NCBI RefSeq assembly: GCF_011299615.1
Contig: NZ_CP049861.1
Location: 1,364,001-1,428,000, forward strand
Origin: Erysipelothrix sp. HDW6C
GTDB taxonomy: Bacteria > Bacillota_I > Bacilli_A > Erysipelotrichales > Erysipelotrichaceae
Reading direction: 5' to 3'
Length of the DNA stretch: 64,000 nucleotides
The notes beneath the pieces were generated by a model. It saw nothing but the letters and a program-made list of their open reading frames with translations, made no database searches and had not been told where the DNA came from. Positions 1 to 64,000 of the stretch are shown here, piece after piece; positions within the stretch are counted from its first letter, which is position 1, and the number at the start of each line of letters is the position of its first letter. A program made the position numbers and the translations under genes.

Positions 1-216
1 TACATATTCATAAGAAACTAGGGGAACATCATATGTGGTTATGACACACTTATGAGTCACTCAAATAATGTAATGACAATTTCATTGCACTTTACTACAA
101 TGCATAAAAACGTTGCCTGTCAGGCGTACCGCATCTATACTATTGAATGATGGGTTAAGCATTGTAGAAAGATATTAAGCGGAGATAGAACTAAATTTAT
201 TGTAGAGGAGTTTTGC

Positions 217-393
217 ATGACATTTTGGGTTAAAGCAAAGAAATATTTACTAAATACCGAAAGAAATTGAATAACTCAAAACTTGAGCAATTGTATAAAA
301 CGCGTTTACTGAGAAAGTGGTTTTTTGAACAGTTTTTGAATGATTATGGAATAAATCTAGTCGATGTTAGCTCAATGGATAATTAACTTCGAT
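217..393 (+). pseudogene. Small frameshifted ORF, unknown
   Basis: An ATG at 217 follows a good ribosome site (AGAGGAG) and opens a reading frame that stops after 17 codons at about 270. A second frame starting near 261 continues without stop for about 40 codons to TAA near 385 and reads like real protein (charged, with aromatic residues). The two join if one base was lost or gained near 262, so I read this as a small broken gene. I do not recognise the family. Bases 1-216 upstream show no coding or structural signal that I can support. Confidence 0.3.
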
Positions 394-451
394 ATTTTTC
401 TAGACATCTATATAGTTTATCCTTTGTATGCGTTTAGGTATGCTAAAACAA

Positions 452-480
452 TAAAAAGCCCACTTTAAAGTGGGGTGAAA
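452..480 (-). terminator. Terminator of tRNA-Trp
   Basis: On the minus strand CCCCACTTTAAAGTGGG forms a hairpin followed by CTTTTTATT, directly downstream of tRNA-Trp. Confidence 0.75.
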
Positions 481-487
481 TGTATAA

Positions 488-561
488 TGGCAGGGATAGT
501 AGGATTCGAACCCACATTAACGGTGTTGGAGACCGTTGCTCTACCGTTGAACTATATCCCT
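488..561 (-). tRNA. tRNA-Trp (CCA anticodon)
   Basis: The reverse complement folds as a full cloverleaf. The acceptor AGGGATA pairs with TATCCCT, followed by G and an encoded CCA. The anticodon loop is CTCCAAC with anticodon CCA (Trp), and the T loop is GGTTCGAATCC. A hairpin terminator follows it. It is transcribed divergently from pyrR. Confidence 0.95.
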
Positions 562-601
562 GTGTATTCGCAAAGCCATTACTGGGGTCAACTGCTCACA
601 A

Positions 602-630
602 ATAATATCATAGTCTTATATCAATTTCAA
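602..630 (-). promoter_or_regulatory. Promoter of tRNA-Trp
   Basis: On the minus strand TTGAAA and TATTAT are separated by 17 bp, about 40 bp upstream of the tRNA. A TATAAT at 642-647 on the plus strand, about 20 bp before the pyrR start, suggests a closely spaced divergent promoter for pyrR with a very short leader. Confidence 0.55.
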
Positions 631-666
631 CATGTATTTGCTATAATGTTTCAAGAGGTACAAACT

Positions 667-1173
667 ATGAAAACTATAATGGACGAAAGTGCAATTAATC
701 GCTCATTAATTCGCATGACACATGAAATTATCGAAAGAAATAAAGGTCTTGAAAAGGTTGTTTTATTGGGTATTGAGACTCGTGGTGCAACACTGGCGTT
801 TCGAATGGCTCGTTTAATGCAACAATTTGAGCACATCAATGTTCCTGTGGCATCCCTTGATGTCAGTTATTGGCGCGATGATTTAAAGTCTAAAGACCAG
901 GCTTTTAAATTGCCGATTAGTGTGCAAGACCGAATTGTTGTTATTGTGGACGATGTTTTATTTAAAGGTCGTACAGTACGTGCTGCTATGGATGGGATTG
1001 TTTATAATGGACGACCACAACAAATCCAACTTGCTGTCTTAGTAGATCGTGGTCATCGTGAATTACCGATTCGTGCCGATATTGTGGGTAAGAACATCCC
1101 GACGTCGATTGATGAATCTGTAAAAGTAAAGTTAAATGAAGTTGATGGGGAAGAGTGCGTAACATTGCTATAA
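667..1173 (+). CDS. pyrR: PyrR bifunctional pyrimidine regulator / UPRTase
   Basis: PyrR is an RNA-binding attenuation protein of pyrimidine genes that also has uracil phosphoribosyltransferase activity. The start is the ATG at 667 after AAGAGGTA. The open frame extends upstream but overlaps the tRNA gene, so a longer start is unlikely. The protein has 168 residues, close to the usual 175-180. The PRPP-binding loop [10 protein letters not shown] lies at about residues 94-103 and the N-terminal [14 protein letters not shown] helix is typical of PyrR. It stands alone: no pyr biosynthetic gene is adjacent. A hairpin terminator follows at once. The probable -10 lies only about 20 bp upstream, which leaves no room for a PyrR-type attenuator in its own leader, so its RNA targets are probably elsewhere. 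Confidence 0.9.
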
Positions 1174-1203
1174 GGAGACTCATTCATGAGTCTCTATTTT
1201 TAA
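1174..1203 (+). terminator. Terminator of pyrR
   Basis: GGAGACTCATTCATGAGTCTC forms a hairpin followed by a T-rich stretch, immediately after the pyrR stop. Confidence 0.7.
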
Positions 1204-1225
1204 AATCATGACAAGGAGAACGAAC

Positions 1226-3205
1226 ATGAGAATTGGATTGTTTACAGATACCTATACTCCCGATATTAATGGTGTTGTTACATCAATCGTTACACTACAA
1301 GTTGCATTGGAGAGACAGGGACACACAGTTTTTATTATCACCAACCAACCCTCAATATTGAATACGAGTTATGAGAATAATGTTTTAAGGCTGCCAGGTA
1401 TTGAATTGAAGTTCTTGTATGGTTATGTACTGAGCAGCCCCCTTCATATCCAAGCACTATCTGTGATCAAGGAAATGGGTTTGGATGTGATTCATGTACA
1501 TTCAGAATTTGGGGTGGGGATGTTTGCGCGTATTGTTGCTAAGAATCTTCATCTTCCTTTGGTCTCGACATACCATACGACTTATGAAGATTACACCCAC
1601 TATGTAAACCTTTTGGGACTAAAATCGGTCGATCATATTTCGAGAATTGCGGTAGCCAAGATGAGCCGCATGTTTACCAAAACGGCTCAGGTTATTATTG
1701 CCCCTTCGGAGAAAACAAAGAAGATGCTCTTGGGTTATGATATCAAAAAAGAGATTGCCGTAATTCCGACTGGATTGGATTTACAGCGATTTGCAAATCG
1801 CGATGAAGCTGCGCTTGCAGCCATTAAGGACCGGTTCAATCTTCATGATACTCCGTTATTTGTCTATATTGGTCGTTTAGCAAAAGAGAAGAGTATCGAT
1901 GTTGTTATTCGTGGTTTTAAAGAGTTGATGAATCGTAATATCAATGCGAAATTATTAATTGTTGGTGGTGGTCCTTCTGCGGACGAATTAAAGGATTTAA
2001 CAAAGGATTTAAATATTGCTGAACGGGTTGTCTTTGTAGGGCCTGTAGATAGCAGTGAAGTCGTTCGTTATTATCAAGTGGCGGATGCATTTATATCGGC
2101 CTCTCTTACAGAAACCCAAGGACTCACCTATATTGAGGCTTTAGCCTGTGGATTGTGCGTCTTTGCACGACCCGATCGTCCTTTGGATGGCATTATTGTT
2201 GATGATGAAACGGGCTATCTCTTTGAGACGTCTGAAGTCTTTGCCGACAAAGCATCGGCATTCGTAAATGCCGATGCCGATAAGCGTTCAAAACTTCGTG
2301 AAAATGCACTTGCTAAAGCAGCAACGTTCGATAGCTCTGTTTTTGCGGATAGTATGCTTGAAGTATACCGTCGTGCAGTGGATATGTACTTTGGGAAATC
2401 TGAAGTGGTTGAAATTCATGAACGTGGTGATGGACAAATTGAATTGATTTTGGATTCAAAAGGCAACCGTGACTCGCTAGTGGTTGATGAGTTTATACTT
2501 GAGCGTCGCAAAGTGGAAGTGGGTGAAGAATTGTCACGTGTAGAATTAAATGAGATGGAAGATGACCAACAAGTCTATCAAGGGTACCAATTAGCGCTTC
2601 AACGCATTGGTGTCCGTGACTACACAAGTTTTGAAATGGGTCAATTCTTGCATGAGAAACTGGATTTGTCACAAGAGCAAATTGATATTGTGGTAGACTT
2701 ACTCAAGAAACGTCGTTTCATTGATGATGATCGTTACTTCCGTGATAAACTAGATTATCATCACGATCAAATGCGTGGGAATCATCGTATAATTGAAGAC
2801 TTGGAGAAACGTGGTTTTAGTAGTGAACGTATCCAAGAAGCATTGGAAGACGATGATTATGAATCGTATATTGAGCGTGGCTTAAAACGTTCTGAGAGTT
2901 ATTTGCGAACTTTACGTGATGGGTCGCAACGTCAACGTGAAGATAAGTTGAGTCAACATCTTTTACGTCAAGGCTATGAATACAGTGTGATTAAAGACAT
3001 CATTGCGCGACTGGACAGTTCATATGGTGAAGATGAAGAGTTATCAAGTCTTCGCACGCTCATTGATAAAACATGGGCACGTTATGAAAAACGCAGCGCC
3101 GACACACGTGAGATTACCAATCGTGTTGTAAAACATGCACTTTCAAAAGGTTATGACTACGACATGATTGCAAAGGTTTTGGAGGATCGTAACAGTGAAG
3201 ATTAA
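1226..3205 (+). CDS. GT4 glycosyltransferase fused to a RecX domain
   Basis: This is a two-part protein of 659 residues. The start is the ATG at 1226 with AAGGAG ten bases upstream; the ATG at 1208 lies before that site. Residues 1 to about 390 are a GT-B, family 4 glycosyltransferase resembling diacylglycerol glucosyltransferases that make membrane glycolipids: N-terminal GLFTDTYTPDINGV, central YIGRLAKEK, and the sugar-nucleotide motif SLTETQGLTYIEALACG. After a charged linker, residues from about 448 to the end are a RecX-like three-helix-repeat region (LALQRIGVRDYT, KKRRFIDDDRYF, LEKRGFS, LLRQGY). RecX normally modulates RecA filaments and is a free-standing protein. The 3' end overlaps yhaM, so the two are co-transcribed. 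No separate recX was seen near recA in this window. Whether the RecX part is functional or processed is unknown. Confidence 0.85.
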   Translation: MRIGLFTDTYTPDINGVVTSIVTLQVALERQGHTVFIITNQPSILNTSYENNVLRLPGIELKFLYGYVLSSPLHIQALSVIKEMGLDVIHVHSEFGVGMFARIVAKNLHLPLVSTYHTTYEDYTHYVNLLGLKSVDHISRIAVAKMSRMFTKTAQVIIAPSEKTKKMLLGYDIKKEIAVIPTGLDLQRFANRDEAALAAIKDRFNLHDTPLFVYIGRLAKEKSIDVVIRGFKELMNRNINAKLLIVGGGPSADELKDLTKDLNIAERVVFVGPVDSSEVVRYYQVADAFISASLTETQGLTYIEALACGLCVFARPDRPLDGIIVDDETGYLFETSEVFADKASAFVNADADKRSKLRENALAKAATFDSSVFADSMLEVYRRAVDMYFGKSEVVEIHERGDGQIELILDSKGNRDSLVVDEFILERRKVEVGEELSRVELNEMEDDQQVYQGYQLALQRIGVRDYTSFEMGQFLHEKLDLSQEQIDIVVDLLKKRRFIDDDRYFRDKLDYHHDQMRGNHRIIEDLEKRGFSSERIQEALEDDDYESYIERGLKRSESYLRTLRDGSQRQREDKLSQHLLRQGYEYSVIKDIIARLDSSYGEDEELSSLRTLIDKTWARYEKRSADTREITNRVVKHALSKGYDYDMIAKVLEDRNSED

Positions 3206-4133
3206 AGAATATACAAGTGGTTTAAAAACAAGTAATGCAATGTTGATTGCGCGCTATACTCGTGGAGTAACACAAAATGGTGCTCCATATTTATCCATAA
3301 CATTTCAAGACAGCTCTGGAGAGATTGAGGGAAAGATTTGGGATGTTAAAGCGGAACAAGAAGCACGCATTCAAGTTGGCTTGATTGCAGAAGTGAAGTT
3401 TGATGTAAATCAATACAAACAAGCACTTCAACTCCGCGTCCATGATCTTGAGATTAAAGACCAAAAGAACTATGTTTTAGAAGAATTTGTAAATGCGGGC
3501 CAGTTTGATATTAACTTTCTAAGAAGTGAAATCACGGCAATGATTGAAACAATTGCAGACCCAATCATTAAGGATCTTGTTGTTGCAAACATGGATGCTG
3601 TAGGCGAGCAGTTCTACCAGTATCCAGCAGCAACACGCAATCATCATGATTTTGTAGGTGGATTGGCAACGCATGTATACGGCATGGCTAAACTTGCAGA
3701 ATCAGTATGTGAACTTTATCCAATCTATAACCGTGATCTCTTGCTTGCAGGCGTTATCTTGCATGACATGGGGAAAATTGAAGAGTACACAGCGCCTTTA
3801 TTGAGTGAATATTCGGTTGCGGGACGTTTGCTTGGGCATATATCCATTATGCAAGCAAACTTTACCATGATTGCTACACAACTTGGTTACGCTGATAAAG
3901 AACAAACCTTATTGTTGCGTCACATGATTTTGTCGCACCACGGTCAACTTGATTATGGTTCTCCCGTAATGCCAATGGTTAAAGAAGCAGAAATGTTGAA
4001 TTTCATTGACAATATGGACGCACGCACAAATATGTTTGATAAATTCTATGGTGACTTGGGTGAAGGAGAATTCAGTTCGCGCATGTTTGCACTCGATAAT
4101 CGTAATTTTTATAAAGCAAAGGGTGTTAAGTAA
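3195..4133 (+). CDS. yhaM: YhaM 3'-5' exoribonuclease
   Basis: YhaM is a 3'-to-5' exoribonuclease found in Firmicutes. The chosen start is GTG 3195, which has GGAGGA at 3181-3186. A longer frame from 3168 has no ribosome site. This gives 312 residues, matching the usual length of about 314. The N-terminal 95 residues are an OB-fold nucleic-acid-binding region (ITFQDSSGEIEGKIWDV). The C-terminal half is an HD domain, with THVYGMAKLAE and the metal pair in ILHDMGKIEEY. It overlaps the end of the glycosyltransferase-RecX gene by 11 bp, which implies translational coupling. Confidence 0.9.
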   Translation: MKIKEYTSGLKTSNAMLIARYTRGVTQNGAPYLSITFQDSSGEIEGKIWDVKAEQEARIQVGLIAEVKFDVNQYKQALQLRVHDLEIKDQKNYVLEEFVNAGQFDINFLRSEITAMIETIADPIIKDLVVANMDAVGEQFYQYPAATRNHHDFVGGLATHVYGMAKLAESVCELYPIYNRDLLLAGVILHDMGKIEEYTAPLLSEYSVAGRLLGHISIMQANFTMIATQLGYADKEQTLLLRHMILSHHGQLDYGSPVMPMVKEAEMLNFIDNMDARTNMFDKFYGDLGEGEFSSRMFALDNRNFYKAKGVK

Positions 4134-4139
4134 AAAGAC

Positions 4140-4169
4140 TTGACACCTCTTTTTTATCTGTGTTATAAT
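4140..4169 (+). promoter_or_regulatory. Strong promoter of the rpsP operon
   Basis: A consensus TTGACA (4140-4145) and TATAAT (4164-4169) are separated by 18 bp, ahead of the ribosomal protein gene rpsP with its AGGAGG site. Confidence 0.85.
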
Positions 4170-4206
4170 CACTAAGGAAAATAAAATAATCAGGAGGCTA
4201 TATTAA

Positions 4207-4479
4207 ATGGCAGTTAAATTACGTTTAAGACGAATGGGTTCAAAACAAAAACCATTCTACAGAATTGTTGCAGCAGACTCACGTGCACCACGTGACGGAC
4301 GTTTCATTGAAATCGTTGGTTACTATGACCCAACAACTTCACCAGCAGTTGTCAAAGTTGATGAAGCATTAGCATTAAAATGGTTATCAGTAGGAGCTCA
4401 ACCTTCAGACACAGTTCGTAGCATTCTATCAAAACAAGGTATCATGACGAAACATCATGAAGCTAAATTAGCGAAATAA
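4207..4479 (+). CDS. rpsP: 30S ribosomal protein S16
   Basis: S16 is a small-subunit protein needed for early 30S assembly. It has 90 residues, the standard length. It begins with the family signature [20 protein letters not shown] and has the conserved [13 protein letters not shown] segment. It has a strong ribosome site (AGGAGG) and a consensus promoter, and is the first gene of the usual rpsP-khpA-rimM-trmD set. Confidence 0.98.
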
Positions 4480-4481
4480 TT

Positions 4482-4730
4482 ATGAGACCGGTTGAAGATA
4501 TTCTATATGATTTGGTACTTCCACTTGTGGAAGATGAGAAGAGTTTGAGTGTCAAAAGGTTACCGAGCTTAGATGAGAAAGAGATTATTCTTGCAATTTA
4601 TGCTGAGAGTTCAGATATTGCACGTCTAATTGGTCGTCAAGGTGTGATGGCTCATGCTATTCGTCAAACAATGGCAATTGGTTCACGCGTCCTTGATCAA
4701 AGAATTTCAATTAAATTTGAATCATATTAG
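4482..4730 (+). CDS. khpA: KhpA, KH-domain RNA-binding protein
   Basis: This is a small single-KH-domain RNA-binding protein (YlqC/KhpA) of 82 residues. The GxxG loop is seen as RLIGRQGVMAHAIRQ in the second half. The family partners with KhpB and affects cell division and envelope genes in streptococci. The start lies 3 bp after the rpsP stop, with a weak ribosome site inside the rpsP end, so it is translationally coupled. A strong hairpin follows before rimM. Confidence 0.92.
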   Translation: MRPVEDILYDLVLPLVEDEKSLSVKRLPSLDEKEIILAIYAESSDIARLIGRQGVMAHAIRQTMAIGSRVLDQRISIKFESY

Positions 4731-4756
4731 GGATGTACTCTGTACATCCCTTTTTT
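4730..4756 (+). terminator. Intra-operon terminator khpA/rimM
   Basis: A perfect 9-bp stem GGGATGTAC/GTACATCCC with a TCT loop is followed by six T. The rimM ribosome site begins right at the end of the T run, so there is no space for a separate promoter and rimM must rely on read-through. Confidence 0.8.
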
Positions 4757-4766
4757 GGAGGCTATA

Positions 4767-5264
4767 ATGGAAAAAATAAGTATCGGAATAATTCAAAAAC
4801 CCCACGGAGTTCGTGGTGAAGTCAAAGTATTCCCTAAAACAGATTTCGTTGAAGAGCGATTTAAAAAAGGTCAAGAAATTGACTTGCTCTTAAATGGTAA
4901 AACAACACATTACGTCATTGATACGGTGCGTAAACATCAGGGTTCAGTCCTCGTTAAATTCGTAGGGTTGGATAACCTCAACGATGTCGAGTTTTTTCAT
5001 AAGGGTGAACTCTTCATTCCGCGTGACGAAATGCATGACCTACCAGATAATGAATATTACTTTGTAGATCTTGTTGGTTGTGATGTCTATGTTGAAGGCG
5101 CAACGATAGGAAGTGTGAGTGAGATGATTGAGACACCAGCACATCCCGTTATGCGTGTAAAAGGGACAGAGCGTGATATTTTAATTCCGTTTGTCGAACG
5201 CTTTATTCTCGATGTTAATATTGTAGATAAACGTATTGATGTTGATTGGATGGAGGGGCTTTAA
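4767..5264 (+). CDS. rimM: Ribosome maturation factor RimM
   Basis: RimM assists maturation of the head of the 30S subunit and binds S19. The start is ATG 4767 with TTGGAGG just upstream, giving 165 residues. The N-terminal GIIQKPHGVRGEVKVFP is the RimM signature, and the C-terminal PRC-barrel part includes HPVMRVKG and LIPFVERFILDVN. The stop overlaps the trmD start (TAATG). Confidence 0.95.
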   Translation: MEKISIGIIQKPHGVRGEVKVFPKTDFVEERFKKGQEIDLLLNGKTTHYVIDTVRKHQGSVLVKFVGLDNLNDVEFFHKGELFIPRDEMHDLPDNEYYFVDLVGCDVYVEGATIGSVSEMIETPAHPVMRVKGTERDILIPFVERFILDVNIVDKRIDVDWMEGL

Positions 5265-5980
5265 TGAAAATTAGTGTCTTAACCTTGTTTCCGGAAATCT
5301 TCACAGGATTTCAAGAAACGTCAATTATTAAGAAAGCAATATTAAAAGGGTTGGTTGACTACGAAGTCATCGATATGCGCTCTTTTACTGAAGATAAGCA
5401 CAACCGTGTTGATGATTATCCATATGGTGGTGGTGCAGGACTTGTTTTAATGTGTCAACCAGTGATTGACGCTATTAAGGCAACGCGTACGGAATCATCT
5501 GTTGTTGTCATGTTGACACCGCAAGGAAGAACCCTTAAACAATCCATTGCTTATGAATTGAGCACATATGACCACCTTATTTTGTTGTGTGGACACTATG
5601 AAGGATTTGATGAACGCATCCGTCACTATGTCGATATGGAAATGTCGATTGGTGATTATGTCTTAACTGGTGGCGAAACAGCTGCAATGGTTATTTCGGA
5701 TGCAGTTATTCGTCTTGTAGACGGTGTGATTACAAAAGAGTCTCATGAAGACGACTCATTTAGTAATGGACTGCTTGAGTACCCACATTATACACGCCCG
5801 CGTGATTATGAAGGTCTTGTTGTTCCAGATGTTCTCATCAGTGGTCACCATGAAAATGTACGGACATTTCGACTTAAGGAGTCACTTCGTAAGACAAAAC
5901 GCGTTCGTCCTGATTTATTGGAATCGCGTGAGATGACTGATTTAGAAATCAAATTATTGCATGAAATAGAAAACGAGTAG
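5264..5980 (+). CDS. trmD: tRNA (guanine-N1-)-methyltransferase TrmD
   Basis: TrmD makes m1G37 in tRNAs reading CNN codons, using SAM in a trefoil-knot fold, and prevents +1 frameshifting. The start is ATG 5264 overlapping the rimM stop, with GGAGGGG upstream; 238 residues. Visible motifs are PYGGGAGLV, LLCGHYEGFDERI and the knot segment GDYVLTGGETAAMVISDAV. It is last in the operon and ends in a bidirectional terminator shared with dacA. rplS, which often follows trmD, is not here. Confidence 0.96.
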   Translation: MKISVLTLFPEIFTGFQETSIIKKAILKGLVDYEVIDMRSFTEDKHNRVDDYPYGGGAGLVLMCQPVIDAIKATRTESSVVVMLTPQGRTLKQSIAYELSTYDHLILLCGHYEGFDERIRHYVDMEMSIGDYVLTGGETAAMVISDAVIRLVDGVITKESHEDDSFSNGLLEYPHYTRPRDYEGLVVPDVLISGHHENVRTFRLKESLRKTKRVRPDLLESREMTDLEIKLLHEIENE

Positions 5981-5999
5981 CTTGAGGCTACTCGTTTTG
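5971..5999. terminator. Bidirectional terminator trmD/dacA
   Basis: AAAACGAGTAGC and GCTACTCGTTTT form a 12-bp stem that overlaps both gene ends and gives a T run on either strand. Confidence 0.85.
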
Positions 6000-7322
6000 C
6001 TGTTGGGCACGTCGTTTCATGATTTCAGCGCGTCGGCGTTCGCGGCGCTTGCGATAACGGGCACGGTTGATTTCACGGATCATAAAGATAAGCGCAATTA
6101 GAATGAGTATTGCAATACCAACGATTTTCAAGATGGCGATGCAATAATCAAGGAGTACTTTTGAAAGGCGAACAGGGATTGTATCTGTTGCCAGTAATGT
6201 TTGCTCATGAACTATTTTATTACTGTAAGAAATTGTGAGGGTACCCATGACTGTACCTGCCTCAACCGGTGCTACAAATTCAGTGCTTGCTGGTGTTACT
6301 GTAACAATCACATCATCAAGCGATAAATCTTTAGGAAGGTATGTTGTGACATCGTTTTCAAAAATAACAGGGAAATCTTCTTTGGAATACGTGACAGGAA
6401 TTTCTTTGATGATTGTTTTCGCATTAATAACTGTTGTCTTGTTGAAATCATCAAAGACACGATTGTAGACGTTGACTGCGTCAAGAACTGCTGTGCTCTC
6501 AGTTTCTTCATTTGGAGCATTTGTACTTATAAAAATCAAGTTTGTTCCGTCTTTACTTGCGACGCTGGATAAAGCACGTTCGGCATTTTCGGTATACCCA
6601 GATTTCGCTCCCTTAAGCGTCTTTGATCCGAGGTTTCGTGCTTTGTAAAGTGAAAGGTTTGTAAAGGAGATACCGTCGGGGTGGTTGATTAATGGCTTTG
6701 TTGTATGTGTTTCAGTGGTGTATATTTTCTTGAAAGTCTCGTTTCTCAATGCGTACTGTACTAATAATGCTAATTCATAGGGCGTTGAATAGTGATTTTC
6801 ATCGTCAAGACCACTTGTGTTCTCGAAGTTCGAGTTTGTCATGCCGATTCGCATCGCTAATTCATTCATATACTTCGACAATCCTTCAGGATCGCCCGTT
6901 AAGCGCATGGACAAAGTTCGTGTAGCGTCAGCACCGGATGGAAGCATAATACCATAAAGAACATCTTCGAGAACTACGGTATCACCACGGTCAAAATCAG
7001 CAATCGAAGCAATTGATGAAAGACCATCAAAGACCTCATCTGGGATTAAGTAGGTTTCCTGTAAAGAAATGTTTTGCGATTCCATCATTTCCAATGCAGT
7101 GATAACTGTTAGCACCTTTGTTATTGAAGCAGGACTGACGCGCTCATACCCATTGTTTTGGGCAAGAATCGTTCCATCATCCTGATCCATTAACAGATAG
7201 TTTGAACTGTATAACATGAGGGTGTCAAGAGGGATAATATCTTCTTTAATCTCGGCATGAACCGGGGCGGAAACTCCAGTTAATAATCCAAGAACAAGAA
7301 AGAAAGTTAAGATTCGTTTCAT
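5988..7322 (-). CDS. dacA: D-alanyl-D-alanine carboxypeptidase (S11)
   Basis: This is a low-molecular-weight PBP that trims the terminal D-Ala of peptidoglycan stem peptides. The start is taken at 7322 (MKRILTFF), which has AGGAG 6 bp upstream. The protein has 444 residues with a signal peptide ending around VSAPVHA. The SxxK catalytic motif is SITK at residues 66-69. The second motif reads SGAD (usually SxN) and the third KSG (usually KTG), so both deviate from the textbook form. The C-terminus has a beta-rich domain, then a transmembrane helix and a very basic cytoplasmic tail rich in Arg, an integral anchor rather than the amphipathic helix of classical PBP5. It is monocistronic. Confidence 0.88.
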   Translation of the reverse strand: MKRILTFFLVLGLLTGVSAPVHAEIKEDIIPLDTLMLYSSNYLLMDQDDGTILAQNNGYERVSPASITKVLTVITALEMMESQNISLQETYLIPDEVFDGLSSIASIADFDRGDTVVLEDVLYGIMLPSGADATRTLSMRLTGDPEGLSKYMNELAMRIGMTNSNFENTSGLDDENHYSTPYELALLVQYALRNETFKKIYTTETHTTKPLINHPDGISFTNLSLYKARNLGSKTLKGAKSGYTENAERALSSVASKDGTNLIFISTNAPNEETESTAVLDAVNVYNRVFDDFNKTTVINAKTIIKEIPVTYSKEDFPVIFENDVTTYLPKDLSLDDVIVTVTPASTEFVAPVEAGTVMGTLTISYSNKIVHEQTLLATDTIPVRLSKVLLDYCIAILKIVGIAILILIALIFMIREINRARYRKRRERRRAEIMKRRAQQQNE

Positions 7323-7460
7323 ACATAACTCCTTTTTACTAGGATTAATATACCACAATTCTGTGTCTATTTCTTAACAACAATATGGAATGTAGGTGAA
7401 CAAGCAAAGTACGTGTATCATTTAAGATATATGTTAAGATAAAGAGACGTGGAGGTAGTT

Positions 7461-7841
7461 ATGAAAATATTAGTGGTTGGAGATGGAATGAATATTGCTG
7501 AAGAAGCAAAGAAAAAAGAAAATGTAACAGAATATTTGACATTACGTCGTGGTCATGAGGATGTCAGTGACATTATGGAAATATTCGAAGTGGTTGAGCC
7601 AAGTCAGGTAGCTGTAATCCGTGATGAAATTAAATCAATTGATCCTGATAAAATTGTTGTTGTCGGGCGATTGGATGGTTATGTATGGTTAGGGACTGTA
7701 ATTTGTCGATTCTTTGGCCAGTTTAACTCATGGAATGAGCAAAGAGAAAATCCTTATGGAAAAACAACGTTAAACATTAATGGAAAACCTGTCGAACTCA
7801 TTGCTATTGAATCCCTTGACGACTGGGCATATACAGCATAG
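7461..7841 (+). CDS. Hypothetical protein, unknown
   Basis: I do not recognise this 126-residue soluble protein. The start is ATG 7461 with GGAGGT upstream. It begins with a strand-and-Gly segment (MKILVVGDGMN), has a middle segment SIDPDKIVVVGRLDGYVWL and ends in WAYTA, which suggests a small alpha/beta fold. There is no signal peptide or membrane segment. It is a single gene divergent from dacA and upstream of the rpsB promoter. Confidence 0.7.
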   Translation: MKILVVGDGMNIAEEAKKKENVTEYLTLRRGHEDVSDIMEIFEVVEPSQVAVIRDEIKSIDPDKIVVVGRLDGYVWLGTVICRFFGQFNSWNEQRENPYGKTTLNINGKPVELIAIESLDDWAYTA

Positions 7842-7858
7842 ATTCGACCAATTTATGG

Positions 7859-7887
7859 TTGAAACGTACAAAGTATTATGGTAGAAT
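7859..7887 (+). promoter_or_regulatory. Promoter of rpsB-tsf
   Basis: TTGAAA (7859-7864) and TAGAAT (7882-7887) are separated by exactly 17 bp. Transcription would start near 7894. Confidence 0.7.
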
Positions 7888-7893
7888 AATTAA

Positions 7894-8003
7894 TGGTGCA
7901 AGAGGCACCCATATTCGCACACCATGGATTTGCAAACTCCGTGCTCGCAAGAGTTGTTTGCTTTAGAAATGGTGGAGGAGTAACGGAAAGGTAGGAATTA
8001 CAT
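7894..8003 (+). ncRNA. Structured 5' leader of rpsB
   Basis: About 110 nt of transcribed leader precede rpsB. It contains GGTGCAAGAGGCACC (5-bp stem) and a second hairpin in which GCAAACTC near 7931 pairs with GAG..GTTTGC near 7962. No ORF is present. By analogy with other ribosomal protein operons I infer an autoregulatory S2-binding site, but I cannot match it to a named RNA family. Confidence 0.5.
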
Positions 8004-8951
8004 ATGTCAGTTGTGACAATGAGAAAGTTATTAGAAAGTGGGGTTCATTACGGACATCAAACACGTCGTTGGAACCCAAAAATGAAGCCGTATATTTATG
8101 CAGCTAAAAACCGTATTTACATCATTGACTTGAACAAAACTCAAGAAAAATTAGATGTAGCTTATGCAGCATTAAGAGAAATCGCTGAAAAGAACGGTAA
8201 ATTATTGATTGTTGGTACTAAAAAACAAGCACAAACAATCGTTGTAGAAGAAGCATTACGTAGTGGTTCATTCTTTATCAACCAACGTTGGTTAGGTGGA
8301 ACATTAACAAACTTCCGTACAATTCAAAAGAGTATCCGTCGTTTAGTTGAAATCGAAGAGATGGAAGCAAGCGGATCAATCCAAGTCTATACAAAGAAAG
8401 AAATTTCATTATTACTTAAAGAAAAAGACCGTTTAGAAAACTTCTTAGGCGGAATTAAAGAAATGAAGAAATTACCAGATGCAGTATTTGTTGTTGACCC
8501 AATTGAAGATGCTAATGCAGTTGCAGAAGCACGTAAATTAGGAATCCCAGTATTCGGTATCGTTGATACAAACTGTGATCCTGAAGCAGTAGATTATGCA
8601 ATCCCAGGTAATGATGATGCAATCCGCGCAATCCGTACAATCGTTGGTGCTATGGCTGATGCTATGGTTGAACCAAAAGGTGGCGTATTACAAGTTGCAT
8701 ACCAAGACCAAGATCAAGATGATATTACAATGGAAGATGTTATCGTTAACGTAGAACAACAAGCTGCTGAAAACGATCGTCGCCGTCGTGCTCGTTTTGA
8801 CGAACGTCGTAAACGTGATGACCGTCGTCGTCAAACACGTTTTACACCACGTACAGACAACCGTACAGATAACCGTGATGCTAAAACTGAAGAACCAAAA
8901 ACTGAAGTAAAAGCTGAAACAAAAACAGATGAAGTAAAAAGTGAGGCGTAA
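8004..8951 (+). CDS. rpsB: 30S ribosomal protein S2, extended tail
   Basis: S2 is a 30S subunit protein that works with S1 in mRNA docking. It has 315 residues, longer than the usual 230-260. The N-terminus ([22 protein letters not shown]) and the segment [11 protein letters not shown] are diagnostic. From about residue 250 a charged extension follows: a block of Arg/Asp ([19 protein letters not shown]), a short TDNR repeat and a Lys/Glu/Thr-rich end. This tail is low-complexity and probably disordered. tsf follows 3 bp later, the usual pairing. Confidence 0.97.
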
Positions 8952-8954
8952 ATT

Positions 8955-9842
8955 ATGATTACAGCAAGTTTAGTAAAAGAACTTCGTGAACGTACTGGAG
9001 CCGGAATGATGGACTGCAAGAAAGCTCTTGAAGCAACAGATGGAAACATCGAAGCAGCTATCGACTGGTTACGCGAAAAAGGTATGGCAAGTGCAGCTAA
9101 GAAATCTGGCCGTATCGCAGCTGAAGGTACAAGTACAGTATTAACAGAAGGTAACACTGCTGTTATTCTTGAAGTTAACTCAGAAACAGATTTTGTTGCT
9201 AAAAACGAACAATTCGTTGAATTGGTTAAAGATTTAGCAGCTACATTCTTAGCAAACAAACCAACAGACTTAGATGCAGCATTAGCATTAGACCTTAAAG
9301 GCCAAAGTGTGAGTGATGCAGTTATCTCAGCAACAGCAACAATCGGAGAAAAAATTACACTTCGCCGTTTGGAAGTTGTTGAAAAATCAGATGATGAAGT
9401 ATTTGGAGATTACATTCACATGGGTGGAAAAATCTCAGCTTTAACTGTTCTTAAAGGCGATAACGCAGAATTAGCGCGTGATATGGCAATGCAAGTTGCT
9501 TCAATGAGCCCACAATATGTATCACAAAAGGAAATTCCAAGTGATATTATTGAAAAAGAAACAGCAATCCAAGTTGAAATCGTTAAAAACGATGCTGACT
9601 TAGCTAATAAGCCAGAACAAGTTGTTAACGGAATCATCAAAGGACGTGTAAGCAAACAAATGCAAGAAATTTCTTTAGTAGACCAAATCTTCTTTAAAGA
9701 TGGAAAAGCCAAAGTTGCTCAAGTCTTAAAAGATGCAGGAACTGAAGTTGTTCGTTTCGTTCGCTACGCTGTTGGTGAAGGAATTGAAAAACGTGAAGAA
9801 GACTTTGCAGCTGAAGTTGCAAAAGCATCACAAGTAAAATAA
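8955..9842 (+). CDS. tsf: Elongation factor Ts
   Basis: EF-Ts is the guanine-nucleotide exchange factor of EF-Tu; 295 residues, normal length. Its N-terminal UBA-like part has LVKELRERTGAGMMDCKKAL, followed by the conserved EVNSETDFVAKNEQF. It ends the rpsB-tsf operon and is followed by a hairpin terminator. Confidence 0.98.
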   Translation: MITASLVKELRERTGAGMMDCKKALEATDGNIEAAIDWLREKGMASAAKKSGRIAAEGTSTVLTEGNTAVILEVNSETDFVAKNEQFVELVKDLAATFLANKPTDLDAALALDLKGQSVSDAVISATATIGEKITLRRLEVVEKSDDEVFGDYIHMGGKISALTVLKGDNAELARDMAMQVASMSPQYVSQKEIPSDIIEKETAIQVEIVKNDADLANKPEQVVNGIIKGRVSKQMQEISLVDQIFFKDGKAKVAQVLKDAGTEVVRFVRYAVGEGIEKREEDFAAEVAKASQVK

Positions 9843-9846
9843 AAAT

Positions 9847-9871
9847 AAGGACACTTTACGTGTCCTTTTTG
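9847..9871 (+). terminator. Terminator of rpsB-tsf
   Basis: AAGGACA and TGTCCTT form a stem with a CTTTACG loop, then a T run. The pyrH ribosome site follows directly, so partial read-through into pyrH is possible. Confidence 0.75.
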
Positions 9872-9886
9872 AAAGGACATTGAGAC

Positions 9887-10600
9887 ATGTATAAACGCGT
9901 ATTATTAAAATTGAGCGGTGAAGCGCTCTCTGCTGATGGTGAAATCTTTAATGCAGCCGTATTGGATGATATCTCAGCACAAATTAAGACGGTAGTTGAC
10001 GATGGAGTCGAAGTTGCCATTGTAGTAGGTGGCGGAAACTTTATCCGTGGTCGTATGGCCGATGACTTAGGAATTGATCGTATGCAAGTTGACTACATGG
10101 GGATGTTAGGGACCGTAATTAATGCATTAGCTGTTCAAGGTGCATTGGAACGTCATGGTGTTCATACACGCGTTCAAACTGCGATTGATATGACAAAGGT
10201 TGCGGAACCGTATATTCCACGCCGCGCGATTCGTCACTTAGAAAAAGGACGTGTTGTTGTCTTTGGTGCCGGCACAGGATCTGCATTTTTCTCAACGGAT
10301 ACCACTGCAGCATTGCGCGCTTCTGAAATCAAGGCAGATGTCATTTTAATGGCAAAAAATGGAGTCGATGGTATCTATGATTCAGATCCACGTACCAATC
10401 CAAATGCTAAGCGACTCGAATCATTGACATATATGGAAGTACTCCAAAAAGAACTTGCTGTCATGGATGCAACTGCAACCTCAATGTGTATGGATAATGA
10501 TATTGATCTTTTAGTATTTAATATGAATGAAAAAAATAATATAATTAAAGCAGTAAGAGGCGAAGCAGTGGCAACACGCGTCTCTAAGGGAGGAAATTAA
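9887..10600 (+). CDS. pyrH: UMP kinase
   Basis: This amino-acid-kinase-fold enzyme phosphorylates UMP to UDP in pyrimidine metabolism. It has 237 residues. Motifs are [13 protein letters not shown] at the N-terminus, [10 protein letters not shown], the [14 protein letters not shown] helix and [14 protein letters not shown]. It opens the common pyrH-frr-uppS-cdsA-rseP cluster; frr starts on the next base after its stop. Confidence 0.97.
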
Positions 10601-11146
10601 ATGAGTAATATCGTAACAGACGGTCGCATGTTAATGGACGACGTCATTGAAACATTTGAATCACGCTTGGGTACGCTTCGTACTGGCCGTGCTAACGTAT
10701 CAGTGCTCCATGGCATTAGTGTTGAATACTATGGTTCACCAACACCGATTGAACAAATTTCACAATTATCAGTTGTTGAAGGACGTCAACTTGTAATCAA
10801 ACCATTTGACCCTTCAAGTCTTAAAGATATTGAACGTGCGTTGAATGAGTCAACACTGGACTTACCAACTCAAAATGATGGAACACTTATTCGCATTAAT
10901 GTTCCTCAATTAACAGAAGACACACGTCGCGAAGTTTCAAAATCAGTGGGTACTTTCTCAGAAGAGGCAAAGATTGCAATTCGTAATGTACGTCGTGACC
11001 TTAATGACGAAGTAAAGAAAGATACAGACCTACCTGAAGACCAAGAACGTGGAATTCTTGAAGATGTTCAAAAATTGACAGACGAGTTCATTAAGAAAAT
11101 TGATGATATCGCGAAGGCTAAAGTCGCTGACATAATGTCAATCTAA
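10601..11146 (+). CDS. frr: Ribosome recycling factor
   Basis: RRF splits the post-termination ribosome together with EF-G. It has 181 residues, the usual length, with LGTLRTGRANVSVL, VEYYGSPTPIEQ and the C-terminal KDTDLPEDQERG helix. It has an AGGGAGG site inside the end of pyrH. Confidence 0.98.
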   Translation: MSNIVTDGRMLMDDVIETFESRLGTLRTGRANVSVLHGISVEYYGSPTPIEQISQLSVVEGRQLVIKPFDPSSLKDIERALNESTLDLPTQNDGTLIRINVPQLTEDTRREVSKSVGTFSEEAKIAIRNVRRDLNDEVKKDTDLPEDQERGILEDVQKLTDEFIKKIDDIAKAKVADIMSI

Positions 11147-11147
11147 T

Positions 11148-11828
11148 ATGAGTGACCTAAAACATATTGCCATAATTATGGATGGCAATGGTCGTTGGGC
11201 AAAGAAACGTGATAAAGATCGTAAAGTTGGACATTACTTCGGAAGTGAAAATGTCCGCGAAATTGCTTTGGCGGCTTTGGATATGGATGTGGAAGTAATT
11301 ACACTTTATGCATTTTCAACTGAAAATTGGAAGCGTCCTCAAAAGGAAATTGATTACTTGATGAAGTTGCCTGCAATTTTCTTTGAACGTTTCTTAAAAG
11401 AACTCAATGAAAAAGGAATACGCGTGTGTACGATTGGGGATTTATCGAAAATTCCCGATCGTACACGCAAAGTAATGCATAATGCAGTGGAAAAGACGAA
11501 GCACAACACGAAGTTGACGCTAAACTTTGCATTGAATTATGGATCGCGTGATGAAATAGTCCGTGCAACCCAGAGAATGATTGATGATGGTGTTACTGAA
11601 GTCACTGAATCCTTATTAACATCGTATCTTGATACAGCTGGTCTTCCAGATGTTGATCTCCTCATTCGAACCGGAGGAGACCAAAGGTTGTCCAATTACT
11701 TATTGTGGCAATTAGCCTATTCCGAATTAGTCTTTGTAGATATGGAATGGCCATTATTTGGTCCTGAAGCGTTCATTAAATGCATTGATGACTATCAGTC
11801 TCGTCAACGGAGATTTGGAGGTCTTTAG
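11148..11828 (+). CDS. uppS: Isoprenyl transferase (UPP synthase)
   Basis: This cis-prenyltransferase makes undecaprenyl diphosphate, the lipid carrier for peptidoglycan and teichoic acid. It has 226 residues, slightly short. Catalytic motif IIMDGNGRWAKKR is at residues 8-20, with YAFSTENWKRP and the C-terminal RTGGDQRLSNYLLWQLAYSEL. It begins 1 bp after the frr stop. Confidence 0.96.
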   Translation: MSDLKHIAIIMDGNGRWAKKRDKDRKVGHYFGSENVREIALAALDMDVEVITLYAFSTENWKRPQKEIDYLMKLPAIFFERFLKELNEKGIRVCTIGDLSKIPDRTRKVMHNAVEKTKHNTKLTLNFALNYGSRDEIVRATQRMIDDGVTEVTESLLTSYLDTAGLPDVDLLIRTGGDQRLSNYLLWQLAYSELVFVDMEWPLFGPEAFIKCIDDYQSRQRRFGGL

Positions 11829-11829
11829 T

Positions 11830-12597
11830 ATGAAAGAGCGTTCGATTACAGCATTTACTCTAATTGCCGTTTTTAGTTTGGCACTTGTGATGGGTAATCA
11901 AGCTCTTTTTGTATTACTTTTAGGGGTAGTATTAATTGGAGCTTATGAAATCTATGCATTGCGAAAACAGGAATTACGTCCAATTATCTTAGCTTTAATC
12001 ATTGTTTTAACTATCGTAGGTGGCATCTTAGATAATGCCTATGTATCAGGATTTGCAATGTTTAGCATCATGTTGATGTTTTCATTAACTGTTGTTTTTG
12101 AATGGTTTAAATTTGAACATGTGTCTTATATTTTTATTCTTATGATGATGTTGGTACTTGCCATTCAATCAATAAGAGTTGTATTAGATATTGACCGTGT
12201 GGTGTTTTTCTATATTCTTCTTGGAACATACATGACAGATACTGCTGCATATTTCGGAGGCCGATTCTTTGGTAAACATAAACTCATTGAGCGTATATCT
12301 CCTAAAAAGACGGTTGAGGGTGCAGTTATTGGCTATGTTGTATCTGCAATAGTTACCTTTGTATTCGGAGTTACATTTGCGCAAAGTTACATCAACATGC
12401 CGGTTATAATTGCAAGCTCACTTCTAATTCCTGTTGTAGGGCAATTTGGAGATTTAGCATTTAGTCTTATAAAAAGACACTTTAATGTCAAAGATTTTGG
12501 TTCGATTTTCCCAGGTCACGGTGGTGTCCTAGACCGCGTAGATAGTGTCATTTTTACACTTTTCACGTTTAATCTCATCATCATGTTCTTGGGGTAG
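11830..12597 (+). CDS. cdsA: Phosphatidate cytidylyltransferase CdsA
   Basis: CdsA is a membrane enzyme making CDP-diacylglycerol from phosphatidate and CTP. The start is ATG 11830 after GGAGG; an upstream in-frame ATG at 11758 lies inside uppS and lacks a site. It has 255 residues with about seven hydrophobic segments. The signature is at the C-terminus: SLIKRHFNVKDFGSIFPGHG followed by GVLDRVDS. CDP-DAG is also the substrate of PgsA at 29717. Confidence 0.94.
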   Translation: MKERSITAFTLIAVFSLALVMGNQALFVLLLGVVLIGAYEIYALRKQELRPIILALIIVLTIVGGILDNAYVSGFAMFSIMLMFSLTVVFEWFKFEHVSYIFILMMMLVLAIQSIRVVLDIDRVVFFYILLGTYMTDTAAYFGGRFFGKHKLIERISPKKTVEGAVIGYVVSAIVTFVFGVTFAQSYINMPVIIASSLLIPVVGQFGDLAFSLIKRHFNVKDFGSIFPGHGGVLDRVDSVIFTLFTFNLIIMFLG

Positions 12598-12607
12598 GAG
12601 GTAGTCT

Positions 12608-13669
12608 ATGAATTTTCTATTAAGTATTGTATATTTTGCCGTGGTACTTAGTATCTTGGTATTTATTCACGAGTTAGGCCACCTTATTGCTGCAAAGCGA
12701 TTTGGTGTTTTCTGTAAGGAATTCGCAATTGGAATGGGACCAACACTGTTCAAAATAAAGAAACCTCATTGGGAAACCACATACAGCATTCGTGCACTCC
12801 CTTTGGGTGGTTTTGTATCGATGGCAGGTGAACCTGGTGAAGAAGATATGGACGTCCCAATTGAACGTACCATGCTAGGTATTGCGCGATGGAAACGTCT
12901 TATTATCATGCTTGCAGGTATCTTTATGAATCTTGTACTTGCAGTTGTAATTTATACAGCAATATTCACTGCAAATGGTATTGTAGATGCTCCACAACCG
13001 ATTGTTGCTGCAGTTGTTGAAAACTCTCCAGCCTCTGAGGCGGGATTGCAAGAAGGCGATATGATGGTTCAAATGGAATTTGCAGACGGGTCAGTTGTAA
13101 TTCCAACAACATTCTCCGAATTGCAGATGGGTGTTGCAGTCTACAAGGATCAGCCTATCAAAATTACAATCGACCGTTCCGGTGTCGAACATGAATTGGT
13201 ACTGACACCGAAGTTTAATGAAACAGATAAAGTCTATCAAATCGGTGTTCAATCACCGCCAGCGACACAACGAGATGTTGGTTTCTTTCAATCAATTCCA
13301 TTGGCATTCGCAGAGATTGGGAATGTGATTGCGCAAATGTGGTTCCTGTTGTCTCGTGTTGTGCGTGGAATCGGTGCAGATAGTCTGGGTGGTCCTATTG
13401 CAATTTTTGGGATGACCGCTGAAATTCAGACTTATGGCTTTATTTACTTCTTGAACTTGGTTGCATTGCTATCAGTTAATCTTGCAGTTGTTAACTTATT
13501 GCCAATACCAGTTATGGATGGAGGACGTGTCGTTCTGACGGTTATAGAAATGATCATCGGACGTCCAATTCCAGAGAAAATTGAAAACTTTGTTATGATG
13601 ACAGGACTCGTATTAATTCTTGCATTCTTTGCTTTCATCATGTTCAATGACATTTCAAGATTGTTCTAA
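12608..13669 (+). CDS. rseP: Site-2 protease RseP/RasP
   Basis: This intramembrane zinc metalloprotease cleaves anti-sigma factors and signal peptide remnants. It has 353 residues with four likely TM helices. The zinc motif HELGH is at about residues 22-26 in the first TM. A PDZ domain follows around residues 125-210 (ENSPASEAGLQEGDMM), and the third catalytic element is NLLPIPVMDGG. It is last in the cluster and followed by a short hairpin. Confidence 0.95.
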   Translation: MNFLLSIVYFAVVLSILVFIHELGHLIAAKRFGVFCKEFAIGMGPTLFKIKKPHWETTYSIRALPLGGFVSMAGEPGEEDMDVPIERTMLGIARWKRLIIMLAGIFMNLVLAVVIYTAIFTANGIVDAPQPIVAAVVENSPASEAGLQEGDMMVQMEFADGSVVIPTTFSELQMGVAVYKDQPIKITIDRSGVEHELVLTPKFNETDKVYQIGVQSPPATQRDVGFFQSIPLAFAEIGNVIAQMWFLLSRVVRGIGADSLGGPIAIFGMTAEIQTYGFIYFLNLVALLSVNLAVVNLLPIPVMDGGRVVLTVIEMIIGRPIPEKIENFVMMTGLVLILAFFAFIMFNDISRLF

Positions 13670-13688
13670 ATTTAATATTAATAGAGAA

Positions 13689-13709
13689 TAAGGGGCGAAA
13701 GCCTCTTTT
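13689..13709 (+). terminator. Terminator after rseP
   Basis: AGGGGC-GAAA-GCCTCT forms a six-pair stem (one G-U) followed by TTTTCTT. Confidence 0.6.
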
Positions 13710-13713
13710 CTTA

Positions 13714-13722
13714 TGGTATAAT
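13714..13722 (+). promoter_or_regulatory. Extended -10 promoter
   Basis: TGGTATAAT is an extended -10 located about 18 bp before the start of the following gene, which implies a very short leader. Confidence 0.5.
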
Positions 13723-13740
13723 ATATTGAAGAGGTGACTT

Positions 13741-14187
13741 ATGGCATATTCAGTAGATAAAATTGAACCCGCAAAAATGTGGCTTGCAATTACAGAATTT
13801 ACAATTCCAGATTTTTCTAAAGATCTTGATTCGCGTGCGATGCAATCTATTCGTTCCGAACTCAAACGGTTGGGTGTCAAACTTAGAACACCTGAATATA
13901 ACTTTATTATCGGTTATGATACAAACGATCGTGTCGAACTTGTCGATATAAAACTTTTTGTTGCTGTTGATGCTCCTGGCGAAGGAACAACAAGTATAAA
14001 GTTTATTGAGCAGCCAGAAGAAGAAATTATTCGCATTGTCGCGGATTCGTTTGAAGATGTTCATACCGGATTGGCGGAGTGGATGCATGATAATGATTAT
14101 ATTGCTGCTGGTGATGTTCGCCGTGTTCTTGTCGATGATGAGACTAAGCACGTGTTCGATAGCCCAGTGAAACGAGCAGAAGATTAA
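13741..14187 (+). CDS. GyrI-like effector-binding domain protein
   Basis: This soluble protein has 148 residues. The C-terminal half matches the pattern of GyrI-like/AraC effector-binding domains: paired beta strands, a helix and the closing LAEWMHDNDYIAAGDVRRVLV element (family consensus is W...NGY...GP..E.Y). No DNA-binding helix-turn-helix is attached, so it would be a stand-alone small-molecule-binding protein. It is monocistronic with its own extended -10 and terminator. The specific ligand is unknown and the family call is an inference from the motif. Confidence 0.5.
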   Translation: MAYSVDKIEPAKMWLAITEFTIPDFSKDLDSRAMQSIRSELKRLGVKLRTPEYNFIIGYDTNDRVELVDIKLFVAVDAPGEGTTSIKFIEQPEEEIIRIVADSFEDVHTGLAEWMHDNDYIAAGDVRRVLVDDETKHVFDSPVKRAED

Positions 14188-14195
14188 TTAAATTT

Positions 14196-14226
14196 TAAAA
14201 CGAGAATAATCTCGTTTTTTTTTTTG
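14196..14226 (+). terminator. Terminator
   Basis: AAAACGAGA-ATAA-TCTCGTTTT forms a hairpin followed by a long T run. Confidence 0.8.
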
Positions 14227-14227
14227 A

Positions 14228-14252
14228 AAAAAACTGCTCCTTGTTGGAACAG
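14228..14252 (-). terminator. Terminator of the hemolysin III-like gene
   Basis: On the minus strand CTGTTCC-AACAA-GGAGCAG is followed by TTTTTTTC, just downstream of the hemolysin III-like gene. Confidence 0.65.
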
Positions 14253-14268
14253 TCTGAGTAATCATTCA

Positions 14269-14931
14269 TTAAACCATGAAGTAAACTATAGCAATAAAAT
14301 GTGATAATGACGCTGCATTGATGAATAAATGCCAGATAAAGTGATAATACTTTTTATCTTTTTGAAGGTAGAAGTATGTTCCAATTGAGTAGAAAACACC
14401 GCCAAGAATAATGAGACCGATGAAGATTGCGCTCGTATTCTTGATGAGTTGTGGCATCAACATTACGGCTGCCCATCCCATTACCAAGTAGATTGCAACG
14501 GATAATTTTGGCATCGACCGTTTCGCGACTGTTTTCTGAAGAATTCCAACAATAACCATAAACCATTGAATAAATACAACTGCGTATCCAATCCAACCAT
14601 CCAATACAGTTAGTGCGATTGGCGTATATGTTCCTGCTATCGCAACGAATATGAAACTGTGATCAAGAATACGGAATATATACTTTGCCTTGGAATCATT
14701 TTCCATAGCATGGTAGAGGGTAGAGCCCATAAACATTAGAAATAATGAAATAATAAATACTGCATCACCAAATACTAGGAGCCACCCACCTTGAGCATAT
14801 GCTCTAACGGATACATAGGGATACATTACGAGTAAAAATACGACCATAATTCCATGCGATACAGAATTTGCAACTTCCTCACCAAAAGAAAGCCGTTTGT
14901 AATCTTTCATGGATACATCTTTTTTTGTCAT
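14269..14931 (-). CDS. Hemolysin III / PAQR-family membrane protein
   Basis: This is a seven-helix membrane protein of the hemolysin III (YqfA, PAQR) superfamily, probably a metal-dependent hydrolase-like protein; the hemolysin name is historical. It has 220 residues. The start at 14931 has AAGGAG upstream. Diagnostic parts are GEEVANSVSHG near the N-terminus (first His), LFMFMGSTLYHAM, RILDHSFIFVAIAGTYTP and the C-terminal HFIWHLFINAASLSHF. These His and Asp residues form the putative metal site. It is monocistronic. Confidence 0.9.
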   Translation of the reverse strand: MTKKDVSMKDYKRLSFGEEVANSVSHGIMVVFLLVMYPYVSVRAYAQGGWLLVFGDAVFIISLFLMFMGSTLYHAMENDSKAKYIFRILDHSFIFVAIAGTYTPIALTVLDGWIGYAVVFIQWFMVIVGILQKTVAKRSMPKLSVAIYLVMGWAAVMLMPQLIKNTSAIFIGLIILGGVFYSIGTYFYLQKDKKYYHFIWHLFINAASLSHFIAIVYFMV

Positions 14932-15154
14932 GCTAAAATCTCCTTAATCTAGACTATTTTAACACAATCTTCGAGCCGATACTAATGAAACGTTAGTGTA
15001 ATGAATCCATCAATCTAAGGTACTAAAGCGTATATATGTGAAAATAATGAAAGTATCTTAATTAATGATGCATTTTTGTACTATGAAATTTGTTTGTAAC
15101 AGGAGTATGTGTTAAAATTTAGTTAAGATTAGTATTACTTTTGGGAGGTTTTTA

Positions 15155-16999
15155 ATGAATAAGAAGAGTTCACCGCATATTAAAACAACAATGTATAATA
15201 TACCAAAATATGTCTTGACAGTCATACTTGCAGTAGCAATTTTCTTTTCGAGTCCATTAGCAATATTCTCTAACGAGGATGTCTATATTGAAGAAATTAC
15301 AGATAATGGAGAAAAAAATAGTAAAGAAGAGATAGTTCAGTCTCAAGAAGCATTGGAGGCATCCTTTTTAGAACCGGTATACAAAGACGATATTGAATTG
15401 GAAAATGCAACTGACGATATATATGCATTTGGCGGAGATAACCCAGATGCATTGCGAGCTGTTGCTGAGGCGAGAGCAGTATCATCGGGATTTATTCAAT
15501 TTAACTTAAGCGACAAAGAATTAGTGTATATCTATGAAACTTCAACATCCTCGGTCAGGTATCGATATGTATCGGGAAGTGTTTTTTTCTCAGGTGTTAT
15601 TCCTTTTTATGACCGTGCAAATGGCAGATACAAAATAACAATCTCTGGAATGGAAGGGTGGGTAAATACGGAAGACTTTCTTGAATATACCCCTGCTCAG
15701 ACTAAGGGGCCGAGTCACTACGAAGTGAAAAATGGAAACCTTTATCACTATATCAGCTACGGTGCTGTTGGAGGCAAGGGTTATGGAGAAATTCTTAACG
15801 GACCAGCACCAAGCTATTTAAAGGCAGGATCACTCTATTATTCCTCGGATGGGCATTACTTTTACAGTAATGTTAACACAATGATTTCTGACTATGCGTC
15901 AGGTTCGAGAACTAACTCAGTAAATCAGAGTTATCCATTTTATAATTATTATCAATACTTGTCATATCGAACCAAATCAAATATTACTGCAGCGCAATTG
16001 GATTCTTATATTAAAAATCAGAAAGGATTTACCCAAGTTGTTCCGAAGGGGCAAGATGCTGCGAAGAACCAATCAATGTTCGTTGGCGCTCCTGCATCAT
16101 TTTTTGCATATGGGACAAAATTCGGCCATAATCCCTTGATTTCTTTTGGGATTGCAATTAATGAAAGTGGTTGGGGGAGAAGTTGGCTTGCGATAAATAA
16201 AAATAATATGTTTGGCCATAGCGCGTACGATTCTAAGCCGAATGAAGCTGATGATTACCCTACAGTAGATTTCGGAATTAAAGTTCACAGTACTTACTTT
16301 CTAAATTGGTTCTATTTAGATTTTGATTCTCCTGTATCACGCGGAGGATACCTTGGTGACAAGTCCTCAGGAATTAACGTTTCATACGCATCTGATCCGC
16401 ATTGGGGTGAAAAAGCAGCGGCCCATTATTATGCACTAGATAAGCACTTTGGCAGTATTGATTACAACAAACAAACGATTGGAATTACACTCAATGCATC
16501 GCAAGTGAATCTTAGAAAGGAACCGAGCACTGCATCAGCGAAGGTTTATAATACGGAAATTTTAGGGCAGTCTGTTCTAATTTTAGGAAGCACAACTGGA
16601 GAATCAATCAATGGCAACAATATCTGGTATAAAATTGCTTCCGATCCACTTTTAGATAGTAATCGTAACTTATTGCCGTGGATAACTGGTGGTGCAAATC
16701 GAGAAGCGAATTACAACTATGATAATAGTTATGTCTACATTCATTCATCAAATGTAAGAATTGTAGCAGGTAAGGATGCTCCAAAGCCACCAGTAACTGC
16801 TCTACCGCGCGGAGATATTAATGGTGATGGTAAAGTCACAGTTGTTGATCTTGCCATGATGAAAAGTCACATGATGGGCGTCAGAACATTGGCAGGTGAT
16901 CAATTTAAGCGAGCCGATATTAATGGTGATGGTAAAATAACTGTGGTTGACTTAGCAATGCTAAAAAGCCATATGATGGGTATAAAACCACTTAACTAG
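15155..16999 (+). CDS. Secreted glucosaminidase with SH3b and dockerin
   Basis: This secreted peptidoglycan hydrolase has 614 residues. An N-terminal hydrophobic segment at about residues 18-40 acts as signal peptide or anchor. Roughly residues 280-420 form a glucosaminidase (GH73-like) domain, with FGIAINESGWGRSWLAI (probable catalytic Glu near 337) and NKNNMFGHSAYD. About 445-540 is an SH3b-type wall-binding region starting GITLNASQVNLRKEPSTAS. Residues 553-614 are a type I-like dockerin: two 12-residue calcium loops, DINGDGKVTVVD and DINGDGKITVVD, each followed by a LAM(M/L)KSHMMG helix. The next gene, 8 bp downstream, encodes a surface protein with a cohesin/Ig-like N-terminus, so the dockerin partner may be its neighbour. 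A GGGAGG site precedes the start. Confidence 0.85.
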   Translation: MNKKSSPHIKTTMYNIPKYVLTVILAVAIFFSSPLAIFSNEDVYIEEITDNGEKNSKEEIVQSQEALEASFLEPVYKDDIELENATDDIYAFGGDNPDALRAVAEARAVSSGFIQFNLSDKELVYIYETSTSSVRYRYVSGSVFFSGVIPFYDRANGRYKITISGMEGWVNTEDFLEYTPAQTKGPSHYEVKNGNLYHYISYGAVGGKGYGEILNGPAPSYLKAGSLYYSSDGHYFYSNVNTMISDYASGSRTNSVNQSYPFYNYYQYLSYRTKSNITAAQLDSYIKNQKGFTQVVPKGQDAAKNQSMFVGAPASFFAYGTKFGHNPLISFGIAINESGWGRSWLAINKNNMFGHSAYDSKPNEADDYPTVDFGIKVHSTYFLNWFYLDFDSPVSRGGYLGDKSSGINVSYASDPHWGEKAAAHYYALDKHFGSIDYNKQTIGITLNASQVNLRKEPSTASAKVYNTEILGQSVLILGSTTGESINGNNIWYKIASDPLLDSNRNLLPWITGGANREANYNYDNSYVYIHSSNVRIVAGKDAPKPPVTALPRGDINGDGKVTVVDLAMMKSHMMGVRTLAGDQFKRADINGDGKITVVDLAMLKSHMMGIKPLN

Positions 17000-17007
17000 G
17001 AGACATA

Positions 17008-18462
17008 ATGAAGAGAATAACTAACATAACAATAACATTTTTATTAATGCTAACGATGGTACTACCCATTTATGCTGCATCTGGCTACGTTTCAATTTCT
17101 GCGCCAGGTACTGTATCGCCTGGAGAATCATTTACAGTAACAATTAGCTACAGTGCATCTGAGGTCTCAGTTTATGATTTTTCAATTGGAGGAAGCGGAG
17201 CAATTTCTGGTGGTACACACCATACTGCTGATGTCGCTGGATCAACGAGTTTAACGATGACTGCGGGTTCTGAAGGAACTGGTTATATTTCGGTTAGTGG
17301 TGAAGGCGCTACTTTATCCGATTATTCACCATTTGGACTCAGTGCTTCAGCAACAGTTAATGTTGTTGCACCTAACACAGGTGGTAACTCTGGTGGAGAA
17401 AATCCTGGCGGTGGAAATACAGGTGGCACTGGCACTCCATCAGGAGCACAAGAAACAGCTGCTGAACGTGAGGAACGCGAGACAGCTGAACGTGAAGCAG
17501 CTGAAAAAGAAGAAAAAGAAACTGCTCAAAAAACGCCGTTAATTAAGGAAATTGATATTGTTTCTACAGCTGACAAACGACTTGGCGATGTATTAACGAA
17601 GATAGTTCCTGAGTTTGATACTTTTGAGTACGCATATAAACTTCCAAAACAAGTTGATAAGTTTTTACTTGAGATTCGAGGAGTCGAGGAAGATGTAGTT
17701 CTTACATACGACAAAAACTACGAATATAAAGATGGTGATAAGGTGCTCAAAGAGATTATAGTTCGTGCTGTCAAAGGTGAGATTACGCAAGAATTTAAGT
17801 TGAATGTTACCAAAGATGAAACGCCGGATATTATTCGTGATGTTGAGGGTGTTAAAAAGAAAGTCTATGATGACGATGGGCTGGATGCTTATATGAAGAC
17901 GTTAGGTTTTGCTCGCAAAGACTATAAAGAAGGAGAAATTCCATCATTCTTTTATGAAAAGGGTGCAGTGAAAATGCAACTTCTTGTTGATGATCAAAAG
18001 AATGCATCATGGCATACACTCACCAAAGAAAATGCATTAAGCAAGGAAGTCATTTTAATTAGTGATGAGAAGTTAACGCCGTTTGTAATTACTGGGGCAC
18101 CAGAGGAAAGTGCTGTGCTTACATTACAAGATGAGAAATACACATCTAAGGAAATTGTAATTGATCCAAAACTTCAAGCTGTAGATTCAACCATGAAATT
18201 TAAGAATAATTATGATGGTTGGGCATTTGATGATGGTGAAGTTGTTTATGGAATGACTGTTGATGGTGTAGAGGGTCCTTATTACAAGGATGCTAAGAAC
18301 GTAGTGAAGACAGCAGTTGTCGGATTTGATAAAGTTAACCAATCATATAAACTGTGGGCATATGTTGCAACTGGGTTGCTCGTTGTCGTAAGTGGTTCTT
18401 TTGGAAGTTATATCTTCATCGATCAAAAACGCAAGAAAGCGACATTGTTACCTAAAGAATAA
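17008..18462 (+). CDS. Membrane-anchored cohesin/Ig-like surface protein
   Basis: This 484-residue protein has a signal peptide (MKRITNITITFLLMLTMVLPIYAA). Residues about 26-118 are a beta-rich, Ser/Gly/Thr-rich domain beginning GYVSISAPGTVSPGESFTVT, which resembles cohesin or Ig-like folds; at about 90 residues it is shorter than classical cohesins. A Gly/Asn linker (GGNSGGENPGGGNTGG) and a Glu/Arg/Ala helical stretch follow. About 180-270 looks like a cadherin-like beta-sandwich domain (KEIDIVSTADKRLGDVL). A C-terminal TM helix (LWAYVATGLLVVVSGSFGSYIF) with a short basic tail anchors it. No LPXTG motif is present. It lies 8 bp after the dockerin-bearing glucosaminidase and is co-transcribed. 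Its role as scaffold is an inference. Confidence 0.65.
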   Translation: MKRITNITITFLLMLTMVLPIYAASGYVSISAPGTVSPGESFTVTISYSASEVSVYDFSIGGSGAISGGTHHTADVAGSTSLTMTAGSEGTGYISVSGEGATLSDYSPFGLSASATVNVVAPNTGGNSGGENPGGGNTGGTGTPSGAQETAAEREERETAEREAAEKEEKETAQKTPLIKEIDIVSTADKRLGDVLTKIVPEFDTFEYAYKLPKQVDKFLLEIRGVEEDVVLTYDKNYEYKDGDKVLKEIIVRAVKGEITQEFKLNVTKDETPDIIRDVEGVKKKVYDDDGLDAYMKTLGFARKDYKEGEIPSFFYEKGAVKMQLLVDDQKNASWHTLTKENALSKEVILISDEKLTPFVITGAPEESAVLTLQDEKYTSKEIVIDPKLQAVDSTMKFKNNYDGWAFDDGEVVYGMTVDGVEGPYYKDAKNVVKTAVVGFDKVNQSYKLWAYVATGLLVVVSGSFGSYIFIDQKRKKATLLPKE

Positions 18463-18467
18463 TTCTA

Positions 18468-18498
18468 AAAAGAGACGCTCCTGAAAAGAGCGTCTTTT
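18468..18498 (+). terminator. Terminator of the surface-protein operon
   Basis: AGACGCTC and GAGCGTCT form an 8-bp stem followed by TTTTCG. Confidence 0.75.
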
Positions 18499-18568
18499 CG
18501 TATGAAAATCCATCCTTTTTGAGTTAATGATGTCGTAAATATGGTAAAATATTACAAGAGGTACGTAC

Positions 18569-19033
18569 ATGAAAAAACATATCAAGTCATTTTCAATTTC
18601 TGTCATACTTATCGCCGTAATTTGTACGGTCCTTTGGATAGGGTATGTTGGTTTTATTGGTGGTCCTGCTCGTGCCTACGAACGTGAAGACCAACTTTAT
18701 GTAGAGACGATGATGGAACAAAAAGGATACTCACATGGTCGGATTTTAGGTCGCTTTGCATATGAACAAGTTTATTACATTACGGAAATAACTGAAGAAG
18801 ATAGAACTTTCATTTTTTGGTTCAACAAAGATATGGATACAACTGGTGAGCATGAGAATGTAGGTTTTGACCCTGTTCTTGAAATAGCTTCGAATTTTGG
18901 AATTAAGGATCATGAAATTTCATTTGGTGTGTTCAACGAGAGACTTGTATACGTACTAAAAAATAGACAATATGAAAAATTTATAGATGTTGAGACACTG
19001 AAACTAGTCTATGATAGGGGGAGTGGAATTTAA
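18569..19033 (+). CDS. YpmB-like membrane-anchored protein
   Basis: This 154-residue protein has an N-terminal TM helix (SFSISVILIAVICTVLWIGYVGFI) and an extracellular domain. Its position directly before dnaD and nth and its architecture match Bacillus YpmB (PepSY/DUF5590-like), although sequence resemblance is only general. The family function is unknown; it may be envelope-linked. A GAGGTAC site precedes the ATG, and the stop lies just before the dnaD start. Confidence 0.55.
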   Translation: MKKHIKSFSISVILIAVICTVLWIGYVGFIGGPARAYEREDQLYVETMMEQKGYSHGRILGRFAYEQVYYITEITEEDRTFIFWFNKDMDTTGEHENVGFDPVLEIASNFGIKDHEISFGVFNERLVYVLKNRQYEKFIDVETLKLVYDRGSGI

Positions 19034-19034
19034 T

Positions 19035-19538
19035 ATGTGGTGGAACAAATCGTATATCAATCGACGCGATTGGATACTTGAAAATTTGGGTGCATTGAAA
19101 CTAAGTGCGAATCAAACACTTATCTTGTTAATGATTGACTTCATGAATGAACAAGGTCAACCGATAACTTTAGAAGACTTAGCGGGACGCTGTGCCATGG
19201 ATGTATCAGAGATTGATACAACAATACATGACCTTATTCGCGGCAACATGCTGAGCATTAAAGTCCAACCGGAATCTGTTAAGTTTGTAATGGATGGATT
19301 GTTTCAAGATGGTATATCATATGAATATGTTAATGAAAGTATCTTCGCGGTGTTTGAAGGTGAGTTTGGGAGATTACTCTCACAAAATGAGCTTATGATG
19401 TTGAATGGTTGGCTATCAAAATATCAAGAAGAGGAGATTTTGGATGCTTTACGTAGTGCAATGGTCTATAAAAAAGTCTCGATGAATTATATTAATTCGA
19501 TTTTAGCAAATAAAATGAAGGAGCAACAAGGTGTCTAA
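19035..19538 (+). CDS. dnaD: DNA replication protein DnaD
   Basis: DnaD is a primosomal protein of low-GC Gram-positives that remodels oriC DNA and helps load the helicase. The start is ATG 19035 (MWWNKSYINRRDWIL). An upstream in-frame ATG at 19011 overlaps the preceding gene. It has 167 residues, with a winged-helix N-terminus (LEDLAGRCAMDVSEID) and a DnaB/DnaD C-terminal domain (LSQNELMMLNGWLSKYQEEEIL, YINSILAN). The 3' end overlaps nth by 8 bp. Confidence 0.9.
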   Translation: MWWNKSYINRRDWILENLGALKLSANQTLILLMIDFMNEQGQPITLEDLAGRCAMDVSEIDTTIHDLIRGNMLSIKVQPESVKFVMDGLFQDGISYEYVNESIFAVFEGEFGRLLSQNELMMLNGWLSKYQEEEILDALRSAMVYKKVSMNYINSILANKMKEQQGV

Positions 19539-20160
19539 ATTCTCAATTGATGAGATTTTGAACATTCTTGATCATGAGTTTCCTGAGACGCACGGTGAAT
19601 TGAATTATTCGAATCCGTTTGAATTGTTGATTGCTGTTACCTTATCTGCACAAACTACAGATGCAGCGGTTAATAAAGTAACGCCAAAATTATTTGCATC
19701 TTATCCAACGCCAGAGTTGCTGTCACATGCTGATCCTGAAGATGTTGAGAAGATATTAAGTAAGATCGGACTTTATAGAAATAAAACAAAGTTCATCATT
19801 GCCTGTTCCCAACAACTTGTGAATAATTTCAATGGCGTTGTTCCAAGAACTCGCGATGAGCTTGTGACGCTTTCGGGAGTAGGTAGAAAAACTGCGAATG
19901 TTGTCTTATCCGAGGGTTTTGGGATTCCAGCAATTGCGGTTGACACGCACATTGAAAGAGTTGCAAAGCGGCTTGGACTGGCAAAAAAAGATGATAATGT
20001 GCTGCAGGTAGAACAAAAATTGATGAAAAAAATACCCAAAGAAAAGTGGGCACGTGCGCATTTGCTACTCTTGCTTTTTGGACGCTACTACAGTACTGCG
20101 CGTTCAACAGAGAACATTGACGCTATCCTTGTGGGATTGAAGGAGAAACATAATTTATGA
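19531..20160 (+). CDS. nth: Endonuclease III-like, no Fe-S cluster
   Basis: This HhH-GPD DNA glycosylase/AP lyase acts in base excision repair of oxidised pyrimidines. It starts at GTG 19531 with AAGGAG upstream; 209 residues. The helix-hairpin-helix with catalytic Lys is seen as LSGVGRKTANVVL and the catalytic Asp in AIAVDTHIERV. The usual C-terminal C-x6-C-x2-C-x5-C iron-sulfur loop is absent: the tail reads RYYSTARSTENIDAILVG and the whole protein has one Cys only (IIACSQQ). The rest is well conserved, so this is a cluster-free enzyme rather than a decayed one. It is coupled to dnaD and overlaps murF. Confidence 0.92.
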   Translation: MSKFSIDEILNILDHEFPETHGELNYSNPFELLIAVTLSAQTTDAAVNKVTPKLFASYPTPELLSHADPEDVEKILSKIGLYRNKTKFIIACSQQLVNNFNGVVPRTRDELVTLSGVGRKTANVVLSEGFGIPAIAVDTHIERVAKRLGLAKKDDNVLQVEQKLMKKIPKEKWARAHLLLLLFGRYYSTARSTENIDAILVGLKEKHNL

Positions 20161-21473
20161 TTGATTTAAGTATTGCTAAAATAGCGGAATGGACGCAGGG
20201 TTCGTATACTGCGGATGGATTTATACAGGGTGTAAAAGTTGATACACGTTTTATTTCAACCGGGGATCTTTATGTTTGCCTGCATGGTGAGCGTGTCGAT
20301 GGTCATGATTTTGCGCAACAGGCAATAGATAATGGAGCAGTTGCACTGCTCGTTGATCGCAAGCTCAATCTCGATATCCCACAAATACTCGTTTCCGATA
20401 GTCTTGAAGGGCTTCGTATGTTTGCACGTGCTTATCGAGAAACACTTCCAGCATTTTTTATCGGGATTACTGGCAGCAATGGAAAGACATCGACAAAAGA
20501 TATTCTTTATAGTGTTCTTTCTCGTGTTGGTGAGACTATTGCTACATATAAGAATCAAAACACCGAAATTGGAACATATTTGAATCTTTTCCGAATGGAT
20601 ACCAACACAAAATATGGAGTGTTTGAAATGGGGCTTGATTATGATGGGGATGTTGATCTCATGGCTGAGGTTGTGCATCCGGATGCCGCATTGGTCATGA
20701 GCTTAGCGCCGGCACATATGGCGAACTTTCGTGATATCCATCATATTGCTGAACAGAAACTTAGAATATTTGCACATGGCATCAATAATGACTATGCCTT
20801 TTATCAAGGAGATTTTGATGAATATCGAAAACTTGATGAAGGGTGGCATACATTTGGTTATGACAAGGATAATGAATTTGTTGTGAGTGAAGTAGCATCT
20901 AATAACAACGGAATTCAGTTTAAGGTCAATGACATGAACTATTCTTGTAACTTGTTAGGAGGGCATCAAGCGAGTAATTGTGCTGGAATTATTGCATTAC
21001 TCACGAAGATGGGAATCGCGCAGAATGTAATTCGAGAGGGATTGAATCACGTAGCTCTAACATCACTTCGTACTGAATTGGTGAATAAAGAGGCATCGCT
21101 TGTTCTTATGGATGCCTATAAATCAAATCCTATCAGTGCCAAATATGCGTTAGATTTACTGACAACATATGACTATGATGGAAAACGAATTGCAGTACTC
21201 AGTGACATGGTTGAATTGGGTGATGATAGTGTTGCATTACATGCCGATATGTTAAATCATCTAAAGACACTAAATCTATCACATGTCTACCTTCTCGGAC
21301 CTGAGTTTCGAAAGGCCAGTGATATGGTGACATTAGATTTGGAACGATTTACGTTTTTTTCAACGTTCGAAGCTTTGCATGATGCAGTCGTTCCATTGTA
21401 TAAAGAACATCAAATGATTTTAATCAAAGGGTCGCGATTCTACTCACTAGAACGCTTAATGAAAGAGGTATAG
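20157..21473 (+). CDS. murF: UDP-MurNAc-tripeptide D-Ala-D-Ala ligase
   Basis: MurF adds D-Ala-D-Ala to UDP-MurNAc-tripeptide in the cytoplasm, using ATP. It has 438 residues. The N-terminal UDP-binding part contains GVKVDTRFISTGDLYVCL. The P-loop is GITGSNGKTSTKD. Then come NTEIGTYLNLF and the C-terminal MDAYKSNPISAKYAL. The start overlaps the nth stop, and ddl follows 1 bp later. The cluster murF-ddl-alr thus holds the last three D-Ala-linked steps together. Confidence 0.95.
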   Translation: MIDLSIAKIAEWTQGSYTADGFIQGVKVDTRFISTGDLYVCLHGERVDGHDFAQQAIDNGAVALLVDRKLNLDIPQILVSDSLEGLRMFARAYRETLPAFFIGITGSNGKTSTKDILYSVLSRVGETIATYKNQNTEIGTYLNLFRMDTNTKYGVFEMGLDYDGDVDLMAEVVHPDAALVMSLAPAHMANFRDIHHIAEQKLRIFAHGINNDYAFYQGDFDEYRKLDEGWHTFGYDKDNEFVVSEVASNNNGIQFKVNDMNYSCNLLGGHQASNCAGIIALLTKMGIAQNVIREGLNHVALTSLRTELVNKEASLVLMDAYKSNPISAKYALDLLTTYDYDGKRIAVLSDMVELGDDSVALHADMLNHLKTLNLSHVYLLGPEFRKASDMVTLDLERFTFFSTFEALHDAVVPLYKEHQMILIKGSRFYSLERLMKEV

Positions 21474-21474
21474 T

Positions 21475-22488
21475 ATGAAAAAACAAGTCGCATTAATCTT
21501 TGGATCAGTTAATAGTGAACACGATATATCGGTTGCATCCGCTGCATCAGTGATGGCAAATTTCCCAAATGATGTCTTTGACCTTGTACCGATTTATATT
21601 GGGAAGAATGGAAAATGGTATACAGGTGACTACTCACTTGCTGCAATGGAAGCGAACGAACTTGCGGGTCATCGTGAACTTAATTTGCGCTTCGATTATG
21701 AGAACCCTGGTTTTGTTCAAGTAATTGACGGTAAGATAATCAATATTGATGCTGCATTCTTAATGCTTCACGGTCGCATGGGCGAGGGCGGACAAATTCA
21801 AGGTCTGCTTCGAATTGCCAATATTCCGTTCACAGGTTGTGATCTATTATCATCTGCTTTATGCATGGATAAAGGCTACACACACTTGGTTTGCGAAGCG
21901 AGTGGGATTCAAATGGCTAAGCATCAATTGATTACGGATGCTTACGATATTGATTTTGCTTCGATTGAATATCCATGCATTGTAAAGCCGAGTCGTGAAG
22001 GTTCTTCGTTTGGTGTGACGTTTGTTGAAGATAAGGATTCGCTAGAAAAAGCGGTTGCGTTTGCATTCGAATTTGACAGTCGTGTTCTCATTGAAGAATA
22101 TATTAAAGGTACAGAAGTGGGAATGGGAATTCTAAAGACGAAACAAGACTATATCGTTAGTGAAGTGGATCAAGTTAATGTGTCCGGCGATGTTTTTGAT
22201 TTCCAAGAAAAGTATCACCCTCATGCTACAGAGACGTTACCTGTATCAGAATTTCCTAAAGAAGTACGCCAACAAGTTCAAAGTATCGGGGAGAAAGTTT
22301 TTAAACTCTTAGATTGCGAAACATTTGCGCGTATTGATTTCTTCGTAACAGATGAACATCAGATTTATCTCAATGAAGTTAACACAATTCCTGGCTTTAC
22401 GAAAACATCCCGTTATCCAAGCATGATTGCCCGACAAGGGGTTGACTATACAACGTTGATTACAAAAATGGTGGAAGATGTCCTATGA
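21475..22488 (+). CDS. ddl: D-alanine--D-alanine ligase
   Basis: Ddl is an ATP-grasp enzyme joining two D-Ala. It has 337 residues. Motifs are LIFGSVNSEHDISVASA, the LMLHGRMGEGGQIQG loop, CIVKPSREGSSFGV and the C-terminal YLNEVNTIPGFTKTSRYPSM. It overlaps alr by 4 bp (ATGA). Confidence 0.96.
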   Translation: MKKQVALIFGSVNSEHDISVASAASVMANFPNDVFDLVPIYIGKNGKWYTGDYSLAAMEANELAGHRELNLRFDYENPGFVQVIDGKIINIDAAFLMLHGRMGEGGQIQGLLRIANIPFTGCDLLSSALCMDKGYTHLVCEASGIQMAKHQLITDAYDIDFASIEYPCIVKPSREGSSFGVTFVEDKDSLEKAVAFAFEFDSRVLIEEYIKGTEVGMGILKTKQDYIVSEVDQVNVSGDVFDFQEKYHPHATETLPVSEFPKEVRQQVQSIGEKVFKLLDCETFARIDFFVTDEHQIYLNEVNTIPGFTKTSRYPSMIARQGVDYTTLITKMVEDVL

Positions 22489-23603
22489 TTGAAAGTGTTA
22501 ATATCATTGTTGATGAGAGTGCAGTATTTCATAATACCGCATTGTTACGTAAAACATTGAATCCATCGACACAAATAATTTCCGTTATCAAAGCAAATGG
22601 CTATGGTTTGGGAATTGTTGAAATTGGTCATACATGCATGAAGATGGGCATAGATGTTCTTGCAGTATTAGATGTTGAACAAGCTCAAGAGTTACGTGAG
22701 GGTGGTGTAACTTCACCCATACTACTTATGGGGGCAACACTTGAAGCTAACTTTCAGTATTTGATTGAGTATGATCTCATACAAGTCATTATTGATAATG
22801 AATATGCCCACAAAATGAGCGCATACGGCGTTAAACACGGAACTAAGATAAAAACACATGTAAAGGTTAATACAGGTCTTAATCGCTTGGGGATCGACGT
22901 TTACGAGGAAATTAGGGAGTGCTATAGGCTTCCAGGTATTGATGTTTTAGGAATATACAGTCATTTTACTGAAGCACAGAGCTACACATCCGATGGATTG
23001 GATTTCTCACAAATGCAAATCCATAAGTTTAAGACAGTTTTAGATAAACTTAAAAATGAGGGAATCAATCCGGGTTTAACACATATGCAAAACAGTCCAT
23101 CCATCCTTAATTTTGGTGATTTAGGATTTGATGCGGTTCGTTGTGGTATGGTGATGTTTGGGTTATTTCATCCCTCGCAACTTCAATATTCAAAGGAACA
23201 AGGCTATTTACCAACAATGCAACTTCAAAGTCGTGTAGCGATGGTTCGCAATATTAAAGCAGGAGAGTATGTTAGCTATGGTCGTGCATATTACGCTGAC
23301 CATGATATTCGTCTTGCCACAATCTCCGCTGGATACTGTGATGGCATTATGAAGGCATTATCTCTGAATGGTGGCGGTGTCTACATTAATGATACATGGT
23401 GTCCGATTCTTGGTGATATTGCCATGTCTCAATTTATGGTTGATGTATCTCATATTGATTGTAAAGCTGAAGATGTTGTTACGATATTTGGAAACACACA
23501 CCAATCAATTTATGACTATATCGGAATAACGGGACAATCGATTAATGAGATGATTAGTCATTTAAGATACACTATTCCGCGCATTTATATTAATACCAAA
23601 TAA
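22485..23603 (+). CDS. alr: Alanine racemase
   Basis: Alr is a PLP enzyme that supplies D-Ala for the wall. It has 372 residues. The PLP lysine is in the N-terminal motif VIKANGYGLG and the second catalytic base is the Tyr of YVSYGRAYYA in the C-terminal barrel. The usual GYADG reads GYCDG here. It is last in the nth-murF-ddl-alr run, with ATGA overlap to ddl and a strong bidirectional terminator behind it. Confidence 0.95.
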   Translation: MIESVNIIVDESAVFHNTALLRKTLNPSTQIISVIKANGYGLGIVEIGHTCMKMGIDVLAVLDVEQAQELREGGVTSPILLMGATLEANFQYLIEYDLIQVIIDNEYAHKMSAYGVKHGTKIKTHVKVNTGLNRLGIDVYEEIRECYRLPGIDVLGIYSHFTEAQSYTSDGLDFSQMQIHKFKTVLDKLKNEGINPGLTHMQNSPSILNFGDLGFDAVRCGMVMFGLFHPSQLQYSKEQGYLPTMQLQSRVAMVRNIKAGEYVSYGRAYYADHDIRLATISAGYCDGIMKALSLNGGGVYINDTWCPILGDIAMSQFMVDVSHIDCKAEDVVTIFGNTHQSIYDYIGITGQSINEMISHLRYTIPRIYINTK

Positions 23604-23650
23604 AAAAACAATCCCAAGATCGCAATCATCACGATTTTGGGATTGTTTTT
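23604..23650. terminator. Bidirectional terminator
   Basis: AACAATCCCAA and TTGGGATTGTT form a long stem around GATCGCAATCATCACGAT, which itself pairs partly; T runs lie on both strands. Confidence 0.8.
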
Positions 23651-24072
23651 TATTTTTCTTCGAGTGCAATTTGTGCCTTAAGGGATATGAAGAGATATAC
23701 AAGGCCAATTGCTAGAGCGATATGGCCGAGTCCTGACATTCCTGAAATAGCCGCATTAAGTCCTTTGGATAAATCGGTCCCAATAACTTGAACGATACCA
23801 CGAATGAGCATCATTAGCACAGTTAGGTGAAGGCCACCATTATAAAACATCATGAAGCGTTTGAATCCTTTATGTTCATTAATCTTAAAGAGTTTGATCA
23901 AGATTAAGATAATGAGCATCATAAACATTCCCAGCATCAACAGATGCGTGTGTATGACACTGAGTTGGGTTGTGCCTGTGAACCCATTGAATTTTGTGAA
24001 CTCGCGATAAAACACACCGCCGACAAGTCCCATAATCATATAAATAAACGATAAATTTGCAATTTTTTTCAT
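23650..24072 (-). CDS. DUF2871 integral membrane protein
   Basis: This 140-residue protein has four hydrophobic helices and fits the DUF2871 family: SVIHTHLLMLGMFMM (paired His-Thr-His in the second helix), MMFYNGGLHLTVLMM and GLGHIALAIGLVYLF. The function is unknown; the conserved His in membrane helices suggest a haem or metal site. It is a single gene on the minus strand. Its promoter region holds a palindrome (24101-24117) that looks like a repressor operator. Confidence 0.75.
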   Translation of the reverse strand: MKKIANLSFIYMIMGLVGGVFYREFTKFNGFTGTTQLSVIHTHLLMLGMFMMLIILILIKLFKINEHKGFKRFMMFYNGGLHLTVLMMLIRGIVQVIGTDLSKGLNAAISGMSGLGHIALAIGLVYLFISLKAQIALEEK

Positions 24073-24100
24073 AGTTCCTCCATCTATAGTGTAATTATAT

Positions 24101-24117
24101 AATGAACATCGTTCATT
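24101..24117. promoter_or_regulatory. Palindromic operator before the DUF2871 gene
   Basis: AATGAAC-ATC-GTTCATT is a perfect 7-bp inverted repeat with a 3-bp spacer. It lies between a TTGACT (minus strand, near 24120-24125) and a TATAAT-like box near 24094, in the promoter region of the DUF2871 gene. The size and symmetry fit a TetR-type or similar dimeric repressor. No regulator gene is next to it. Confidence 0.55.
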
Positions 24118-24150
24118 ATCAAGTCAATGGCAGTATTATAATCACTCAAA

Positions 24151-24187
24151 TAAAAAAGCCATGTTCTAGGAAATTAGAACATGACTT
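24151..24187 (-). terminator. Terminator of ponA
   Basis: CATGTTCTA and TAGAACATG form a 9-bp stem followed on the minus strand by GCTTTTTTA. Confidence 0.8.
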
Positions 24188-24194
24188 AGGATTC

Positions 24195-27100
24195 TTAATC
24201 AATCTTTAATGTAACGCTTCCACCGAATCGGTCGCTCATTCTGAATGAGTTTACGGTTTCGCCTCCAAAGATGAAGCCGGTGATGATTTTATCGTCATCA
24301 GCTGCTGGATTTGATGGTGCTACCATCGTTCCAAATGATTGTCGGAATTGTCCAACAGTGAGTGCTCCATCAGCGCTTATTTGGTAATCACTAACATCAA
24401 CAGTAAGTTTAAGTCCTAGAAGTTCTTGTGGTTTGTAGGACTTACCACTTGGATCAGGAGTCAATGATCGGATTGTCGCATAATCGACTGTATTGTCAAC
24501 TGTATAATTCACAGTTGGTGTTGGAATTTTATTTGCATTAACCCATTGCATGAACTCTCCAAGAGAACGTCCAACAAACGATGGGGCAGTGACACTATTA
24601 TCCTTTGTTGCTTCAATCGATAAGATAGATTCGCGAGGGCTTGATTTCTTGCCAGATTTATCAAACGTGTAGTAAGAAACAACTTTAATCTCTGATTTGA
24701 TCGTCGGATCAACTTTAATGTCAAATGCCTGGATATTCTTATCGTCCATTTTTTCTTCGACAAGTACGCCGTTGACATAAACTTCAGATTTATAGCGTAC
24801 AGCTCCAAAGATCCAAGCTTCATCATAGATTTTTCCACCTGGAATCGTGTAGGTACCTCCACCCGGATATGTGACGGTTAGGTCTCGATTGTCGGAAGCG
24901 GTAACTTTTGTTTCATCTGGGTAAGGATCCATTGTAACTGTTAATTTAACATCTGCACCATTTTGTGTATGTGCTAGTTTAGGATTTGAAGCAAGTTCTA
25001 GAAGTTCTTGTGGTTTTGCTTCTGTTAATTTAGCATACTTGGATAGAATATATCCAGTTGATACAAGTTCTGGATCCATATCAGCAACAGGGGATTGGTA
25101 AGGGAATGGACCCTTTATGTGTGAAATTTGTACAACATCACCCGGTACTGCAAGATCATAACCTGGACCATATGAGTCATATAAGACATCGAGTAGGTAA
25201 CTGTTAAGTTCGCCTGGGATGTTTAGATCTTTTTGGTAATTATCAAACCATGAGTTTTCATCACTCTCATCAAATCCAGCCCATGTTGCGATTGTAAATT
25301 GATCTGTGGCAGCAATCATGAGGCGTGATTTCGAGCTATAAGCTGGAACACCAATATGAGCAGCTGATTCAGCATCCCACTCATTGGTACCTGTTTTTCC
25401 AAAAGTAGTGTAACTTCTCATTAGGGGTTGAGTATATGAGTTGGTATTGCTATCTACAACGTATTTCATACCGCGAGTCGCCATATAAGCTGCTCCTGGT
25501 GATAATGCTTGAGTTGGTGTGCTATCTGGATAATATGGTTCACGACCATCTTCAAACTCGATGCGACGAACTGTATGAGGTTTATTGTATTTACCTTCAT
25601 TGAACAGTGCACCTGTTGCTGCGGCCATTTGTGCAGGTGTTAATTTGAATGAATCGTTTCCGATTGCATAAGGCCAACCAAAGTTATCTTCATTATAAGG
25701 TAACCCAAGATTTTCAAAATACTTCATGTATCCGTCATATCCGAGTGTATCTTGCACATCTAAGAAGGCTTTAATTGCGGGAATATTACGTGAATCACCA
25801 ATTGCGCGGTTTAAAGGAATTTGTCCTTCGTAGCGGTCATCATAGTTCTTTAAGATTAAACCATTTGCTTCAATAGGGACATCCTCAATGATGTGGTCGG
25901 TTGCCCAACCTAGATATTCAAAGGCTGGAGCATAGCTGACAACGGGTTTCATTGTCGATGCCGGCTGTACAGCGATGCGTGTAGCGCGGTCGTTTAGAAG
26001 CGCTGCATTTCGATCGTAACCACCAAATGTTCCTATGATTTCACCAGTTTGGTTGTTTACAACTGCAGAACCAATTTGAACCTTTGTAGGTTTGTCATAT
26101 CCGTAATCATAGTTCAAGTAATCAACTTCTCGGTTTTGAACTTTATCAATGCTTTCTTGTACATCAACATTCATCGCGGTGTAAATGCGCATTGGTGTTG
26201 TTGCTGGATTGAGACCTGTCAAATCTTCGACTTCTTTGTAGACTGCATCAATATAAGCTTGATACGGAAGATCAGGGCTAAGTCCTGTTGATTTATCAGA
26301 GAGTAGGTCTTCGATTTTTACATTTTTTGACAATTCGTATTCTTCATCTGATATGTATCCGTGATAGTGCATTAAGTACAACACATTTTGTGTTCGCTCA
26401 TTTGCAAGTTTTAAAGATGAATATGGTGAATAAGCAAATGGGGCATTAATAACACCGGCCATAAATGCAGACTCAACAGTATTTAAATCGGAAGCTGATT
26501 TTCCAAAGTAAGCTTGGGATGAATTCTCAACACCTACGATATTATTACCAGCACCAAAATCAATGCGATTCAAATATAGTTCCAAAATTAACTTTTTACT
26601 CAATACACCCGTACTTTCAAGGTGTTGCGCCAGGTAGATTTCTTGGACCTTACGGCTAATGCCACTCGATCCGCCTTCAACAGCAATAACTTCACCACCA
26701 TCTGAACCGTCATTCATAAAGACGGTGTTTTTAATTAACTGCATGGTAAAGGTAGAACCACCTTGACCAAAAGATAGGCTTCCTGACTTCAATGAGTCAA
26801 GAACGTTTTCGATTGCCGCTTTGGTAAAACGGGGAATATCAAAACCGTTATGTTCGAAGAATCGAGAGTCTTCGGTTGCAACAAAAGCATCGATTAAAGA
26901 TGTTGATAGTTCATCATATGAAATGTTTTCACGCTTCTTAATACCTGCGTTATGTATTTCAACACCATCTTCATCGCCATCCGCTGCATAAATTTTCGAG
27001 TTTGCCATGGAAATGAAATCTTCTGTTGTGTAATTTTGTGTTTTGGAAATCTGGTTTGCGGCATAAATTCCTACGACACCTGTGACTAAAACTGCACTTG

Positions 27101-27233
27101 CAGTAATAAAAATAAGGATTGATGCTACAATGCGGGCACCACGATGAGGACCCTTAGGTTTCTTTTTCTTTGGTGTAGGCTTTGGATTTGAAGGTTTCTT
27201 CATTTCCATCGTTTTATCATTCTTCTCAGTCAT
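24195..27233 (-). CDS. ponA: Class A penicillin-binding protein (PBP1A)
   Basis: This bifunctional peptidoglycan glycosyltransferase/transpeptidase has 1012 residues. A basic, Pro-rich cytoplasmic start (PKPTPKKKKPKGPHRG) precedes one TM helix at about 34-58. The GT51 domain follows: FVATEDSRFFEHNGFDIPRF, GGSTFTMQLIKNT and RKVQEIYLA. The transpeptidase motifs are SxxK in QPASTMKPV, SRN in GDSRNIPA and KTGT in FGKTGTNEW. The C-terminal 250 residues hold beta-rich modules, including one PASTA-like unit (APSFVGRSLGEFMQWV). The order recU-ponA is that of Bacillus. Its start lies 2 bp from the recU stop. Confidence 0.95.
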   Translation of the reverse strand: MTEKNDKTMEMKKPSNPKPTPKKKKPKGPHRGARIVASILIFITASAVLVTGVVGIYAANQISKTQNYTTEDFISMANSKIYAADGDEDGVEIHNAGIKKRENISYDELSTSLIDAFVATEDSRFFEHNGFDIPRFTKAAIENVLDSLKSGSLSFGQGGSTFTMQLIKNTVFMNDGSDGGEVIAVEGGSSGISRKVQEIYLAQHLESTGVLSKKLILELYLNRIDFGAGNNIVGVENSSQAYFGKSASDLNTVESAFMAGVINAPFAYSPYSSLKLANERTQNVLYLMHYHGYISDEEYELSKNVKIEDLLSDKSTGLSPDLPYQAYIDAVYKEVEDLTGLNPATTPMRIYTAMNVDVQESIDKVQNREVDYLNYDYGYDKPTKVQIGSAVVNNQTGEIIGTFGGYDRNAALLNDRATRIAVQPASTMKPVVSYAPAFEYLGWATDHIIEDVPIEANGLILKNYDDRYEGQIPLNRAIGDSRNIPAIKAFLDVQDTLGYDGYMKYFENLGLPYNEDNFGWPYAIGNDSFKLTPAQMAAATGALFNEGKYNKPHTVRRIEFEDGREPYYPDSTPTQALSPGAAYMATRGMKYVVDSNTNSYTQPLMRSYTTFGKTGTNEWDAESAAHIGVPAYSSKSRLMIAATDQFTIATWAGFDESDENSWFDNYQKDLNIPGELNSYLLDVLYDSYGPGYDLAVPGDVVQISHIKGPFPYQSPVADMDPELVSTGYILSKYAKLTEAKPQELLELASNPKLAHTQNGADVKLTVTMDPYPDETKVTASDNRDLTVTYPGGGTYTIPGGKIYDEAWIFGAVRYKSEVYVNGVLVEEKMDDKNIQAFDIKVDPTIKSEIKVVSYYTFDKSGKKSSPRESILSIEATKDNSVTAPSFVGRSLGEFMQWVNANKIPTPTVNYTVDNTVDYATIRSLTPDPSGKSYKPQELLGLKLTVDVSDYQISADGALTVGQFRQSFGTMVAPSNPAADDDKIITGFIFGGETVNSFRMSDRFGGSVTLKID

Positions 27234-27235
27234 AA

Positions 27236-27811
27236 TTACTCCTTTTTATATACAGATGCGATAACCTCAAGGTAATCACATGGTATTTGGTACGACGTTG
27301 TAATTCGATGACCACTTGCTTGAATCCAAGTAAATGGTAACGAACGCACTTCCTTATCAGCAATATATGCCAACAGTTCTTGTGCGAAAATTAAATAGGT
27401 TTCATCAAATGCATTAAAACGTATAATGAGGAATGCGACTGCGCCATGCTCATGGACTGCTTTAATATGGTCGATCTGATGTTGGTGCAGAGCTGTAAGA
27501 GGAAAAAGTGTTTTATTCTTCGTCTCTTTGGCTTCAAAGTCAAGGGCTAAACCCTTCCAAACACCTTGATAATCCGTTGTTGATGCTTGCCGGAAGTATG
27601 CTTCCGTTATCTTCGCTTTATTACGCGATGGATAGTCAACATTAACAATTTGGATGGGTGTTGGTTTTTTATGAACAACAGCCTTGTTCTTTATGAGGTA
27701 GTGATCGTTGGTTGCGTTTATATCTTCTTCCAAACTCATCCCACGACGACTTGTTATTCCAGACCCTTTGGGTTTCTGGTATCCTTTTTTTCCACTCGGA
27801 TATTGTATCAT
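27236..27811 (-). CDS. recU: Holliday junction resolvase RecU
   Basis: RecU resolves Holliday junctions and modulates RecA in Firmicutes. It has 191 residues. Seen are the N-terminal SGITSRRGMSLEEDIN, the nuclease core GLALDFEAKETKNKTLFPL (Asp, Glu and Lys of the metal site) and HQIDHIKAVHEHGAVAFLI. It is co-transcribed with ponA as in Bacillus. Confidence 0.95.
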   Translation of the reverse strand: MIQYPSGKKGYQKPKGSGITSRRGMSLEEDINATNDHYLIKNKAVVHKKPTPIQIVNVDYPSRNKAKITEAYFRQASTTDYQGVWKGLALDFEAKETKNKTLFPLTALHQHQIDHIKAVHEHGAVAFLIIRFNAFDETYLIFAQELLAYIADKEVRSLPFTWIQASGHRITTSYQIPCDYLEVIASVYKKE

Positions 27812-27938
27812 TGTATCACCAACGATATTATACTATAAATACACACAAATATCATACACTTGAAATATGGGAAGTTTTGGTTAACGTATGCTTGAAGAAG
27901 TGTACCAATTTTGAGATAATAGACGAGAGGTGAATAAT

Positions 27939-28256
27939 ATGGCACAAAAACTAACGACAGATGCTATCTTGGGTAAAGAATTCAATATTGATTTTAAGGG
28001 GTATAGTGCTGTCGAGGTTGATCAATTTCTCGATGATGTTATGCAAGATTACGAATTTTTCGAGGGTATCATTAAAGAACAAAAGGAATTGTTGGACCGT
28101 TATGAAGAGTCATTAGCCCAACAACGTCGCATGTTATTAGAACATGAAGGCAAAAATCGCGCACAAAGCGAACAAGCACCAAGTCAGTTTAGCCACGTTG
28201 ATATATTAAAACGTGTTTCACGCTTGGAAGAAGCGGTTTTTAATACAAAAGAATAA
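27939..28256 (+). CDS. gpsB: Cell division regulator GpsB
   Basis: GpsB is a DivIVA-like coiled-coil adaptor that links PBPs to the divisome. The start is ATG 27939 with AGAGGTG spaced 6 bp; GTG 27930 lies inside that site. It has 105 residues. The N-terminal domain has LGKEFNIDFKGYSAVEVDQFLDDV followed by a coiled coil, and the C-terminal trimerisation segment is SHVDILKRVSRLEEAVF. The gene sits between recU and rnpB, the same order as in Bacillus. Confidence 0.93.
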   Translation: MAQKLTTDAILGKEFNIDFKGYSAVEVDQFLDDVMQDYEFFEGIIKEQKELLDRYEESLAQQRRMLLEHEGKNRAQSEQAPSQFSHVDILKRVSRLEEAVFNTKE

Positions 28257-28258
28257 TA

Positions 28259-28604
28259 GGAATACACGAAAGATAATCGCTGCATTTAATGTGTAGAGGA
28301 AAGTCCATGCTCGCACCACCTGTGATGGTGGTAGTGTTTGTGTTCGACAAAAAAATAAGTCGAAGCATAGAGGCATCTATGACGGCAGACCAAATCCCTA
28401 AGGGAAACTATGGGAGGCGGCTTGAAAGTGCCACAGTGACGAAGTCCCTTTCGAAAGACTGGGAGTGGAACGAGGTAAACCCCATAAGCGAGAAACCCAA
28501 ATTTGGTAGGGGAACTGGCACTATCGAATCAAAGAGATGTGCCGGACGTCTATGACGTAGATAAATGATTATCGCAACAGAACATGGCTTATTGAGTGTA
28601 TATG
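28259..28604 (+). ncRNA. rnpB: RNase P RNA, type B
   Basis: This is the catalytic RNA of RNase P. Conserved cores are seen in order: GATAATCGCTGCA, GAGGAAAGTCCATGCTCGC, the CATAGAGGCATCTATGACG region, GAAACCCAAATTTGGTAGGGG, then GATGTGCCGGACG and AACAGAACATGGCTTA. The closing helix P1 pairs ATACAC (28262-28267) with GTGTAT (28596-28601). An open frame across this region (28289-28555) is not a gene. Confidence 0.95.
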
Positions 28605-28621
28605 CATCATATTATGTAGGA

Positions 28622-28657
28622 GAAACTTAAATCTTAAGTGTTAGATTTAAGTTTTTT
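28622..28657 (+). terminator. Terminator of rnpB
   Basis: AAACTTAAATCT and AGATTTAAGTTT form a perfect 12-bp stem with a TAAGTGTT loop and a T run. Confidence 0.9.
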
Positions 28658-28710
28658 TCTTTGATACTACTTTGGAATTCGAGTACTCTTTTTTAATATT
28701 TTTTCTTACG

Positions 28711-28739
28711 TTGTAAAATCGTTAAGACATTGATATAAT
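28711..28739 (+). promoter_or_regulatory. Promoter of rodZ-pgsA
   Basis: TTGTAA and TATAAT are separated by exactly 17 bp, about 55 bp before the rodZ start. Confidence 0.7.
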
Positions 28740-28793
28740 CAACATGTATGAATGTGTTAAAAACTGCAGTTATTTAAGGAAGGTGAGTACATC

Positions 28794-29717
28794 TTGGAAA
28801 AAATCGGTTTAATTTTAAAAGAAAGACGTCTTGAATTGGGTTACACCCTTGAAGACATGAGTTCCAAAACAAAACTCTCGACAATCCAGCTGAACGCAAT
28901 TGAAGAGGGAAACATTCAGTTTTTTAAAGATGATTTATCGTATTTAAGTTATTTTGTTCGTTATTACGCGAATGCATTAAATATTAATTATGATGAATTA
29001 CGATTAGAACTTGATAATACAATTAATGCTTATACAGATTCTGTATCCTTATCACAAATTCAAAAACAAGATGAAATCACATCAAATGTAAAAAAGAAAG
29101 CAAATTCTTCAAATCGCGGCCCTTCAACGACAATGAAGCGTGCGAAAAGACCGTTGAAAATGGATGTTCCAACAATCGGTTTACTGGTATTGGCAATCGC
29201 AATCTTAGTATCTATGGTTTATGTAGGAATTAAGTACGTTGGGCCAATGCTTGCAAATCGCGATGACGATCCAATTCAAAAGCCTGAAATATCCATTCCT
29301 GGAACTGAAAAACCAGGTGAAGGTGAAGCAGAAAAACCTGAAGAGAAACCAACCGAGCCCGAAAAACCAACCAGCGAATTGGTCGTTAAGAAAATTGATG
29401 AAACCAATTATGAAATTTCAGGATGGAAAGAGGGGGCTGATACGACCTTCGAGTTTCAATTTGTAAATGCGTCATGGATGAGTTTCATGGAAGATGGCAA
29501 CCTTATGCCAACTCCTAACCAAGCTGTATACGAAGCAGGATCAAATGCGAAAGCAATTGTTAAGGCTTCAAAAGGCAAGGTTTTTGATGCTAACTTTGGA
29601 AATATAAACGGAAATACAATTAATTTAAATGGCGTAAAAGTTGAAATTGATCCTGCAATTGCTACTACTGATGTTGCGACTTTGACTTTTAAATTTGTAG
29701 AAGGAGCAACGAATTAA
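28794..29717 (+). CDS. rodZ: RodZ-like HTH membrane protein
   Basis: RodZ-type proteins link the elongation machinery to the membrane. The start is TTG 28794 with AAGGAAGGTGAG upstream; 307 residues. The N-terminal helix-turn-helix (GLILKERRLELGYTLEDMSS) is of the Xre type. A basic stretch and a TM helix at about 124-146 follow, then a Pro/Glu/Lys-rich linker (PEEKPTEPEKPT) and an extracellular beta domain of DUF4115 type at the C-terminus. It overlaps pgsA (TAATG), the same order as ymfM-pgsA in Bacillus. Confidence 0.85.
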   Translation: MEKIGLILKERRLELGYTLEDMSSKTKLSTIQLNAIEEGNIQFFKDDLSYLSYFVRYYANALNINYDELRLELDNTINAYTDSVSLSQIQKQDEITSNVKKKANSSNRGPSTTMKRAKRPLKMDVPTIGLLVLAIAILVSMVYVGIKYVGPMLANRDDDPIQKPEISIPGTEKPGEGEAEKPEEKPTEPEKPTSELVVKKIDETNYEISGWKEGADTTFEFQFVNASWMSFMEDGNLMPTPNQAVYEAGSNAKAIVKASKGKVFDANFGNINGNTINLNGVKVEIDPAIATTDVATLTFKFVEGATN

Positions 29718-30310
29718 TGAATATTGCAAATAAACTTACTGTATTTAGAATTATTTTAATTCCCGTAATTGTCCTGGTAGAGTTTTTTCCCTACAGCCAA
29801 TTAGGAATATCAATGCCGTATCTCACGGTTGAACATGTAACTTTGAGTGTTAAAAATATCGTGGTATTGGTGCTCTTTATTGTTGCATCATTTACAGACT
29901 TCCTTGACGGATACCTCGCCCGCAGTAAAAACATGATTACAGTTTTTGGAAAGTTCTTAGATCCAATTGCTGATAAACTTCTTGTAAACACATTGTTTAT
30001 TATTTTCGCAGCTCAAGGTGTTGTTCCAATCATTGCTGTTATTGTGATGATTTGGCGTGATACGATTGTTGATGCGGTACGAATGCTTGTGTCACAGCGT
30101 GGTATGGTCATGGCGGCAGGATATTTGGGTAAAGTGAAGACTGTTGCTCAAATGGTTGCGATAATTTTTGTTTTGATGAATAACTTACCATTTGAATTGT
30201 TTGGTTTACCTGTTGCATCAATCATGGTTTGGTTTGCAACATTAATGTCAGTATTAAGTGGCGCGTCTTATTTAATACAAGCACGCTCTTATCTAACAGA
30301 AAGTATGTAG
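29717..30310 (+). CDS. pgsA: Phosphatidylglycerophosphate synthase
   Basis: PgsA condenses CDP-diacylglycerol with glycerol-3-phosphate in the membrane. It has 197 residues with several TM helices. The CDP-alcohol phosphotransferase motif is seen as DFLDGYLARSKNMITVFGKF followed by LDPIADKLL, carrying all the conserved Asp and the DG-AR pair. Its substrate is the product of CdsA at 11830. It sits between rodZ and recA, the common Firmicutes order (cinA is absent here). Confidence 0.95.
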   Translation: MNIANKLTVFRIILIPVIVLVEFFPYSQLGISMPYLTVEHVTLSVKNIVVLVLFIVASFTDFLDGYLARSKNMITVFGKFLDPIADKLLVNTLFIIFAAQGVVPIIAVIVMIWRDTIVDAVRMLVSQRGMVMAAGYLGKVKTVAQMVAIIFVLMNNLPFELFGLPVASIMVWFATLMSVLSGASYLIQARSYLTESM

Positions 30311-30353
30311 GAAAACAGGCTGTCAATGAGTACTGTGAACTAGAGGAGACATT

Positions 30354-31373
30354 ATGGAAAAAGAAAAAAGAGATAAAATTCTTGATGATACAATAAAACA
30401 AATTGAGAAACAATTTGGTAAAGGTTCAATCATGAAATTGGGTGATCGTTCTGGTGTTGATGTTGATGCAATCAGTTCGGGTTCGTTAAGTCTTGATGCC
30501 GCTTTAGGTATCGGTGGCTATCCAAAAGGGAGAATCATTGAAATATACGGTCCTGAATCAAGTGGTAAGACAACCCTTGCATTGCACGCAATTGCACAAG
30601 TGCAAAAAACTGGTGGAAAAGCAGCTTTTATTGATGCTGAGAATGCAATTGATCCAATCTATGCCCAAAATCTCGGCGTTAACATTGATGAACTTATTTT
30701 GTCACAACCGGATTCTGGTGAGCAAGGTCTTGAAATCGTCGATGTTCTTGTTAGAAGTGGTGCTGTTGATTTAATCGTTATTGATAGTGTAGCGGCACTT
30801 GTTCCGCAAGCGGAACTTGATGGCGAGATGTCTGATGCTCAAGTTGGACTCCAAGCTCGTATGATGTCAAAAGCAATGCGTAAACTATCGGGTGGTATGA
30901 ATCGCGGTAACTGTACTGCAATCTTCATTAACCAACTTCGTGAAAAAGTCGGAATTATGTTTGGGAACCCTGAGACAACACCGGGGGGCCGTGCTTTGAA
31001 GTTTTACTCTTCAGTTCGTTTGGATATTCGTCGTTCAGAACAAATCAAACAAGGAACTGACATCGTCGGTAATAAAACAAACATCAAAGTCGTAAAGAAT
31101 AAAGTTGCTCCACCTTTCAAGGCTGTTCAAGTGGAAATAATATATGGTAAAGGAATTAGTTATATCGGTGAGGTCATTGATTTGGGTGTCCAGTACGATA
31201 TTATTAACAAAAGCGGCTCATGGTACTCATATAAAGATGAAAAAATTGGGCAAGGACGTGAAGCGGTTCGATCATTCTTAGAAGACAATCCAAAACTTCA
31301 AGAAGAGATTGCTTTACAAGTTCGTAATATCATACTTCCTGAAAAAACACCAACGGAAGTTAAAGAAGCATAA
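30354..31373 (+). CDS. recA: Recombinase RecA
   Basis: RecA is the homologous recombination and SOS activating ATPase. It has 339 residues. Motifs are [13 protein letters not shown], Walker [27 protein letters not shown], the L2-region [20 protein letters not shown] and [15 protein letters not shown]. It has an AGAGGAG site and a terminator behind. No LexA-like box was noticed in the 43-bp gap to pgsA. Confidence 0.98.
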
Positions 31374-31381
31374 TCATTTAT

Positions 31382-31411
31382 AGAGAGGGTTCTTCGGAAT
31401 CCTCTTTTTTA
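31382..31411 (+). terminator. Terminator of recA
   Basis: AGAGG..TT-CTTCGG-AA..CCTCT forms a stem followed by a run of T. Confidence 0.7.
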
Positions 31412-31461
31412 TGAATGAATGAATGTGTTTTCAGTTGTGTGAAAGCCTTTTACAATAGTTG

Positions 31462-31490
31462 TTGTGAAAGTTCGTAAAATAAAGTATTAT
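31462..31490 (+). promoter_or_regulatory. Promoter of rny-ymdB
   Basis: TTGTGA and TATTAT are separated by 17 bp. The leader to rny is about 45 bp. Confidence 0.6.
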
Positions 31491-31541
31491 ATATATGTTA
31501 GGTAACTAACGATTAAACATTTAAAGAAGGTAGGGACTATA

Positions 31542-33098
31542 ATGACTAATACAGTATTATATTCCATCATTACCGGTATAGTAGTGTTTGTTGTGATGAT
31601 TATTGCGATGTTCATCATTAACAAACAAGGATTAAATCGCTCTAAAGAACAAGCGAATTCAATAATTAACGAAGCTAAAGAAAAAGCAGAGACAACAACG
31701 CGTCAAGCACAATTAGAAGCAAAGACGCACGCTTATGAAATTAAACTTAACGCTGAACGTGAAGCACAAGAACAGCGTTTGGAACTCCAAGAATTTGAAA
31801 GCAAATTGGAGCGCCGAGATGAAAATTTAAATATGCGAGATGCCAACTTAGTTTCCAAGGATAAGGAATTGTTGGATAAACAACGTGATTTAGAAGTGAA
31901 GAATTCCAAACTGGAAAAGATGGAGCAAGCAATCAATGAACGCACAGAAGTTCAATTACAAGAACTCGAACGTGTTGCATCGATGCCTGCATCAGAAGCA
32001 AAAAGCGAACTTTTTGAAATCGTTGAAAAGCAAATGGAACAAGAAGTTCTATCATATATTAAGGATCAAGAGGAAACTGCTCGCCAAAGAGCAGATGACA
32101 TCGCACGTAATATAATTTCTCTTGCAATCTCAAGATATGCTCAAGAAGAAACAACACAACGTACATCTTCAACGGTATCATTACCAAGTGAAGAGATGAA
32201 GGGTCGTATTATTGGTCGAGAAGGACGTAATATTCGTGCATTTGAAAATGCAACGGGTGTTGACTTGCTAATTGACGATACACCAGAGGTTATCACTTTA
32301 TCCTGTTTTGATCCGATTCGCCGTGAAATCGGTCGTATGGCATTAGAAACATTGATGTCTGATGGTCGCATTCAACCTGGTCGCATCGAAGAAGCAGTGG
32401 ATAAAGCACGTAAAGAATTAAATGTTATTATACAAAAAACAGGCCAAGATACATTGTTTGAGTTAGGCATCAGTAAAATGGACAAGGAAATTGTTCATGT
32501 ATTGGGTCGATTGAAATATCGTTATTCGTACGGACAAAATGCATTGGCTCACAGTGTTGAGGTTGCAAACTTAGCTGGCATGATGGCAGCTGAACTCGGC
32601 CTCAATCAAAAACTTGCCAAGCGTGCAGGTCTCTTACATGATATTGGTAAAGGACTTGATTTTGAACTAGAAGGTTCACACGTTGAATTGGGCGTACGTT
32701 TGGCTAAAAAGCATAATGAACATCCCGTTGTCATTAATGCAATTGCAAGTCACCATGGGGATACAGAAGCAACCAGTGCCATTGCAGTGTTAGTCGCAGC
32801 AGCGGATACATTAAGTGCTGCGCGTCCAGGTGCTCGGTTTGAATCCTTTGAAAGTTATATTCAACGTCTTGAAGACTTGGAAGCAGTGGCGTCAACCCGT
32901 GATGGTGTTCAACGTGCATTTGCAATTCAAGCAGGTCGTGAACTTCGCGTCATTGTTGTTCCTGATGATGTCGACGATCTCGGTACCATAAAGATGGCAC
33001 GTGAAATTCGTGAAGAGATTGAAGAAAAATTAACCTATCCTGGACAAATCAAAGTTACGGTTATTCGTGAACTTAGAGCCATGGAGTTAGCAAAATAA
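31542..33098 (+). CDS. rny: Ribonuclease Y
   Basis: RNase Y is the membrane-bound endoribonuclease that starts mRNA decay in many Firmicutes. It has 518 residues, the standard length. An N-terminal TM helix (about 5-25) is followed by a long charged coiled coil. The KH domain has EEMKGRIIGREGRNIRAFE and the HD domain has the metal motif GLLHDIGKGLDFE. With rnjB downstream, two degradosome-type nucleases are clustered. It overlaps ymdB by one base. Confidence 0.97.
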   Translation: MTNTVLYSIITGIVVFVVMIIAMFIINKQGLNRSKEQANSIINEAKEKAETTTRQAQLEAKTHAYEIKLNAEREAQEQRLELQEFESKLERRDENLNMRDANLVSKDKELLDKQRDLEVKNSKLEKMEQAINERTEVQLQELERVASMPASEAKSELFEIVEKQMEQEVLSYIKDQEETARQRADDIARNIISLAISRYAQEETTQRTSSTVSLPSEEMKGRIIGREGRNIRAFENATGVDLLIDDTPEVITLSCFDPIRREIGRMALETLMSDGRIQPGRIEEAVDKARKELNVIIQKTGQDTLFELGISKMDKEIVHVLGRLKYRYSYGQNALAHSVEVANLAGMMAAELGLNQKLAKRAGLLHDIGKGLDFELEGSHVELGVRLAKKHNEHPVVINAIASHHGDTEATSAIAVLVAAADTLSAARPGARFESFESYIQRLEDLEAVASTRDGVQRAFAIQAGRELRVIVVPDDVDDLGTIKMAREIREEIEEKLTYPGQIKVTVIRELRAMELAK

Positions 33099-33862
33099 TG
33101 CGAATTCTCTTTATTGGGGATATCGTAGGAGCAAGTGGTCGACAAATTGTTGTCGACCACTTATCCATGATAAAGGAACAACACAATATCGATTTCACAA
33201 TTGCCAACGGCGAAAACAGTGCCCATGGTAAAGGAATTACAAAGAAGATTTACAATCAACTCACAAATGCGGGAATTGAGTGCGTAACGATGGGAAATCA
33301 TACGTTTGCAAAGCGCGAAATCTTTGATGATTACGATGATTGCCCAAATTTACTCGTGCCTGCAAATATAGAACCGGTTGACTTTGGAAACTATTATAAG
33401 ATTTTTGAAGTCAAAGGGAAGAAAATTTGTGTTGCAAATATGTATGGTGAAGCATTTATGAATCGCGTGGGTGGCAGCCCATATCCATACATGGATGCGC
33501 TTCTTGAAGAGACTACTGCTGATTATTACTTTGTTGATTTTCATGCTGAGTCAACAAGCGAGAAAATGCTTTTCGCATATGTGTATGAGAATGACATTAA
33601 CGCTGTGGTCGGAACCCATACTCATGTTCAAACAGCCGACGAACGATTGATTGGTCGTGTTGCCTATATTACGGATGTAGGGATGTGTGGGGCTAAAGAG
33701 AGCATAATCGGACGTGATGTTGAGGAATTGTATCGTAACGTCATCCTCGCTGAGAAAACACGTTATACTGTTGCGTTAGGTGAAGCGTTCTTGAATGCAG
33801 TCATCATTGATGTCGATGATGAGACAATGGAGTCTACCGCAATTACACGACTTGTAATTTAG
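33098..33862 (+). CDS. ymdB: YmdB 2',3'-cyclic phosphodiesterase
   Basis: This metallophosphoesterase is of the YmdB family, which hydrolyses 2',3'-cNMP and affects biofilm and motility choice in Bacillus. It has 254 residues. Metal motifs are MRILFIGDIVG, IANGENSAHGKGIT, VTMGNHTFAKRE, DFHAESTSEK and VVGTHTHVQTAD. The start overlaps the rny stop (TAATG), the same pairing as in Bacillus. Confidence 0.95.
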   Translation: MRILFIGDIVGASGRQIVVDHLSMIKEQHNIDFTIANGENSAHGKGITKKIYNQLTNAGIECVTMGNHTFAKREIFDDYDDCPNLLVPANIEPVDFGNYYKIFEVKGKKICVANMYGEAFMNRVGGSPYPYMDALLEETTADYYFVDFHAESTSEKMLFAYVYENDINAVVGTHTHVQTADERLIGRVAYITDVGMCGAKESIIGRDVEELYRNVILAEKTRYTVALGEAFLNAVIIDVDDETMESTAITRLVI

Positions 33863-33864
33863 TG

Positions 33865-33893
33865 AAAATACCAAGCCCGTCTTGGTATTTTTT
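33865..33893 (+). terminator. Terminator of rny-ymdB
   Basis: AAATACCAAG-CCCGT-CTTGGTATTT forms a 10-bp stem with a T run. Confidence 0.8.
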
Positions 33894-33978
33894 AATGAAG
33901 TAAATTGCAATCTAGTGTATAATAGTACTAATGAGTTCTAACTTTTAAAACTTAATATAAAATGAAGGAGATTTTTTT

Positions 33979-35637
33979 ATGGAAAAAATTAGATTTCTCG
34001 CGTTGGGAGGACTCGATGAAGAAGGTAAAAACCTATCAATCATTGAAATCGACGACGAGATATATGTTATTGAAGCGGGTATAAAGTATCCGCGCACAGA
34101 ACAACTGGGGGTTGAAATTGTAATCCCTGATATGTCTTATTTAAAAAAGAATAAGAAACGTGTTAAAGCTGTTTTTATTACTCAAGGTCATGATGATGTT
34201 ATGGGAGCGTTGCCGTACTTAATTCGCGAGGTTAATGCACCAATTTATACCACACCATTAATTGCCTTGATGATTGAGGATATGCTTAAAGAGAATCGCA
34301 TTAAGAATGCAACTATCTTCAGAATCAAACGCGACAGTCGTTTTAAAATTGACAGTCGCCAATGTATTTCTTTTGGTGTTACACACTCAATTCCGGATTC
34401 TTTTGGAATTGCCATTGATACAGATCAAGGGTACATTGTTCATGCAAGTGAGTTTATGATTGACTTTAACATTCAAAGTCGTGGCTTTACTACAGATGTT
34501 GCGAACATCTCGGAGATTGGTAAAAAGGGTGTATTCTTACTAACTGCTGAATCTGTTTACGCCAAGCGTGAAGGATTTACATCACCAAACCACCGTGTTG
34601 GTCGCCGTTTGGAACGTGCTTTTGAAGCAACAGATAACCGTATCTTGGTGACACTGTACGAACAAAACATTTTCCGCTTAATCGAAGTTATCGAGATGGC
34701 ACAGAAATTTGGGCGTAAAGTTTATTTCTATGGTGATACACAACGTCGTTTACTCACGCACTTGGATAAACTCAATTACTTTAGAATGCCTAAAGGCCTT
34801 GAAGTAAAACATGCTGACTTTAAAAACGATGCAGAAAAAATTGTTGTAATTGTCTCAGATGTTGGACCCAATGTGTTCCGTAAAATGGCGCGTATTGCTA
34901 TGGGTGAAGACCAAATTATTGATATCCGTGAAACAGACAGTGTTATTGTTGCATCACCCGAAGTTCCTGGGACTGAGGCTGAAGCGGGACTCATGGTCAA
35001 TGAGCTCTACAAAGATGGTGTTGCAGTTACTTCGATGAGCTACAAAGAAGTGTTTGCGATGCATGCCTCAATTGAAGACTTGAAAATGATGATTTCACTA
35101 TTGAAACCAAAATACTATGTTCCGGTAAAAGGTGATTATCAAAACTTGGTGGCAAACGCCAGTGTTGCTATCGATATGGGAATTAGCGCTGCAAACATCG
35201 TGATTCTAGATAATGGGCAAGTTGCTGAGTTCCAAGATGGACGCTTAAAATCAACTTCAGAAATTATTAAACTTGAAGATGTACTCATCGACGGTAAAGA
35301 TCATCTTGATACATCTGGACTTGTTCTACGCGATCGCCAAATTCTTGCAACAGATGGTGCGATTATCGTGGGTGTCGTCATCAACAATCGTACAAAAGAA
35401 GTGTTGGGTGGACCAGATATTCAATCTCGTGGTGTTATTTATCTTAAGGATGCCGATAATATCATGAAAGAAGTCGGAACACTCTTAGAAAACACGATTA
35501 GCAAGCTTGTAAAAGAAAAGAAATACTCGAATATTGATGCGCGTAATGATGCGCGTGATTTGATCTCAAAATACATATTTAAACAAACAGGGAAACGTCC
35601 AATGATTCTTCCTGTAATAATTGAAATTCACGTTTGA
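33979..35637 (+). CDS. rnjB: RNase J2-like protein, degenerate active site
   Basis: This 552-residue protein has full RNase J architecture: metallo-beta-lactamase, beta-CASP and C-terminal domains. It starts in the usual way (ALGGLDEEGKNLSIIEIDDE). The metal motif HxHxDH is replaced by QGHDDV (residues 69-74), keeping only one His and the Asp. The downstream HTGDF reads HASEF, and the motif normally VHGEY reads VKGDY. RNase J2 proteins of Bacillus and Staphylococcus are known to have weak or no nuclease activity and to act with J1. The position just before ftsK matches rnjB in Bacillus. An active J1 should be elsewhere in the genome. Confidence 0.88.
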   Translation: MEKIRFLALGGLDEEGKNLSIIEIDDEIYVIEAGIKYPRTEQLGVEIVIPDMSYLKKNKKRVKAVFITQGHDDVMGALPYLIREVNAPIYTTPLIALMIEDMLKENRIKNATIFRIKRDSRFKIDSRQCISFGVTHSIPDSFGIAIDTDQGYIVHASEFMIDFNIQSRGFTTDVANISEIGKKGVFLLTAESVYAKREGFTSPNHRVGRRLERAFEATDNRILVTLYEQNIFRLIEVIEMAQKFGRKVYFYGDTQRRLLTHLDKLNYFRMPKGLEVKHADFKNDAEKIVVIVSDVGPNVFRKMARIAMGEDQIIDIRETDSVIVASPEVPGTEAEAGLMVNELYKDGVAVTSMSYKEVFAMHASIEDLKMMISLLKPKYYVPVKGDYQNLVANASVAIDMGISAANIVILDNGQVAEFQDGRLKSTSEIIKLEDVLIDGKDHLDTSGLVLRDRQILATDGAIIVGVVINNRTKEVLGGPDIQSRGVIYLKDADNIMKEVGTLLENTISKLVKEKKYSNIDARNDARDLISKYIFKQTGKRPMILPVIIEIHV

Positions 35638-35652
35638 TAGGGGGCTGTGGAT

Positions 35653-37995
35653 GTGACTTCCAAAAAGAAAAAGAAAACTAAAGCAAGTATACAAAAACAA
35701 AAAGAACTTATACGATTTATATCGGCAATTGTAGTCATCGGACTATCGCTGGTCGCTAATTTTCGTTATGGTCTTGTTGGTGAGATACTTGACAATACGA
35801 TGCGTGTTATCATCGGGGAGTATACATTACCTTACTACATTCTAATTATCGCAATTGCCGGATTGTTACTTATAAAGCCTGAGAGTTTTAAGAAGTCAGG
35901 AAAGTTCTGGTCTGGTATTGCATTGATTTTTATGGCAATGATTCTCGTTCTTTCATTATCATTTGATGTAAATCTTGTTGGAATGAATGTTATCTCATCA
36001 TTCTTTAGTGACATACCAAAAATATTTGCAAGTGTCGACTTTCCGGCACGGGGAGGGCTCATGGGAGCAATTCTCTATGGCGGTCTCTCTTACTTGCTTG
36101 ATCGTGGTGGTGTTATTATTTTCATCGTCGTTTTCGCGATGGTTGGCCTTGCATTGTTGATTACGCCAGCGCGCATGTTGGAGTCGGCGAGCAAAGGAAG
36201 CGAAAAGACAAGTTCTTTCTTTGAAAAACGAAAAGAAGCACGTCGAATGCGAAAAGAAGAAAAAGAACGACAAGCTTTTGATGCACTGATAGAAGCAGAT
36301 TTTGCGGAGTCGAGTGAACCAGTAAAAGCCGGTTTCTTGTCTTTGGATGATGCCGAACGCATTGAGATACCTAAGATTCAAAAGAAATCGTCACTTTTTA
36401 TGTCCATCGATGAGGGTCAACCGACTCAAAATCACATTGAAACTAGCGATGAAGTGAGTGTCGATGTGATGACACCGGAAATTGTTGATGAAATCACGTT
36501 ACCTTCCCAAACTGAGACACAACTGCGTGAGTTGGGTGACAAGGACAACCGTCCAAGTTCGTATGAGAAATATCGAATTCCCGCAGTAAGTAATTTGGAT
36601 TCAAGTCGTGGAAGTACAATTTCTGCTGCAAACAAACGAAGTGCTGAAGAACGCGGTGAGCGCTTAATTTCGGTGCTTAAACAATTTGGAATTGAGTCAT
36701 CTTTAATGGATACTCATATTGGTCCTGCGGTTACAAAATTTGAAATTAAACCAGATAGCAATGTTAAAATATCGAAGATTTCTTCAATTCAAGACAACCT
36801 CATGATGGAGTTGGCTGTGAAGACACTTCGTATCGAAGCACCGATTCCGGGTAAGTCTGCCGTTGGTATTGAAATCCCAAACGTCGAGATGATTCCAGTA
36901 AAAATGCGTGATGTTATTAACCAATCACCGACATTCACTGATCCAGACAACATTCAAGTCGCTTTGGGTAAGGACTTGATGGGAAAACCAATCACAGTTG
37001 CGTTGAACAAGATGCCTCACCTTTTGGTTGCTGGAGCAACTGGAAGTGGGAAGTCTGTGTGTATGAATTCGATTATTACATCCATACTTCTGACAAAAAC
37101 GCCGGATGATCTTAAACTGCTTCTGATTGATCCTAAAAAGGTTGAATTTACGCCGTATACGAATATCCCACATTTGATTGGTCCTGTTATTTCAGACCCA
37201 ATGCAAGCGTCGATGGCTCTTAAGGTCATTGTTGATGAAATGGAAACACGCTACGATCTCTTTTCAAAGGGCGGCGTACGAAACATCGGTTCTTACAATG
37301 AACAAATCAAGCTACATCCAGAAGAAGGGCGTCAACGTATGCCTTGGATTGTTGTTATTATTGATGAACTTGCTGACTTGATGGCCGTTGCTGGTAAAGA
37401 TGTTGAGACAAGTATTCAACGTATTACTCAACTGGCTCGTGCTGCAGGAATTCACTTGATTGTTGCAACTCAAAGGCCATCTGTGGATGTTGTAACGGGA
37501 GTTATTAAGGCCAATATTCCTTCGCGAATTGCTTTTGCAGTTTCCAGTGCCATTGATTCGCGGACAATTCTTGATGCAACCGGTGCAGATAAACTTCTCG
37601 GCTATGGTGATATGCTTTATATTCCCATGGGTGAACCCAATCCAATCCGTGTTCAAGGTGTTTATGTTAGCGATGATGAGGTGCGTACAATCGCTGAAAA
37701 GGCGAGTGTGCAAGCCAAACCAAGGTTTGATGATGCGTTCATTCGTTTGGATGGTGTCGAAGGTAATAATGGGATGCTCTCATCCAATGAAGACCCCTTG
37801 TATGACGAGGCGTTTGACTTTGTTGTAATGGAGCAACGCGCATCAACATCACTGTTACAACGTAAGTTTAAAGTTGGTTATAACCGTGCTGCAAACCTAA
37901 TTGATGCACTTGAACAAAACGGTGTAATCGGTCCTGCAAACGGAAGTAAACCCCGCGATGTCTACAAGAAACAAGATATTGAAATTATTGATTAA
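35653..37995 (+). CDS. ftsK: DNA translocase FtsK/SpoIIIE
   Basis: FtsK is a septum-located DNA pump that clears the chromosome during division. I prefer GTG 35653, which lies 8 bp after GGGGG; GTG 35647 in the same frame is too close to that site. The protein has about 780 residues. Four TM helices occupy about the first 170 residues, followed by a charged linker (RKEARRMRKEEKERQ). The motor has Walker A LVAGATGSGKSVCMNS, Walker B WIVVIIDELADLM and ATQRPSVDVVTGVIKANIPS. The C-terminal winged-helix gamma domain (LLQRKFKVGYNRAANLID) recognises KOPS/SRS-type DNA. It follows rnjB as in Bacillus. Confidence 0.96.
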   Translation: MTSKKKKKTKASIQKQKELIRFISAIVVIGLSLVANFRYGLVGEILDNTMRVIIGEYTLPYYILIIAIAGLLLIKPESFKKSGKFWSGIALIFMAMILVLSLSFDVNLVGMNVISSFFSDIPKIFASVDFPARGGLMGAILYGGLSYLLDRGGVIIFIVVFAMVGLALLITPARMLESASKGSEKTSSFFEKRKEARRMRKEEKERQAFDALIEADFAESSEPVKAGFLSLDDAERIEIPKIQKKSSLFMSIDEGQPTQNHIETSDEVSVDVMTPEIVDEITLPSQTETQLRELGDKDNRPSSYEKYRIPAVSNLDSSRGSTISAANKRSAEERGERLISVLKQFGIESSLMDTHIGPAVTKFEIKPDSNVKISKISSIQDNLMMELAVKTLRIEAPIPGKSAVGIEIPNVEMIPVKMRDVINQSPTFTDPDNIQVALGKDLMGKPITVALNKMPHLLVAGATGSGKSVCMNSIITSILLTKTPDDLKLLLIDPKKVEFTPYTNIPHLIGPVISDPMQASMALKVIVDEMETRYDLFSKGGVRNIGSYNEQIKLHPEEGRQRMPWIVVIIDELADLMAVAGKDVETSIQRITQLARAAGIHLIVATQRPSVDVVTGVIKANIPSRIAFAVSSAIDSRTILDATGADKLLGYGDMLYIPMGEPNPIRVQGVYVSDDEVRTIAEKASVQAKPRFDDAFIRLDGVEGNNGMLSSNEDPLYDEAFDFVVMEQRASTSLLQRKFKVGYNRAANLIDALEQNGVIGPANGSKPRDVYKKQDIEIID

Positions 37996-38000
37996 TGTGA

Positions 38001-38026
38001 GCCACTCTTAACAGAGTGGTCTTTTA
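38001..38026 (+). terminator. Terminator of ftsK
   Basis: CCACTCT-TAAC-AGAGTGG forms a hairpin followed by TCTTTT. Confidence 0.7.
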
Positions 38027-38062
38027 ATGTTTGGTTTGACGTTTCATATATGATGTACTAAG

Positions 38063-38266
38063 ATGGAGGTATCTCAAATATCCTATAGAATGGGGTGGAT
38101 ATATATGTTTTGGTATAGTGTCAGAGTATTATTTAATCTCATAGGCTTTGGTCTGTTTATATATGGGGCGTATGCTGCGTATTGTAATAGAAAAACATGG
38201 CGTATTATTTTCAATCTCATGTTTAGTTTATGGTTTCTCTATGACTTTATTTTGCTTTTAACCTAA
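38063..38266 (+). CDS. Small membrane protein, unknown
   Basis: This is an open frame of at most 67 residues with two hydrophobic segments (VLFNLIGFGLFIYGAYAAYC and IIFNLMFSLWFLYDFILLLT) and a basic turn NRKTWR between them. The start is uncertain: ATG 38063 has no site upstream, and the GGAGGT at 38065-38070 lies inside the frame, 14 bp before ATG 38090. I do not recognise the family. It sits between terminators, so it would be its own unit. Confidence 0.45.
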   Translation: MEVSQISYRMGWIYMFWYSVRVLFNLIGFGLFIYGAYAAYCNRKTWRIIFNLMFSLWFLYDFILLLT

Positions 38267-38293
38267 AAAAAGGGATGCACATGTGCATCCCTT
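38264..38293 (-). terminator. Terminator of proS
   Basis: AGGGATGCACATGTGCATCCCT is a perfect 22-bp palindrome. On the minus strand it is followed by TTTTTTT, just past the proS stop. Confidence 0.8.
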
Positions 38294-38303
38294 CATCGTA
38301 GTT

Positions 38304-39989
38304 CTAGAAATAAGATTTAACTTTGGTAAGAACATCTTCGCGATTGAGCTTAACTGCTTCTTCGCCTGATCGTTCTTTAAATTCAACTTGACCAGCATCC
38401 ACATCACGACCAATTGTAATTCTCAATGGAATTCCAATAAGATCCATGTCATTGAATTTAACACCCGGGCGCTGGTTTCTGTCATCTAAGATAACTTCAA
38501 TGCCTGCTGCTGTGAGCTCATCGTACATAGCGTTTGCATAAGCAACATGATCTTCGTTTTTTGTGTTAATCACAACAATGGCTACATGATACGGTGCCAA
38601 TTGCATTGGCCAGACAATACCGTTCGCATCGTTGTTTTGTTCTACCACTGCAGCCAGACTTCGTCCAAGACCAATTCCATACGATCCCATATAAACATCT
38701 TGGAGCTTGTTGTTTTGATCGAGATAATCTAAGTTCATTGCTTGTGAGTATTTTGTTCCCAACTTGAATGTATTTCCTACTTCAATTCCTTTGGAGAATG
38801 TAAGTACACCTTTTCCTTCAGGGTTTGGATCGCCTTCTTTAACATTTGTTACATCAGCGATGTGTGTTGCTTCAAACTCAGAGTGATTGGCATTGATAAA
38901 GTGGTAATCATTTTCATTGGCTCCAATTGTAAAGTTTCGCAATCCGGCGATTTGTTGGTCCACAACAATGTCGATGGATAAACCGATGGGTCCAGCAAAA
39001 CCAACAGCTGCGCCTGTGCTGCTCTGTACAGATTCGAAATCTGCAAGTTCAACCTCAGTTGCACCGTATAACTTACCAAGCTTTGTTTCGTTAACTTCAC
39101 GATCACCCAAAACGCAAACTGCTACGAGCGCATCATCAACTTTATAAATTAGTGTTTTAACAAAACGTGTTACGGGTTGATTCAAGAAGGCCGAAACCTC
39201 TTCAATTGTTTTTGCATTTGGTGTATGGACTTTTTCACGAGGAAGTATTACTTCATCACTTTCAATGCGATTGATGTTTTCAGCTACTTCTAAATTACTT
39301 GCATAACCTGTCTCTTCACCAAGAACGAGAACATCTTCACCGATATCGGTGACTGCTTGGAATTCTTCCGAGAGTAAACCACCCATAATTCCAGTGTCAG
39401 CGCGCACAATTCGATAGTTAAGACCCATACGGTCAAAAATACGTTTGTATGCGTTAAACATCGCATCGTAAGAGCGATCAGCATCCTCAAGATTTGCATC
39501 AAATGTATATGCGTCCTTCATAACAAACTCACGTACACGAATCAATCCAAAACGTGGTCTGGCTTCGTCGCGGAATTTTGTTTGAAATTGGTACAAACTG
39601 AAAGGCATGTCCTTGTAAGAACGAATCTTCATTTGCGCGGCTTGCGCAAACAACTCTTCGTGTGTTGGGCCAAGAACAAAAGGCTTTTGAAAGCGATCTT
39701 TCAATGTGAACATGCTGGAACCAATAATGTCGCGTCGACCCGAAGCAATGTATACATCTTCTGGGATGAGGGTAGGCATGGTCATTTCTTGTGAATCAAT
39801 GGCATTCATTTCCTCACGGATTATGGTTTCGATCTTATTTTTTACGCGTAATCCAAGTGGCATATACATGTAAACACCGGATGAACTCTTTTTGATGTAT
39901 CCAGCCCTTACAAGTAAGTTTCCACTTGTTGAATCTTCATCTTTTACATCTTCTCGAATTGTGTAAAAGAAACTTTTGTTTAATTTCAT
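38304..39989 (-). CDS. proS: Prolyl-tRNA synthetase
   Basis: This class II aminoacyl-tRNA synthetase charges tRNA-Pro. It has 561 residues, the bacterial-type length. Motifs are AGYIKKSSSGVYMYMPLG, VLGPTHEELF, the motif 2 region FRDEARPRFGLIRVREFVMKD and motif 3 GSYGIGLGRSLAAVVEQ. The editing (YbaK-like) insertion is present in the middle (AVCVLGDREVNETKLGKLYG). A class II anticodon-binding domain ends the protein. It is expressed from a promoter divergent from the 6S-like RNA. No T-box leader is visible in the short upstream gap. Confidence 0.96.
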   Translation of the reverse strand: MKLNKSFFYTIREDVKDEDSTSGNLLVRAGYIKKSSSGVYMYMPLGLRVKNKIETIIREEMNAIDSQEMTMPTLIPEDVYIASGRRDIIGSSMFTLKDRFQKPFVLGPTHEELFAQAAQMKIRSYKDMPFSLYQFQTKFRDEARPRFGLIRVREFVMKDAYTFDANLEDADRSYDAMFNAYKRIFDRMGLNYRIVRADTGIMGGLLSEEFQAVTDIGEDVLVLGEETGYASNLEVAENINRIESDEVILPREKVHTPNAKTIEEVSAFLNQPVTRFVKTLIYKVDDALVAVCVLGDREVNETKLGKLYGATEVELADFESVQSSTGAAVGFAGPIGLSIDIVVDQQIAGLRNFTIGANENDYHFINANHSEFEATHIADVTNVKEGDPNPEGKGVLTFSKGIEVGNTFKLGTKYSQAMNLDYLDQNNKLQDVYMGSYGIGLGRSLAAVVEQNNDANGIVWPMQLAPYHVAIVVINTKNEDHVAYANAMYDELTAAGIEVILDDRNQRPGVKFNDMDLIGIPLRITIGRDVDAGQVEFKERSGEEAVKLNREDVLTKVKSYF

Positions 39990-40044
39990 AAGTCACCTCA
40001 TTAATTTTCTTATATAGTATACCATGAAACGGTAAAAAGTGTGT

Positions 40045-40050
40045 TATAAT
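40045..40050 (+). promoter_or_regulatory. -10 box of the 6S-like RNA
   Basis: TATAAT lies 6 bp before the proposed 5' end of the RNA. A GGTATACTAT on the minus strand nearby (about 40014-40023) serves proS, so the two promoters are divergent within 40 bp. Confidence 0.6.
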
Positions 40051-40055
40051 ATAGA

Positions 40056-40209
40056 TGCCCAAAAGGATTAGTATTTTTCCGACACTTTGATATAAGGGAG
40101 TTCGGATGTGCCTTAGGTAGTGTGAAAGCTGGCTTGCCAGAATCCCAATCTTAAGACCAGGACACCCACCTGTAGTAAACAGGGACAATATCACACCTTT
40201 TGGGTTTTT
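40056..40209 (+). ncRNA. ssrS: 6S RNA-like transcript
   Basis: This is a short untranslated transcript with its own TATAAT and no ORF. The first and last bases form a closing stem: CCCAAAAGG (40058-40066) pairs with CCTTTTGGG (40196-40204), followed by TTTTT, so the closing stem doubles as terminator. Inside are small hairpins (CTGGC-TT-GCCAG and CCTGT-AGTAA-ACAGG after CACCCA). This layout of a long open rod with a closing stem fits 6S RNA, which mimics an open promoter and binds sigma-70 RNA polymerase. At about 154 nt it is shorter than most 6S RNAs, so another structured RNA is possible. Confidence 0.55.
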
Positions 40210-40297
40210 ATATGGATTCACAAGGTTCACTTGTGTTTATCGTGAAAAAAGTATAAAATGTAATCATAAACGTTATGTAAATAAGGATGGTGAAACC

Positions 40298-40528
40298 ATG
40301 TTATATATTCTAGCAATGAACGAAACTCTTGCAAGTTTCCTATGGGTGCTTTTAGGAGCAGTCATTGGTGGTGTTGCTGCATTTTTCTTCACAAAGAGAA
40401 TGTTTGAAAAACAATTAAAAGAAAATCCCCCAATTAATGAAAAGATGATTCGTGCAATGTACATGCAGATGGGACGTAAACCTTCTGAAGCACAGATTCG
40501 TCAAATTATGAAGTCGATGGGTCAATAG
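40298..40528 (+). CDS. yneF: YneF family membrane protein (UPF0154)
   Basis: This is a 76-residue protein with one N-terminal TM helix (SFLWVLLGAVIGGVAAFFF) and a short cytoplasmic helix-rich tail. PPINEKMIRAMYMQMGRKPS and EAQIRQIMKSMG are the UPF0154 signature. The function is unknown. The ATG at 40298 is preceded by AAGGATGGTG. A terminator follows. Confidence 0.9.
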   Translation: MLYILAMNETLASFLWVLLGAVIGGVAAFFFTKRMFEKQLKENPPINEKMIRAMYMQMGRKPSEAQIRQIMKSMGQ

Positions 40529-40529
40529 A

Positions 40530-40554
40530 AAAACACAGGCGACTGTGTTTTTTC
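40530..40554 (+). terminator. Terminator of yneF
   Basis: AAACACAG-GCGA-CTGTGTTT forms a hairpin followed by TTTTC, ending only about 10 bp before the next start codon. Confidence 0.75.
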
Positions 40555-40563
40555 TTAACAACA

Positions 40564-41277
40564 ATGAAAAAATATATTAAACGAGGCATAATCGCTCTCA
40601 TTGCGATTATCGTTCTCGTATGTGGGATAATTGTTTTTCGGGGGCATCAACAATACCTTGCGGTTATTAATGATAAAAGCCTTTCGGATACTGTTGATGC
40701 CGTCGAAAATAAACAAGAATTTGTACATCTTGATGCAATGAATCCCTTGTTTATCAGTGCAACGATAAATACTGAAGATTCGCGATTCTACACGCGGAAA
40801 GCGATCTTAGATTTTGAAGCTTTGGGAAGGGCGACACTTCAGAACTTGCGTGCAAAGTCGCTTGTCGAGGGTGCCTCAACAATTCCTCAACAAGTCGCAA
40901 AGAACTTGTATTTTGAAGAAACAACAACATTTACACGCAAAGTTGCTGAGTATTTTGTAACACGAGATTTGCTGCAGAATTACTCGAAAGATGAAATTCT
41001 TGAACTTTATTTGAATATGAACTATTACGGTGATGGATTCTATGGTATCTATGACGCCAGCTATGGATATTTTAAGGTTCATCCTAAAGATTTAAACGAT
41101 GGGCAGGCGACGTTATTAGCAGGCCTACCACAAGCACCTTCTTATTATGCTCTGAGCACAAACTTTGAGGGTGCACGTGAACGTCAAAAACATGTATTAT
41201 CACGCATGGTTGATGAAGGTATTATCACCCAACAACAGGCGGATGATATTTTCGCAATCAATGTATATGGAGGTTAA
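40564..41277 (+). CDS. Monofunctional GT51 transglycosylase
   Basis: This peptidoglycan glycosyltransferase lacks a transpeptidase domain (MtgA/SgtB-like). It has 237 residues. An N-terminal TM helix (about 8-27) is followed by GT51 motifs: INTEDSRFYTRKAILDFEAL with the catalytic Glu, GASTIPQQVAKNLYF, RKVAEYFVTRDL and EILELYLNMNYYGDGFYGI. It is reduced compared with ponA at 24195, with which it may share lipid II. No Shine-Dalgarno site is seen before ATG 40564, and a terminator ends right in front of it, so expression is probably low. trpS starts 2 bp after its stop. Confidence 0.9.
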   Translation: MKKYIKRGIIALIAIIVLVCGIIVFRGHQQYLAVINDKSLSDTVDAVENKQEFVHLDAMNPLFISATINTEDSRFYTRKAILDFEALGRATLQNLRAKSLVEGASTIPQQVAKNLYFEETTTFTRKVAEYFVTRDLLQNYSKDEILELYLNMNYYGDGFYGIYDASYGYFKVHPKDLNDGQATLLAGLPQAPSYYALSTNFEGARERQKHVLSRMVDEGIITQQQADDIFAINVYGG

Positions 41278-41278
41278 A

Positions 41279-42271
41279 ATGATGAGAAAAAAAATGATTA
41301 GTGGTATTAAGCCAACCGCTCAACTGACACTAGGGAATTACATTGGAGCATTGCGTCCTTTTGTCTTGTCACAAGAGGAATACGATGTGAATGTATTTAT
41401 TGCAAACTTGCACTGCATTACAATGCCAATTGATCCTGAAGAATTGGAAACAAACTTAAAAGATGTCCTTCTTTTCTATCTTGCGAGTGGATTGGATCCA
41501 AAACGATCCAATATTTTCTTACAAAGTGATATTCCAGAAATCGCACAATTGGGTTTTATTATGTCTTGCCTCACACCGATGGGCGAGTTGAATCGCATGA
41601 CTCAGTTTAAAGATAAAAAGGATACCGGGATGTCACTAAGTGGTGGTTTCTATACATATCCAACATTAATGACTGCCGATATTGTGATTCATCAGGCGGA
41701 TTTAGTTCCAGTTGGTGAGGACCAAAAACAACATGTTGAGCTTGCGCGCAATACTGCAGAAAGATTCAACAACCGTTTTGGTGAGACCTTTGTGATCCCA
41801 GAACCGGTGATTGCAAAAGTCGGCAGTAAAATTATGTCCTTACAAGATCCAACCAAGAAAATGAGTAAATCTGATAAAGAGGGCGAAAAAGGGGTTGTTT
41901 ATCTTAAAGACGATCTTAAAGTCGCGCGTAAGAAGATTATGTCAGCGGTGACAGATAGCCTTGGTGTTGTCAAATATGATGTAGAAAATCAACCAGGCAT
42001 CGCAAATCTCTTAACAATTTACGCAGCTTTAAAAAACATATCAATCAAGGAAGCAGAAGCTCAGTTTGTGGATGTCCAATATGGAACATTTAAGAAGGCA
42101 GTAGCAGATGTTGTCTGCGACGAGCTTGAAATGTTGCATGAAGGTTATGACAAATTTGCACAAGGTGGTTTCGTAGATGATGTATTACGACAAGGTGCCG
42201 ACAAAATGCGACCAGGTGCACAGGCTATGCTTGATAAAGTTCAAAAGGCTATGGGGTTGGACTGGAAGTAA
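41279..42271 (+). CDS. trpS: Tryptophanyl-tRNA synthetase
   Basis: This class I synthetase charges tRNA-Trp (whose gene is at 488). The start is ATG 41279 or 41282 behind GGAGG; upstream in-frame codons lie inside the transglycosylase gene. It has 330 residues. The HIGH-like motif is SGIKPTAQLTLGNYIGAL and the KMSKS motif is DPTKKMSKSD. FIANLHCITMP and the ISMADIVIHQADLVPVGEDQ-like core are also family-typical. No T-box leader is present; it is read through from the upstream gene. Confidence 0.96.
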   Translation: MMRKKMISGIKPTAQLTLGNYIGALRPFVLSQEEYDVNVFIANLHCITMPIDPEELETNLKDVLLFYLASGLDPKRSNIFLQSDIPEIAQLGFIMSCLTPMGELNRMTQFKDKKDTGMSLSGGFYTYPTLMTADIVIHQADLVPVGEDQKQHVELARNTAERFNNRFGETFVIPEPVIAKVGSKIMSLQDPTKKMSKSDKEGEKGVVYLKDDLKVARKKIMSAVTDSLGVVKYDVENQPGIANLLTIYAALKNISIKEAEAQFVDVQYGTFKKAVADVVCDELEMLHEGYDKFAQGGFVDDVLRQGADKMRPGAQAMLDKVQKAMGLDWK

Positions 42272-42301
42272 GACCTATAAAACCTAGTGTTAAAAAATGT
42301 C

Positions 42302-42330
42302 TTTCAATGTAACTAAATAAAGGCTATAAT
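42302..42330 (+). promoter_or_regulatory. Promoter of spx
   Basis: TTTCAA and TATAAT are separated by 17 bp; the AAAGGAGG site and ATG of spx follow 25 bp later. Confidence 0.6.
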
Positions 42331-42354
42331 AATGATAATAAAAGGAGGTCACTT

Positions 42355-42759
42355 ATGATAGTATTATATTCATCTCCTGGATGTGCGTCCTGCCGGAAGG
42401 TCCGTCAGTGGCTCAAGGATCGGAATTTGAAATTTATCGAAAAGAATATTTTTACGTCAGTTCTTAGCGATAAAGAAATCAAACATTTATTAATGCGTAG
42501 TGAAAATGGAACTGAGGATATTATTTCCAAACGTTCAAAAGTTATGCAAGAATCACAAGTTGATTTGGATGATTTGTCAATGAATGAGTTAATAATTTTC
42601 ATTCAAAGACACCCTTCAATTTTAAAACGACCAATCGTTATGAATGAAAAAACATTCTTAGTGGGTTATGATGAAGAGGAAATCGATGCATTTCTTCCGT
42701 CTGAATTACGTAATATTCATCGGAAACCGTTTGACCCGCTTAGCGATAATAACGTGTAA
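42355..42759 (+). CDS. spx: Spx/ArsC-family transcription regulator
   Basis: Spx binds the RNA polymerase alpha subunit and turns on thiol-stress genes. It has 134 residues, the usual length. The redox CxxC is PGCASCRK at Cys10 and Cys13. The typical LKRPIVMNEKTFLVGYDEEE segment with the RPI motif follows in the second half. It has its own promoter and an ideal ribosome site. mnmA follows shortly; both relate to thiol or thiolation chemistry, though that link is only suggestive. Confidence 0.93.
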   Translation: MIVLYSSPGCASCRKVRQWLKDRNLKFIEKNIFTSVLSDKEIKHLLMRSENGTEDIISKRSKVMQESQVDLDDLSMNELIIFIQRHPSILKRPIVMNEKTFLVGYDEEEIDAFLPSELRNIHRKPFDPLSDNNV

Positions 42760-42786
42760 TTATAAAGAATTAGAAGGTTGATGATT

Positions 42787-43908
42787 ATGAAAGTATTAGT
42801 AGGTTTATCAGGTGGGGTCGACAGTGCTGTCGCCGCTCACTTACTAAAGTCGCAAGGGCATGATGTCACTTGCGCTTTTATGCGTAATTGGGATTCATTT
42901 GCCAATAACGATATATTAGGGAATCCAACAATTTCCGATGATATGTGTTCACAAGAAGTCGATTATGATGATGCTATGCGTGTTGCTAAGCATCTTGGAC
43001 TTCCATTGCTTCGTGTCGACTATGTCAAAGAATATTGGGATAATGTATTCTCTTTCTTCCTTGCGGAAACAGAACGCGGCCACACACCAAATCCGGACAT
43101 TTTGTGTAATCGTTACGTTAAGTTTGATTCGTTTTATGATTTTATGGATAAAAACGGATTTGATATGTTAGCGACAGGTCATTATGCCATGACAAAAGAC
43201 GGTAAAATGTTCCGAGCAGTTGATCAAAACAAGGATCAAACATATTTCTTGAGCCGTGTAAAACCAGAAGTCTTACCACGTGTTCTTTTTCCTTTGGGAG
43301 ATTTAACGAAAGAAGAAGTTCGTAAAATTGCACTCTCATTGGATCTGCCCGTTGCTACAAAGAAAGATTCAACTGGTATTTGTTTCATTGGTGAAAGAGA
43401 ATATCGTGATTTTTTGAAAAATTATCTTAAAGACTCTGAAGGCAGTATTGTTGATGTCGATACGGGTGTAGAAGTTGGGAAACATCAAGGAGTTATGTTT
43501 TATACCATTGGACAACGCCATGGATTAAACATTCATGCTTCTGTCGGTCCTTTTTTTGTTGTTGGTAAAGACTTATCAACCAATACAATTTATGTTGGAA
43601 AGGGTGCTGACCATCGCTTGCTTTTTGCTTCAGAAGCAGAAATTGCAGAAATGAATTGGTTTACCGATCGACAAAAAGAAGATATCGAATGTACGGCGAA
43701 GTTCCGATATCGCCAAAGTGATGTCAAAGTAAAAATTTCTTGGGTTGCAGATGATCGCATTCGTGTTACCATGATCGATGATGTTAAATCAGTAACACTG
43801 GGCCAAGAAGCTGTATTCTACCTTGGTGATGAAGTGTTAGGTGGTGGTCGTATTGACCGCGTATTTAACCTTGATGGCGAAGAGGTGAAGTATGACTCGA
43901 AATCCTAA
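42787..43908 (+). CDS. mnmA: tRNA-specific 2-thiouridylase MnmA
   Basis: MnmA makes the 2-thio group of s2U34 in tRNA-Lys, -Glu and -Gln, using ATP and a persulfide donor. The start is ATG 42787 (MKVLVGLSGGVDSAVAAH) with AGAAGG spaced 9 bp. TTG 42778 and ATG 42781 are in frame but lie in or too close to that site. It has 373 residues. The PP-loop SGGVDS and catalytic cysteines in NPDILCNRYVKF and STGICFIGEREY are present. The 3' end overlaps the protease gene by 17 bp. Confidence 0.96.
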   Translation: MKVLVGLSGGVDSAVAAHLLKSQGHDVTCAFMRNWDSFANNDILGNPTISDDMCSQEVDYDDAMRVAKHLGLPLLRVDYVKEYWDNVFSFFLAETERGHTPNPDILCNRYVKFDSFYDFMDKNGFDMLATGHYAMTKDGKMFRAVDQNKDQTYFLSRVKPEVLPRVLFPLGDLTKEEVRKIALSLDLPVATKKDSTGICFIGEREYRDFLKNYLKDSEGSIVDVDTGVEVGKHQGVMFYTIGQRHGLNIHASVGPFFVVGKDLSTNTIYVGKGADHRLLFASEAEIAEMNWFTDRQKEDIECTAKFRYRQSDVKVKISWVADDRIRVTMIDDVKSVTLGQEAVFYLGDEVLGGGRIDRVFNLDGEEVKYDSKS

Positions 43909-44632
43909 TATAGACGATCAAAAATTTAGATTTAGTTATATTCAAGCAATTTCACTTATCTTGTTTTACTTCTTTGGTATACAGTTTGTATTGCCACATA
44001 TCGGACAATTTATCTCCGTACAGTTCTTTGGAATGGAGAGTGGTGTTCATCCGCAAATAATGATGGTGATTTATCTTACTAGTTTGATAACTGTTGTTGC
44101 AATCGTGCATAAGCCACTTGCGAAGAGCTGGCGACATTTCACAGCAACACCGCAAGTCATAAAGACTAATATTATAGAGATTCTTAAATCATGGGGATTG
44201 CTGTATTTGTTTACAATTGCGAGCAACCTTATTATCCAAATGATCTTGGGTCAATTCTCACAGTCAGGAAACCAATTAAGTGTCATTGAAAGTGTGAAAG
44301 AAGCGCCTGTACTTTACGGTTTCGCTGTAGTTGTCTTCGCACCGATTGTCGAAGAAATTGTATTTCGTGGTGCTCTGTATCAACAATTTCGTTCGCATAC
44401 CTCATATAAAAAAGCAATTATCCTATCGTCTGTAATTTTCGGAGCGATTCATGTACTCCCACAAGTTGCACTTAGTGGTGATTTATTAGAATTTATCCAT
44501 TTCATTCCTTATGCAGGGATGTCATTGTTTATGATTCGTGCTTTTGAAAAAACAGGTTCAATATTTGGCGCAATGTCTGTACATTTTCTTAATAATGCAT
44601 TAGGATTAATTCAAATACTATTTCTATTATAA
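43892..44632 (+). CDS. CPBP intramembrane metalloprotease
   Basis: This CAAX-protease/bacteriocin-processing (CPBP) family membrane protein has 246 residues and about seven hydrophobic helices. Motif 1 is APIVEEIVFRGALYQQF (EExxxR), motif 2 is VIFGAIHVLPQ with the metal-binding His, and motif 3 is MSVHFLNNALG. The substrate is unknown. The start overlaps mnmA by 17 bp. Confidence 0.9.
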   Translation: MTRNPNIDDQKFRFSYIQAISLILFYFFGIQFVLPHIGQFISVQFFGMESGVHPQIMMVIYLTSLITVVAIVHKPLAKSWRHFTATPQVIKTNIIEILKSWGLLYLFTIASNLIIQMILGQFSQSGNQLSVIESVKEAPVLYGFAVVVFAPIVEEIVFRGALYQQFRSHTSYKKAIILSSVIFGAIHVLPQVALSGDLLEFIHFIPYAGMSLFMIRAFEKTGSIFGAMSVHFLNNALGLIQILFLL

Positions 44633-44643
44633 GAGGTGATTCT

Positions 44644-46788
44644 ATGGAACAAATTGTAAAAGGGTCAGTTGAATCAAAAATATTTCTAAATGAACAATCT
44701 GGATTTGGTATCTTCCGGATTGTTCTTTTCAATAGCAATCAAAAACCTTTAATTATCAAAGGACCACTTTCGACACTTGAGGTTGAGTCGTTCTATGAGT
44801 TTAGTGGTTATTACCGTGAAGATCCCCGATATGGTATGCAATTTCAAGTGGAATCGTTTAAGAAAATGCTGCCACAACATCGTGATTTTATTGTGCGTTT
44901 CTTAAGTGGACCAAATTTTCCTGGAGTGGGCCAAAAGTCTGCAGAAGCAATTGTCGATGCCTATGGCGAAACTGTCCTTGATGATATTCGAGAAGATGAA
45001 TCATTTGTTCTTCAAGTCAAAGGTATCACACCAGTGAAGGCGACTATGATTCTTGAGAAAGTACGCTACCAAGACCCGATTGAGGACGCAGTATCGTTTC
45101 TAATTGCAAATGGTCTTGGTAACAAACAAATCTTAAAAATAACCAAGGCCTATGGGGAAGACTCAATTCGTTTGATAAAGGAAAATCCGTATCGACTTAT
45201 CTATGATATTGATGGTATTGGATTTAAGACTGCTGACAAGGTTGCGATGTCATTGGGATTCGACCTTGACCATCCGCTTCGCGTCGAAGCACTAATATTG
45301 GATCGTTATAAAACAATTGCTTTTGGCAATGGTGATAGTTATATTTCTAAAAAAGAATTATTCAAAGATGTCCGTATTGGTGACCCTGAATTGGTTGAAA
45401 GCGCATTTGACGCTTTAATTGAAAAAGGTGAACTGGTTTGGGATGAAGATCGCTTGTATCACTACACGCAGTTTGAGAGTGAAGTTAATGTTGCGAAGAC
45501 ATTGGGTGATTTTTCATTCACAGGATATGACTTTGATCTGGATGATTTTGATGGTAAGATAGCAGAAATTGAAAACACACTCCGTATTGATTTTGATGAC
45601 CATCAAAAGACAGCTATTGAAACCTTCCTTAAAGAGGATGTCATGATACTAACAGGGGGTCCAGGAACTGGAAAGAGCACACTACTTTCGGGGATTGTGA
45701 CGCTTTTACAGACAAATATGCCCTGGTTACACATTACCTTGTGTGCGCCAACGGGAAGGGCTGCAAAGCGATTGGAAGAATTGACGAATGTCCAAGCCGC
45801 AACCGTGCATTCTGTGTTGAGGTGGGACTTGGAATCGAATAAGTTTGGTGTTCATGCTGAGAATCCACTTGAAACAGATGTCCTTATTGTTGATGAGTTT
45901 TCGATGATTGATGTTTGGTTACTATCCAATCTCTTAGATGCTTCAAACAATGTTAAGAAATTCTTATTTGTGGGCGATCAAAACCAACTGCCTTCAGTTG
46001 GAAGTGGTTTTGTCCTGGGTGATATGATCGCCTCCGAATCATTTAAGGTTATTGAGTTAGAACGAAATTATCGCCAAGAAGCGGGATCTGAAGTTATTGA
46101 TTTGGCGATGAATATGAATCAAGGCATTTTTGATGTTCACAACTACAGCCGCGATGTTAAGTTTTTTAATTCGCGTTATGGTCCTGTTAAGGATATTGTA
46201 CTAAGAGTCGTGGATGAAGCATTATCTCGCGGCTATGACTTGAGTGATATCCAGGTACTTGCACCGATGTACAATGGACCTGCAGGAATTGACAATCTCA
46301 ATCATTTTCTTCAAAAAATGTGCAATCCTGAGAATAGCATGAAACCACAGATCATGGTCGGCACACGAATCTTTAGAGAAGGGGATAAGATTCTCCAACT
46401 TAAGAATCAACCCGATGATTTCGTTTTCAATGGGGACATTGGAACTCTTGTTGAGGTTGAACCACGCCGTTTGGTTGTTGATTTCGAAGGGAATTTTGTG
46501 GAATACGAACCTGCAGATTTTATTAATATTACACTTGCATACGCCATGAGTGTTCATAAGGCTCAAGGAAGTGAATATCCAATTGTGATTCTTGTGGCGG
46601 TTCAAGATTTCTTCCGCATGCTTTCAAGACGTCTTTATTATACAGGAGCAACCCGTTCATCAAAGTCACTTGTGTTGGTGGGAGAAGAGAAAGCATTTGA
46701 ACGTGCTGTCGCAAATCATCAAGAATCCATTCGTAAAACGTATTTGAAACAACGCCTACAACGGATCGTCGCACAACAAAAATCATAA
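44644..46788 (+). CDS. recD2: RecD2-type ATP-dependent DNA helicase
   Basis: This SF1B 5'-3' helicase is of the RecD2/YrrC type, which works without RecBC in replication-fork repair. It has 714 residues. An N-terminal OB-like region and helix-hairpin-helix repeats (FPGVGQKSAEAIVDAYGE, VKGITPVKA, IDGIGFKTADKVA) precede the motor. Walker A is LTGGPGTGKSTLLSG, motif II is DVLIVDEFSMID, motif III is FVGDQNQLPSVGSG and motif VI includes TGATRSSK. It starts after an AGAGGTG site, 11 bp from the protease gene. Confidence 0.95.
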   Translation: MEQIVKGSVESKIFLNEQSGFGIFRIVLFNSNQKPLIIKGPLSTLEVESFYEFSGYYREDPRYGMQFQVESFKKMLPQHRDFIVRFLSGPNFPGVGQKSAEAIVDAYGETVLDDIREDESFVLQVKGITPVKATMILEKVRYQDPIEDAVSFLIANGLGNKQILKITKAYGEDSIRLIKENPYRLIYDIDGIGFKTADKVAMSLGFDLDHPLRVEALILDRYKTIAFGNGDSYISKKELFKDVRIGDPELVESAFDALIEKGELVWDEDRLYHYTQFESEVNVAKTLGDFSFTGYDFDLDDFDGKIAEIENTLRIDFDDHQKTAIETFLKEDVMILTGGPGTGKSTLLSGIVTLLQTNMPWLHITLCAPTGRAAKRLEELTNVQAATVHSVLRWDLESNKFGVHAENPLETDVLIVDEFSMIDVWLLSNLLDASNNVKKFLFVGDQNQLPSVGSGFVLGDMIASESFKVIELERNYRQEAGSEVIDLAMNMNQGIFDVHNYSRDVKFFNSRYGPVKDIVLRVVDEALSRGYDLSDIQVLAPMYNGPAGIDNLNHFLQKMCNPENSMKPQIMVGTRIFREGDKILQLKNQPDDFVFNGDIGTLVEVEPRRLVVDFEGNFVEYEPADFINITLAYAMSVHKAQGSEYPIVILVAVQDFFRMLSRRLYYTGATRSSKSLVLVGEEKAFERAVANHQESIRKTYLKQRLQRIVAQQKS

Positions 46789-46801
46789 TCGTAAAGGATG
46801 T

Positions 46802-46830
46802 TTTACGTTTCAAAATATTTATGTTATAAT
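46802..46830 (+). promoter_or_regulatory. Promoter of the orphan short transcript
   Basis: TTTACG and TATAAT are separated by 17 bp. Downstream there is no long gene on this strand before the terminator at 46921. Confidence 0.55.
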
Positions 46831-46836
46831 CATTAT

Positions 46837-46955
46837 TGTCTGAGACGTGATGAATCTTAGACGATGGTGGATTTGGTTTGGGAGACAAAATTCATAATTT
46901 ATGGTCTGATGACTATAAATAAAAATAACACCGCTATAATGGTGTTATTTTTTTT
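46837..46955 (+). ncRNA. Candidate short RNA with a Trp-rich mini-ORF
   Basis: A promoter and a strong terminator frame about 115 nt. The 5' end folds into GTCTGAGA-CGTGATGAA-TCTTAGAC (8 pairs). A second hairpin is AGACA..AAATT-CAT-AATTT..GTCT. Between them lies a 15-codon ORF at 46850-46897 (MNLRRWWIWFGRQNS) with three Trp and a weak site (GAGACG). Nothing related to tryptophan follows on this strand; mscL is convergent. It could be a small regulatory RNA, a small peptide gene or a leader that lost its operon. Confidence 0.45.
46921..46955. terminator. Bidirectional terminator
   Basis: AAATAACACC-GCTATAAT-GGTGTTATTT forms a 10-bp stem with a long T run on the plus strand and an A run on the other side. 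It is shared by the short transcript and mscL. Confidence 0.85.
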
Positions 46956-46957
46956 TG

Positions 46958-47365
46958 TTATTTTTGTTTTTTCAGTTCTTTGAGAATATCTTTCAAAAGC
47001 TTTACTTCTTCACTTGGCTCTGCTGGCGCTTCGTCCACAGCTGGAGCTGACTTCTTTGTGAGCAGCTTATTCATAAGTTTTACTGCTACAAAAATACAGG
47101 CAGCAATAATTATAAAATCGACAGTATTTTGTAAGAATGCACCGTAATTAAGTGTAAGTGGATTTGTGCTGTCATCACGAAGAACAAGTTTTAAACTATC
47201 GAAACTTCCTCCACCGGTTATAAGTCCAATGATTGGCATGATGATGTCCGCTACAAGCGAAGAGACAATCTTTCCAAATGCTCCCCCAATAACAACCCCA
47301 ACTGCCATGTCAATAACATTCCCCTGCATGGCAAACTCCTTGAATTCTTTGATAAAATTCTTCAT
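46958..47365 (-). CDS. mscL: Large-conductance mechanosensitive channel
   Basis: MscL is a pentameric membrane valve that opens under hypo-osmotic shock. It has 135 residues. The N-terminal amphipathic helix (MKNFIKEFKEFAMQGNVIDM) leads into TM1 AVGVVIGGAFGKIVSSLVAD. TM2 is VDFIIIAACIFVAVKLMNKL and the C-terminal bundle is EEVKLLKDILKELK. It is monocistronic on the minus strand. Confidence 0.97.
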   Translation of the reverse strand: MKNFIKEFKEFAMQGNVIDMAVGVVIGGAFGKIVSSLVADIIMPIIGLITGGGSFDSLKLVLRDDSTNPLTLNYGAFLQNTVDFIIIAACIFVAVKLMNKLLTKKSAPAVDEAPAEPSEEVKLLKDILKELKKQK

Positions 47366-47463
47366 TATACATCTCCTCCTTTGTTATAAGTTTACTCAAA
47401 ATCATCTTAAGATGAAAGAAATATGATATATTATTGGTAAAGATTTTAGAAAGAAGGTTAATT

Positions 47464-48888
47464 ATGAACGAATCAGTAGTCATGAAGTATTTTAGAGAAA
47501 TCAGTGCAATTCCACGCGCTTCCTTTAATGAAGAAGGTATGCGTGATCATCTCGCAGCTTTTGCGGATACATTAGGATTGAAATATGTCACTGACCATCT
47601 CTTTAATATCATTATTTTTAAACCCGCAACTGCAGGATATGAAGCTGCGCCGGTTGTGATGCTTCAGTCTCACACAGATATGGTTGCAGAAACAAATAAA
47701 GGCAGCAATCATAACTTTGATACCGATCCTTTGGATTTGTATATTGAAGAAGGTATCCTCCATGCTCGTGGTACTACTTTAGGGGCTGATGATGGCGCGG
47801 GAGTTGCATATATGATGGCAATTCTTGCTGACACAGAAACGGGTCATCCGGCCTTAGAATGTGTCTTTACGGTTCAAGAAGAAACCGGATTAACCGGTGC
47901 AACAGAACTTGACACATCAATGTTAGAAGCATCTTTATGTATCGGACTTGACGGGTCTGGAGAAACAGAGACATACGTATCCTCTTGTGGGGGTGTTCGT
48001 GGTGCGCTTACACGTACAGTTAACTATGAGTCGGTAACGATGCCAACGGTTACTGTTCGTATCAGAGGCCTCCTTGGAGGACACTCAGGTGGCGAAATTG
48101 ATCAAGAACGTGGCAATGCTTCGAAACTTGCTGGAATCATCATGCGTCGTGCTTTGGATCAGTTTGCATTCCATGTTGTAGCAATTGATGGTGGATTGAA
48201 AGAAAATGCCATTACTCGCGAAAATGATTTTACAATTGCTCTGTCTGATCCTGCTGTGTTCACAACCTGGTTTAAAGGCGTCGAAAAAGAATTGCAAGAA
48301 CAATATGAATTCTCCGACAACGGCTTAAATTTTATTATCGAAACGGGTTCTACTACACAAGTCTTATCTGAAGTAGATACAGAGGCAGTCGTTAATACGT
48401 TGTTTATGCTCCCATATGGTGTAATTCAAAAGAGTAAAGCTATTGCCGACCTTGTTATTACATCGGCAAATATTGGAACAGTTCGACTTGATGATGAATG
48501 TTTCAAAGTGACAGTATCATTACGTGCTACACAAGGTTTTGTAATTGAAAATATTATGCGTCAAGTTGAATGGGTTGCATCAACAAATGGGTTAAGTGTC
48601 GAATTTAGCTCTCGTTATCCTGGTTGGAATTATGATGCAAATTCAAAATTCCGCGAAAGAACACTTGAAGTTTATAAAGAAATGCGTGGGGAAGCAATGG
48701 AAACTGTTGCGACACATGGCGGACTTGAGTTGGGAATCTGGAAAGGCAAAATGCCAAATTTGGATATCGTAAGTTTTGGTCCAATTATGTTTGACATTCA
48801 TACTCCGGACGAACGTCTTGATATTGCTTCCTTTGATCGCACGTACCAATTCATGGTCGCATTACTCGCATCACTTAACAACTACTAA
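47464..48888 (+). CDS. pepD: M20 dipeptidase PepD (Xaa-His dipeptidase)
   Basis: This zinc aminoacyl-histidine dipeptidase of family M20 acts in cytoplasmic peptide use. The start is ATG 47464 with AAGAAGG upstream; the longer frame from 47434 lacks a site. It has 474 residues. Metal motifs are VMLQSHTDMV, the TTLGADDGAGVAYMMA loop, FTVQEETGLTGA, LDGSGE and the C-terminal FGPIMFDIHTPDERL. A terminator separates it from the IS element. Confidence 0.93.
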   Translation: MNESVVMKYFREISAIPRASFNEEGMRDHLAAFADTLGLKYVTDHLFNIIIFKPATAGYEAAPVVMLQSHTDMVAETNKGSNHNFDTDPLDLYIEEGILHARGTTLGADDGAGVAYMMAILADTETGHPALECVFTVQEETGLTGATELDTSMLEASLCIGLDGSGETETYVSSCGGVRGALTRTVNYESVTMPTVTVRIRGLLGGHSGGEIDQERGNASKLAGIIMRRALDQFAFHVVAIDGGLKENAITRENDFTIALSDPAVFTTWFKGVEKELQEQYEFSDNGLNFIIETGSTTQVLSEVDTEAVVNTLFMLPYGVIQKSKAIADLVITSANIGTVRLDDECFKVTVSLRATQGFVIENIMRQVEWVASTNGLSVEFSSRYPGWNYDANSKFRERTLEVYKEMRGEAMETVATHGGLELGIWKGKMPNLDIVSFGPIMFDIHTPDERLDIASFDRTYQFMVALLASLNNY

Positions 48889-48912
48889 CACAGGACTACC
48901 TGTGTTTTTTTA
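48887..48912 (+). terminator. Terminator of pepD
   Basis: ACACAGG-ACTA-CCTGTGT forms a stem followed by TTTTTT. It marks the last housekeeping signal before the accessory island. Confidence 0.8.
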
Positions 48913-48941
48913 TGTTATAAGTCAAAAAAAGTGGGTAAGAA

Positions 48942-48980
48942 TGAACTGACCTAGTTCGATGGGAATAAATAAAAAGGTAA
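48942..48980. repeat. Left inverted repeat of the IS
   Basis: TGAACTGACC at the tip and GGGAATAAATAAAAA further in match the reverse complement of the right end at 50302-50341. Confidence 0.75.
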
Positions 48981-49591
48981 GTTAGGATTTCATTGTAGTA
49001 TTTTAAATAGTTTATCACAGTTTGTGATACAATTTCTGTAGAACTTTTAAGTTCTGGATTTAACTCGAACGTCTCAGACTTTAGTGAGGAATGGAACGAT
49101 TCGATAGGAGCATTATCAGCAGGTGTCCCTCTTCGAGACATACTCATGATAATGCTTTTGTTTTTTACTCTCAATTGATATTCTTTTGATGTATATACGC
49201 TGCCCTGATCTGAATGAAGAATACAAGCTTTGTCAATCTTCGTAAGCTGATTCAATGTATCAATTACACACGCTAAATCGTGTTTATCACTTAGCGTTGA
49301 GGCAATGATCTCTCCGTTATATAAATCCATAATCGTTGATAAATAAAGCATTTTAGAACCATATGGGATATATGTTATGTCAGTAACCAACTTCTCTAAG
49401 GGATTCTTTGCTTTAAAGTCTCTATCAAGTTTATTATCCATGATTATCGGTTGATACCTATACTTCGTGTTTCGTTTCACTTTTACTCGACTTTGACATT
49501 GATGTTTCTGCATTATTCGCCGAACTGTGTTCTTATTGATAGTATATTTTTGTTACATTAATGCAATAATTTTACGATAACCGTATCTATG

Positions 49592-49800
49592 TAGTGCACC
49601 CCGTTATTTGGACAACAAATAATGGAGGTGCTTTTTTAATGGCAAAACTAACACGAGAACAAAGATTAGAAATATATGAGAAGAAAAAGGAAGGAATAAC
49701 CCGTGCTGCCTTATCTTTGGAATATGGTATCGATAGAGGAAATATTCAGTATTTAATCAGGCTAATTGACCATCATGGCCCAGATATACTTCGTAACAAT
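49592..49800 (+). mobile_element. Fragment of a second IS inside OrfB
   Basis: A second IS left end (TAGTGCACCCCGTTATTTGG) is followed by GGAGGTGC and an ATG at 49639. The reading frame MAKLTREQRLEIYEKKKEGI then ITRAALSLEYGIDRGNIQYL is the N-terminal HTH of another IS3-family OrfA. After LIDHHGPDILRN the sequence returns to the host OrfB (antisense). Only about 200 bp remain, so this is a truncated nested insertion. Confidence 0.7.
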
Positions 49801-49935
49801 CAATATGATTACACTCTTCTTTGTCTGAGTGTACTTGTTTATTCCATCTATAATAGGATGAATTTGAAACATTAGGCAAACCCAAAATATCTTTTACAGG
49901 AATCACAATTCGATATTCATCAACAAGATCAACGA

Positions 49936-50253
49936 CTATTTTTGGAACCACTTCCTTTCTCTTTCCAAATACTTTTTTAGGAGTTCAATTTGTTGCTTTA
50001 GAGATTTGATTTGAAGATTAAGCGTCTCTTCAACAGTATCACCTTCAGGGCCTTTACCATATGAGTACTGTTTACCTACGGGTTGAGTGAATCGAAAGTG
50101 CTCACCGTTTCGATACCATCTCCACCAAGTTTCTATTTGGGTGTCATTTTTGATCCCTAAAGACTCCTTAATATATTTGGTTGAGTATCCCTCATGTTTT
50201 ATTTCAATAACTTTCATCTTTGTTTCGTAACTATGCATAATTCGTGTTCCCAT
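49936..50253 (-). CDS. IS3-family transposase OrfA
   Basis: This 105-residue helix-turn-helix protein has an ideal AGGAGG site before the start at 50253. The HTH segment is YETKMKVIEIKHEGYSTKYI, followed by IETWWRWYRNGEHFRF and a leucine-zipper-like end (IKSLKQQIELLKKYLERE). OrfB starts in an overlapping frame, typical of programmed frameshifting in this family. OrfA itself appears intact. Confidence 0.85.
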   Translation of the reverse strand: MGTRIMHSYETKMKVIEIKHEGYSTKYIKESLGIKNDTQIETWWRWYRNGEHFRFTQPVGKQYSYGKGPEGDTVEETLNLQIKSLKQQIELLKKYLERERKWFQK

Positions 50254-50301
50254 AAGAAAACCTCCTGTATATTGAATCATTTTACAATAATTCGTATACA
50301 A

Positions 50302-50341
50302 GAGGATTTTTATTTATTCCCAATATGCTGGGTCAGTTCCA
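50302..50341. repeat. Right inverted repeat of the IS
   Basis: TTTTTATTTATTCCC then GGTCAGTTCCA form the outer end, the reverse complement of the left repeat at 48942-48980. Confidence 0.75.
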
Positions 50342-50363
50342 AATATTGAAACGAATTTTTTCA

Positions 50364-51032
50364 ATGTTTAAGAAACGTCAAATAGGGGATCCTGTAGTAA
50401 TGAAAGTACCAATTCAAGAGGTTGAAATTGAAGCATTTGTTCCTTTTTTGAAAAGAAGTAACGTTTACACTTCCGTCGGAATTTGTACTAGCACAAGAAT
50501 CGTATGTTAGTTCGATGAGCAATATTTTGGAATTACAAGGTGACGTATTAGCGAAGGCAATTTTTGGGGATGCAATGGAAGTCGTTGAGTGGAGCAGGGA
50601 AGCTTTTCATCTCATGTTTGATGAAGAGGATGTTCCCGAAGAGACTGCAGAATTTATGGAAATCTGGAATTCCGGGAATACTGATGAATTTACTGAGTTT
50701 CTGAATCGTTGGTTCTCAAATGATGCGTCAATTGCTATTGCATCAAAGTTAAAAGAGCGTCAAAGCACGCATTCATCGCTTAAAATTTGCAGGTTCAAAC
50801 AGCACAAATCGTTCATGATCTCGGATTATCTCGCGATAATTTTGGCAATGTTGTGTTGGTTGTTAGTGATAGAATTAATGAGGCTCCCCAAACAGTACTA
50901 AACTATATGCGAGTAGATCATATTGGATTCAGAATTTTGGAGAAGTTGGAAATATGGATAGTAAGTTTACGATGCGATTGGGAACCGGAGCATCGTGTTG
51001 CATGGATTGTAAAAGATGGTCAGCCAATCTAA
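50364..51032 (+). pseudogene. Frameshifted gene, unknown protein
   Basis: Three consecutive frames read as one protein: MFKKRQIGDPVVMKVPIQEV (to near 50443), then KEVTFTLPSEFVLAQESYVS continuing through EVVEWSREAFHLMFDEEDVP to about 50760, then VQTAQIVHDLGLSRDNFGNV to DWEPEHRVAWIVKDGQPI at 51032. The first shift is at a run of T near 50443 and the second near 50765-50790. The reassembled protein would be about 210 residues, acidic, with no signal peptide or TM. I do not recognise it. It lies directly next to the IS right end, so the upstream part may have been lost by the insertion. Confidence 0.6.
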
Positions 51033-51209
51033 GTTGGTTCTGATCCATATTCAATCAGTGATGATATTTTAAGCCAACGGAATACACTTCGTTCAAGTTC
51101 ACATTAGTGTGATTCTTAATCGTGTTCTCCTAGTTATTAAATTATTGTGACAGTATTTATCAATATCTATTGATTTCATCGACCATTTGATTTATTATAT
51201 TAAAGCAAT

Positions 51210-51296
51210 GCCCGAGTGGTGAAATCGGTAGACGCACTGGACTCAAAATCCAGCGAGGTAAAACTCATGACGGTTCGAGTCCGTCCTCGGGCACCA
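51210..51296 (+). tRNA. tRNA-Leu (CAA anticodon)
   Basis: A class II tRNA of 87 nt with an encoded CCA. The acceptor GCCCGAG pairs with CTCGGGC. The anticodon loop is CTCAAAA (CAA, reads UUG). The long variable arm and the T loop GGTTCGAGTCC are present. It is an intact gene inside an otherwise decayed region. Confidence 0.96.
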
Positions 51297-51313
51297 TAAT
51301 AATAATAATAATC

Positions 51314-51347
51314 AAAAGCCTATTGTTGTCAAAATATAGGTTTTTTT
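51314..51347 (+). terminator. Terminator of tRNA-Leu
   Basis: AAGCCTAT and ATAGGTTT pair around TGTTGTCAAAAT, followed by a T run. Confidence 0.65.
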
Positions 51348-52225
51348 CTATTTTAAGGGTTACAATGTGATAAAAATATAGTAACACAATCAGACTATAT
51401 CATTTTAAATTACGATTATGCAGTAAAGAGTCATCTCTAAGTGTAGACAGGTAAATAATGAGAACTTACTAATTCTCCTGAGAAAGTTACGTAGTAAGAA
51501 AATTATGGAATCGAACTGTTTAACTTAGGCAGTTAATGGTACATTATGCTCTTACTCTAGATTTTTGTCATGAGCTTTTGAATCGAATGACATTATATGA
51601 TTGGGACACTTGGCTTGATGGCTATAATGAATTGGGCAAATGGGTGGAATATTGAACAGATTACTTACTATAGCAAAAGAACATAATTTTAATGAATTAT
51701 TTATTACTCTTAATAAAAGAGATATCTATTCTTTGCGCTCAATTATATCAAGTTGTGATTTTCTAGAAATATAACGGAAAACAAAGCAATTCCTATGGAT
51801 GGCTCTTAATTATTAAATTCTACTCAACCTGATAGTTTGTTTCTCATTTGACGATGAAAAGCCTAATTTTATGTTGTCAGTATAAGTCATCTAGTGGATA
51901 GAACTTTATAGACCGGTAAACGCTCATTATCTGCTATATAACCTTGTTCTACTATGTCATCATTTCGTGGTGAACTTGGCGTATTTATTGGTGTCGTATT
52001 GTAAATAATTACTCAATAATTTACAGTATCAACCTTATTAACTTTCATATAATAAATATCGGCGAGCATGATAATGTTTCATCATATGGGTCAATTCCTT
52101 AACTTAATTATGGTTTCACATCGATTGTAACGCCTCCGGTAGTTTATACAATGATTTCTTAGATTTCGTTGCCTTATCAAATTGTTTAAGTCATAATATG
52201 ACTATAACTATATTAGGAGAGAATA
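51348..52225 (+). other. Decayed intergenic stretch
   Basis: About 880 bp hold no intact gene. Fragments of coding quality are seen only at 51549-51775 (described separately). The rest is AT-rich with frequent stops in all frames and no strong repeats or hairpins that I can support, apart from the ribosome site of the next gene. Confidence 0.6.
51549..51775 (+). pseudogene. Acetyltransferase-like gene remnant
   Basis: Two adjacent frames read like protein. The first (51549-51656) gives LTLDFCHELLNRMTLYDWDT then WLDGYNELGKWVEY. The second (from about 51655) gives LLTIAKEHNFNELFITLNKR then DIYSLRSIISSCDFLEI. The latter resembles the C-terminal helix-strand pattern of GNAT acetyltransferases (LA.E.G...I.IT....N..S...I...GF). 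No full-length frame exists, so it is a remnant. Confidence 0.4.
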
Positions 52226-53071
52226 ATGAATAAAATATCCGCAATAATCGTTACATTTAACCCTGAGCTAGAAAGATTTAAATTCGTTATCAATTCGGTT
52301 TCCACTCAGGTTAATAATCTTATTATCGTTGACAATGGTTCAAGTAACATTGGCGATTTAAAGGTTATGTTTAACACTGACGATTTCAATGGTGAAATTA
52401 TTGAAAATGGGAAAAATTTAGGAATCGCAGAGGCACTGAATATAGGGATTGAGCATGCAAAGCAAGAAGGAACTGAATGGGTACTTACCCTGGATGACGA
52501 TTCAATTTGCTCTAATAATTTCGTACAAAGTGCACTTGAAATAATAGATGAAAACCCAAACCAATTTGCTCAAATATCGACAAATGTTCAATATTCATCG
52601 GCTAGAAAAAATGAATCCAACGATACGTTTACGAGAATTAAACTCTGTATAACCTCGGGATCAATCCTAAATGTTAATGCTTGGGAAGCTGTTGGAAAGT
52701 TCAATAAGGAACTCTTTATCGATTATGTTGATTTTGATTTTTGTTATCGATTAGACAAAGCTGGCTACGTAACCATTAGAAACAACAAGTCATTCATAGA
52801 CCATCAGCTGGGAGAGGAAACCAAGGTTAATATGTTTCCTTTCATATCAAGGTATAAAGTAGTGACTTATAACTATAGCCCAATACGAACGTATTATTAT
52901 ACTCGAAATCGTTTATACTGTATTCGAAAATACTGTGGGTTTAGTCAATCGATAAAGCAATTACTGAGTCTAGTTCGTTTTAACACAAAAAAATTACTCT
53001 ATGAAAAAAACAAAGGAAAAAATATTCGGGCAATTATGAGAGGTACTATTGATTCGTTCAAACTCAAATAA
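52226..53071 (+). CDS. Family 2 glycosyltransferase (rhamnosyltransferase-like)
   Basis: This is a GT-A glycosyltransferase of the RfbF/WbbL-like type that adds sugars to surface polysaccharide. It has 281 residues. The N-terminus KISAIIVTFNPELERFKFVI, the strand LIIVDNGSSN, ENGKNLGIAEALNIGI and the metal-binding WVLTLDDDSI are all present, followed by the acceptor part LFIDYVDFDFCYRLDKAGY. It has a good ribosome site (TAGGAGAG). It is the only intact protein gene between the IS and sbcD apart from a small ORF. It is AT-rich and flanked by decayed DNA, which suggests transfer from a capsule-type locus. Confidence 0.88.
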   Translation: MNKISAIIVTFNPELERFKFVINSVSTQVNNLIIVDNGSSNIGDLKVMFNTDDFNGEIIENGKNLGIAEALNIGIEHAKQEGTEWVLTLDDDSICSNNFVQSALEIIDENPNQFAQISTNVQYSSARKNESNDTFTRIKLCITSGSILNVNAWEAVGKFNKELFIDYVDFDFCYRLDKAGYVTIRNNKSFIDHQLGEETKVNMFPFISRYKVVTYNYSPIRTYYYTRNRLYCIRKYCGFSQSIKQLLSLVRFNTKKLLYEKNKGKNIRAIMRGTIDSFKLK

Positions 53072-53978
53072 TGGTGCATTCGATAATACAAATCGAAATT
53101 TTTCTCATTTAGAATGAGAAAAATATAAAGTACATAATAATATATTATGCTAAATAATGTTGATTATGGTAGGAAAGTAAGGCTCGTATGATTAAACCGT
53201 CATAAGTAGTCTAATTCAGTGATGCGTAAAATTTTTAAAATAAGGAAAAATCGGTAGTTCTTATATTATTTCAAATGAGCGAGTTGTGGATTGCAATGAA
53301 AGTGATATCCAGATAGTCAACGATAATCATGGTAATTGTTGAGCGTGCAAGAAAGCAATTCTAGCGCGAGAAGAAATCAACATATTGTTCAGCCACATGT
53401 CTCGAATATTGTGTAGTAATGGCGTATGTATCTATCTATATAAACTGAAAGTATCGTCCTCACAAATGAAAGGTTGGTGAAATTACGAGTTCAAATGGAC
53501 CTAATCTAGAGGTGACAATCCAAAATGATTTGATGTTTTAGTGAGTAGTTTAGCTTATTTAAGAGTAGGTTAAGGTTAAAACTATAGGTGAAGCATCATT
53601 GATTTCCATAATTGTTAGGCAGAGGATTTTATGTTTGGAAAAGAAGAATACTGATTGAGTCAGCAAATTTCTAGTACGAATACAGGGAAATTATGTAACA
53701 TTCATCATTTTACCGATACCGTGTAAGTGAATCCGATTTTGTTCGCCGCCGACGCAATATCAACGGTTGCATTGCTCGGTCATTAAGCCGTAAATCTAAT
53801 GCACATGAATATGCCATGGTTGAGGCGTAATACAATTAAACCTGAGTTTTCTAGAAGACACATCTTCTCAACTTTTGAGGAACTGGACTATGACCTCAGT
53901 TTCTCTTTTTTTATTGCTTATCTAAAGGTTTTATTCTTGAACTAATTTGCGCCAACATGTACAGTTTAGATAACAGAA
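53072..53978 (+). other. Decayed intergenic stretch
   Basis: About 900 bp with no intact gene. A frame near 53285-53480 gives VVDCNESDIQIVNDNHGN, a stop, then KKAILAREEINILFSHMSRI, which looks like a broken protein with one stop, but I cannot name it. AACCTGAG near 53840 and CTCAGTTT near 53895, followed by CTCTTTTTTT, could form a weak terminator. Confidence 0.5.
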
Positions 53979-54260
53979 ATGTGGAGGATGGTTATCCAAT
54001 TTATTCCGTTTAAGTATCATTGGGTTGCACGCAGTGTTTTTAGAGGTTCAATTATGGTAGGGACTGGTTTTATTCTCATTAACCAAGTTGGTGAAGAGAT
54101 TCGCAGTACGATTGTTCGGGGACATGCATTAAGTCTGCAACCGTTACTGAATGTAACACTCGTGATAGCAATCAATAATATTGTTAAGGCGCTATCTGAT
54201 ACTATTGAGGCAGTAATCGAAGGTGTTCAAGGAAATGGTGAAGATGAAAGCAAGAATTAA
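53979..54260 (+). CDS. Small hydrophobic protein or fragment
   Basis: This open frame of 93 residues has two hydrophobic segments (RGSIMVGTGFILINQVG and LLNVTLVIAINNIVKAL) and an acidic end (GNGEDESKN). The start is doubtful: GGAGG lies 3-7 bases inside the frame rather than before the ATG. I do not recognise it. Given its place at the edge of the island, it may be the surviving 3' end of a longer membrane protein gene. Confidence 0.4.
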   Translation: MWRMVIQFIPFKYHWVARSVFRGSIMVGTGFILINQVGEEIRSTIVRGHALSLQPLLNVTLVIAINNIVKALSDTIEAVIEGVQGNGEDESKN

Positions 54261-54321
54261 TTACTTTCGAAGCAGTCTTATTGTTCACGGATATGCTATC
54301 ATTGTCTAAAGAGGTAACTTT

Positions 54322-55446
54322 ATGAAGATTGTACATATCGCCGACCTGCACATTGGTCGAAAACTTATGGAGTTCAACTTGATTAAAGATCAAGAATATA
54401 TATTCAATCAAATTATAGATATTGTGCGGGACAGACACGCAAATGTTGTCATTATCGCCGGTGATATTTATGATAAGGCAAGTCCAAGCGAGGAAGCATT
54501 TCGTCTATGGGATTCTTTTTTGCTTGCATTGGCGGCTCTAGATATTCATGTAATTGTCACAGCTGGAAATCATGATTCACCCGAACGCCTTGGGATCGGA
54601 TCACGCCTATTAAAAAACCAAAACATTCATTTTTCTACTGAGTATTCTGGAGTGATTGAAATGGTGCAAATTGATAGTGTTGATTTTTACCCGATTCCGT
54701 TTGTAAAGCCATCATCCGTACGCAATGCATCACCGGATTTTTCAGGGCAGACATACGAAGATGCATACCGATTTATTATTGATAATATTGAAATCAACCC
54801 ACTACGGAAGTCCGTCCTTATTGCGCATCAATTTTTCATCAATGGTTCCAGTTCTCCAATGTTGTCAGAATCGGAGGTAGCACCAGCTGTCGGTGGATTG
54901 GATGCGATTGATGTTGAATTGCTCGATAAATTTGACTATGTTGCGTTAGGTCATATCCATCGTCCGCAGAAAGTTGGTCGCGATACTATTCGATATGCGG
55001 GTTCACCATTAAAATATTCATTTTCAGAAGTGCGTACTGAAAAGAGTGTTGTTATGCTTGAAATCAATGAAGTGATAGATTTTGAAATGATTCCGTTAAT
55101 TCCATTGCGAGATGTTCGAGAAATTGTCGGCTATCTTGATGACTTAATTTTGGTGGCTGATGAAAAATCACGTCATGATTTGATCCATGTGATCTTGAAA
55201 GATGAGCGGGATGTATTTGATGCTATGGGAAAAATTCGCTCTGTTTATCCCAATGCTTTAACATTGGAGTTTGACAATGCAATAAGAGAAAGTGATGTTA
55301 ATTTAAAACGTGCAGAAGTTCTTCTTGAAAAACAACCCCTCGAAATGTTTTCTACATTCTTTGAAGAACAATTAGGACGACCGATGGAGAATGATGAAAC
55401 AGCTGCTGTTACTATGATATTGAATGAAGTTGAGGAGAATCAATGA
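54322..55446 (+). CDS. sbcD: SbcD nuclease subunit (Mre11-like)
   Basis: SbcD is the nuclease subunit of the SbcCD complex, which cuts hairpins and protein-blocked DNA ends. It has 374 residues. Metallophosphoesterase motifs are IADLHIGRKL, IIAGDIYDKASPSEEA, VTAGNHDSPERL and ALGHIHRPQ. It has an AGAGGTAA site and overlaps sbcC by 4 bp (ATGA). Confidence 0.96.
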   Translation: MKIVHIADLHIGRKLMEFNLIKDQEYIFNQIIDIVRDRHANVVIIAGDIYDKASPSEEAFRLWDSFLLALAALDIHVIVTAGNHDSPERLGIGSRLLKNQNIHFSTEYSGVIEMVQIDSVDFYPIPFVKPSSVRNASPDFSGQTYEDAYRFIIDNIEINPLRKSVLIAHQFFINGSSSPMLSESEVAPAVGGLDAIDVELLDKFDYVALGHIHRPQKVGRDTIRYAGSPLKYSFSEVRTEKSVVMLEINEVIDFEMIPLIPLRDVREIVGYLDDLILVADEKSRHDLIHVILKDERDVFDAMGKIRSVYPNALTLEFDNAIRESDVNLKRAEVLLEKQPLEMFSTFFEEQLGRPMENDETAAVTMILNEVEENQ

Positions 55447-58400
55447 GACCCATTACACTAGAAATATCCGCATTTGGTCCTTATGCCAATAAAACACGTG
55501 TTGATTTCACACAGTTTGTGGATGGGCTTTTTCTGATAACCGGAGATACCGGAGCGGGTAAGACAACGATTTTCGATGCGATTTCATATGCTTTGTATGA
55601 TGATGTTAGTGGCAATGTGCGTGGTAAGGATACGATCCGAAGTGATTATGCGCGACCAGAGGATGAAACATATGTAAGTCTTACGTTTTCACATCGTAAT
55701 TTAACATATTCGATTCGTCGTTCACCGCGCTATATGAGGCCAAAAACACGCGGCGAAGGTGAGACTGAGCAAGCACCTAAAGTTTCATTAATTCTTCCAG
55801 ACGGCTCTGAAATCGATAACCTTAACAAAGTAAAACACATGGTTAATGAATTGTTAGGTATGGACGAATCCCAATTCAAGCAGATTGTGATGATCGCCCA
55901 AGGAGAATTCCTAAAACTCTTGAATGCAACGAGTAATGAGCGCTCGGATATTTTTCAAAAAATATTTGATACCAAAGTTTATGCTCGTATTCAAAAAGAA
56001 TTGCAAAACAAATATAAAGAAACACAGAAATTGTTGGATGCTTACAAAGTGGATGTTCAAAAATTAAGTGCAGGAATTGTAGGACTTGATGATGCGAGGA
56101 AAGCTGAGCTCAATGTTTACAATGTGAGCAGTGTTCTTGAAATATTAAACTCATTAATTGAGACTTCAAAGCGCGAAATGGATGAAAATAATGTAAAATT
56201 AGGTACACTTGCAAAAAAACATGAATCTATGATGGTTGCTTTGACGAAGCACCAATCACGGGTTCAAGATACGGAAAAATTGCAGAGAGCGAGGGAACTA
56301 ATTCACACTCGTTTTGAAACAACGAATGTCATCACAAACTTAAGTGCAAAGATTGCGATACAAAAAAAATACCGTGATACAGTCAAACCGTTATATCAAA
56401 GGTTTGTAATTGAAACGGACCGTTTTCAAGGTTTAGAGTTGCAATATCGAGCTATTGAAAGTGAGTCTACAGTCAATACGCAAAAACTATTGGAGTACGA
56501 AGAGGCATTAGCACCACTCCAAATCGTAAGTGAAGGATTTGTTGCGCGCAAACTTCAAGTTGAAAAGTTGAGTGCAAGTTTAAATATGTACGCTCTCATG
56601 GATACACTACTTCTTGAGCAGAACAAACTAAAGAAGGAACACCTCGAACTCGATTCATGTATCGAGTTTGAAGAAAAGCGAATTACGAAGACGCGTCTCG
56701 CAATTGAACAAGCTACCTTGAGTCGCCAAAGAATTAGCGAATTAACAATTGAGAGCAATGCACTGGCTGCAGACTTAACTCAGCAAGAGATAACATATAA
56801 CCTTCTTCAGGCACGGGAAAAACTATTGGAGCACCGCTTCTTGCTTAGTCATGATATTGAGAAAGAAACAACACTTTATCTCAATATTGAAAAAGAGTAT
56901 GAAACAAGTACACATGAGTTTAGTGTGGCTGAATCTTCATTTTTGCGTAATCAAGCAGGGCTTTTAGCTAAAACGCTTCTTTTGGACAAGCCATGTCCGG
57001 TTTGTGGATCATATGATCATCCTGCTCCTGCTCTTCTGCCAGAAGATGAGGTGAGTGAGAAAATGTTGGATGACATGAGAAAAAGTAGAGATGTGTTGTA
57101 TGTCCAACTTCGAAAGGCATCTGAGGTGCTTAAAGTGAGCAACACACGTGCCGAAAGTCTCGATATATCAATCTCATCAAATGATGATGAACTGTCCAAG
57201 CAGTCTGTATTATTTGAATCTTTGGATGTTGCAAGTGAAACAATTGAAATGACGAAAGTAAATATTTCTGTTATTTTTGAAGCGATTCAGCAACTACAGG
57301 ATACAGTAATTGATGTTGAGAAAATGAAAGAGTCGCTAGTATCGTATGAATTGTCACATAAAGAGAAAGAGCAACATTTAGACGTTATCGTCAAACGGTT
57401 AACTGAGTTGAATGTTGAAATTAAGTCGAAACAAGAAAATCTTGATTTTGAAACATCTACTGAAGTCGCAAAGCAAATTGAGCGATTGCAAAAATCATTA
57501 GATGATGATGAGGGAGCTTATGCTTCGCAGAAACAAAAAGTTGCCGATATCTCGTTGGTGATTGCAGGCAATCGTGCAAAACGTGACCAATTGAAGCAAC
57601 AAATGGCAAATCAGCAGCAAGCTTTAAGTGAATCTGAAGCAGCCTTAAGTGACGCAATTTCACAAATTGGTATCGAAACCATTGATGCATTTAAAGGAGC
57701 ACTGCTCAGTGATCATGACTTTAATGCACTGACAGCGCTCTATGATGATGCGATTTTAGAACGTGAACGACTCCTTGAAGAGATAAAGATTCTTGAAAAA
57801 CGTATTGATGATACACCTGCGATTGATGAAGAAACTCTAAAACTTGAGAAGTCAAAGTTGGATCTTGAAATTGAGCAACGTCGCCAACAAGATAAATCAT
57901 TGAATTATTCCCTTATCACAAATTCTGGGACACATGAGCGACTCGTTAAGATTCAAAATAAAACAAAAGATTTGGAAGCTACATATGCAATGCTAAGTGA
58001 TCTCTCAAAGGCAGCCAATGGTGAGTTGCTTGGAAAAGATAAAATAACCCTTGAACACTATGTTCAATCTGCGTATTTCGAATACATTATCAATGAGGCA
58101 AACAAACGATTTAGACGTATGACGCGTGACCGTTTTGAGTTGGTAAGACAAGAGCAATCAAACAATCGTTCAGCGAAATCGGGTCTTGATTTAGATGTAA
58201 TGGATTATTGGACCGGAAAACGTCGTTCAGTCAAATCATTATCAGGCGGAGAATCATTTAAAGCTTCCTTATCGTTAGCGTTGGGACTTTCTGATGTTAT
58301 TCAAAACTTTTCTGGTGTTGTTGCCGTTGAAGCAATGTTTATTGATGAAGGGTTCGGCACGCTTGACGAGACATCATTAAATGATGCCATCGATACGCTT

Positions 58401-58535
58401 CAAGAACTCGCAAGTAATTCTCGTTTAGTGGGAATCATTTCGCATGTTCCGGAATTGAAACAACGAATTGAACAGCAATTGGTGATTCATAAACATGAAA
58501 ATGGAAGTTCGATTGAGCAGATACGAATTGTGTAA
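55443..58535 (+). CDS. sbcC: SbcC ATPase subunit (Rad50-like)
   Basis: SbcC is the long coiled-coil ATPase partner of SbcD. It has 1030 residues. Walker A is ITGDTGAGKTTIFDAI near residue 35, followed by VIMIAQGEFLKLL-type Q-loop residues. Long coiled coils flank the zinc hook CPVCGSYDHPAPALLPED near residue 517. The signature motif KSLSGGESFKASLSLALGLS and Walker B AMFIDEGFGTLDETSL are at the C-terminus. It forms an operon with sbcD. Confidence 0.96.
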   Translation: MRPITLEISAFGPYANKTRVDFTQFVDGLFLITGDTGAGKTTIFDAISYALYDDVSGNVRGKDTIRSDYARPEDETYVSLTFSHRNLTYSIRRSPRYMRPKTRGEGETEQAPKVSLILPDGSEIDNLNKVKHMVNELLGMDESQFKQIVMIAQGEFLKLLNATSNERSDIFQKIFDTKVYARIQKELQNKYKETQKLLDAYKVDVQKLSAGIVGLDDARKAELNVYNVSSVLEILNSLIETSKREMDENNVKLGTLAKKHESMMVALTKHQSRVQDTEKLQRARELIHTRFETTNVITNLSAKIAIQKKYRDTVKPLYQRFVIETDRFQGLELQYRAIESESTVNTQKLLEYEEALAPLQIVSEGFVARKLQVEKLSASLNMYALMDTLLLEQNKLKKEHLELDSCIEFEEKRITKTRLAIEQATLSRQRISELTIESNALAADLTQQEITYNLLQAREKLLEHRFLLSHDIEKETTLYLNIEKEYETSTHEFSVAESSFLRNQAGLLAKTLLLDKPCPVCGSYDHPAPALLPEDEVSEKMLDDMRKSRDVLYVQLRKASEVLKVSNTRAESLDISISSNDDELSKQSVLFESLDVASETIEMTKVNISVIFEAIQQLQDTVIDVEKMKESLVSYELSHKEKEQHLDVIVKRLTELNVEIKSKQENLDFETSTEVAKQIERLQKSLDDDEGAYASQKQKVADISLVIAGNRAKRDQLKQQMANQQQALSESEAALSDAISQIGIETIDAFKGALLSDHDFNALTALYDDAILERERLLEEIKILEKRIDDTPAIDEETLKLEKSKLDLEIEQRRQQDKSLNYSLITNSGTHERLVKIQNKTKDLEATYAMLSDLSKAANGELLGKDKITLEHYVQSAYFEYIINEANKRFRRMTRDRFELVRQEQSNNRSAKSGLDLDVMDYWTGKRRSVKSLSGGESFKASLSLALGLSDVIQNFSGVVAVEAMFIDEGFGTLDETSLNDAIDTLQELASNSRLVGIISHVPELKQRIEQQLVIHKHENGSSIEQIRIV

Positions 58536-58597
58536 GTTTATCCTTACATCTATTAAACTAAAGGTGCTATAATACTTACACAAAATTGGAGGCGGCT

Positions 58598-59566
58598 ATG
58601 GACGTAAATAAAGCAATAATACACGCAATTGATAGCGATTTAAAATCAGTTATTCTATCTGAATTTCCCATGAATCTTAACAATGCTAAAGCGATTGAGA
58701 CGTATATCTTAAAACTTGTAAAAGGATTAGTAGGGAGTACATCGTCTTCGAAGGCAAAACTTGGAGAGAACAGTTCGCTCAATAATTTGTTGAATACGCA
58801 ATTAAACTTTGTTGAGTCGACACAAAAAATAGCCCGCGAGTGGTTTGAGCACAATGTGCAATCCATGGATTATGTTGGAACTAACCTTATATTTGCACTT
58901 ATTGACCTTGATGAGTCTGTGGCATTGGTAATGTTTGAGCTCTTAAACAAAGATGGTTTTATCAAAATTACGCAAAATCAGCATGGTGTAGAGAACTCGT
59001 TGGTTCATAATCACGCAATACTACCAAGCACATTTTCAAGTATTCCAGCCGCTTTTATGCTAAATCTTGGGTCCGCAGAATTAACACTGAAATACAACGC
59101 AGAAAATAAAGACCGCATTGAATCCTTACTCGATTGTACGATCATTGCTAACTCAAAAGATTCGTTTCGTGTCGTAGGAACGTTGGTTGATTACATTTCC
59201 GAACAACGAGATGAAGATGGCTTCAAGAATATTGTTAAGGCAAAGCAAGTCATTACAGATAATATTGAGTTTTTTGATGAGATCGAACCAAAACAAATTT
59301 TAAAAGAAGTCTTTGAAGATTTAAGTGATGATGAGGAGTCGATTGTAAGTGCAACGTTTGAAGATCATAATGTTGTTGATATGATTGATCTAAAGACAAT
59401 GAAACGCACATCTGTTGCAAAACGTCATCGAATTAAAACAGAATCTGGCATCGAAATTATTCTGCCGCTTGATATATTGGATGTCAGTGATATTGTTGAT
59501 ATAAAAACAGATATAAATGGTCGGGTTACTATTGAATTGAAAGATATAGGGAAAATTGTTGAATAG
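58598..59566 (+). CDS. Nucleoid-associated protein-like (YejK/NdpA)
   Basis: This 322-residue soluble protein has an overall layout similar to the NA37/YejK (NdpA) nucleoid-associated family: an N-terminal AIIHAIDSDLKSVILSE, a middle strand region beginning VGTNLIFALIDLDESVALVM, then a charged helical part and an all-beta end (GIEIILPLDILDVSDIVDIK). The start is ATG 58598 behind TTGGAGG; the TTG at 58586 is inside that site. A TATAAT at 58569-58574 gives it its own promoter. The family link is by pattern and I am moderately sure. Its place after sbcCD would suit a DNA-related role. Confidence 0.5.
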   Translation: MDVNKAIIHAIDSDLKSVILSEFPMNLNNAKAIETYILKLVKGLVGSTSSSKAKLGENSSLNNLLNTQLNFVESTQKIAREWFEHNVQSMDYVGTNLIFALIDLDESVALVMFELLNKDGFIKITQNQHGVENSLVHNHAILPSTFSSIPAAFMLNLGSAELTLKYNAENKDRIESLLDCTIIANSKDSFRVVGTLVDYISEQRDEDGFKNIVKAKQVITDNIEFFDEIEPKQILKEVFEDLSDDEESIVSATFEDHNVVDMIDLKTMKRTSVAKRHRIKTESGIEIILPLDILDVSDIVDIKTDINGRVTIELKDIGKIVE

Positions 59567-59576
59567 GAGAGATAGT

Positions 59577-60023
59577 ATGGGACAAGACATTATTGACTAC
59601 ATATCTAATATTGATGTTAAATACCGTGACGTTTATATAAAACTCATGAATATTGTTGCGGATGCAATTCCAGAAGGTTTTGAATTACAAATGCTTTATG
59701 ATATGCCAACATATGTTGTACCAAAGTCTCGCTATCCTCAAGGGTATCACGTAAAACCGGAGTATCCGTTGCCGTTTTTATCACTGGGTGTGCAAAAGGG
59801 ACATATTGGCATCTATCACCTTGGCATCTATATGGACCCACAACTACTAGCTTGGTTTGAAAAAGCATACGCTGAAACAATGCCTACAAAACTAGATATG
59901 GGAAAATCTTGTATTCGTCTAAAGAATCCCAACACAATACCTTTTGATTTGATTGCCGATTTGGTACAACAGGTAACTGTTGATGAATATATTGATAGGT
60001 ATGAATCTAACTCATCCCGTTGA
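59577..60023 (+). CDS. DUF1801 family protein
   Basis: This 148-residue protein belongs to the DUF1801 (YdhG/YdeI-like) group. Its pattern is seen in DIIDYISNIDVKYRDVYIKL, LQMLYDMPTYVV and LPFLSLGVQKGHIGIYHLGI, then LDMGKSCIRLKN. The function is unknown; it may be a stress protein. The start is ATG 59577 with AGGAGA upstream. It is probably co-transcribed with the upstream gene, whose stop is just before its ribosome site. Confidence 0.75.
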   Translation: MGQDIIDYISNIDVKYRDVYIKLMNIVADAIPEGFELQMLYDMPTYVVPKSRYPQGYHVKPEYPLPFLSLGVQKGHIGIYHLGIYMDPQLLAWFEKAYAETMPTKLDMGKSCIRLKNPNTIPFDLIADLVQQVTVDEYIDRYESNSSR

Positions 60024-60098
60024 TTATAATAATATAAGAATCCGTTGTAACCCTTATCAAAATACTGTAAACTATGTTTAGAGAGTGGGAGGTTATCC

Positions 60099-60800
60099 AT
60101 GAAAAAGAAAAAGTTAATGTATGTTGAAATTGCAATTCAGTTAAAGAACGATATCCTCGCTGGAAAATATCCAATGGGTTCCTATATCCCAACAGAACGC
60201 GAATTGGAAGAAACATTCAATGTAAGTAAAATTACGGTTCGAAATGCTGTAGAAATCCTTGCAAATGAAGGCTATGTAGAAAAGAAGAGTGGAAAAGGGA
60301 CAATCGTCATTAGTAATCGTCTTTTTAATAAACTCTCAAAAGCTGCCTCTTTCTCATCAATTCTAGAAGAAAATCATCAACTTGAAAAGGAACTTATCGG
60401 GATTGAGATTGTACCAACCGATCCAAATTCAAAACTACGCCATACCTTTGGTGATGAAGTAACGTGCCTAAGAAGAATGTATTATCTTGATGGTAAGCCA
60501 TATATCACATTCGAACATTATTTTCCTGTGATGATGATAAAAAATGCAATCAATGAAATTGAGCAAGATTCACTGTACAAATGGCTTGATCAAAAAGGGT
60601 ACGATGTGGCTAAATTCCAGGATAAATTTTATGTTGTAACCAAGGCGAAAGAGTATATTACTAAAATTCTTGCTACTGCTGATACCCCATTGTTATGTCG
60701 GGAACGAACAACTGTTGATGCTGATGGCGATGTTGTAGAAATTTCCTACGGTTACTATGACTCCACGACAATGCCTTATATTATTGAGTACGAAATCTAA
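60099..60800 (+). CDS. GntR/HutC-family regulator (UTRA)
   Basis: This transcription regulator has 233 residues. The N-terminal winged helix has IQLKNDILAGKYPMGSYIPT then ERELEETFNVSKITVRNAVE, followed by YVEKKSGKGTIV. A UTRA effector domain (about 85-230; VTCLRRMYYLDGKPYITFEH, ISYGYYDSTTMPY) follows, of the type binding sugar phosphates or amino sugars. It is monocistronic, so its target genes and effector are not evident from context. It has a GGGAGG site and terminator. Confidence 0.93.
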   Translation: MKKKKLMYVEIAIQLKNDILAGKYPMGSYIPTERELEETFNVSKITVRNAVEILANEGYVEKKSGKGTIVISNRLFNKLSKAASFSSILEENHQLEKELIGIEIVPTDPNSKLRHTFGDEVTCLRRMYYLDGKPYITFEHYFPVMMIKNAINEIEQDSLYKWLDQKGYDVAKFQDKFYVVTKAKEYITKILATADTPLLCRERTTVDADGDVVEISYGYYDSTTMPYIIEYEI

Positions 60801-60823
60801 CCGAGTTATCTCGGTTTTTTTGT
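60798..60823 (+). terminator. Terminator of the GntR-family gene
   Basis: CCGAG-TTAT-CTCGG forms a hairpin followed by seven T. Confidence 0.75.
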
Positions 60824-60915
60824 GATTTCGTTTCGTAGTTTATGATTATAAATTAAAGAGTGTTTCGGTTTCAGTCGCAAATTCACTATGATATAATCGC
60901 AACGAGGTGGATGTT

Positions 60916-61473
60916 TTGAAAAATGAAATGAATTGGCAACAATCATTGAAAGAACTTCAGGATGGTAACGAAAGATTTCGAAAACAAGTTTTACGCAATG
61001 CAGCACATAGCAGTGAATACTTACAATCACTTGTGTTAGGGCAAAAGCCCCACGCTGTAGTCGTTAGTTGCTCGGACTCTCGTGTGTCTCCGGATTTAAT
61101 CTTTGATGAGCGTTTGGGTGAGATATTTATCATTCAAAATGCAGGAAACATTGTTGATGATACGGTAATAGGTAGTATTGAATTTGCGATTGAGAGTCTG
61201 GGTAGTGCACTTGTAGTTGTGTTAGGTCACAGTGATTGTGGCGCAGTGACTGCTGCATCCCAGGGTGTGCATGTTGATGGGAAATTACAGTATGTGATTG
61301 ATTCAATCGTCCCTCACATTCGCAAAGGAGAAACACTCGAACAGCAAATTAAGCAAAGTGCCGAAGAAATGGCAGATATTTTGCGAAATGAACCTGTAAT
61401 TAAAAAGGCAGGTACGAAGGTTATTTCTGCTTATTACAATATAAACGATGGTTCAATCCAATGGATACTTTAA
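60916..61473 (+). CDS. Beta-carbonic anhydrase
   Basis: This enzyme converts CO2 and water to bicarbonate with a zinc ion. The likely start is TTG 60916, with GAGGTGG 5 bp before it; GTG 60907 lies in that site and ATG 60928 is a shorter option. It has 185 residues. Zinc ligands are the Cys and Asp-Arg pair of VVSCSDSRVSPD and the His and Cys of VLGHSDCGAVTA. FIIQNAGNIVDD is also typical. It ends in KVISAYYNINDGSIQWI, the usual C-terminal strand. Low-GC pathogens often need it to supply bicarbonate at ambient CO2. Confidence 0.94.
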   Translation: MKNEMNWQQSLKELQDGNERFRKQVLRNAAHSSEYLQSLVLGQKPHAVVVSCSDSRVSPDLIFDERLGEIFIIQNAGNIVDDTVIGSIEFAIESLGSALVVVLGHSDCGAVTAASQGVHVDGKLQYVIDSIVPHIRKGETLEQQIKQSAEEMADILRNEPVIKKAGTKVISAYYNINDGSIQWIL

Positions 61474-61498
61474 GAATGTTTCGACATTCTTTTTTTTC
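61472..61498 (+). terminator. Terminator of the carbonic anhydrase gene
   Basis: AAGAATGT-TTCG-ACATTCTT forms a hairpin followed by eight T. Confidence 0.85.
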
Positions 61499-61546
61499 TT
61501 CTAATTTGTGATATAATTAGAAGGATGTTTTTAAAGGAGAATGCTT

Positions 61547-63148
61547 GTGATAAGTACAAATAATCTATCGCTTATGTTCGATGGAAAAGCTCTTTTCGAA
61601 GAGGTGTCAATTAACTTTACTCAAGGTAATTGCTATGGCGTTATCGGCGCAAATGGTGCTGGTAAGTCAACATTTTTAAAATTATTGTCAGGTGAGTTAG
61701 ACCCTACCGGAGGCCATGTGTCCATTCAACCGGGGAAAAGACTCTCGTTTTTGAAACAAGATCACTTTGCTTTCGATGATTATACCGTTCTGGAAACTGT
61801 AATTATGGGTAATACAGAGCTTTATGCAATCATGAAAGAAAAAGATGAGATTTATCTTAAAGAAGATTTTAGTGAAGCTGATGGAATTCGTGCTGGAGAA
61901 TTGGAAGAAAAATTTGCTGACATGGATGGTTGGAATGCTGAAACTGAAGTGTTTACGTTACTTAATGGACTGAGCGTTGATTCAAAATATCATGAAGAGA
62001 AAATGAGTAATCTTCCGGGTTCAGATAAAGTTAAAGTGTTGTTGGCACAGGCTGTATTTGGTCATCCTGATATTTTACTTCTTGATGAGCCTACAAACCA
62101 CTTGGATCTCGATGCAATTAACTGGCTTGAAGAGTTTGTTATAAATCTTGATAGCACCGTAATTATGGTTTCTCATGATCGACACTTTTTAAATAAAACG
62201 TGTACACATATTGCGGATATTGATTATGGAAAAATCCAGTTATTCGTCGGTAACTATGATTTCTGGTATGAATCAAGTCAATTGATTCTTCGCCAAATGA
62301 AAGATGCCAATAAGAAAAAAGAAGAAAAAATTAAAGAACTCAAAGACTTTATTGATCGCTTTAGTGCTAATGCATCGAAATCCAAACAGGCAACATCACG
62401 AAAGCAAGCATTGGCTAAGATTAATATCGAAGATATGGTTGCATCAAAGCGACGGTATCCATTTATTGAATTTAAACCCCGTCGTAATCTTGGTTCATCG
62501 ATTTTGAATGTTGACTCACTCACAAAGACAGTAGAGGGTAGCAAGGTACTTGATGCTATTAATCTGACTGTCAAAAATGATGATAAAATTGCGTTTATCA
62601 GTGAAAATGAGCTTGCATCAACAACGTTCTTTGAGTTAATCACTGGGAATATGCAACCTGATAGTGGAACAGTTCATTGGGGTTCCAGTGTTGAATATGG
62701 TTACTTTAATAAGAATTTTGATCAAGAATTTACGACTGATGAGCGTATTGTAGACTGGCTAATGGAGTTCTCCGATGAAAAAGATGAAACCTATGTGCGT
62801 GGATTCTTGGGGCGGATGATCTTCGCAGGCGATGATGCCTTAAAAAAATTAAATGTCTTGTCTGGAGGGGAGAAGGTTCGTTGCATGATGTCAAAAATGA
62901 TGATCATGGGCGCGAATGTTCTAATCTTGGACGAGCCTACAAACCACTTGGATATGGAATCAATAACAGCATTGAACAATGCTCTTATTAAGTTCCCTGG
63001 AACAATTTTAATGACTTCTCATGACCACCAAATTGTCGATACAACGGCAACTCGCATTGTTGAGTTTAAGGATGATGGATCGATTGTTGATTATCTTGGG
63101 ACATATGAGGAGTATTTGGAAAAGAAACACAACGAAAATAAGAAATAG
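61547..63148 (+). CDS. ABC-F ATPase (YbiT/YkpA type)
   Basis: This is a soluble twin-ATPase of the ABC-F family, ribosome-associated rather than a transporter. The start is GTG 61547 (MISTNNLSLMF), 7 bp after AAAGGAG; ATG 61541 is too close to that site. It has 533 residues. ABC1 has Walker A GANGAGKSTFLKL and LLDEPTNHLDLDAINWL; ABC2 has a weak Walker A region (ISENELASTTFFELI, lacking the canonical GKST) and LILDEPTNHLDMESI. The linker KKKEEKIKELKDFIDRFSAN is present. The segment VLKQ-type DHFAFDDYTVLETVIMG matches the YbiT/YkpA subgroup. Confidence 0.9.
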   Translation: MISTNNLSLMFDGKALFEEVSINFTQGNCYGVIGANGAGKSTFLKLLSGELDPTGGHVSIQPGKRLSFLKQDHFAFDDYTVLETVIMGNTELYAIMKEKDEIYLKEDFSEADGIRAGELEEKFADMDGWNAETEVFTLLNGLSVDSKYHEEKMSNLPGSDKVKVLLAQAVFGHPDILLLDEPTNHLDLDAINWLEEFVINLDSTVIMVSHDRHFLNKTCTHIADIDYGKIQLFVGNYDFWYESSQLILRQMKDANKKKEEKIKELKDFIDRFSANASKSKQATSRKQALAKINIEDMVASKRRYPFIEFKPRRNLGSSILNVDSLTKTVEGSKVLDAINLTVKNDDKIAFISENELASTTFFELITGNMQPDSGTVHWGSSVEYGYFNKNFDQEFTTDERIVDWLMEFSDEKDETYVRGFLGRMIFAGDDALKKLNVLSGGEKVRCMMSKMMIMGANVLILDEPTNHLDMESITALNNALIKFPGTILMTSHDHQIVDTTATRIVEFKDDGSIVDYLGTYEEYLEKKHNENKK

Positions 63149-63157
63149 AGGAATACA

Positions 63158-64000
63158 ATGAAGAAAAATAAAGAACTGTTTGTCTTTAAAGGATCATTCA
63201 TATTTTTCATTCAAGCAATTATAACGTTGTTTATCAGTGTTGCAATTTTCAGGTTGGATTTGTTGCCCTTTAAATTCATGGGAATAGTTATAGGAAGTTT
63301 ACTCGTGATTCTTATGATATTTGGTTTTTGGCTCTTGAAATCAAAGAAGGGTGCATTTTTAAATTTTGGAAAAATTCTGAGTTTACTTTTAAGTTTAGTC
63401 CTTGTTATTGGAACAAACTATGTTCTAAAAGGTGATAGTTTTATTGGTTCAATTGCAGGAGCAAATCAAGATACACATGTGGTTTCAGTAATTGTTCGTA
63501 ACGATAGCGATTATCGTGTTTTCGATGATGTCAAAGGTTTCGATTTTGGTGCAAATACACTAATGGATCGCGCAAACATTGATAAAGCACGTTCATTGTT
63601 TGAAGGAAAGACTAAAAATTCAATTTCTATCGATGAGTTTTCCCAATATGAATCATTGGCAAACGCACTTATTGATGGTGATATTGAAGTTATGTTTTTA
63701 AGTGAAGCACACCGTGCAGTCGTTGCGGAAGTAATGCCAGATTTTAATGAAAGTACCCGTGTTATTGATTCTGTGAAGTGGTCTGTAGAATCTAAAGTGA
63801 CTGACCGAAATACTGATGTATCAAAAGACACATACAGCATTTATATTTCAGGAATCGATACATATGGACCTGTTTCCTCAGTTGCGCGTTCTGATGTTAA
63901 TATGATTGTAACGGTAAATCCGCTAACAAAACAAATACTATTGACGAGTATCCCCCGTGACTATCATGTGATTTTACCTTCGTTCAATGCGTACGATAAA
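63158..64000 (+). CDS. LCP-family wall polymer transferase, partial
   Basis: The 5' 281 codons of a LytR-CpsA-Psr protein run off the window. The start is ATG 63158 with AGAGGA upstream. Up to three hydrophobic helices (about 10-90) are followed by an extracellular region. SIYISGIDTYGPVSSVARSD and NMIVTVNPLTKQILLTSIPR, then DYHVILP, are the LCP core. These enzymes attach teichoic acids or capsule to peptidoglycan using undecaprenyl-linked substrates (compare uppS at 11148). The sequence DTYG-RSD-IPRDY is the catalytic pocket. Confidence 0.92.
   Translation, partial: MKKNKELFVFKGSFIFFIQAIITLFISVAIFRLDLLPFKFMGIVIGSLLVILMIFGFWLLKSKKGAFLNFGKILSLLLSLVLVIGTNYVLKGDSFIGSIAGANQDTHVVSVIVRNDSDYRVFDDVKGFDFGANTLMDRANIDKARSLFEGKTKNSISIDEFSQYESLANALIDGDIEVMFLSEAHRAVVAEVMPDFNESTRVIDSVKWSVESKVTDRNTDVSKDTYSIYISGIDTYGPVSSVARSDVNMIVTVNPLTKQILLTSIPRDYHVILPSFNAYDK

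What the first reader, a model, noticed from the sequence alone, without database searches (positions are those of the whole stretch)
15155..18462. Dockerin on a peptidoglycan hydrolase beside a cohesin/Ig-like membrane protein
The glucosaminidase ends with two complete calcium-loop repeats (DINGDGKVTVVD and DINGDGKITVVD), a type I-like dockerin. The very next gene encodes a secreted, TM-anchored protein with a Gly-linker-separated beta domain starting SAPGTVSPGESFTVT, of the kind seen in cohesins. Cohesin-dockerin pairs are established in cellulosomes, and a minority are known in non-cellulosomal surface proteins. A wall hydrolase tethered by such a pair to a membrane scaffold would be an unusual cell-surface assembly. 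The dockerin is seen; the cohesin assignment and the pairing are inference.
Basis: partly seen in the sequence, partly recalled or inferred. Interest (0 to 1): 0.75.

Follow-up and report, generated by a model that had tools for sequence, protein, structure and literature searches.

The report
Wall-cutting enzyme docked on membrane post
In Erysipelothrix and many related gut bacteria, a secreted enzyme that cuts the cell's own wall ends in a dockerin plug, and the next gene makes a membrane-anchored protein whose outer domain is very probably the matching socket; socket and plug are exchanged together and lost together, so this looks like a widespread, undescribed way of tethering wall-remodelling enzymes, with a socket that standard family searches do not recognise.

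Summary
The 614-aa glucosaminidase (GH73) ends in a genuine type I dockerin (Pfam 1.2e-15). The next gene, 8 nt downstream, encodes a membrane-anchored protein with a separate N-terminal beta domain. That domain is not a Pfam cohesin: it is predicted as a 7-strand Ig-like sandwich that fits C. perfringens cohesins (Z 11) no better than unrelated sandwiches. The pairing is nevertheless well supported by comparative genomics, none of it biochemical. (1) Among relatives with enough sequence, 36/36 dockerin-bearing hydrolases are followed by this protein, against 1/33 without a dockerin. (2) Between close species the dockerin and N-domain are replaced together while both flanks stay about 90% identical. 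(3) Two genera that lost the hydrolase keep the membrane protein without its N-domain. (4) Dockerins on a GH25 lysozyme and an M6 peptidase nearby follow the genome's own dockerin type. (5) In a Ruminococcus and another Erysipelothrix the same slot holds a recognised cohesin. Best reading: a calcium-dependent, cohesin-like tether holding self-wall hydrolases at the membrane. Erysipelothrix prophages carry small membrane-anchored dockerins resembling the host type, an unexpected lead. I found no description of the system in the open papers searched.

The parts
15155..16999 (+). Secreted glucosaminidase (GH73) with SH3 module and C-terminal dockerin, 614 aa
   Evidence: catalytic-region Glu337 in NESGWG is invariant in 18 relatives
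16106..16438 (+). Glucosaminidase catalytic domain, residues 318-428
   Evidence: Pfam PF01832 7.7e-13
16499..16753 (+). SH3_3-like module, residues 449-533
   Evidence: Pfam 7.3e-6, 26.5 bits, just under the cut-off of 27
16811..16975 (+). Type I dockerin, residues 553-607; loops at 16814-16849 and 16916-16951; recognition positions 10-11 are VV in both repeats
   Evidence: Pfam PF00404 1.2e-15; repeat symmetry
16997..17010 (+). Intergenic junction: stop TAG, GGAG ribosome-binding site overlapping it, start ATG; 8 nt gap, suggests a bicistronic mRNA
   Evidence: sequence
17008..18462 (+). Membrane-anchored scaffold protein, 484 aa
   Evidence: homologues
17080..17364 (+). N-terminal 7-strand Ig-like domain (residues 25-119), proposed dockerin receptor
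   Evidence: model; structural matches; co-replacement; coupled loss
17365..17532 (+). Disordered Gly/charged linker followed by a long helix, residues 120-175
   Evidence: pLDDT 34-54 at 121-150, helix 151-175
17533..17823 (+). Second beta domain (residues 176-272); in relatives recognised as Cadherin-like PF12733
   Evidence: model; Pfam in relatives L139, L099, L109, L093, L145
17824..18315 (+). Third, membrane-proximal beta domain (residues 273-436)
   Evidence: model
18340..18444 (+). C-terminal transmembrane helix (residues 445-479) with a basic cytoplasmic tail
   Evidence: model helix 445-479; sequence
18473..18495 (.). Terminator-like hairpin closing the two-gene unit
   Evidence: consensus scan, called on the - strand only

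Best explanation
The two genes form a tether for a self-wall hydrolase. The glucosaminidase is secreted and docks, through its calcium-folded type I dockerin, on the N-terminal Ig-like (cohesin-like) domain of the neighbouring membrane protein, which projects it from the membrane on a stalk (flexible linker, helix, two beta domains, TM helix). This keeps wall-cutting activity close to the membrane and the new wall instead of releasing it. In relatives the same receptor probably also takes other dockerin enzymes (GH25 lysozyme, M6 peptidase), so it works as a one-socket scaffold. Socket specificity differs between species and is exchanged as a matched dockerin/N-domain cassette. Shown: anatomy, gene order, co-replacement, coupled loss, repeat symmetry. 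Inferred: physical binding, calcium dependence, the role in wall turnover.
For: Adjacency: 36/36 dockerin hydrolases with enough sequence are followed by the scaffold, 1/33 without a dockerin (with L090 and L099 re-read); 34/36 N-domain scaffolds in 31 further genomes have a dockerin ending within 400 nt upstream. Co-replacement: E. anatis vs E. aquatica about 0.9 nt identity on both sides, falling to 0.4-0.7 over dockerin and N-domain; further cases L093/L108, L064/L066, L135 or L136/L143 with hydrolase 0.90-0.94 and scaffold rest 0.85-0.91 but dockerin 0.31-0.41 and N-domain 0.29-0.34; partial Mantel r 0.217, reached by 2 of 2000 permutations. Coupled loss: G041 and G042 lack the hydrolase and any dockerin, and their scaffold homologues start directly at the second domain. 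Extra enzymes: GH25 dockerin in G040 is 79% identical to its own glucosaminidase dockerin but 57% to the orthologous GH25 dockerin of G045, with conserved dgt and metA between the two loci; G065 M6-peptidase dockerin 87% to its glucosaminidase dockerin, 45% to the dockerin that has its own scaffold. Repeat symmetry: positions 10-11 identical in both repeats in 30/44 dockerins, sharing at least one in 43/44, across about 20 different dipeptides. Slot equivalence: the same gene pair in a Ruminococcus MAG carries a Pfam cohesin (7.8e-8; phmmer to PDB 1g1k 3.9e-4), and Erysipelothrix genome G008 has a dockerin protein followed by a Pfam-cohesin scaffold (1.1e-8). No other N-domain-like place and no Pfam cohesin over cut-off in the genome. 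Fused dockerin/N-domain model pTM 0.66, higher than two independently floating domains should give (my estimate).
Against: No binding data. The N-domain has no cohesin HMM hit; its fold is not cohesin-specific; profile-profile similarity to cohesins is 80% probability over only the first 30 columns. Dockerin and N-domain are adjacent on the DNA, so one recombination tract can move both without any interaction; the GH25 case is only about 3 kb away. The window's own best dockerin neighbour (E. anatis, 0.77) is only rank 9 by N-domain similarity. The partial Mantel effect is modest. The error map of the fused model was not available. G339:C3 and G269 scaffolds lack a detected adjacent dockerin.
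Confidence: 0.82

Rival explanations
1. Linkage without binding: the dockerin binds something else and the N-domain has its own ligand (wall glycan, host or other surface protein). The two vary together only because they are neighbours on the DNA and move in one recombination tract.
For: Physical adjacency; N-domain is a generic Ig-like fold with weak Big/BatD-type hits; swap tracts are continuous across the junction.
Against: Precise loss of the N-domain where hydrolase and dockerin are lost; GH25 dockerin changing in step across about 3 kb of conserved genes; M6-peptidase dockerin of the same type next to the same scaffold; a recognised cohesin in the same slot elsewhere.
Confidence: 0.12
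2. The dockerin partner is another cohesin-like domain, for example the region after the dockerin of the 2399-aa GH31 protein in this genome, or cohesins of other community members.
For: The GH31 protein carries a dockerin and, by eye only, a cohesin-like stretch after it.
Against: No Pfam cohesin over cut-off in the genome and none called in that stretch; its dockerin is of a quite different type; it is not next to the hydrolase, whereas the scaffold is next to it in nearly all relatives.
Confidence: 0.05

Closest known systems
Type I cohesin-dockerin pairs of cellulosomes (C. thermocellum, C. cellulolyticum)
   Same: Two-loop dockerin with symmetric recognition positions; receptor beta-sandwich on a surface-attached protein; species-specific pairing; Ruminococcus homologue L139 has a cohesin related to 1g1k.
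   Different: Enzyme acts on the cell's own wall, not plant fibre; a single receptor domain, no CBM found, transmembrane anchor rather than SLH/sortase; receptor not recognisable as PF00963 in the window.
Non-cellulosomal cohesin-like modules of Clostridium perfringens glycoside hydrolases (2w1n, 2jh2)
   Same: Only cohesins among the best structural matches of the N-domain (Z 11.1 and 11.0, rmsd 2.2, 18% identity).
   Different: There the modules sit in secreted carbohydrate-active enzymes (from the entry titles and from memory); here on a membrane post opposite a wall hydrolase. The match is tied with non-cohesin folds.
Amylosome of Ruminococcus bromii (PMC5814915)
   Same: Cohesin-dockerin assembly outside cellulose degradation in a gut bacterium.
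   Different: GH13 starch enzymes; four scaffoldins; no dockerin wall hydrolase described in the passages read.
Autolysins held by wall-binding modules (SH3, LysM, GW, choline-binding, S-layer associated)
   Same: Purpose: keep a wall hydrolase on the cell (from general knowledge).
   Different: Those bind wall polymers or the S-layer; here a protein-protein tether to a membrane protein is proposed.

Membership tests
Type I dockerin (PF00404) | Sequence match over curated cut-off | tested here: met
   57.8 bits vs 22.9, E 1.2e-15
Type I dockerin (PF00404) | Two calcium loops with matching recognition positions | tested here: met
   DINGDGKVTVVD and DINGDGKITVVD, positions 10-11 VV/VV
Type I dockerin (PF00404) | Calcium-dependent binding to a cohesin | not testable with these tools
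   needs protein
Cohesin (PF00963) | Sequence match over curated cut-off | tested here: not met
   no hit for the scaffold or for any of 39 N-domains; only the relatives L139 and L081 reach it
Cohesin (PF00963) | Cohesin fold (nine-strand jelly roll) | tested here: inconclusive
   7 strands predicted; C. perfringens cohesins Z 11 among tied non-cohesin folds
Cohesin (PF00963) | Binds a dockerin | not testable with these tools
   indirect comparative evidence only
Cellulosome | Multi-cohesin scaffoldin with carbohydrate-binding module and plant polysaccharidases | tested here: not met
   one receptor-type domain in the genome; only two dockerin proteins; no CBM in the Pfam scan of the scaffold
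GH73 glucosaminidase (PF01832) | Catalytic domain over cut-off with conserved glutamate | tested here: met
   49.6 bits vs 30.2; Glu337 invariant in 18 relatives

The most novel reading that the evidence does not exclude
The docking pair is a conflict zone: phage pressure on the surface-exposed socket drives repeated matched replacement of dockerin and N-domain, and Erysipelothrix prophages answer with small membrane-anchored dockerins that occupy the host's socket (superinfection exclusion or control of the wall hydrolase). Four such proteins were seen, in two E. anatis prophages, one HDW6A prophage and one further viral contig; the first repeat is closest, or tied closest, to the host's own dockerin type in the cases with known host.
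Probability: 0.22. Interest if true: 0.88.

Novelty: new variant of a known kind. Interest (0 to 1): 0.7.

Why it matters
It would extend cohesin-dockerin assembly from digesting food to remodelling the cell's own wall, explain how some autolysins in Erysipelotrichia and related Bacilli are held at the membrane, and supply a large set of naturally swapped, probably orthogonal pairs with a small receptor that current family models miss. Such sets make two open questions testable: how docking specificity changes without losing affinity, and why it changes. The prophage dockerins suggest that phages exploit the interaction.

Tried and rejected
Foldseek with the whole scaffold gave only generic sandwich matches; the 1000-chain realignment located them on residues 25-123. 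PDB hmmsearch with the N-domain profile gave generic Ig-like and lectin hits, with cellulosomal cohesins 6kg8 and 6kgc only at E 0.23-0.25. Profile comparison with a 5-sequence cohesin alignment reached 80% only over 30 columns, while the second and third scaffold domains gave under 1%. NCBIfam gave no name to either protein at its cut-off. I considered calling the N-domain a cohesin and rejected it because the defining HMM test is not met. I considered the GH25 loci as unlinked evidence, then downgraded it: in G040 they lie about 3 kb apart, and in G045 the contig ends suggest the same order. Literature searches found no description of this pair; the library holds open-licence papers only.

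Full report
What is there. The window is from an Erysipelothrix-like genome (2.36 Mb, one contig; the nearest hydrolase homologues are in E. anatis, E. aquatica, E. tonsillarum, E. inopinata). ORF 15155-16999 encodes a secreted glucosaminidase with an SH3-like module and a C-terminal type I dockerin. ORF 17008-18462 starts 8 nt later with its ribosome-binding site overlapping the stop. It encodes signal peptide, beta domain 26-119, Gly/charged linker, helix, two more beta domains and a C-terminal TM helix. A terminator-like hairpin follows. In Erysipelothrix the pair sits between a hemolysin-III-like gene and a run of genes that continues, in the window, to murF, ddl and alr (the last three named from their sequence, not searched).

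Is the N-domain a cohesin? By sequence, no: neither the window protein nor any of 39 relatives' N-domains hits PF00963, and the genome has no cohesin over cut-off. By predicted fold it is a 7-strand Ig-like sandwich; C. perfringens cohesin modules 2w1n and 2jh2 match at Z 11 with 18% identity, but complement MG, PKD and CARDB domains match as well. A profile comparison with real cohesins gives 80% over the first 30 columns only, while the other two scaffold domains give under 1%. So it is 'cohesin-like in position and perhaps in fold', not a tested member. The bridge is positional: the same two-gene arrangement in a Ruminococcus MAG has a Pfam cohesin plus the cadherin-like second domain (L139), and another Erysipelothrix genome has a dockerin protein followed by a Pfam-cohesin scaffold (L081).

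Is it the dockerin's partner? Five lines of evidence. First, adjacency: of 80 hydrolase relatives from named genomes, all 36 with a dockerin and enough downstream sequence are followed by the scaffold, against 1 of 33 without a dockerin (two loci that hold a second hydrolase were re-read). In a class-wide draw, 34 of 36 N-domain scaffolds in 31 genomes have a dockerin ending within 400 nt upstream. Second, co-replacement: E. anatis and E. aquatica are about 90% identical in DNA across most of the catalytic part, the scaffold stalk and the flanks, but fall to 40-70% over the dockerin and N-domain. The same pattern appears at protein level between Massilimicrobiota genomes, between Traorella genomes and in an uncultured Bacilli group. 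Across 40 pairs, dockerin and N-domain similarity remain correlated after removing hydrolase and scaffold-stalk similarity (partial Mantel 0.217; 2 of 2000 permutations). Third, coupled loss: genomes G041 and G042 have no dockerin and no such hydrolase, and keep a scaffold whose signal peptide runs straight into the second domain, in G042 directly beside metA as in the relatives. Fourth, other enzymes: a GH25 lysozyme and an M6 peptidase carry dockerins of the same type as the glucosaminidase of the same genome. Between G040 and G045 the GH25 and glucosaminidase dockerins changed together across conserved dgt and metA genes. Genomes with two scaffolds have two distinct dockerin types, each beside its own scaffold (G048, G057, G065, G072). 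Fifth, internal symmetry: recognition positions 10-11 agree between the two repeats in 30 of 44 dockerins although about 20 dipeptides occur in the family, which is expected if both repeats face one partner (dual binding mode, established for type I dockerins).

Caveats. Adjacency on DNA means one recombination event can carry both modules, so co-replacement alone does not prove binding; coupled loss and the extra enzymes are the more telling evidence. A fused chain made by reading the E. anatis genes through their stop was modelled only to probe the interface: pTM 0.66. By my own estimate, two independently floating domains of this size would give about 0.4-0.5, so some inter-domain confidence is likely, but no error map was available. 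No biochemistry exists here.

How it would work. The enzyme is exported, folds its dockerin with calcium outside the cell, and is caught by the membrane post. The post's stalk sets how far from the membrane the enzyme can cut. In relatives the single socket is probably shared by several wall- or protein-cutting enzymes, so occupancy could be set by relative expression. The replacement of socket and plug as a matched pair implies that specificity is under pressure to change, perhaps to avoid cross-docking with neighbours or because the socket is exploited by phage. These steps are inference.

Prophage dockerins. Two E. anatis prophages, one in strain HDW6A and one further viral contig encode 102-119 aa proteins with an N-terminal TM segment and a dockerin, beside phage genes (Erf recombinase, regulators, repressor). 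Their first repeat is closest, or tied closest, to the host's own dockerin type where the host is known. This is a lead, not a result.

Literature. Eight full-text searches of the open-licence library found cellulosomes, amylosome, mucinolysome and designer systems but no dockerin wall hydrolase paired with a membrane receptor in this lineage. Absence from that library is not proof of novelty.

Verdict. Observation confirmed; tether interpretation supported at about 0.8; cohesin family label not met. New variant of a known kind.

Noticed in passing
L078:2158-2469, L079:2183-2494 (E. anatis), L077:3138-3494 (HDW6A), L181:5249-5554 (viral contig): Small N-terminal-TM plus dockerin proteins inside prophages; first repeat resembles the host's own hydrolase dockerin. 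Possible decoy or plug for the host scaffold.
   Followed up: partly
G003:C11:205909-228447, G007:C22, G012:C1:1996130-2016645: Giant proteins (2,445 to 5,495 aa) with dozens of cadherin-like domains and dockerins in E. anatis, E. aquatica and E. inopinata.
   Followed up: no
L002 / G000:C1:611350: 2399-aa protein in the window's genome with GH31, F5/8C, fn3 and a second, unrelated dockerin; a cohesin-like stretch follows the dockerin by eye, not called by Pfam.
   Followed up: partly
L070, L163, L166, L074: Secreted metallo-beta-lactamase-fold proteins with a dockerin followed by their own scaffold copy; own dockerin type.
   Followed up: partly
L162:4588-7497: M6-family peptidase with a dockerin of the same type as the neighbouring glucosaminidase, just after the scaffold gene.
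   Followed up: partly
L056:3412-5297 (G006): Hydrolase split into two overlapping frames, natural frameshift or sequencing error, while the dockerin part and scaffold stay open.
   Followed up: no
L141:6734-8317 (Sellimonas): Borderline cohesin protein downstream of a hydrolase without a detected dockerin; the single exception in the adjacency count.
   Followed up: no
L173:1-11217 (G073): Cluster of about five secreted proteins in a row, each ending in a dockerin of one type, followed by a small TM protein.
   Followed up: no
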